A stretch of DNA of 20,877 bases, taken from IMG/VR virus record IMGVR_UViG_3300036804_000287, positions 1 to 20,877 of that record, one strand, 5' to 3'. Below, in pieces: positions 1 to 20,877 of this stretch (position 1 is its first letter; every line of letters begins with the position of its first letter). The position numbers and the translations under genes are program-made. Source of the DNA: a virus. The notes below the pieces were generated by a model, which searched no databases, was not told the origin of the DNA, and was given only the letters and a program-made list of their open reading frames with translations.

Positions 1-2
1 CG

Positions 3-1961
3 CCCGGATCGGTTCTGACAGCCACCAGCTGCGCGGACTTCTCATCGAAGCTCGCTGCCGCCATCGGAGGCGAGACCATCGTTCTGCCCGCGGTGAACCT
101 CGGATGCGGTCCGATCACACTGCCGGTGGCTCCTGGAGTGAGCGACAGCCAATGGGTCACGATCAAGACAGATCAGACCGGAGCCCCCGGATATCCCGCT
201 TACGGAGTCAGGGCGACACCATGCCAGATCGGCATCGGCATGATCACCGGCTATCCGCTTTTTCCCTGCACCTCGGCGACGCGGCTGATGCCGCAGATCA
301 CCTGCAATACGACCAATTGCCAGGCGATCACGGCCGCTTCGGGCGCAAGCTTCTACCGTCTCGAGGGTCTCGAAGTGATCGGACCATCGAGCACGAATTC
401 GAACAACTACCTGGTCGGTCTCAACAATTCGAACGATCACATCGTGCTCTCGCACATGGCCATCCACGGCCAGCCGAATCCCATGTTCCTGACGACTCTC
501 GAGGACAAGGGAGGGATCTCCACCAGCGGATCGACCAACCTCGCGATCGTCGATTCCTGGGTGTGGGATTTCATGTGCGTGCACGGCGGCGCCTGTACCG
601 ACTCGCAGGCGATCGCTGGAGGCCTTGGCTCGGCCGGCGGCGGTCCCATCAAAGCGGTGAACGATTTTCTCTCGGCTTCGGGTGAGACCTGGCTCTTCGG
701 CGGCGGCACAGCGACGGCGACTCCCTGCGATCTCGAGTTCCGACGCAACCACAGCTTCAAACCGATATCGCTCTGGTTCCTGGGATCGGGAGCGACCGCC
801 TTCCCGATCATTAAGAACCTGGGCGAAGTGAAGAACGCCTGCCGCGTTCTTTACGAGGCCGACATTTTCGAAGGCGATTGGGCCGGCTACCAGGGCGACC
901 AGTTCGGCACCGCAATTCTTGCGACACCTAAAAATCAGTCGGTCTTCACCTCGGGTGTGGTGAACACCGCGAGCCCGAACGCCCTGACGGCGACAATGGG
1001 ATCCTTCCCTTCCACAACGACTCGAGTCGAACTGCCGGCTGGGTTCTTCACCGTGACCTCGTGGATCGATAGCACCCATGTGCACGTGACACCGGATCCC
1101 GGAAACAACACCGGCCTCACCGCCTCACACATTTGCGTGCCTGGCGCCGATCCGACCGCGGTGGTCGCGAATCTCACCATCCGCTACAGCATGATCATGC
1201 ACGTCGCCAACGGAATGGGGATTTCGACGGCGCTTTCGGACTGCCAGGATCAGTCCATGGGGATTCACTTTGTCTCGGTGCACGACGTCGTGCTCGATGA
1301 CGTCAATGGCGTGACTTATACGAATGCGACCTCGCCCTGCTGCGGAAACGGGTTTGCGTTCAAGGTCGCGAACGATCACCCGAGCAGCTCAGCGTGGCCC
1401 AACGATATTGAGATCAACCATGTCACGGCGCTGACGAAGGGATGGGCAAACGGAAAGGGGCAGGGTCTCTTCTACCAGTGCGACAGCCTGGTCGGAAGCT
1501 CTGGGACGCTTCCGCTCACCTACTTCAAGAACATCACCATCATCAACAGCATTGGCTCGGATCCGGCGATCGGTTTCCTGCGCGGCGGATGCGGCCAGTC
1601 GTTGCCAGGCGCCGGCATGGCCGGAACTCTGGCCGGCAACGAATGCTCCGATAACAACGGCGGGTTGAGCGGCGGAACTTGCACCTGGACGTTCGCCAAG
1701 AATCTGCTTCCCACGGGAGTCTTCACCAGCCAGAGCACCGGATCCCCTTATCCCTCGACCAATTCCATTTGCGGCACCGTGACGATGCCGACCTGCTTCC
1801 CCTCGAGCGGCTTCACGTTCGTCTTCGCCAATTACAACAACGGCAATGGCGGCGACTATCACCTGGCCACCGGGAGCCCTTACAAGAACCAGGGCACCGA
1901 CGGTCTCGATCTCGGAGCGCAGATCGATCTCATGAACGGGTTTCTCGCGAACGTGAACTAA
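3..1961 (+). CDS. Beta-helix (pectate-lyase-like fold) protein, tailspike-like, 5' truncated by window edge
   Basis: The reading frame is open from position 3 with no stop, so the gene begins upstream of the window. A start at the GTG at 93 would cut off in-frame residues (CADFSSKLAAAIGGETIVLP) that look like the usual opening turn of a right-handed beta-helix protein. The roughly 650 visible residues are rich in Asn, Gly, Ser and Thr, with regularly spaced short beta-like segments such as LEGLEVIGPSS and HIVLSHMAIHG. They end in YHLATGSPYKNQGTDGLDLG, a common C-terminal finish of parallel beta-helix repeat proteins. The stop lies 2 nt before the tail-terminator gene. I infer a virion-associated glycan-binding or glycan-cleaving spike; no catalytic residues can be assigned. 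A host-derived beta-helix protein is the alternative. Confidence 0.65.
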   Translation, partial: PGSVLTATSCADFSSKLAAAIGGETIVLPAVNLGCGPITLPVAPGVSDSQWVTIKTDQTGAPGYPAYGVRATPCQIGIGMITGYPLFPCTSATRLMPQITCNTTNCQAITAASGASFYRLEGLEVIGPSSTNSNNYLVGLNNSNDHIVLSHMAIHGQPNPMFLTTLEDKGGISTSGSTNLAIVDSWVWDFMCVHGGACTDSQAIAGGLGSAGGGPIKAVNDFLSASGETWLFGGGTATATPCDLEFRRNHSFKPISLWFLGSGATAFPIIKNLGEVKNACRVLYEADIFEGDWAGYQGDQFGTAILATPKNQSVFTSGVVNTASPNALTATMGSFPSTTTRVELPAGFFTVTSWIDSTHVHVTPDPGNNTGLTASHICVPGADPTAVVANLTIRYSMIMHVANGMGISTALSDCQDQSMGIHFVSVHDVVLDDVNGVTYTNATSPCCGNGFAFKVANDHPSSSAWPNDIEINHVTALTKGWANGKGQGLFYQCDSLVGSSGTLPLTYFKNITIINSIGSDPAIGFLRGGCGQSLPGAGMAGTLAGNECSDNNGGLSGGTCTWTFAKNLLPTGVFTSQSTGSPYPSTNSICGTVTMPTCFPSSGFTFVFANYNNGNGGDYHLATGSPYKNQGTDGLDLGAQIDLMNGFLANVN

Positions 1962-1963
1962 CA

Positions 1964-2620
1964 GTGATTCTCAACGGTCTATACCAGGTGCTCTCCCAAT
2001 CGGGCGCAACCTCGAGCCTGATTGCCGCTTGTCCTGGCGGGAAGCCTGGCACGGCAATTTACTTCACGCTCGCAGCGAAAGGCAGTGCGCGTCCCTTTGT
2101 CGTGATCAGCATCATCGATGCGCCGCCGGCCGAGCAGTCGATGGATGGATCGAGCGCGCTGATCGAGTCGCGGATCCAGTTTGACAGCTATGCCGACGAC
2201 CAGCTCACCGCGAGGGCGCTCTCGAAAGCCATCCGGCTGCTGCTCGAGGATTTCGATGCGACGCTGCCCGACGGAACCACGGCCGCCTTCACAGGCGTGA
2301 ACATCGACACCGATGGCCCGTATGAGGTCGGCGGCGCCGGGTATCTGTTTCGCAACATTCTCGACCTCTCGGCCTTCTACCAGGAGCAGGTGAACACCGT
2401 GCAAAGCTATCCACCCCGTCTCTACTCGCTGATCGGAACGCAGGACGGAACCAACGTGAACTTCACACTGCCGACGGCCGTCGTCGATGCCACCACGCTG
2501 ATGCTCTATTTGAACGGCCAGATGCTGATCGCGCCCGATCAGTATTCGCTGAGCGGTGGAATCAATATCACATTCGTCCAGGCGCCGGCTTCGGGCGACG
2601 TCGTGAGGGCATGGTTCTAA
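1964..2620 (+). CDS. Tail terminator/completion protein (DUF3168, lambda gpU-like) with C-terminal extension
   Basis: The GTG at 1964, 2 nt after the previous stop, is chosen because the upstream in-frame stretch overlaps the beta-helix gene and is Arg/His-rich shadow sequence. The protein is 218 aa. Residues 1 to about 145 carry the DUF3168 pattern: a short helix (ILNGLYQVLSQSG), a strand, a PFVVISII segment, then RIQFDSYADDQLTARALSKA and a further helix. This family caps the tail tube at the head-proximal end. DUF3168 proteins are usually 110-150 aa. Here residues about 150-218 add a beta domain (NVNFTLPTAVVDATTLMLYL, then a final GDVVRAWF) of a type seen in phage fibre and adhesin proteins. 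The stop overlaps the next start as TAATG. Confidence 0.7.
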   Translation: MILNGLYQVLSQSGATSSLIAACPGGKPGTAIYFTLAAKGSARPFVVISIIDAPPAEQSMDGSSALIESRIQFDSYADDQLTARALSKAIRLLLEDFDATLPDGTTAAFTGVNIDTDGPYEVGGAGYLFRNILDLSAFYQEQVNTVQSYPPRLYSLIGTQDGTNVNFTLPTAVVDATTLMLYLNGQMLIAPDQYSLSGGINITFVQAPASGDVVRAWF

Positions 2621-3048
2621 TGCTGAAAAAAACACTTCTCATTCTTGCGCTCTCGGCCGCGGCCGCGGCGCAGAACCAGATCGACTTTTCGAAGCAGATC
2701 AAGAACTTCAGCGGTTATGTCTCGATCCCCTTCGAATCGCCGGCGCTCACCGACTCGGGCGTGAACCAGTTCGAGTTCCCTCACAAGATGTCGTTCGTGC
2801 GCATCTATTGCAGCACCGACCAGGGAACGCTTTCGATCAACTTCGAAATTCGCAGCGAGGCGTCGCCGGATTCGCCAGGCACGCCGATTCTCGCTTCGGC
2901 TCTGGTCTGCAATTCCACCGGAGTCAGCACGACGACGTTTGCCGTTGCCGCGGTCAGCGCCGACACGCCGGTGGCGCTGGTGATCTCTGCCGTTAGCGGC
3001 GCGCCCAACAAGGCCCGAGCTTTTCTGAAATCTCAAATCAGTCAATGA
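2620..3048 (+). CDS. Small protein with Sec signal peptide, unknown function, inside the tail operon
   Basis: The start is the ATG at 2620, overlapping the previous stop (TAATG). An ATG at 2611 would only add three residues. The N-terminus MLKKTLLILALSAAAAAQNQ is a textbook Sec signal peptide (basic n-region, hydrophobic core, small residues before a likely cut near Ala/Gln 17-18). The remaining roughly 125 residues are beta-rich and have two cysteines (IYCSTDQ and LVCNSTG) that could form a disulfide after export. No family is recognised. It is the first of three consecutive exported proteins set between the tail terminator and tail tube genes. It could be a surface decoration or lysogen envelope protein. 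The stop TGA overlaps an ATG at 3045. Confidence 0.65.
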   Translation: MLKKTLLILALSAAAAAQNQIDFSKQIKNFSGYVSIPFESPALTDSGVNQFEFPHKMSFVRIYCSTDQGTLSINFEIRSEASPDSPGTPILASALVCNSTGVSTTTFAVAAVSADTPVALVISAVSGAPNKARAFLKSQISQ

Positions 3049-3059
3049 GGGAACGTCCC

Positions 3060-3731
3060 ATGAAACGAGTTCTGCTCCTCGCGATCGGCGTGCTGCTTTC
3101 GGCCTCGATCGCCTTTGCGCAGACCGAGGTGATCCCATCCGACAACGGCGTCGGCGCCGAGGTCGGGCGCCATACGATCGTTCACAAGCGAAATCTGCCC
3201 CTCTGGATCGCAACCTTCGGGCGCAAGGGACGCGAGAAGATTCAGCCGGCGCCAGGCTGGCGCGCGCCACATTTCGTTCACCCGGTGCACGTCGTCGCAC
3301 GGCACTCCGATGGCGCCATCTTTTCCGATCAGTGGACGCATAACCTGAGAACGACCGGTGGCGCCGACTGGCAGGCCTCGGCGATGGCGAACACATCCGC
3401 GCAGCCGGCCAGCTGCAACTATGTCGCCGTCACCAATGACGCCACGGCTCCGGCCGCCGGCGATTGCGCCGCCGGATCCTCGGCCTGCACCCTGACGTCA
3501 GAGATCTCGACCAACGGCCTGGCGCGCGCCCAGGGCACCTATGCCCACAGCAACGGCACCGCCAGCTATACGGTCGCCAAGACCTTCAGCGCGAGTGGCA
3601 CCCAGGCCAGCCAGAAGAGCGGGCTCTTCAATGCCTCATCCTCGGGCACCATGTGCTTTGAAGCGACTTACAGCGCCGTGACCGTGAACAGTGGCGACAC
3701 TCTCACCATCACCTGGACAGTGACTTACTAA
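3060..3731 (+). CDS. Exported phage fibre-like protein with C-terminal virion beta domain
   Basis: I choose the ATG at 3060, preceded by a GAGGGA ribosome-binding site at 3047-3052, over the overlapping ATG at 3045. This start begins a clean signal peptide (MKRVLLLAIGVLLSASIAFA) with cleavage before QT. The protein is 223 aa. Residues 21-95 are basic and unrecognised. Residues about 100-223 match a domain I know from many phage tail and fibre proteins: NYVAVTNDATAPAAGD, then LTSEISTNGLARAQGTYAHS, TASYTVAKTFSASGTQ, KSGLFNASSSGTMCFEATYS, and a final GDTLTITWTVTY. It has four cysteines. A signal peptide on such a domain is unusual, because virion proteins normally assemble in the cytoplasm. Confidence 0.7.
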   Translation: MKRVLLLAIGVLLSASIAFAQTEVIPSDNGVGAEVGRHTIVHKRNLPLWIATFGRKGREKIQPAPGWRAPHFVHPVHVVARHSDGAIFSDQWTHNLRTTGGADWQASAMANTSAQPASCNYVAVTNDATAPAAGDCAAGSSACTLTSEISTNGLARAQGTYAHSNGTASYTVAKTFSASGTQASQKSGLFNASSSGTMCFEATYSAVTVNSGDTLTITWTVTY

Positions 3732-3732
3732 C

Positions 3733-4833
3733 TTGCCGAGATCGTTACAACTCGTAGCCGTCGTCGCTCTGCTGTGCTGTTCATGCTGGGGCAGCATCGC
3801 CGCGTCTCACGTCGGGTCCCAGACCGCGACCTCGGGCACGCTCGTATCGACAGTAACCATCAATGCCGGCGACACCGTCGTCGTTGGCGTCTTAATGAGC
3901 TCAGCCGCTGCCCGCACCGCAAGCGCGGCGGACTCCAGCGGCGTTAACACCTACACATCGCAAGTTGCTACCAGCAACGGATCGAACGTGCAGGTGGCGA
4001 TTCTGACGGCCGCCAATGTCACGAATTCAGCGACGTCGGTGACTGTAACCATCAGCGGAACCTATAACCGGGCGGACGTCGTCGTTTCGACCTACACAGG
4101 CGTCGGAAGCAACGGAGTCGGAACCAACAATGTTCAGCAGGGTTCGAGCACTACACCGACGATTGCGCTGACCACGCAGGACGCGAATAACTTCGTTGTC
4201 GCCTGCTTCGCTCAGGCTTTTTCCGGGGCGATCACCTTCTCGGCGAATGTTGGGAACCTTCGCGTGCAGCAGGCCGGCGGCACGACGAACGCCGCTGGAA
4301 TTAACGACAATACCGCGGTCTCGGCCGGAAGCGTCACGAACACCGCGACCAGCAATCGCAATGGCAATTGGGCAGCCGTGGCCGTCGAGCTTCGCTCGAC
4401 CGGAGGCGGAGCCAGCCAAAGCCGATCGGTTTCGGAAACTCTCACCGAGGCCGACAGCGCGGCGATTGGGTTTGCGCCTGGCGGCCCATCTCTATCGCTG
4501 GCTACCTCAGCCGCGGTCACCCTGAATTTTGGAACGGGATCCACGCTCGCTCTCACAACTTCGCCGGCGGTCAAGATGGGTCTCGGAACCGCTCCCAGCC
4601 TCGCTCTCACGACGAGCTCGTCGGTCTCGCGTATTGCTGCCTTCAGCCGGCCGCTGGCGCTCACGCTGACTGAATTCGATTCAGCCGCGGAGCTGCTCAC
4701 CGCCTCCCGCGCAGTGAGCGCGAGCCTTTCGACTGCCGACGGCGTTTCGGCGACAAAGGCCAGCGGAGCCGGTCACAAAAATGGGTTCATCATCATCACC
4801 CGTGTTCAAGGTGAGAGTCGCCGCGGCTTATGA
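3733..4833 (+). CDS. Exported Ser/Thr-rich repeat protein, putative adhesin or fibre
   Basis: The start is a TTG at 3733, 2 nt after the previous stop, giving a signal peptide rich in Leu, Val and Cys (LQLVAVVALLCCSCWGSIAA). No ribosome-binding site is visible, so coupling to the upstream gene is likely. The protein is 366 aa. Residues 25-220 look like a beta-sandwich (INAGDTVVVGVLMSS, then DSSGVNTYTSQVA, VTISGTYNRADVVVSTYTGV). Residues about 229-342 hold five or six degenerate repeats of about 18-20 aa (LSLATSAAVTLNFGTGS, then LALTTSPAVKMGLGTAP, LALTTSSSVSRIAAF). A short C-terminal tail follows (GFIIITRVQGESRRGL). The stop overlaps the tail-tube start (ATGA). The function is unknown; the repeats suggest an extended stalk or adhesin. 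Confidence 0.65.
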   Translation: MPRSLQLVAVVALLCCSCWGSIAASHVGSQTATSGTLVSTVTINAGDTVVVGVLMSSAAARTASAADSSGVNTYTSQVATSNGSNVQVAILTAANVTNSATSVTVTISGTYNRADVVVSTYTGVGSNGVGTNNVQQGSSTTPTIALTTQDANNFVVACFAQAFSGAITFSANVGNLRVQQAGGTTNAAGINDNTAVSAGSVTNTATSNRNGNWAAVAVELRSTGGGASQSRSVSETLTEADSAAIGFAPGGPSLSLATSAAVTLNFGTGSTLALTTSPAVKMGLGTAPSLALTTSSSVSRIAAFSRPLALTLTEFDSAAELLTASRAVSASLSTADGVSATKASGAGHKNGFIIITRVQGESRRGL

Positions 4834-5300
4834 ATTCGACCGCATACCCGGGATACGGATGCAAGCTGAAGATGTCCGTCGACGGCGGCACCACGTTCAC
4901 GCCGATCGCGCAGCTGAAGAGTTTCGAACCCTCGGGCTCGAAGCAGCAGCATGTTGATCAGACGAACCTGTCGACGCCTGCAAATTTTACCCAGCCGCTC
5001 GCGGTGAAGGTCACCAGCGGCGAGCTCTCCCTCGAGGGCGTGCTGATACCGACCGATTCGAGCCAGCTCAGCCTGGGATCCGTGCACACGGACATGACCG
5101 TCGGGACTTTTCTCGCCGTGCTCTCTGACGGAAGCCAGTGGATGTTTCAGGCCCTGGTCAGCGAATACGTGCCTTTCAAGGTCAAAGTGAAAAGCGCGCT
5201 CACATTTTCCGCGAAGCTCACCGTGCTGGCTGGCTATTTCGTGATGTCCGGAGCCTTCGACCAGGCGGCCTTCGATCAGAACGCTTTCCAGGTCGGGTAG
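4830..5300 (+). CDS. Major tail tube protein, copy 1 (lambda gpV-like)
   Basis: This 156-aa protein has the size and pattern of siphovirus tail tube proteins. It opens with PGYGCKLKMSVDGGTTFTPI and a QLKSFEPSG strand. A central GELSLEGV motif at residues 64-71 follows, then alternating beta strands ending in KVKVKSALTFSAKL. Tube proteins polymerise as hexameric rings around the tape measure. It ends in AFDQAAFDQNAFQVG, a Phe-repeating tail that I have seen in phage proteins but cannot assign. The start overlaps the previous stop by ATGA and lacks a strong ribosome-binding site. The next gene is a paralogue, with a 23-nt identical stretch at the same codon positions. Confidence 0.75.
   Translation: MNSTAYPGYGCKLKMSVDGGTTFTPIAQLKSFEPSGSKQQHVDQTNLSTPANFTQPLAVKVTSGELSLEGVLIPTDSSQLSLGSVHTDMTVGTFLAVLSDGSQWMFQALVSEYVPFKVKVKSALTFSAKLTVLAGYFVMSGAFDQAAFDQNAFQVG
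5019..5041 (+). repeat. 23-nt exact repeat, copy 1 (partner 5517-5539)
   Basis: A 23-nt identical stretch encodes GELSLEGV in both tail-tube genes. It starts exactly 189 nt after each start codon, so it marks homologous codon positions of a tandem gene duplication. It contains GAGCTC and CTCGAG in a row. Confidence 0.8.
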
Positions 5301-5327
5301 CAAAGACCACTTCTAAGGAGAACCTCA

Positions 5328-5756
5328 ATGACAACCACCGCATCGCCGGGATACGGATCGCACCTCGGCTACAGCAACACCAGCTTCGCCAGCACCACGA
5401 ACATCGGGCAGCTCAAGATGTTCGACGGCGCCGGCGGCAAGGGCAACTTCGACGACATCTTCAACATGGACTCGCCCGATATCAACGAGGAAGTGCTGAA
5501 GACCACGATCAAGCCGGGCGAGCTCTCCCTCGAGGGCGTCTACAACGGCGGCGATCCGACGGGGTTCACCAATCTGCTCACCCAGCTTTATCTCTCCGGC
5601 CAGGCCGCTCAGGGCTACTGGAAGATCACGCTGAGCGACACCCACACCATCCAGTTCCGCGCTTATGTGTCGGATCTGTCTCTCAAGGTCGATGCCAAGA
5701 AGGCGATCACTTTCAGCGCGAAGCTGATGATCACCGGCGGCATCGCGTTCGCCTAA
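5328..5756 (+). CDS. Major tail tube protein, copy 2
   Basis: This 142-aa protein is preceded by a strong AAGGAG ribosome-binding site at 5315-5320, 7 nt before the ATG. It shares with the upstream copy PGYG near the N-terminus, IGQLKMF, GELSLEGV at residue 64, and the C-terminal KKAITFSAKLMITGG pattern. The middle differs (FDDIFNMDSPDINEEV). It lacks the Phe-repeating C-terminal tail of copy 1. The much better ribosome-binding site suggests that this copy is the abundant tube subunit and copy 1 a minor or specialised form; that is inference. A very strong hairpin follows about 30 nt after the stop. Confidence 0.75.
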   Translation: MTTTASPGYGSHLGYSNTSFASTTNIGQLKMFDGAGGKGNFDDIFNMDSPDINEEVLKTTIKPGELSLEGVYNGGDPTGFTNLLTQLYLSGQAAQGYWKITLSDTHTIQFRAYVSDLSLKVDAKKAITFSAKLMITGGIAFA

Positions 5757-5785
5757 GAGGTATAGCTCCGGGTTCTCCACCTGGT

Positions 5786-5824
5786 GGCGCCGCGGGCCTC
5801 GGCCGAGCTGAGGCCTGCGGCGTC
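5786..5824 (+). promoter_or_regulatory. Very strong intercistronic hairpin after the tail tube genes
   Basis: Arms 5786-5800 and 5810-5824 pair over 15 bp with two G-U wobbles. The nine-base loop (5801-5809) can pair three more. No T-tract follows, so it is not a standard terminator. It separates the tail tube genes, needed in large amounts, from the tail chaperone genes, needed in small amounts. I infer an mRNA-stabilising, processing or attenuating element. Confidence 0.55.
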
Positions 5825-5891
5825 TCAGGGCCGTAAACACTGGAGAATCTCAACTATCGCTTCTAGCTATGAAAAAGGGAGACACAAACTC

Positions 5892-6515
5892 GTGAACGAT
5901 CTGTTGCTCAGGGAACTTGCGCCGCCGGCGAAAGTCTCGCTTGGTGGCAAGGAGTACTCGCTCAGTTTTCCTATGCAGGCCGTGATCCTGTACAAGCAGG
6001 AAACCGCGAAGATCGATCGCCAGCGGTCGGCGGATCGCCCCAAGCTCGGCCGCGAACAACTGCAGGAGCTCCGCAAGCGGCGCCAGCAGGCAATTCGCGA
6101 GGCCCAGCCGTTCGCTCCAAAAAAGGGCGACGAGTGGCTGACGGAATCGCGCGAGCAGTTCGAAGCTCTGATGGAAGAGGCGACCGCGCTCAAGATCCAG
6201 ATCGACGAAGCCGCCGGCACGGGCGACAGCCTTTTCGATCTGAACAACTGGAGAAAGATCGGCCTCGATATCGATCCCGAGCGCTTGCTTCTGGCTTTGT
6301 GGGTCGGGCTTCATCGTTCCGAGGACAAGGTCTTCCAGGCATCGCTAAGCCTCGAGGAGCTCGCTCCTCTGGTAAATGCCAGAAATGCGATCGCAATCAC
6401 CACCGCGATCTCCGAGGCACTGACCTCCTCGCTGATCGCGAAGGATGATGAACCAAAAAACGGCCACGCGCCGGAGACGAGTCCGGCGCCGACGAGCGAG
6501 ACTACGAGTGCGTAA
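5892..6515 (+). CDS. Tail assembly chaperone, short form (lambda gpG-like)
   Basis: I choose the GTG at 5892, 11 nt after AAAGGGA, which begins VNDLLLRELAPPAKVSLGGK. An ATG at 5784 in the same frame would add 36 residues derived from the hairpin region and is rejected. The protein is 207 aa. The pattern is that of siphovirus tail chaperones: an N-terminal strand pair (KVSLGGKEYSLSFPMQAVIL), a charged helical middle (roughly residues 30-110), and a WRKIGLDIDPERLLLALWVG helix. A low-complexity Pro/Thr-rich end (APETSPAPTSETTSA) follows, the part replaced when ribosomes shift frame. Chaperones of this type coat the tape measure before tube polymerisation. It is 207 aa against 140 in lambda. Confidence 0.7.
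   Translation: MNDLLLRELAPPAKVSLGGKEYSLSFPMQAVILYKQETAKIDRQRSADRPKLGREQLQELRKRRQQAIREAQPFAPKKGDEWLTESREQFEALMEEATALKIQIDEAAGTGDSLFDLNNWRKIGLDIDPERLLLALWVGLHRSEDKVFQASLSLEELAPLVNARNAIAITTAISEALTSSLIAKDDEPKNGHAPETSPAPTSETTSA
6455..6489 (+). promoter_or_regulatory. Programmed -1 frameshift signal: A AAA AAC plus downstream hairpin
   Basis: The heptamer A_AAA_AAC (6455-6461) lies in the correct phase of the gpG-like frame (codons CCA AAA AAC). A 6-nt spacer follows. Then comes a perfect 8-bp stem, GCGCCGGA (6468-6475) with TCCGGCGC (6482-6489), and a six-base loop. A stop in the -1 frame at 6449-6451 lies 3 nt before the heptamer, so the shift window is narrow and contains this site. All parts of a classical -1 frameshift signal are visible; function is inferred. 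Confidence 0.85.
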
Positions 6516-6865
6516 TCCGCGATCTCTGGGTGGCGGCCACGCGGGAGGGAATCGGCGAAGCAGAGTTTCTCGCCATGCCGCCTGTCGCCCTCGATGCCCT
6601 GGTCCGATCGGCGGCGATCGAAGCTTTGCGGCCGGCCGCCATGATCTGCGCGGCCATCATGAACACCCACAACGATTACGAGAAACGGCCGCAGGGCTGG
6701 AGTCCTGCAGACTTCCTGCCGGGCGCCGAGCCCGCGCGCGACGAGAGCATGGACGAGTTCGTCGAAAAGGTGCAGCGCGGCGAGAAGTTCGAGCCACCAC
6801 CACCCGAGGTGATGGACGCTTTTCGCGATCGCATGGCCTCGATGTTCGGAAAGGCGCAAGGCTGA
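6461..6865 (+). CDS. T domain of the tail assembly chaperone, made by -1 frameshift (lambda gpGT-like)
   Basis: This is the -1 frame relative to the gpG-like gene. It is open from just after a TGA at 6449-6451 to 6865 and has no good start codon before its conserved-looking first part (DYECVIRDLWVAATREGIGE). The next possible starts, a GTG at 6530 and an ATG at 6575, have no convincing ribosome-binding site. The frame carries the T-domain signature AAMICAAIMNTHNDYEKRPQ then SPADFLPG. Shifting at the slippery site 6455-6461 gives a fusion of about 324 aa, 190 from the upstream frame and 134 from this one. By analogy with lambda GT, the fusion links tape measure and tube subunits. Confidence 0.75.
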   Translation, partial: RPRAGDESGADERDYECVIRDLWVAATREGIGEAEFLAMPPVALDALVRSAAIEALRPAAMICAAIMNTHNDYEKRPQGWSPADFLPGAEPARDESMDEFVEKVQRGEKFEPPPPEVMDAFRDRMASMFGKAQG

Positions 6866-6869
6866 TCCC

Positions 6870-7088
6870 ATGAAAGATGTGACCGGCTTTCCCCTCGAGA
6901 AAGGTGACCTGGTCGCGCTGATGGCGAAGATCGTCGACATCGATCCCGAATGCGTGACCATCCGAATTCTCAACTCTGAGATGGAGCTGCGCGTGTCCTG
7001 CGACGAGGTCATGGGCGTCGCCTCGAGTGAACTGCAGAAGATACAGATGCCCGAGCCCGACGCTCCACCGGAGGCGAAGAGTGCCTGA
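6870..7088 (+). CDS. Small phage protein, unknown function
   Basis: This 72-aa protein starts 4 nt after the chaperone stop, with an AAGG-type ribosome-binding site around 6858. It begins MKDVTGFPLEKGDLVALMAK and continues with alternating hydrophobic strands (VDIDPECVTIRILNSEMELR) that suggest a small SH3-like or OB-like beta barrel. The C-terminus is Pro/Glu-rich. I do not recognise a family. Its place between chaperone and HK97 gp10-like genes implies a role in tail assembly. Its last bases overlap the next gene and carry that gene's GGAGG ribosome-binding site (7070-7074). Confidence 0.6.
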   Translation: MKDVTGFPLEKGDLVALMAKIVDIDPECVTIRILNSEMELRVSCDEVMGVASSELQKIQMPEPDAPPEAKSA

Positions 7089-7572
7089 GCTCGTCACCGT
7101 GGAGATCAAAGGCCTGCAGCAGCTCGGCCGCGCCCTGAACTCAATTCCTGCCGTGCTCGCGACGCGCATCATGCGCGAGGCTTTGCACGCTGCCGGCGAC
7201 GTCATGGCGGCCGCGGCCGAAGCGACTGCTCCGGTTCGCACCGGCGCGCTGCGCGAGGACGTTATCGTCAAGGTTCACGTGAGCGGAGATCTGCGGAGCA
7301 ACTATGTGCTCGTTGGGCCCGGCTACGATCGCGGCGACCTCAAAGTGCGTGGCGTTCGCAGAAACCGCCGCGGGCAGCTCGAAGCCGTCGTCGACACCAC
7401 TGAGTCCCCGGGCGTTTATGGAAAGTTTCTCGAGTTCGGCACCAAGAACATGTCGGCGCGGCCCTGGCTGCGGCCGGCCTTCGAAGCCTCGAAGCAGGAA
7501 GCAGTCGAAGTGTTCACTGAATTTGTGCGCGCAGGCCTCGCCGGCGTCGCCGCCGCGGTGAGAGGAGCATAG
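7081..7572 (+). CDS. HK97 gp10-like protein (head-tail connection/tail completion family)
   Basis: The GTG at 7081 has GGAGG 6 nt upstream and gives VPELVTVEIKGLQQLGRALN. The ATG at 7027 would add an Arg-rich shadow of the preceding gene. The 163-aa protein shows the family pattern in order: a G-L-x-x-L helix, a long helix (ILATRIMREALHAAGDVMAA-like region), then APVRTGALREDV. A beta region and YGKFLEFGTKNMSARPWLRP come near the C-terminus. These last two motifs are the hallmarks of the HK97-gp10 family. In most siphoviruses this gene lies before the tail terminator; here it sits just before the tape measure. Confidence 0.8.
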   Translation: MPELVTVEIKGLQQLGRALNSIPAVLATRIMREALHAAGDVMAAAAEATAPVRTGALREDVIVKVHVSGDLRSNYVLVGPGYDRGDLKVRGVRRNRRGQLEAVVDTTESPGVYGKFLEFGTKNMSARPWLRPAFEASKQEAVEVFTEFVRAGLAGVAAAVRGA

Positions 7573-7574
7573 CG

Positions 7575-9836
7575 ATGTCTGTCAGCGTGGGATCAATCTC
7601 GGTCGGAATGAACGTCGACCTCGCCGAATTCCAGTCAGGGATGGCGAGGGCCACTGACGTCGCGCGCTCGAATACCTCCCTGATGTCGGCCGAGATGAAG
7701 CGCCAGAGCCGTGAGGGCGCCGAGTCTCTGCGGCTGATCGATGAAGCCATCGGTGTGCACATTTCGCGGCCGCTGACTCGAGTGATTGCAGAGATCCCGG
7801 GAGTCGGCGCGGCGCTGCAGTCCCTCTTTGCCATTTCAGCGACGGCCGCGATCGGCGGCGTGCTGATCGAAGGCATCGAAAGAGTCGGCGAGAAAATCGA
7901 CGAGGTGAGAGAGAAGCCGCTCGCGATCGCCACGGCCTGGGAAAAAGTCAGCGAGACCTTCGAATCGTCTAATCAGCAATTCGAGAAAGCGATCGGATCG
8001 ATCGAGGCGCACATTGCCGGGCTCACCAGTGGCAAGCTCGCCGAGCTCAATGTCGAAATGAAGAACCTCGGAACCACTGCGCTGGAAGCACAGAAGGGAA
8101 CCGACGCTCTATTTTCGTCGATCGACGAGGCGCTTAAGAAGTCGCAGCCCAGCTTCTTAGATAACCTGCTCGGCAGTCTTGGCGACATAAAAAGTGGTTT
8201 CGATCAAAGATTCAGGCCCGTTGCGGCCGAGATCGATGAGCTGAAGGAACATTTCAAATCGACCAGGCTTTACATCGAGCAAGCCTTCCAGGTTGATGCC
8301 ATCGACAAAACCCACAATGCTCTGGGGCTGATTAACAAAGACCTCGAGGAAGAGCAGAGCAAGCTTCTGGGGATGCAGAACCTGCGTAAGGCAGGCGAGG
8401 GATCCGAACAGGCCGTAGGGATACAGAGTGCCCTCGTCGGGTACTTGGCGCAATCAGCGGCGCTCGCGGAGAAGAGCGGCCAAGAGGACGCAGACGCGAA
8501 ACGGCTCCAGAATCTCGAGATCGCGAAGCAAAAAATGTCGGAGCTGCAGGACTCTTTAACTCCTGCGAACGAAGCCGCGAATAAGTTCTGGGAGTGGTGG
8601 CAGAAGATCAACGACGAGCTCGACGTTGCCCAGCAAAAGCTGAAGGACTCCTCGTTTCAGGATTTAAACAAACGGCAGGTGGAGACGCGGCGACAATTTG
8701 CTCCCTATGTGAATGAATCGATCGCGAGCGCTGCGCCTCCTGGACCACCGCCTTCAAACGACCAGGCGGAGCTGATCAAAATTCAGAATGACCAGAACGA
8801 GGCGCGCACGAAGGCCGTCCAGGTCATCAGCCAGGTGGAGACGGCCGAAGAAAAATATTCGATCACCCAACAGACCCTCAACGTTCTTCTGAATGACGGC
8901 CTGATTACTCTTGCGCAATACAACGCGGCCCTCGCCCAGGCCGGAGAAAAGGAGACGTTAGCTGAAGAAAAACTGCGGAAGCTCAACGAAGAGCTTATTA
9001 GAGTCGAAGCGAACAGCACTTCGGCGGGTGCCGGGATACCGGCCTTCTATTTGCAATTGCAGATCGATGCCGCTCAAAACGGAAGGTTCGCCTTCGACGT
9101 CCTCAATCAGGGACTGAAGGGTTTCGAAGACAATGTCGTGAGAACGATTCAGACCGGCCGCGCGAACTGGCAACAGTATTTCGCGAGCCTCGAGGACATG
9201 GCTCTCAAGTTCGCGCTGGACAAGTCTTTCGCTGCCTTGCTCGGCCAGGTGGGTGACACTGGCATCGGAAAATCGATCGCAGGATTACTTGGGTACCAGG
9301 CTCCATCAGCGCAGATCCCCATTCCGGACTTATCTCAGCTTCCACTTTCTGCCGGCGTCAGGCTCCCTGCGGATCTCGGCTCTCCTCAGGGACCGAATCC
9401 CGCGGCGCTTCAGACGGCAAGCACGGATCTCATCACTGCGGGAACGACGTTGAATCAATCAGGAGAAAAGCTCGACAGCGGCGCCGAGAATCTTCTCAAT
9501 TTGGCCAACATCGGAGGATCTGGGGGAAGCGGAGGCGGTGGTCTTGCCGGATTACTCGATCTGATTCCGCACGCGGGTGGCGGAGACGTAACTCCTGGCC
9601 AGGGATATCTCGTCGGCGAACAAGGCCCTGAGCCGTTCTTCCCGGGCGCCGCGGGAACAATTCTGCCGCACTCTTCGCTGGGCGGAACCAACAATCACTA
9701 CTACGTCGACGCCCGCGGCGCTGACGCCGGCGTCGAGCAGCGAGTCTATCGCGCGATGCGAGTTTCAGAAGATCGAGCCGTCGCCCGCTCTGTCACCATG
9801 ACCAATGAAGTCACCAAACGCCGGCCGTCGCGCTAG
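7575..9836 (+). CDS. Tail tape measure protein
   Basis: This is the longest complete gene here (753 aa), directly after the chaperone region. It starts at the ATG at 7575, 7 nt after AGAGGAG. The N-terminus (VGSISVGMNVDLAEFQSGMA) is typical of tape measures. Residues about 75-103 form a hydrophobic membrane-active segment (VGAALQSLFAISATAAIGGV). The middle, about 120-520, is charged, Gln/Glu/Lys-rich and predicted coiled coil. The C-terminus contains the common GGGDVTPGQGYLVGEQGPEP motif and FFPGAAGTILP. The tape measure sets tail length; at about 1.5 angstrom per residue, 753 residues suggest a tail near 110 nm. No lysozyme or peptidase domain is seen. Confidence 0.9.
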   Translation: MSVSVGSISVGMNVDLAEFQSGMARATDVARSNTSLMSAEMKRQSREGAESLRLIDEAIGVHISRPLTRVIAEIPGVGAALQSLFAISATAAIGGVLIEGIERVGEKIDEVREKPLAIATAWEKVSETFESSNQQFEKAIGSIEAHIAGLTSGKLAELNVEMKNLGTTALEAQKGTDALFSSIDEALKKSQPSFLDNLLGSLGDIKSGFDQRFRPVAAEIDELKEHFKSTRLYIEQAFQVDAIDKTHNALGLINKDLEEEQSKLLGMQNLRKAGEGSEQAVGIQSALVGYLAQSAALAEKSGQEDADAKRLQNLEIAKQKMSELQDSLTPANEAANKFWEWWQKINDELDVAQQKLKDSSFQDLNKRQVETRRQFAPYVNESIASAAPPGPPPSNDQAELIKIQNDQNEARTKAVQVISQVETAEEKYSITQQTLNVLLNDGLITLAQYNAALAQAGEKETLAEEKLRKLNEELIRVEANSTSAGAGIPAFYLQLQIDAAQNGRFAFDVLNQGLKGFEDNVVRTIQTGRANWQQYFASLEDMALKFALDKSFAALLGQVGDTGIGKSIAGLLGYQAPSAQIPIPDLSQLPLSAGVRLPADLGSPQGPNPAALQTASTDLITAGTTLNQSGEKLDSGAENLLNLANIGGSGGSGGGGLAGLLDLIPHAGGGDVTPGQGYLVGEQGPEPFFPGAAGTILPHSSLGGTNNHYYVDARGADAGVEQRVYRAMRVSEDRAVARSVTMTNEVTKRRPSR

Positions 9837-9856
9837 CTTTCTAGCTTTATAGCCAC

Positions 9857-10759
9857 ATGTCGATCATCTACCCTCTGGCTCTTCCGCAAATCGTGAAGCT
9901 CGGACCGCGCACGTTCAAATTCCGCGGCGTCGACGTCGTCGGTGAAGTGATCTCGCCGTTCAGCGGCCAGGCGCAGGAGCAGCAGTGGCCTGGGCAATGG
10001 TGGGAACTCGAGCTGGGATACCCTCCGATGTTTCGCCCGCAGGCTGAGCAGCTGGTCAGCTTCCTGCTTGCTTTGCATGGCAAGTTCGGAAGCTTCCTGG
10101 CCGGCGATCCGCTGGGCCAGGTTCCAATGGGATCAGCCCTCGGTGTTCCCGTCACCGGCGGTGGGCCCACTCTTTCGATGAATTCTGTGACGCGCACCAG
10201 CAACGTGGTCACCTGTGTCTGCCCTTACGATCCGACGTTCGCGCCATATTTTTTCCCCGGTGCCTCGATTAGCGTGGTCTGGAACCCCGATGCAAGTTTC
10301 AGTGGATCCTTCCTCATCCAAACGATCATGGTCATCACTTTCGCGGGGCACAGCTTTTTCCAAATCACCTGGGGCCAGGTCGGCCCCGACACCGGAACGG
10401 AAACGGGCACCGGCGCCGGAGAGATTGCCGTCAATCTGAACCAGCCGCAAAGCAACACTCTCTGGACTACAGGCTGGCAAATTCAGCAGGTCGGTGCGCT
10501 GCTACCTGGCGATTACATCCAGGTGGGCTCGGGCACAACCCAGCGGCTTTATAAGGCGGTTACCCAGGTCGACGCCGACAACCTCGGCAATGCGGCGATC
10601 GACATCTTCCCCGCCATCCGCGAGGTCATTCCCGACGGCACTGCGCTCGTGCTTCAAAACACGGCCGGATGCTTTCGCCTCTCTGACAACAAGCGCGAGT
10701 GGGACGTCGATCACACCCGGACCTATGGGATCAGTTTCAAGGCGAGGGAGGCAATTTGA
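9857..10759 (+). CDS. Distal tail / minor tail protein (lambda gpM position)
   Basis: This 300-aa protein follows the tape measure. It opens with YPLALPQIVKLGPRTFKFRG, then FSGQAQEQQWPGQWWELELG and LLALHGKFGSFLAGDPLG. This is an arrangement I know from a large siphovirus minor-tail family with an aromatic-rich N-terminal beta sandwich. The C-terminal part (about residues 215-300) has GDYIQVGSGTTQRLYKAVTQ and ends with WDVDHTRTYGISFKAREA, also typical of the family. The role is probably the first ring of the tail tip joining tube and hub. No ribosome-binding site is obvious before the ATG at 9857; the short gap is repetitive (TAGCTTT repeated). Confidence 0.7.
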   Translation: MSIIYPLALPQIVKLGPRTFKFRGVDVVGEVISPFSGQAQEQQWPGQWWELELGYPPMFRPQAEQLVSFLLALHGKFGSFLAGDPLGQVPMGSALGVPVTGGGPTLSMNSVTRTSNVVTCVCPYDPTFAPYFFPGASISVVWNPDASFSGSFLIQTIMVITFAGHSFFQITWGQVGPDTGTETGTGAGEIAVNLNQPQSNTLWTTGWQIQQVGALLPGDYIQVGSGTTQRLYKAVTQVDADNLGNAAIDIFPAIREVIPDGTALVLQNTAGCFRLSDNKREWDVDHTRTYGISFKAREAI

Positions 10760-10950
10760 CCGCCATCGAAATAGTCGCTCGGAAGGGATTCGAGGCTTTT
10801 GTCGGCGCGCTTCCGCAAGCGCCGGCCACGTGTACCCGCTGGGAGGATCTCGCCCCACAGATTCAGAAAGCCTGGATCGAGGCGATATCCGCGGCCATCG
10901 TGGAAGCGAGCTGCCTCCCGACAGGAAGGATCTTAAAGAGTGCCACGTAA
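10756..10950 (+). CDS. Small phage tail-region protein, unknown function
   Basis: I choose the TTG at 10756, overlapping the previous stop, with GGGAGG at 10746-10751 upstream; an earlier ATG at 10699 would add a shadow of the preceding gene. The 64-aa product begins LTAIEIVARKGFEAFVGALP and contains TRWEDLAPQIQKAWIEAISA, a short helical W-x-x-L-x-x-x-x-Q-x-A-W motif that recurs in small phage proteins. No function is known to me. It overlaps the following gene by 11 bp. Placement between M-like and L-like genes suggests a tail-tip assembly factor, but that is only context. Confidence 0.55.
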   Translation: MTAIEIVARKGFEAFVGALPQAPATCTRWEDLAPQIQKAWIEAISAAIVEASCLPTGRILKSAT

Positions 10951-11563
10951 CCTCACCGCTGCGATGATCGCTCAGCTCACCGGGCCCAACATTAAGCCCG
11001 CTTTGTTTATCGAGATCGCTTTCGAGAACGAGACGATCTGGCTCTGGAGCGGCGTCGGGACCATCACGCCGGCGGGACCTCCAGCGGGCGAAACAACTTT
11101 CCCTTATGGTCAGGCCTTCCTGGGCATGGGCTGGCTCGGTCAGATCTCGCAAGTGCCCGAAGTCACCGACGTCGTGGCGCAGAACGTCACTCTGACGCTG
11201 AGCGGAATTCCCAGCGAGCTGCTCGGCGACGCAATCAACTATGTTCGCCAGAATTCGATCGCAACCATCTGGCTCGGGTTCCTCGATGCGAACAACAAGG
11301 TGATCGCCGATCCGACGCAGTCGTTTCAGGGTCATCTCGACGTGCCCACCGTCACGGAAGGTTCGGAGACCTGCACTCTTTCGATCACTGCCGAGAATCC
11401 CCTCGTCGATCTGAACCGCGCTCCCAACCGGCGCTTCACCGACGTCGACCAACAATTCAAATATTCCGGAGATCTCGGTTTCAGCGCCGTGACCGCGCTG
11501 CAGGGTCTCTACCTCGGCTGGCCGCTCTGGTTCGAAGTTCCTGGAGGAGGCGTTCCGTCATGA
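10940..11563 (+). CDS. Minor tail / tail-tip hub protein (lambda gpL position)
   Basis: The GTG at 10940 gives MPRNLTAAMIAQLTGPNIKP, with AGGAAGGA at 10923-10930 upstream; an ATG at 10964 is the alternative. The protein is 207 aa. It matches a common siphovirus hub-like family: an N-terminal helix and strand, then ALFIEIAFENETIWLWSGVG and FLGMGWLGQISQVPEVTDVV. ITAENPLVDLNRAPNRRFTD and DQQFKYSGDLGF follow. Lambda gpL carries cysteines for an iron-sulfur cluster; here only one Cys is seen, so no such cluster is expected. It overlaps the next gene by ATGA. Confidence 0.7.
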   Translation: MPRNLTAAMIAQLTGPNIKPALFIEIAFENETIWLWSGVGTITPAGPPAGETTFPYGQAFLGMGWLGQISQVPEVTDVVAQNVTLTLSGIPSELLGDAINYVRQNSIATIWLGFLDANNKVIADPTQSFQGHLDVPTVTEGSETCTLSITAENPLVDLNRAPNRRFTDVDQQFKYSGDLGFSAVTALQGLYLGWPLWFEVPGGGVPS

Positions 11564-11994
11564 GCCTGGTTCGTCTCGCAGATTGGGAGATTCGTCTCAC
11601 CCAGGAGTTCGAGCGATCGCGTCGATCGATCTTTCAGTGGGGAACGTTCGACTGCGCTATCCACGCTGCAAATTGCATTAACGCGATCACCGGCACGGAT
11701 CTCGCCGCAAGCCTTCGCGGCACTTACGCCACAGAAGCCCAAGCGAATCAGGTTCTCGCGACTTACGGAGGAACCATCGAGGGCTTGGCGGTGCACTTCG
11801 CCGGCGATTCCGCGATGGACCAGGCCGCTCCACAGTTCGCGCGCCGCGGCGACATGGTCCTGGTTCACAACGGAGATCCTGGCCGTGCGCTCGGAATCGT
11901 TGATCTCACCGGCCGCTTTGCATTGTGTGCAGCAGTTGCCGGCATCGCTCGCATGCCGATGAGGCGCTGGCTCCGCGCCTGGCGCGTCGGCTAA
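11560..11994 (+). CDS. DUF6950 / NlpC-P60-like tail assembly protein (lambda gpK position)
   Basis: This 144-aa protein has an N-terminal helix, WGTFDCAIHAANCI with Cys32 in the position of the NlpC/P60 nucleophile, then TGTDLAASLRGTYATEAQAN. A later strand reads RRGDMVLVHNGDPGRALGIV, and it ends with RMPMRRWLRAWRVG. This matches the DUF6950 pattern. In NlpC/P60 peptidases the strand after the GD motif supplies a catalytic His; here the aligned stretch reads ALGIVDLTG without it, so peptidase activity is doubtful. Lambda gpK holds the corresponding place between L and J. The start overlaps the previous stop by ATGA. Confidence 0.75.
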   Translation: MSLVRLADWEIRLTQEFERSRRSIFQWGTFDCAIHAANCINAITGTDLAASLRGTYATEAQANQVLATYGGTIEGLAVHFAGDSAMDQAAPQFARRGDMVLVHNGDPGRALGIVDLTGRFALCAAVAGIARMPMRRWLRAWRVG

Positions 11995-12008
11995 CACAAG
12001 AAAATCTT

Positions 12009-14126
12009 ATGTCTCGCACTGTCGAAGAGATCGCCCTCGTCGTCGGGGGCGCCGCGCTTCTTCTGCTATCAGGGCCGATCGGCGCCACATTTTGGCTCAC
12101 GGCTTCGCAGCTGCTCGCGCTGCAGACGGTCGCGATCACCGCTGCCCTCGCCGGCGCCATCGGGCTCTTGCAGCCCTCGGCTCCCGTCATGGTGCAAAGC
12201 GGAACCCTCAGCGTCAACAATCCCGTCGCCTATCGGCGGGTTTGCTATGGAACGACCGGCGTCAATGCCGGAGTGCCGACGTTCGCCGCCTATCCACTCG
12301 GGAATGGCGCCTTCCAGAATTCCGGCTACGATCACCAGTGGCTGCACCTGGTCTACACCCTCACCAGCCACGAGATCACGCAGTTTAAGGCAGTCATCAT
12401 CGACGGCGTTTTCTATACGGTCGGCACTGACCTGGTCCTCTCGGGAAACTATTACGAGCTAACAGCGGCCGCGGCCGGCAGCATTTATTACGACGGATCG
12501 AGTGGCTACAACACGGGATCCCTCATCGCCTTCGAGTTCGATGAGGGTGACCCTCTAAGTTCCGCTCAACCATTTCCCGGCCTGGTCGCTGCGACGGCTC
12601 ATCCGGGTTCGAATGTCAACTGGACAAGTGCTTGCCTCCAGAGAGGCTGCGCAAAGGTGCACGTCGCACTGCGCTACTGCGCCGATCTGACTTCAAACCC
12701 CAGCAACCTCTCGCCGGCGCCGATCAATCCCTATGCCGGCAGCCGTCTGCCGAAGCTCCAATTTCTCTTCGTCGGCAAGCCGATCCAGGACACGCGCGGA
12801 TCCGCGTGGATGGCCACGACGCACTTCTCGCAATGGAGTCACATCACAGATGTCGATGAGAGGGTCGAGGTCGTTACGATAGCGGGGACGACCGGAACTT
12901 TCTACCCGTTGTTTTTTGACAGTGCACCGAATCAGGGCCAGACGACCTCCGACGGAGGTGTGACCTGGACGAATGCCGGCCCGCTCCCGAGCGGCGAGAA
13001 CTGGCTACCGAGCACAGCATTTGCAGGTGCTTCTCTAGTGATCGATCCAAACGGCAACCTGCAATTCTTGAATGTGCCCGGAGGCATCACCAGCGGGCTC
13101 GCGGCACCGAGCTGGGCGACCGGCTTGGGCATGACGACGAGCGACGGCGGTCACTTCGGCGCATGGGTGTGTCTCGGCCCGGTCTTGTCGACCGCTGCAA
13201 ATCCTTCAAACCCCGCTCTCATCGTCTACGACTACCTCACTGACACCGACTATGGAATGGGCGCAGATCCCGCAACGATCGATCTCTCGACGGTAAACGC
13301 CGCGGCTAACATCTGCGACACGCTTGTGCCTTATGAATGGCCAGACGGAGCGGCACCCCCTCTTACAGAACCGCGCTATAGCTGCGATGGGATGTTCGAC
13401 CAGTCGTCGACGCGCGGATCGGTGCTGAAGGCTCTCTGCGACTCAATGGGTGGCTTCGCTGTTCCGCCTGGGGATCTCTGGAGGATATATGCCGGCGCGT
13501 ACAACCTTCCGACGATCACGCTCACGGATGCCGATCTCCGCGATTCGATCAAGGGAGACTTCCGGGTCTCGCGTCGCGATCTCTGCAACGGCGTGAAGGG
13601 AACGTTCTTCCCGGCGTTTCTTCCTATTGCGGCGAATAGCCCCGAAGCCCATCTTCCACCGCAGATCTGGCAGCAAACCGACTTCCCTCCCTACCAGGGG
13701 AACGGTCTCCTTGGGCATCCGAACTATGTTGCAGAAGACGGCATGGAAGTCATTTGGAAGGACGTCGAGTTTCCTTTCACGACTTCGCTTTGGGCCTGCC
13801 AGCGTCTGGCGAAGATCATCCTGCAGCAGATCCGCTACCAGGTAACGCTCTCGCTCTCGTGCAAGCTCTCGGCCTACCAGGTGCAGGCGGGCGACACCAT
13901 CACTTTCATTCATGAACGCTGGACTGGACTCACACCGCCGGCGCCGACTCAGTTCTTCGTGCAGCAGGCAACGCTGGTGCTCGATACCAGTCACGGCGAC
14001 ACGCCGGCTCTCGGTGTTGACCTGGTGCTGCGCGAGACCGATTCAACCGTCTACTTCTTCGGTGGCCCGCTTTCGCCGGGCGCGACCGGCGAGTACTCAA
14101 CTTACGGAAGCACGGGGATCGAATGA
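12009..14126 (+). CDS. Tail tip attachment / host specificity protein (lambda gpJ-like)
   Basis: The ATG at 12009 gives 705 aa; an earlier start at 11925 would overlap the previous gene out of frame and is rejected. Residues 5-60 hold two hydrophobic stretches (ALVVGGAALLLLSGPIGATF and QTVAITAALAGAIGLLQP), like the hydrophobic part of gpI-type assembly proteins. Residues about 60-280 show the gpJ-like hub (PVAYRRVCYGTTGVNAGVPT, WLHLVYTLTSHEITQFKAVI). Residues about 286-395 are an inserted beta segment with two TTSDGG motifs. Residues about 400-690 resume the hub (YDYLTDTDYGMGADPATIDL, CDSMGGFAVPPGDLWRIYAG). There is no long C-terminal fibre; lambda J is 1132 aa. The stop overlaps the next start. 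Confidence 0.75.
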   Translation: MSRTVEEIALVVGGAALLLLSGPIGATFWLTASQLLALQTVAITAALAGAIGLLQPSAPVMVQSGTLSVNNPVAYRRVCYGTTGVNAGVPTFAAYPLGNGAFQNSGYDHQWLHLVYTLTSHEITQFKAVIIDGVFYTVGTDLVLSGNYYELTAAAAGSIYYDGSSGYNTGSLIAFEFDEGDPLSSAQPFPGLVAATAHPGSNVNWTSACLQRGCAKVHVALRYCADLTSNPSNLSPAPINPYAGSRLPKLQFLFVGKPIQDTRGSAWMATTHFSQWSHITDVDERVEVVTIAGTTGTFYPLFFDSAPNQGQTTSDGGVTWTNAGPLPSGENWLPSTAFAGASLVIDPNGNLQFLNVPGGITSGLAAPSWATGLGMTTSDGGHFGAWVCLGPVLSTAANPSNPALIVYDYLTDTDYGMGADPATIDLSTVNAAANICDTLVPYEWPDGAAPPLTEPRYSCDGMFDQSSTRGSVLKALCDSMGGFAVPPGDLWRIYAGAYNLPTITLTDADLRDSIKGDFRVSRRDLCNGVKGTFFPAFLPIAANSPEAHLPPQIWQQTDFPPYQGNGLLGHPNYVAEDGMEVIWKDVEFPFTTSLWACQRLAKIILQQIRYQVTLSLSCKLSAYQVQAGDTITFIHERWTGLTPPAPTQFFVQQATLVLDTSHGDTPALGVDLVLRETDSTVYFFGGPLSPGATGEYSTYGSTGIE

Positions 14127-14284
14127 GTCTTTTCGGAAAAGTCGTTCGCACTCTCGTTAACGTCGCCGAACTTCCGGTCGCTGTCGCCAAAGATGTCATC
14201 ACGCTGGGCGGCGCCTCCACCGGGAAACCAGAGACCTACACTCGCGAGCTGGTCGAACGAATAAAAGACGAGGCAGAAGAATGA
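14123..14284 (+). CDS. 53-aa small phage protein
   Basis: The gene overlaps both neighbours by ATGA (start in the gpJ-like stop, stop in the endolysin start), which is good evidence that it is translated. The protein begins MSLFGKVVRTLVNVAELPVA and continues VAKDVITLGGASTGKPETYT, ending in a charged helix (RELVERIKDEAEE). I have seen short phage proteins with a similar LP-V-A-V-KDV-TLGG pattern in lysis regions, but no function is known to me. The amphipathic first half might associate with membranes. Confidence 0.65.
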   Translation: MSLFGKVVRTLVNVAELPVAVAKDVITLGGASTGKPETYTRELVERIKDEAEE

Positions 14285-14754
14285 ACCAGGAACAGAAGAG
14301 CTTTCTTGATCGCGCCGCCGCGGCCGCGCGCGCGGGCGGCCACATATTTCCCGAGATGGCGGCCTGCGAGGCCGCACTCGAGTCAGCCTATGGGACCTCG
14401 AAGCTGGCGGTCGAAGATTCGAACCTCTTCGGGATGAAGCAGCACAAACACCCGGAATACGGGACGCACGCGCTGCCGACGCGCGAGTTCATCAACGGCG
14501 CCTGGATCCAGACGACGGCGAACTGGGTCACCTATCCCGGCTGGAATTTCTGTTTTTTCGATCGCATGGTCACCCTGCACAAGCTCTCGAACAACTATCC
14601 CCATTACGAGGCCGCGCTGGTCGCCAGGGACGCAGAGACCTATGTCACCGAGGTCTCGAAGACCTGGTCGACCGATCCTCATCGCGCAGAGCACATCATC
14701 GCGATCTATCACGAGTACATGAGTCTTCCCCAGGGAGGAGGAGAACCCAAATGA
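14281..14754 (+). CDS. Endolysin: glucosaminidase domain (GH73-like)
   Basis: This 157-aa single-domain enzyme is predicted to cut the glycan strand of peptidoglycan for lysis. The key region is ACEAALESAYGTSKLAVEDS followed by NLFGMK; Glu34 in ALESAYG matches the catalytic acid of GH73 glucosaminidases (as in the FlgJ C-terminal domain). Further along, WVTYPGWNFCFFDRM, NNYPHYEAAL and TYVTEVSKTWSTDPHRAEHI match the second half of the fold. No cell-wall binding domain and no signal peptide are seen, so release through a holin is expected. The 56-aa membrane protein directly downstream, overlapping by ATGA, fits that role. Confidence 0.85.
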   Translation: MNQEQKSFLDRAAAAARAGGHIFPEMAACEAALESAYGTSKLAVEDSNLFGMKQHKHPEYGTHALPTREFINGAWIQTTANWVTYPGWNFCFFDRMVTLHKLSNNYPHYEAALVARDAETYVTEVSKTWSTDPHRAEHIIAIYHEYMSLPQGGGEPK

Positions 14755-14921
14755 AAGACTGGAAAACGACAGCCATGGGCGGGCTGACGATCGCCGGCGT
14801 CCTGATCGCGGCGGCACTGAATCTTCTGCACGGCCAGCCCGTCAACGTGCCCGTGCTCATCACCGGACTTACAACCGGCGTCGGGCTGATCAAGGCCTCG
14901 GACTCGAAACCCACCAACTAA
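14751..14921 (+). CDS. 56-aa membrane protein, holin candidate
   Basis: The ATG at 14751 overlaps the endolysin stop, with a strong GGAGGAG ribosome-binding site at 14735-14741. The protein MKDWKTTAMGGLTIAGVLIA continues AALNLLHGQPVNVPVLITGL and ends KASDSKPTN. It has one clear transmembrane segment (about residues 8-27) and a second hydrophobic stretch (32-47). That gives two short membrane helices with a polar loop and a charged tail. Small proteins of this shape commonly lie next to phage endolysins and are proposed holins. Evidence is topology and position only. Confidence 0.7.
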   Translation: MKDWKTTAMGGLTIAGVLIAAALNLLHGQPVNVPVLITGLTTGVGLIKASDSKPTN

Positions 14922-14981
14922 GCGACTTAACGCAAGTGCGCAAACTGAACAAAATGCTTGACACCCGAAGGAGGGTAACCC

Positions 14982-15407
14982 GTGAAAAAGTTCTGGCATC
15001 GCATCGAAGCTGCTTTTAAGAAGCTCTTCGGCTCGAGCAACTGGGAGAAAACCGCGAGCGCGGTGATCACCTACGCTGCGCCGATCATCGAAACCATCGT
15101 CTCGCTCGCTGCCGGCGGCCCGGCTGAAGTGCTTGTTGCCCGTGTAGTGTCTACCATTCAAGGCGATCTAGCGACGATGTCGGCCGTCGTCGACGGAGCG
15201 ACCGGCACGCCGCCGGCAAACGAGCTGCAGGTCTTCGTAAATGCCGCGAACAGTATCAAGTCGAACCTGACTTCGATTCTCGCCTCGGCAGAAGTGAAGA
15301 ACTCAGCAAAACAGGCAGCGATCACAGCCGCGGTCGATACGATCGTGGGCGAGCTCGATGCCTGCGTCGCCAACATGCCCGCGATCGCAGCGGCGCCGGC
15401 GAAATAA
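14982..15407 (+). CDS. Ala-rich helical phage protein, unknown (lysis region)
   Basis: The GTG at 14982 is preceded by GGAGGG at 14971-14976. The 141-aa product starts basic and aromatic (MKKFWHRIEAAFKKLFGSSN), then has a moderately hydrophobic segment (ITYAAPIIETIVSLAAGGPA) and a long Ala/Ser/Val-rich helical region. That region includes ASAEVKNSAKQAAITAAVDT and ends ACVANMPAIAAAPAK. I do not recognise a family. The amphipathic N-terminus and its place behind endolysin and holin candidate suggest a membrane-related lysis accessory, but an unrelated late function is equally possible. Confidence 0.6.
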   Translation: MKKFWHRIEAAFKKLFGSSNWEKTASAVITYAAPIIETIVSLAAGGPAEVLVARVVSTIQGDLATMSAVVDGATGTPPANELQVFVNAANSIKSNLTSILASAEVKNSAKQAAITAAVDTIVGELDACVANMPAIAAAPAK

Positions 15408-15411
15408 GAAC

Positions 15412-15723
15412 GTGGGATTCATCTCTCTCCCAGATCCGGTCTCGATGTTCGAGTCGGCGAAAAATGCCGGGCTCGAACGCGAGATCGCGGACTCTTTCGT
15501 CAGCGCGGCCTGCAGCGCATGGATTGCCTTTGTGTGGCGATCGGGTGCGGCTAAGTGGGCGACGTTCACCGGCGAGGGCCAGGCGATGAAGGATGCAGCG
15601 ACGGCGGCCTATCTCTCACTGCGCGAAATCGAGAAGAAGAACTTCCTCACGCTCACCGTGCCGAAGGACCTTCTCGAACCCGAAAATCTAGCCCGTTTTC
15701 AAACCGAGCGCGGGACAAAGTAA
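15412..15723 (+). CDS. Hypothetical phage protein with one hydrophobic segment
   Basis: The GTG at 15412, 4 nt after the preceding stop, gives 103 aa; the earlier ATG at 15358 is a shadow extension of the previous gene. The sequence begins VGFISLPDPVSMFESAKNAG, then ADSFVSAACSAWIAFVWRSG, a possible single membrane-associated helix. The second half is charged (LSLREIEKKNFLTLTVPKDL). No ribosome-binding site is seen, so it may be read by coupling. I recognise no family. Its position groups it with the lysis-end genes. Confidence 0.5.
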   Translation: MGFISLPDPVSMFESAKNAGLEREIADSFVSAACSAWIAFVWRSGAAKWATFTGEGQAMKDAATAAYLSLREIEKKNFLTLTVPKDLLEPENLARFQTERGTK

Positions 15724-15796
15724 GTGCCGTCTTTTGCGGACAGCACCCAGAAAGTAACCTCATACCTTTTGAGCATTCACGACTAGGATCAAACCC

Positions 15797-16279
15797 ATGG
15801 ACCTTATAGCGGCACCAACCTGCGCCCAGCTCGAGCAGCGCTGCCGGCGGTATCTCGATCTTAAGGACAACCTGCTGCAGGCGATGATCGAATTCACCAA
15901 GAAGCAGGAACCCGACCAGAAGGAGCTCGATGCGCTGAAGGCCGAGCTGATCGAACTGGTGAAGAGCTTCGGCTCAACGCATTGCGAGAAGTCGAAGATC
16001 CTGCATGGTGTCACCCTCGAGGCGATGGCAACCTTCGGGACGTCTTACTCGATCGACGGCGCGGCCGTGGAACGCTTTCGCCTGGCGCTCGTGAAGGGCA
16101 AGCAGGCGCGATTGCTCAAGCGGATCTTCCGGAAGGATGAACGCTGGTCGCTTCTGCCGGAGTCGAGCGAGATCATCCGCGGCGAAAAAAAGCTGCCGAA
16201 GCCTTTGCTCGCTCTCTACGCGCAGTGTTCGGTGCTCAAACCGAACACGCCGAAGCTCGAGGTCAGGCCGAAAAAATAA
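15797..16279 (+). CDS. Hypothetical protein, last gene of the late operon
   Basis: This 160-aa protein starts at the ATG at 15797 with AGGATC about 9 nt upstream. The first half is helical and charged (RYLDLKDNLLQAMIEFTKKQ, DQKELDALKAELIELVKSFG). The second half holds the stretch KSKILHGVTLEAMATFGTSY and SIDGAAVERFRLALVKGKQA. The basic end reads KPNTPKLEVRPKK. The layout, a coiled N-terminal helix pair followed by a KSK-I-x-G strand, vaguely recalls Gam-type nuclease inhibitors, but I would not assign it. It is the last plus-strand gene before a strong terminator. Confidence 0.6.
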   Translation: MDLIAAPTCAQLEQRCRRYLDLKDNLLQAMIEFTKKQEPDQKELDALKAELIELVKSFGSTHCEKSKILHGVTLEAMATFGTSYSIDGAAVERFRLALVKGKQARLLKRIFRKDERWSLLPESSEIIRGEKKLPKPLLALYAQCSVLKPNTPKLEVRPKK

Positions 16280-16299
16280 GCTGCTGCTGAATCCGGGCA

Positions 16300-16499
16300 G
16301 GCTTCCCTTATGATGCCAACTAAGTTACTCCTCTCAAGTCGCGCTCGCGAGGGGTGGGCCGGTCGAATTGGATCGGGGGTGATCCGGACTCGCCCGCGCC
16401 CACCCGGGCCCCTCTTAAAGCCCGGTGCTAGGCTGTGATCTGATTTACTCTCCGATCCATTTTTCCGCTCGAGCGGTTGCCTCGCTCGGGCGGTTTTTT
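16300..16499 (+). ncRNA. Candidate structured RNA upstream of the terminator (speculative)
   Basis: No gene is seen between 16280 and 16535. The stretch holds an 8-bp perfect long-range pairing, GGGTGGGC (16352-16359) with GCCCACCC (16398-16405). It encloses a GGATC/GATCC hairpin (16370-16374 with 16381-16385), and all of it ends in a good terminator. A TATGAT at 16309-16314 could be a -10 box, though no convincing -35 is seen. It may be a small RNA, or simply the structured 3' end of the late mRNA. Confidence 0.25.
16465..16499 (+). terminator. Rho-independent terminator of the late operon
   Basis: Arms 16465-16475 (CCGCTCGAGCG) and 16483-16493 (CGCTCGGGCGG) pair over 11 bp with one G-T wobble. 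The seven-base loop is GTTGCCT, and six T residues follow (16494-16499). It separates the late genes from the first recombinase gene. It acts on the plus strand only. Confidence 0.85.
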
Positions 16500-16522
16500 C
16501 TGCATGCTAGGATGTGATCCCG

Positions 16523-16538
16523 AATTGATCCCGCTATG
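16523..16538 (+). repeat. 16-nt direct repeat, copy 1 (partner 20237-20252)
   Basis: AATTGATCCCGCTATG covers the start codon of the first recombinase. A copy differing at one base lies just after the second recombinase at 20237-20252. The pair brackets the integration block. It could be a relic attachment core or a shared promoter-type motif; a match of this length is not rare by chance in 20 kb. Confidence 0.3.
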
Positions 16539-17354
16539 GAAATCAGCAATGAGCAGTTGATCGAGGTTTTCGCCGAGGCGCAGAAGGTCCTCAAGCAGCG
16601 TGAAGCCGGCGGGAAAAAGAAAAAGCACTCGCCCACCAAGAAGGCGCCGGTCTCTCTCTCGGACGACGAACTGCTCAAGGTGCTGGCTCTCGGCCAGGCG
16701 AAGCGACTGCGCGACTGGGTTCTGATGCTGCTGACCTACCGGCACGGGCTCAGGGCAAGCGAGGCGCTCAATATCCGCCGCCGCGATCTCGATGGCGCCT
16801 ACCTGCGGATCCGCCGCGGCAAGGGATCGGAGGAAACCGAGCAGCCGCTGCTCGGGCATGAGAATCCGCTACTCAACGAGATCGCGGCCGTGGCGATCTG
16901 GCTGGGAGAGATGGGAACCCGGGGGAAGAAGGGCGGGGCAAAAGTGGGCGGCCGCCGGAGCCGTGCCAAAATTTTACATTCTCATCAGAATGTAAAATTT
17001 CGTACCGTTGGAGATCCCGACGAGCGGCTTTTCCCGCTCACTCGCCAGCGGTACTACCAGCTCTTTCATGACTACGCGACCGAGGCCGGCCTGCCCGGTC
17101 GCAAGCGAAGCCCTCACAAGCTGAAGCACTCGACCGCGACACACCTGCTTCGTTCGGGCGTCCCGGTGAACGAGGTGCAGGACTGGTGTGGCTGGAAGTC
17201 GCTTGCCACCATGAATCGCTACACGCGACCGCATGCCGATGAGGTCGCTCACTCCGTGGACCGCGCGATCCGCGGCAAGGATTCCTTTCGGCAGATCCGG
17301 CAAGGGGTTCTGTTTGGCGATCCAGCGAGCGGATCTGCTAAGGTTCGCCCATGA
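16536..17354 (+). CDS. Tyrosine recombinase / integrase 1 (compact, variant active site)
   Basis: The 272-aa protein has a short N-terminal part (about 50 aa, basic) and a full catalytic domain. Visible catalytic positions: Arg73 in HGLRASEAL; His194 and Lys197 in SPHKLKHSTATHLL, where Lys stands in place of the usual Arg of HxxR. Trp220 in DWCGWKSLATMNRYTRP replaces the usual His (as in Cre), and Tyr229 is the nucleophile. Residues about 125-165 form a Gly/Arg/Lys-rich insertion before DERLFPLTRQ, and a perfect 14-bp palindrome lies in it. The length is short for a phage integrase (usually 320-400), so the core-binding domain is reduced. Integration, excision or a regulatory inversion role are all possible. 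Confidence 0.75.
   Translation: MEISNEQLIEVFAEAQKVLKQREAGGKKKKHSPTKKAPVSLSDDELLKVLALGQAKRLRDWVLMLLTYRHGLRASEALNIRRRDLDGAYLRIRRGKGSEETEQPLLGHENPLLNEIAAVAIWLGEMGTRGKKGGAKVGGRRSRAKILHSHQNVKFRTVGDPDERLFPLTRQRYYQLFHDYATEAGLPGRKRSPHKLKHSTATHLLRSGVPVNEVQDWCGWKSLATMNRYTRPHADEVAHSVDRAIRGKDSFRQIRQGVLFGDPASGSAKVRP
16969..17000 (+). repeat. Perfect 14-bp inverted repeat inside integrase 1
   Basis: AAATTTTACATTCT (16969-16982) and AGAATGTAAAATTT (16987-17000) are exact reverse complements separated by CATC. The stretch is strikingly AT-rich within a GC-rich gene. It keeps the reading frame open, encoding roughly residues 145-155 (KILHSHQNVKF). A chance occurrence of this quality in 20 kb is very unlikely. 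It may be a palindromic insertion, a protein-binding site or an mRNA hairpin. Confidence 0.9.
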
Positions 17355-17569
17355 GCTTCACCGGTCTCGTGCTTTTGGTTTTCTCGATACTGGGCACTCC
17401 CTGCTCGGGGTTCTCGCCGCCCGCAGGAACGCGCTGCATCACCATGGTGACCGACTCGAACGGCACAGATTTTGACTGCGTCTTCCACGATCGTTCGAAT
17501 TCAGCCCTGCGACGACGTCTGGCCTCGCAAGATCAAGGATCCACGGCCTGGTCCACGGAACAATGCTGA
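17351..17569 (+). CDS. Doubtful small ORF after integrase 1, exported or membrane-anchored if real
   Basis: The ATG at 17351 overlaps the integrase stop (ATGA), which favours translation. The 72-aa product begins MSFTGLVLLVFSILGTPCSG, a hydrophobic start that could be a signal peptide or membrane anchor, followed by an unremarkable polar stretch with three more Cys residues (TRCITM, FDCVFH, EQC). No ribosome-binding site or known family is evident. It may be a chance frame. Confidence 0.3.
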   Translation: MSFTGLVLLVFSILGTPCSGFSPPAGTRCITMVTDSNGTDFDCVFHDRSNSALRRRLASQDQGSTAWSTEQC

Positions 17570-17648
17570 TCTCCCCGGTGCGCTTCCACGTCCCGGATCT
17601 TCCGAAAGCTCTTGCGCCTGATCCCCCAGTGCGTGTTATGTTCCGGCC

Positions 17649-17870
17649 ATGAAGACAACCCCTGAAGCAACCGCTTCCACGACTACGCCTGACAAAGTCA
17701 CGCAGATGAAAAAACGCACCGACGTGAACATCCGGTTTTACGGTGCGACGCAGCACGCAACCATCAAGCGCGCGGCGAAGACCGCGGGGCTCTCGGTCAA
17801 CGAGTTCATGGTGACTGCTGCTCTCGATCGCGCGAAGAGCACGATCTCTCGACGCAAAAAGGCCAGCTAG
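17649..17870 (+). CDS. Ribbon-helix-helix DNA-binding protein
   Basis: The 73-aa protein has a Thr-rich N-terminal arm (residues 1-20), then RTDVNIRFYGATQHATIKRA (about residues 23-42) and AKTAGLSVNEFMVTAALDRA. This is the strand-helix-helix pattern of RHH/DUF1778/MobC-like proteins, in which the VNIRF strand contacts DNA and the SVNEF turn starts the second helix. The C-terminus is basic (SRRKKAS). Upstream, TTGCGC (17610-17615) and a TTATGT-type box near 17635 could form a weak promoter. No toxin gene lies beside it, so a regulator or recombination accessory is more likely than an antitoxin. A terminator follows directly. Confidence 0.65.
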   Translation: MKTTPEATASTTTPDKVTQMKKRTDVNIRFYGATQHATIKRAAKTAGLSVNEFMVTAALDRAKSTISRRKKAS

Positions 17871-17873
17871 TAC

Positions 17874-17913
17874 TCAGGAAGGGGCGACTCCCAAGCCCCT
17901 CTTCCTGAATTTT
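17874..17913 (+). terminator. Terminator after the ribbon-helix-helix gene
   Basis: TCAGGAA (17874-17880) pairs with TTCCTGA (17902-17908) and GGGGC (17881-17885) with GCCCC (17895-17899), with a two-base bulge on the right arm. TTTT follows at 17910-17913. It begins 3 nt after the stop codon. The T-tract is short, so strength is moderate. The rest of the gap up to 18011 shows nothing recognisable. Confidence 0.6.
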
Positions 17914-18011
17914 CTCTCCTGGAATGCCATTTCCCGGCGTTTGGATGGCCCTAGGGCGCGATCTGCTCAGTCGCTGGGCCTGTGATACCCCTTCAAAACG
18001 TCCTGGAAGGT

Positions 18012-18032
18012 AAAAGCCAGCCGTCAGCTTTC
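18012..18032 (-). terminator. Possible weak terminator for the minus-strand accessory genes
   Basis: Read on the minus strand, AAAGCTG pairs with GCTGGCTTT with wobbles around a short loop and ends in TTTTA, 7 nt beyond the end of the lipoprotein gene. The stem is short and partly wobble-paired, so this call is tentative. Confidence 0.3.
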
Positions 18033-18038
18033 CCTGTT

Positions 18039-18620
18039 TTAGTGTTTCGAATGGGGCGCGCCGGCTTGATACAGTTCTGGATGCGCGCGATCATCATCAA
18101 TTTTCCAATTCTCGACGAAACGTCCTAGCTCCGAAAGCCTTTGCCCAGAACAAGAGGCCAGCGGCCGAGTTACTTTCCCAGCGTCCAGCGCGGCTGATAT
18201 CTCTTCGCGGCAGGCGTCTCTCTCTTCATAAGTCCGGTTAATGTGGGACTCAAGCTGGGGGTCTTTCGTGAATCGCATTATCCGCGCCAAGCGAGACAAT
18301 GCGAGTTTCGGTACGCGAGCAGAGATCGTCGCTATGTTCCTCGATTCATCTCCGACCTCGGACAAGATTGCATCTGGCGCCGTTGAGTCTTTGAATAGGA
18401 CTTCAATCGCAGAAGCCAGGGCTTTTTCCGCTGGATTTTGAGCGGCAGCGATCGCGCGATTGACCGCATCACCTGCTCCGGACGAGCCGGACTCTATCGT
18501 CAGAACAGCATACTTTGCGTTCGCAGTGAACTCTGGTCGCAACGAATTGGATCGTCCGCAAGCGAGAGAGAAAGTGATGGCGATGAGAATCGTCGAAGGT
18601 TTGGCGCGAGGCAATTTCAT
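18039..18620 (-). CDS. Putative lipoprotein of unknown function (accessory/moron gene)
   Basis: This minus-strand gene lies in an otherwise plus-strand region. It encodes 193 aa starting MKLPRAKPSTILIAITFSLA followed by CGRSNS. A basic start, hydrophobic core and SLAC just before Gly resemble a lipoprotein signal with Cys21 as the modified residue, although position -3 is Ser rather than Leu. The mature part is helical and rich in Ala, Arg and Glu (GDAVNRAIAAAQNPAEKALA, RLARIMRFTKDPQLESHINR, EERDACREEISAALDAGKVT), with two further cysteines. I recognise no family. Opposite orientation and its own upstream signals suggest expression in the lysogen, possibly altering the cell envelope. Confidence 0.6.
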   Translation of the reverse strand: MKLPRAKPSTILIAITFSLACGRSNSLRPEFTANAKYAVLTIESGSSGAGDAVNRAIAAAQNPAEKALASAIEVLFKDSTAPDAILSEVGDESRNIATISARVPKLALSRLARIMRFTKDPQLESHINRTYEERDACREEISAALDAGKVTRPLASCSGQRLSELGRFVENWKIDDDRAHPELYQAGAPHSKH

Positions 18621-18630
18621 GGGCCAGCAT

Positions 18631-18663
18631 GATCACACCGTGATCCCGCCGTTGTAAATAGCA
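18631..18663 (-). promoter_or_regulatory. Candidate promoter and operator upstream of the lipoprotein gene
   Basis: On the minus strand an extended -10-like TGCTATTTA occupies 18663-18655. A perfect inverted repeat, GATCAC (18631-18636) and GTGATC (18640-18645) with a 3-bp spacer, lies between the expected start site and the ATG at 18620. The arrangement looks like a repressor operator in the leader. No clear -35 box or ribosome-binding site is seen. Confidence 0.35.
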
Positions 18664-18672
18664 CTTTCGGCC

Positions 18673-18852
18673 CTAAGTCTTGTTCTTGGCCGGCTTCGGC
18701 TTCTTCTTCGGGCGCCCGCCCATCTTCCCCCACTCGCTGAGTTTGTGTTTATGAAGTTTCGCCGTCTTCTTTCCGCCCTTTTTGCCGTCGCAGACCGGGC
18801 AGCGCAAGACGACCATGGGGTGGATGTCGCAGTAGGTCTCCTTGCGCGGCAT
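18673..18852 (-). CDS. 59-aa Cys/His-rich basic protein, zinc-binding candidate
   Basis: The start is the ATG at 18852 on the minus strand and the stop TAG is at 18673-18675. The product begins MPRKETYCDIHPMVVLRCPV, continues CDGKKGGKK, and ends in a Lys-rich tail after LSEWGKMGGRPKK. Cys8, His11, Cys18 and Cys21 form a C-x2-H-x6-C-x2-C cluster suited to one zinc ion, and the Lys/Arg-rich C-terminus suits nucleic-acid binding. A different frame over the same DNA reads as an Arg-rich shadow and is rejected. A TATATC box ends only 6 nt before the ATG, so the message may be leaderless. It may be co-transcribed with the lipoprotein gene 52 nt downstream. Confidence 0.6.
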   Translation of the reverse strand: MPRKETYCDIHPMVVLRCPVCDGKKGGKKTAKLHKHKLSEWGKMGGRPKKKPKPAKNKT

Positions 18853-18888
18853 CTAATCGATATACGCCACAGGTGATCCCGCAAAGCT

Positions 18889-18928
18889 AGCCGCTGGCTT
18901 TCAATCGGAAAGCCACCCGGCGGCTTTT
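18889..18928 (+). terminator. Two-tier hairpin with T-run between divergent genes
   Basis: AGCCGC (18889-18894) pairs with GCGGCT (18920-18925). Inside it TGGCTTTC (18895-18902) pairs perfectly with GAAAGCCA (18908-18915), with the loop AATCG and a four-base bulge. Three further T residues follow. It would stop plus-strand readthrough toward the second recombinase, or act as a structured regulatory site. Confidence 0.45.
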
Positions 18929-18947
18929 GTTCGGATTTCAGAACAAA
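18926..18947 (+). repeat. 7-bp inverted repeat, operator-like
   Basis: TTTGTTC (18926-18932) and GAACAAA (18941-18947) are exact inverted copies around GGATTTCA. It lies directly after the two-tier hairpin and about 70 bp before the recombinase promoter. The half-site GTTCGGATT recurs at 19082-19090 just before the recombinase gene, which hints at a binding protein that recognises it; this is inference. Confidence 0.4.
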
Positions 18948-19013
18948 CCGCAGAGACGAACCTCTCTGGTTACCGGGTCGAAAGTGTGTCCCGAATCCAG
19001 ACTACCTTCCATC

Positions 19014-19042
19014 TTGCCCATGTATTCACATAGGTATATACA
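19014..19042 (+). promoter_or_regulatory. Sigma-70-type promoter of integrase 2
   Basis: TTGCCC (19014-19019) and TATACA (19037-19042) are separated by 17 bp, with an expected start near 19049. This AT-rich patch (GTATATAC) stands out from its GC-rich surroundings and leaves a leader of about 60 nt before the ATG at 19112. Nothing else is recognised between 18948 and 19111. Confidence 0.6.
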
Positions 19043-19111
19043 CATCTGCAAAGCATTTCGACCCCGTCTCGCCCGCGCAGTGTTCGGATTCCGTAACAAG
19101 GAAAAATTTTT

Positions 19112-20233
19112 ATGAACGAAGCGGATCCCGGGAGCACACTCGCCGAACTCGGCACCGTCTCTTCCTCCCCAGGTGCCCTCAGGGAAAATCGGAAAACTGA
19201 ATTGCATACGCCAGGGCATCTGGAATGCCCGGCGTGCGAGCTTTCGCGATTACGCATGATCAACCCGGGGACACTGGCAGATCTCACATTCAGGGAAGCG
19301 GCGCCGATCTGGTATCAGGCACACGCGCAACACATCGGGACAGGAACCCGGCGCAACTATCTCTGCAACATTCGCTCTCTTCAACCGTTCTTCGCAGCTC
19401 TTCCGCTGCGCGCGATCCACATCGGACACTTCGAGCAGTACCAGCAGATGCGCTCACGCGGCGAGGGAGGTCTCACCGCGGTCGGGCCTTCGCGCGTGAA
19501 TCACGAGCTCAACACGGTCTCGCAGATCCTCGACCGCGCCGGGCTCTGGGCGCCGATGGCGCCGCACTATCGGCCGATGAGGATGCCAAAGCCGAAGGTC
19601 GGCTGCGCGCTCACAGCGGAAGACGAAGAACGACTCTTCCGCGCAGCGGCCAGCAATTCGCGATGGAAGATCGCCTACTGCGCCGCGCTGATCATGAACA
19701 ACACCGCGGCCGGGCCGAATGAGATCCGGCACCTTCGTCTGCGCGATGTCGAGATCGATCCCCCTACCATCCATATCGTCGAAGGGGTGAAGAACGACTA
19801 TCGGGTTAGGGATCTGCCGCTGAACGAGCCCGCGGCCTGGGCGATGAAGCAGCTGCTCGCGATCGCGAAGACGAAGGGAGTGGTGCTGCCCGAGCACTAC
19901 CTGATGCCGCACCGCGCGCCCGATGGCCTGCAGGGCTTCGATCCTTCGCGGCCGATCTCGACTTTCCGCGGCGCCTGGGAGAAATTACGCGAAGCTGCCG
20001 GCCTCCCGCACCTGCGCATGTACGACCTCAGGCACAACGCCATCACCAAACTGCTCGAAGATGGCGACGTGCCCGAACGGGTGGTGATTGATCTCGCCGG
20101 CCACGTCTCGCGGGCGATGCTGCAGCGCTACTCGCACATCCGCATGCGCGCCAAAAGAGAGGCTGTGGATTCCTTGGGGAAAAAGGGCCCGGAGGCGCTT
20201 AAAAGGCCGACGCTGATGCTGCTGAAAAAGTGA
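19112..20233 (+). CDS. Tyrosine recombinase / integrase 2 (variant without Arg I)
   Basis: The ATG at 19112 has AAGGA at 19098-19102. The 373-aa protein has an N-terminal part with a CPAC motif (Cys39, Cys42). A SAM-like core-binding domain (about 58-150, TFREAAPIWYQAHAQHIGTG) and a catalytic domain (about 165-350) follow. Catalytic positions: the Arg I place (E-3 of GPNEIRHLRLRD) is Gly201; the beta Lys is Lys227 in VKNDYRVRDLPL. In MYDLRHNAITKLL the first His is Tyr304 while Arg307 is kept. His331 in LAGHVS and the nucleophile Tyr340 in RYSHI are present. The frame is intact, with no sign of decay. I recall similar recombinases from Acidobacteria-like genomes, so the changes may define a subfamily. 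A tRNA gene follows 26 bp later. Confidence 0.8.
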   Translation: MNEADPGSTLAELGTVSSSPGALRENRKTELHTPGHLECPACELSRLRMINPGTLADLTFREAAPIWYQAHAQHIGTGTRRNYLCNIRSLQPFFAALPLRAIHIGHFEQYQQMRSRGEGGLTAVGPSRVNHELNTVSQILDRAGLWAPMAPHYRPMRMPKPKVGCALTAEDEERLFRAAASNSRWKIAYCAALIMNNTAAGPNEIRHLRLRDVEIDPPTIHIVEGVKNDYRVRDLPLNEPAAWAMKQLLAIAKTKGVVLPEHYLMPHRAPDGLQGFDPSRPISTFRGAWEKLREAAGLPHLRMYDLRHNAITKLLEDGDVPERVVIDLAGHVSRAMLQRYSHIRMRAKREAVDSLGKKGPEALKRPTLMLLKK

Positions 20234-20236
20234 GAC

Positions 20237-20252
20237 AATTGATCCCGCCATG
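20237..20252 (+). repeat. 16-nt direct repeat, copy 2 (partner 16523-16538)
   Basis: AATTGATCCCGCCATG lies between the integrase 2 stop and the tRNA and differs by one base from the copy at the start of integrase 1. A second ATGATCCCG follows at once (20250-20258). See the partner entry for interpretation and its limits. Confidence 0.3.
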
Positions 20253-20259
20253 ATCCCGT

Positions 20260-20336
20260 GGGCCCGTAGCTCAGTCGGTTAGAGCAGACGACTCATAATC
20301 GCCCGGTCGCTGGTTCGAGTCCAGCCGGGCCCACCA
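20260..20336 (+). tRNA. tRNA with CAT anticodon, Ile2-like (or elongator Met)
   Basis: A full cloverleaf can be drawn: acceptor GGGCCCG with CGGGCCC, D stem GCTC/GAGC, anticodon loop CTCATAA with CAT at 20294-20296, T stem GCTGG/CCAGC with TTCGAGT loop, and an encoded ACCA end. The anticodon stem GACGA/TCGCC contains one A-C mismatch (20288 with 20302). The acceptor pairs C4-G69 and C5-G68 and the general likeness to Escherichia coli tRNA-Ile2 favour an isoleucine tRNA whose CAT is modified by TilS. Elongator Met cannot be excluded. It lies next to integrase 2 and may be part of the attachment site. Confidence 0.95.
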
Positions 20337-20341
20337 CTCCG

Positions 20342-20761
20342 CTACTCTTTTGGGGATCCGCCGATACGTTCGAGCTGGATCTGAATTTCTGAGAAGAACA
20401 GCTGCTCGAGCGCTTTGCGCCGAAACTGCCACTGCTCCAGCTCGTCGTTCCCCACGCGCAGCCGGCATTCGCCGAAATTGTTGAGCGTGATCACGCCAGA
20501 GAACTTAGAGAGGCCGGCATCGACGGAGATGATGGAATGGGCCAACATAAAATCGACGGAGCGAGAACCTCGCGCGGCTTCCCGAATGACCGCGAAGCGG
20601 TCCGGGCCTGCCTGGGCGACCAGGAAGCGGAATTGCTCTTCCGGACTACGCAAGAGGTTCCTTTTCTCGACGTCCTCTTTCGCTCCCAGCTCGAGTTCCT
20701 TGAAAACCTGCGCGGCCGAGCACTCGGCGCGGGCTTTGACCCAATTGAAGTCGCTGTTCAT
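20342..20761 (-). CDS. Conserved-looking protein of unknown function, probably host
   Basis: This minus-strand 139-aa gene ends 6 nt after the tRNA. It starts at the ATG at 20761, giving MNSDFNWVKARAECSAAQVF. Codon phase and amino-acid composition look genuine: a helical first half (KELELGAKEDVEKRNLLRSP), a beta centre (ISVDAGLSKFSGVITLNNFG, then ECRLRVGNDELEQWQFRRKA), and a last helix (LEQLFFSEIQIQLERI). No family name is known to me. Its orientation and position beyond the tRNA fit flanking chromosome rather than prophage. It is divergent from the next gene, with 45 bp between starts. Confidence 0.65.
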   Translation of the reverse strand: MNSDFNWVKARAECSAAQVFKELELGAKEDVEKRNLLRSPEEQFRFLVAQAGPDRFAVIREAARGSRSVDFMLAHSIISVDAGLSKFSGVITLNNFGECRLRVGNDELEQWQFRRKALEQLFFSEIQIQLERIGGSPKE

Positions 20762-20780
20762 GGGATCAAGTCTAGCCGTT

Positions 20781-20802
20781 TGCTATGATCCCCGCCAGGA
20801 GG
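20781..20802 (+). promoter_or_regulatory. Extended -10 promoter element and ribosome-binding site
   Basis: TGCTATGAT (20781-20789) is a good extended -10 element, and AGGAGG (20797-20802) is a strong ribosome-binding site 4 nt before the ATG at 20807. No clear -35 is seen. The leader would be very short, about 10 nt. Confidence 0.55.
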
Positions 20803-20806
20803 ATCC

Positions 20807-20877
20807 ATGGTTCGAGCAAAGTTCCACGTCTGCAGCGTCGACAAGGTCGCCTACGGAAAGAACGTTAGCGCCGGAAG
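20807..20877 (+). CDS. Partial gene running off the right edge, unknown function
   Basis: Only 23 codons are visible, beginning MVRAKFHVCSVDKVAYGKNV after a strong ribosome-binding site and extended -10 element. The alternating pattern of the first residues suggests a beta strand. I have an impression of similar short starts (M-V-R-A-K-F-x-V-x-S-V) in small proteins of Acidobacteria and their phages, but too little is present to name it. Confidence 0.5.
   Translation, partial: MVRAKFHVCSVDKVAYGKNVSAG

Follow-up and report, generated by a model that had tools for sequence, protein, structure and literature searches.

In the textbook view, tailed phages are assembled in the cytoplasm, a compartment in which disulfides are not made. 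Filamentous phages offer familiar examples of virion proteins with Sec or YidC leaders (pIII and pVIII), and phage lambda encodes the exported proteins Bor and Lom, the gene for the latter being located in the tail region. We know of no precedent among tailed phages for fibers that are loaded late from an extracytoplasmic location, and exported or signal peptide-bearing virion proteins of these phages are undescribed in the literature searched (subscription journals and preprints fell outside the search). T4 Spackle (gp61.3) is a periplasmic protein with two cysteines and a Sec leader that is proven to be cut, and it binds the lysozyme domain of a virion protein (PMC7650644). Here we analyze three consecutive genes, denoted C, D, and E, in the window, i.e., the entire 20,877-nucleotide stretch of viral DNA under study, which belongs to a tailed phage with genes for the tail terminator, tail tube, tape measure, and glucosaminidase.

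Gene organization of the locus

The features of the locus are listed in Table 1. Recalculation of the gene boundaries bears out the first-pass annotation, which had placed three tightly coupled genes between the tail terminator and the tail tube: the last base of the terminator stop codon is also the first base of the C start codon (position 2620), C and D are separated by 11 nt, D and E by a single nucleotide, and E overlaps the first of the two tube-like genes by 4 nt (ATGA at 4830). No promoter-like sites were detected between positions 1900 and 5400 in a scan for the sigma-70-type consensus only, and terminator-like sites do not exceed the number found in shuffled sequences; the genes leave no intergenic room.

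Table 1. Features of the locus, in window coordinates
Feature	Position	Strand	Remarks
Gene A, large fiber-like ORF	3..1961	+	open from window edge, 5' end beyond window
Gene B, tail terminator	1964..2620	+	Pfam Tail_completion_gp17 3e-6; phrog_347 2e-4
Gene C, predicted exported protein	2620..3048	+	125 aa mature, 2 Cys
C predicted signal peptide MLKKTLLILALSAAAAA	2620..2670	+	shuffle test
Gene D, predicted exported tail fiber-adaptor-like protein	3060..3731	+	core residues ~71-223; phrog_5417 6e-6 over profile 31-155/156
D predicted signal peptide MKRVLLLAIGVLLSASIAFA	3060..3119	+	Shine-Dalgarno-like GAGGGA upstream
D Cys loop C-A-A-G-S-S-A-C	3465..3488	+	alignment; exported family members only
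Gene E, predicted exported minor-tail-like protein with repeat stalk	3733..4833	+	TTG start coupled to D
E predicted signal peptide MPRSLQLVAVVALLCCSCWGSIA	3733..3801	+	weakest of C, D, and E
E stalk repeats	4420..4746	+	residues 230-338
First tail-tube-like gene	4830..5300	+	phrog_158 4e-11, major-tail-protein-like
Second tail-tube-like gene	5328..5756	+	phrog_158 2e-10, major-tail-protein-like

Most relatives possess only the part that corresponds to residues 1-141 of B; the additional C-terminal domain (residues ~159-218) is fiber-like, with weak matches to tail fibers only, and one related genome (G013) encodes a full-length B along with a second copy. The 652-residue product of A contains 20 cysteines and yielded no matches in Pfam and PHROG searches; the same slot in relatives is occupied by exported, cysteine-rich beta-helix proteins (for example, the gene at 389-3010 of L138, with a leader and a Pfam Beta_helix match at 6e-7). 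Thus, A, the N-terminus of which lies beyond the window edge, is probably a further exported appendage protein. The second tube-like protein lacks a leader in the window; several relatives have a hydrophobic leader at this position.

Export signals and paired cysteines

Leaders were called with a heuristic scorer of our own, not with SignalP. By this approach, C and D clearly show the features of Sec type I signal peptides (positive n-region, hydrophobic core, and A-x-A type cut site), and E is marginal. When the first 45 residues were shuffled, the observed heuristic score was reached by 0.06% of the shuffles for C, by the same fraction for D, and by 3.1% for E, so that the signal peptide previously assigned to each of the three proteins lies far beyond chance in C and D and is modestly supported in E. 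The predicted cuts fall between MLKKTLLILALSAAAAA and QNQ in C, between MKRVLLLAIGVLLSASIAFA and QTE in D, and between MPRSLQLVAVVALLCCSCWGSIA and ASH in E, which starts with a TTG that is not preceded by a Shine-Dalgarno site; the predicted first mature residues of C and D are Q18 and Q21, respectively. Alternative starts exist for C (in-frame ATG at 2611) and for D (3045, resulting in a 4-nt overlap with C). Two further observations strengthen the call for E: one of its homologues has a strong leader (MKTRFQQRIALLLLAVALCLCGQSAFA, followed by S), and the fibers encoded after D elsewhere carry leaders that follow GTG or TTG starts.

In related virus contigs, leaders are encoded by 45 of the 72 non-core genes located between the major capsid and tail tube genes, compared to 5 of 138 downstream of the tube (Fisher 2.5e-21) and 0 of 12 to the left of the capsid. 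Base composition as the source of the leaders was excluded by matched control loci, where leaders number 7 of 178. Strong Shine-Dalgarno sites precede the leader-bearing starts and, like the A-x-A-type cut sites, are conserved across the exported families; dozens of records encode leader-bearing members of virion-type families at conserved positions. The mature exported proteins contain a median of 1.68 cysteines per 100 residues, against 0.96 for core virion proteins.

Two unrelated families link the leader to a pair of cysteines. In the D family, which is represented at 44 loci among the relatives, the alignment shows the pair in all 8 distinct leader-bearing sequences and in none of the 28 leaderless ones. 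The second family, a protein of about 145 residues encoded between the connector genes, retains both mature cysteines in 34 of 37 distinct leader-bearing sequences and in 0 of 13 leaderless ones. An independent-contrast test on the family tree yields one well-supported pair, and with so few independent leader changes the Fisher values overstate the evidence. Other phages encode leaderless homologues of this family, and in G002, the closest relative of the window, both the leader and the cysteine pair are missing. The model of the 145-residue protein is confident (pLDDT 94) and has no significant fold match in the PDB; a phmmer-type search of PDB sequences was likewise empty. Linkage of a cysteine pair to the leader in two unrelated families is what is expected of extracytoplasmic disulfides and indicates that the leaders are functional.

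The first-pass annotation had named homologues without hydrophobic N-termini as evidence against export. Such homologues of D do exist (at least 28, in other phages, Chlorobiaceae phage CV-1-33 among them), and they lack the cysteine pair as well; since all D homologues of the window's lineage keep leader and cysteine pair alike, this split favors export. Within the material searched, leader-bearing D forms are confined to this lineage. One apparent D leader, in L170, was scored as a false positive resulting from an internal GTG. The hydrophobic N-termini could also stem from incorrect starts or chance, or could anchor cytoplasmic virion proteins without being cleaved, and the use of a heuristic predictor and the TTG start of E without a Shine-Dalgarno site leave some room for this; nevertheless, the results for shuffled sequences and control loci, the retention of cut sites and Shine-Dalgarno sites across families, and the cysteine linkage render this explanation very improbable. 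Sec export of the module proteins, although predicted from sequence, is well supported.

Predicted structures and domains

An AlphaFold2 model of D matches the tail of HFTV1 (Foldseek 3.7e-5), with residues 53-203 of the mature model superimposed at an rmsd of 2.5 over 118 on the baseplate hub gp44 (9h4p; Z 9.9); the sequence profile of D matches the same hub at 3e-5. Next come the phi812 arm (8.5), A511 gp105 (6hhk; 8.3), the GP4 fiber-tail adaptor (8jou; 7.4), and the Bas63 connector and T4 baseplate (7.1 each), with unrelated structures at Z 5.2 or below. As modeled, the core of D is a tail/baseplate fiber-adaptor fold; about 50 residues past the cut site are modeled with pLDDT below 50.

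The E protein matches the minor tail protein family phrog_553 at 1e-3, and its homologue in L064 does so at 2e-8. The stalk repeats of E correspond to those of exported fibers of 1122 and 1125 residues encoded after D in L059 and L066, and mature E contains one cysteine. The phage-fiber domain and the stalk-like repeats previously noticed in the trio are thus located in D and E, and in E, respectively. Gene C is window-specific and, by sequence, without a convincing homologue: no relatives were found in the viral_contigs and phages sets, and comparison of its profile with the other exported families was empty. A weak match in L178 (28% identity; E 0.008, with a small set searched) escaped phmmer and was not counted as homology, and an E-like-looking ORF of the same contig does not match E.

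Relatives and variation of the exported module

Searches of viral_contigs with single proteins (C, D, E, and the second tube protein) found no relatives; these were reached through alignment of gpJ, followed by family alignments. A gpJ scan of cellular genome contigs with exact patterns matched no cellular genome, which, given the use of exact patterns, is not proof of absence. The exporting lineage consists of uncultivated, siphovirus-like phages, and the same kind of predicted exported proteins is encoded by dozens of related viruses, most of them uncultivated. These viruses look soil-derived.

The trio is not the self-contained set it had been taken for but part of a larger exported module, most of which, in relatives, is located between the connector genes and the terminator. 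The expectation that it would stay together applies to D and E: a leader-bearing fiber-like gene directly follows D in L134-L137, L140, L141, and the window, and lies one gene further in L138 and L139, where the D-E slot between terminator and tube is seen again. A stable C-D-E unit was rejected, given that C is window-specific and that the cassette of D and an exported fiber occurs at three different operon positions; in G008 and L064, a leader-bearing E homologue is located immediately upstream of the terminator. Among other module members, the LCLVP family is conserved over its first ~150 residues (47% identity) and variable thereafter, a fiber-like pattern.

Exported products, variable content, and integrase genes in the window would be compatible with morons, i.e., lysogenic-conversion genes within the tail operon that are expressed from the prophage and alter the host envelope in the manner of lambda Lom or Bor. 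This appears highly improbable: no sigma-70-type sites were detected and terminator-like sites are at the shuffle level, stop-start overlaps and 1-nt gaps bind the genes to the adjoining tail genes, and virion-type families also carry leaders.

A scenario for appendage assembly outside the cytoplasm

The first-pass annotation offered three readings, (i) an extracellular adhesin system, (ii) an envelope-display or superinfection-exclusion device, and (iii) virion fibers loaded from the periplasm during lysis. We favor, with little more than even confidence, a version of the third, in which C, D, and E are virion appendages that are exported via Sec, oxidized beyond the cytoplasm, and attached to the particles upon or after lysis. 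The more general proposal, that this lineage assembles its host-binding appendages outside the cytoplasm, with the adaptor, fibers, and small connector-region protein all Sec-exported, disulfide-bonded, and attached at or after lysis, is plausible, at slightly less than even confidence. Under this scenario, the appendage proteins would be translated alongside the late structural genes, pass through the host Sec pathway, be cut by signal peptidase, and fold beyond the cytoplasm, where cysteine pairs would become disulfides. D would serve as a fiber adaptor and E as the stalked fiber made with it, with C and A as additional appendage parts. Lysis by holin and endolysin would then bring filled particles into contact with the stored appendages, which they would bind, perhaps near the neck/tail junction, where the terminator bears a fiber-like domain. 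Cleavage, disulfides, virion incorporation, and the time and place of binding are inferred here; the leaderless homologues bear on the lineage's choice of export, not on arrival in the virion.

The exported proteins could instead remain on the cell or diffuse off, as displayed or released factors with borrowed fiber domains that bind or degrade polysaccharides, act as adhesins, or mediate superinfection exclusion. Nothing specific to adhesin, display, or exclusion devices was found; Sec leaders and cysteine pairs, the beta-helix and weak glycosidase-like matches of some proteins in the module, and the lipoprotein-like D of L141 (LVLCA, then C), which would remain in a membrane, fit such a role, and T4 Spackle exemplifies a known exported phage factor (PMC7650644). 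Against it, D has a virion-adaptor fold and never occurs without a stalked fiber, the genes are scattered among head, connector, and tail genes with no promoter-like site of their own, and the window would be left without any recognized fiber, no other fiber-like genes being recognized in it downstream of gpJ. We regard a non-virion role as a real but distinctly less probable possibility.

If the appendage reading is correct, part of a tailed virion is produced in another compartment, which would imply tougher fibers or a means of equipping particles after release and, to our knowledge, an assembly route new for tailed phages. Homologous pairs with and without the leader and Cys loop permit export, oxidation, and binding to be compared directly. 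Should the proteins not be virion components, they would still represent a widespread, undescribed class of exported phage proteins that has likely been overlooked as "hypothetical" in annotation.

Comparison with known systems

Lambda Lom and Bor are outer-membrane or lipoprotein cell-surface factors encoded by single genes and, unlike the module, show no homology to virion domains. Filamentous virions are extruded through the membrane, in contrast to the tailed phage of the window. T4 Spackle also differs from the module, being a single small inhibitor that has no fiber or virion-type fold and is encoded outside the structural operon. Among families in current collections, E matches the minor tail proteins of phrog_553, and D matches phrog_5417, a family of unknown function; the leaderless relatives of D that were tested have no export signal. 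By fold, D resembles HFTV1 gp44, A511 gp105, and the GP4 adaptor; unlike these, it is encoded separately as a small protein and carries a Sec leader along with a Cys loop that is missing from leaderless homologues.

Leader peptides in the tail operon

The window is a 20,877-base virus fragment in IMG/VR whose genes, in order on the plus strand, are A (a Cys-rich fibre-like ORF truncated by the left window edge), the tail terminator gene B, the genes C, D and E, two tail-tube-like genes, and the genes for the tape measure, gpJ, a glucosaminidase-domain protein and two tyrosine integrases; given this gene content, the phage is siphovirus-like and probably temperate. A close relative of the second integrase gene lies at the end of L003 (L and G numbers denote records of related virus contigs or homologue loci), which also carries a resolvase-like ORF.

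The first-pass annotation had described C, D and E as signal peptide-bearing and as joined to each other and to their neighbors by overlaps or 1-11 nt gaps, and both features hold. The Sec-type leaders were scored with our own heuristic (n-region charge, hydrophobic core and small residues at -3/-1), not SignalP; shuffles of the first 45 residues matched the observed score in 0.06% of the trials for C, 0.06% for D and 3.1% for E. The E gene starts with TTG, lacking a Shine-Dalgarno site, one base past the D stop, and is therefore likely to be translationally coupled to D. Its homologue in G008 has an ATG start and a strong leader, and fibres downstream of D in other records have GTG or TTG starts and leaders such as MRRLALIFAAFCAVLLSSGA and MWRLSFIFALLLAALPA.

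Coordinates of features in the window and in related records
Record	Position	Strand	Feature
Window	2438-2617	+	Fibre-like domain of B (residues 159-218)
Window	5328	+	Tube protein starting MTTTASPGYG
Window	16536-17354	+	Tyrosine integrase
Window	19112-20233	+	Tyrosine integrase
L003	15085-15684		Resolvase-like ORF
L059	6394-7296	reverse complement	Head-tail adaptor with insert
L138	7498-8031		177-aa leader-bearing gene
L140	4459-7650		1063-aa exported fibre
L141	3869-4459		D homologue
L003	2761		FGTT-type leader
L012	653		FGTT-type leader
L021	1057		FGTT-type leader
L033	969		FGTT-type leader
L054	4048		FGTT-type leader
L098	1239		FGTT-type leader
L036		-	FGTT-type leader
L037		-	FGTT-type leader
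L059		-	FGTT-type leader
L066		-	FGTT-type leader

Enrichment of leaders between capsid and tube genes

Scans using C, D or E singly as the query retrieved no relatives; a gpJ alignment of the window and one relative retrieved 31 viral contigs. In 15 regions upstream of the terminator, from 14 records, capsid, connector and head-closure genes are interspersed with genes that carry leaders, most of the latter lying ahead of the terminator. Two families recur: LCLVP, in which the leader and first domain are conserved and the remainder varies, and a second one, of about 145 aa, encoded between the head-tail adaptor and head-closure genes. Among genes of at least 80 aa outside the recognised core virion genes, 45 of the 72 lying between major capsid and tail tube carry a leader. 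To the right of the tube the count is 5 of 138 (Fisher p 2.5e-21 against the capsid-to-tube genes), and to the left of the capsid it is 0 of 12. With a crude gene caller and non-independent related records, such p values are too strong, but the contrast itself is large. Of the 162 core genes, 8 scored as hits; all of these were judged doubtful, and they bound the false-positive rate of the scorer near 5%. Control loci of other phages with leaderless D homologues have leaders in 7 of 178 genes. The exported set can reach beyond the tube genes, as with the L138 gene located between the second tube-like gene and the next gene.

A second type of leader, a hydrophobic N-terminus of about 30-65 aa that ends in FGTT followed by A or TA and starts from ATG with a strong Shine-Dalgarno site, occurs both on the second tail-tube-like protein and on an unrelated protein of approximately 184 aa encoded near the capsid gene. 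The window tube protein lacks it and starts where the leader would end.

Co-occurrence of leaders and cysteines

The strongest evidence that the leaders are functional is their linkage to cysteine pairs. The 145-aa family was found at 65 loci; among its 50 distinct complete sequences, the two conserved cysteines of the mature protein occur together in 34 of 37 leader-bearing and 0 of 13 leaderless members. The latter, mostly with good Shine-Dalgarno sites, begin exactly where the mature domain does (MAQTALTP...); in G002, which gpJ places nearest to the window, the member lacks both leader and cysteine pair. In the D family (44 loci), all 8 distinct leader-bearing sequences, window D included, contain a C-x6-C loop (GDC[AV]AGS[ST]xC), and the remaining 28 have a shorter, Cys-free loop at this position. 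The same linkage in two unrelated families is a better argument than the 145-aa family tree, which implies about five leader changes and yields one independent contrast on well-supported branches. As a class, mature exported proteins are richer in cysteine than core proteins. Given the lipoprotein-like leader (LVLCA|C) of the L141 D homologue, some D-family members may be membrane-anchored.

Folds, domains and a mobile cassette

The AlphaFold2 model of mature D (pLDDT about 65-97 per ten-residue block from residue 51, below 50 over the first 50 residues) has as top matches exclusively chains of phages or archaeal viruses that belong to tails, baseplates, fibre adaptors or connectors: HFTV1 tail (Z 9.9), phi812 arm (8.5), A511 gp105 (8.3), GP4 fibre-tail adaptor (7.4), Bas63 connector (7.1), T4 baseplate (7.1) and Sf14 neck (6.9), with the first unrelated chain at 5.2. 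Foldseek gives the D model an E-value of 3.7e-5 against HFTV1, and the D sequence profile matches the same chain, baseplate hub gp44, the anchor of the tail fibres of that virus. The predicted fold thus places D among virion attachment domains, a shared fold not being proof of function. E comprises a phrog_553 minor-tail domain (1e-3; 2e-8 for an E homologue) and, after it, a stalk with repeats matching the ones in exported fibres longer than 1100 aa; for C, no convincing relative was found.

A leader-bearing fibre-like gene directly follows D in the window, L134-L137, L140 and L141, and in L138/L139 a leader-bearing gene comes after one intervening gene; L142 is truncated. This D-fibre cassette moves as a unit within the structural operon, since it occupies three positions: capsid to adaptor (L134-L137, L141), 145-aa gene to head closure (L140), and terminator to tube (window, L138/L139). 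The L140 fibre after D ends in a 145-aa-family domain (E 1e-13) and thereby ties two exported families together.

Shared domains occur elsewhere. Most relatives lack the C-terminal fibre-like domain of B; G013 has it in the terminator and again just downstream, and L178 also at the end of a fibre ORF. Head-tail adaptors, including that of L059, contain a short insert matching gpJ residues ~329-394, a small domain that the two virion proteins share.

Possible route to the virion

Export of these proteins is very probable and, given export, we lean towards incorporation into virions. The leaders, their enrichment, their linkage to cysteines, the virion-type fold and the cassette are computational results. 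From fold and domain identity, we infer that the leaders are cleaved, that disulfides form and that the proteins reach virions, also because the genes sit among structural genes with no promoter-like site of the module's own there and because nothing else recognised as a fibre gene lies downstream of gpJ in the window. Most likely, particles would encounter the exported appendages upon cell lysis; attachment near the neck is a guess, based on the fibre-like domain of the terminator and the resemblance of D to neck and connector chains.

In the open-access journal papers searched, no account was found of tailed phages with exported fibre modules. Lambda Lom and Bor are morons whose products are exported, and filamentous phages have leaders on coat proteins. 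For the secreted T4 protein Spackle, the leader has been proven (PMC7650644). The proteins described here belong to virion families already known, in an exported form that is new, and loading outside the cytoplasm, if shown, would represent a new assembly route.
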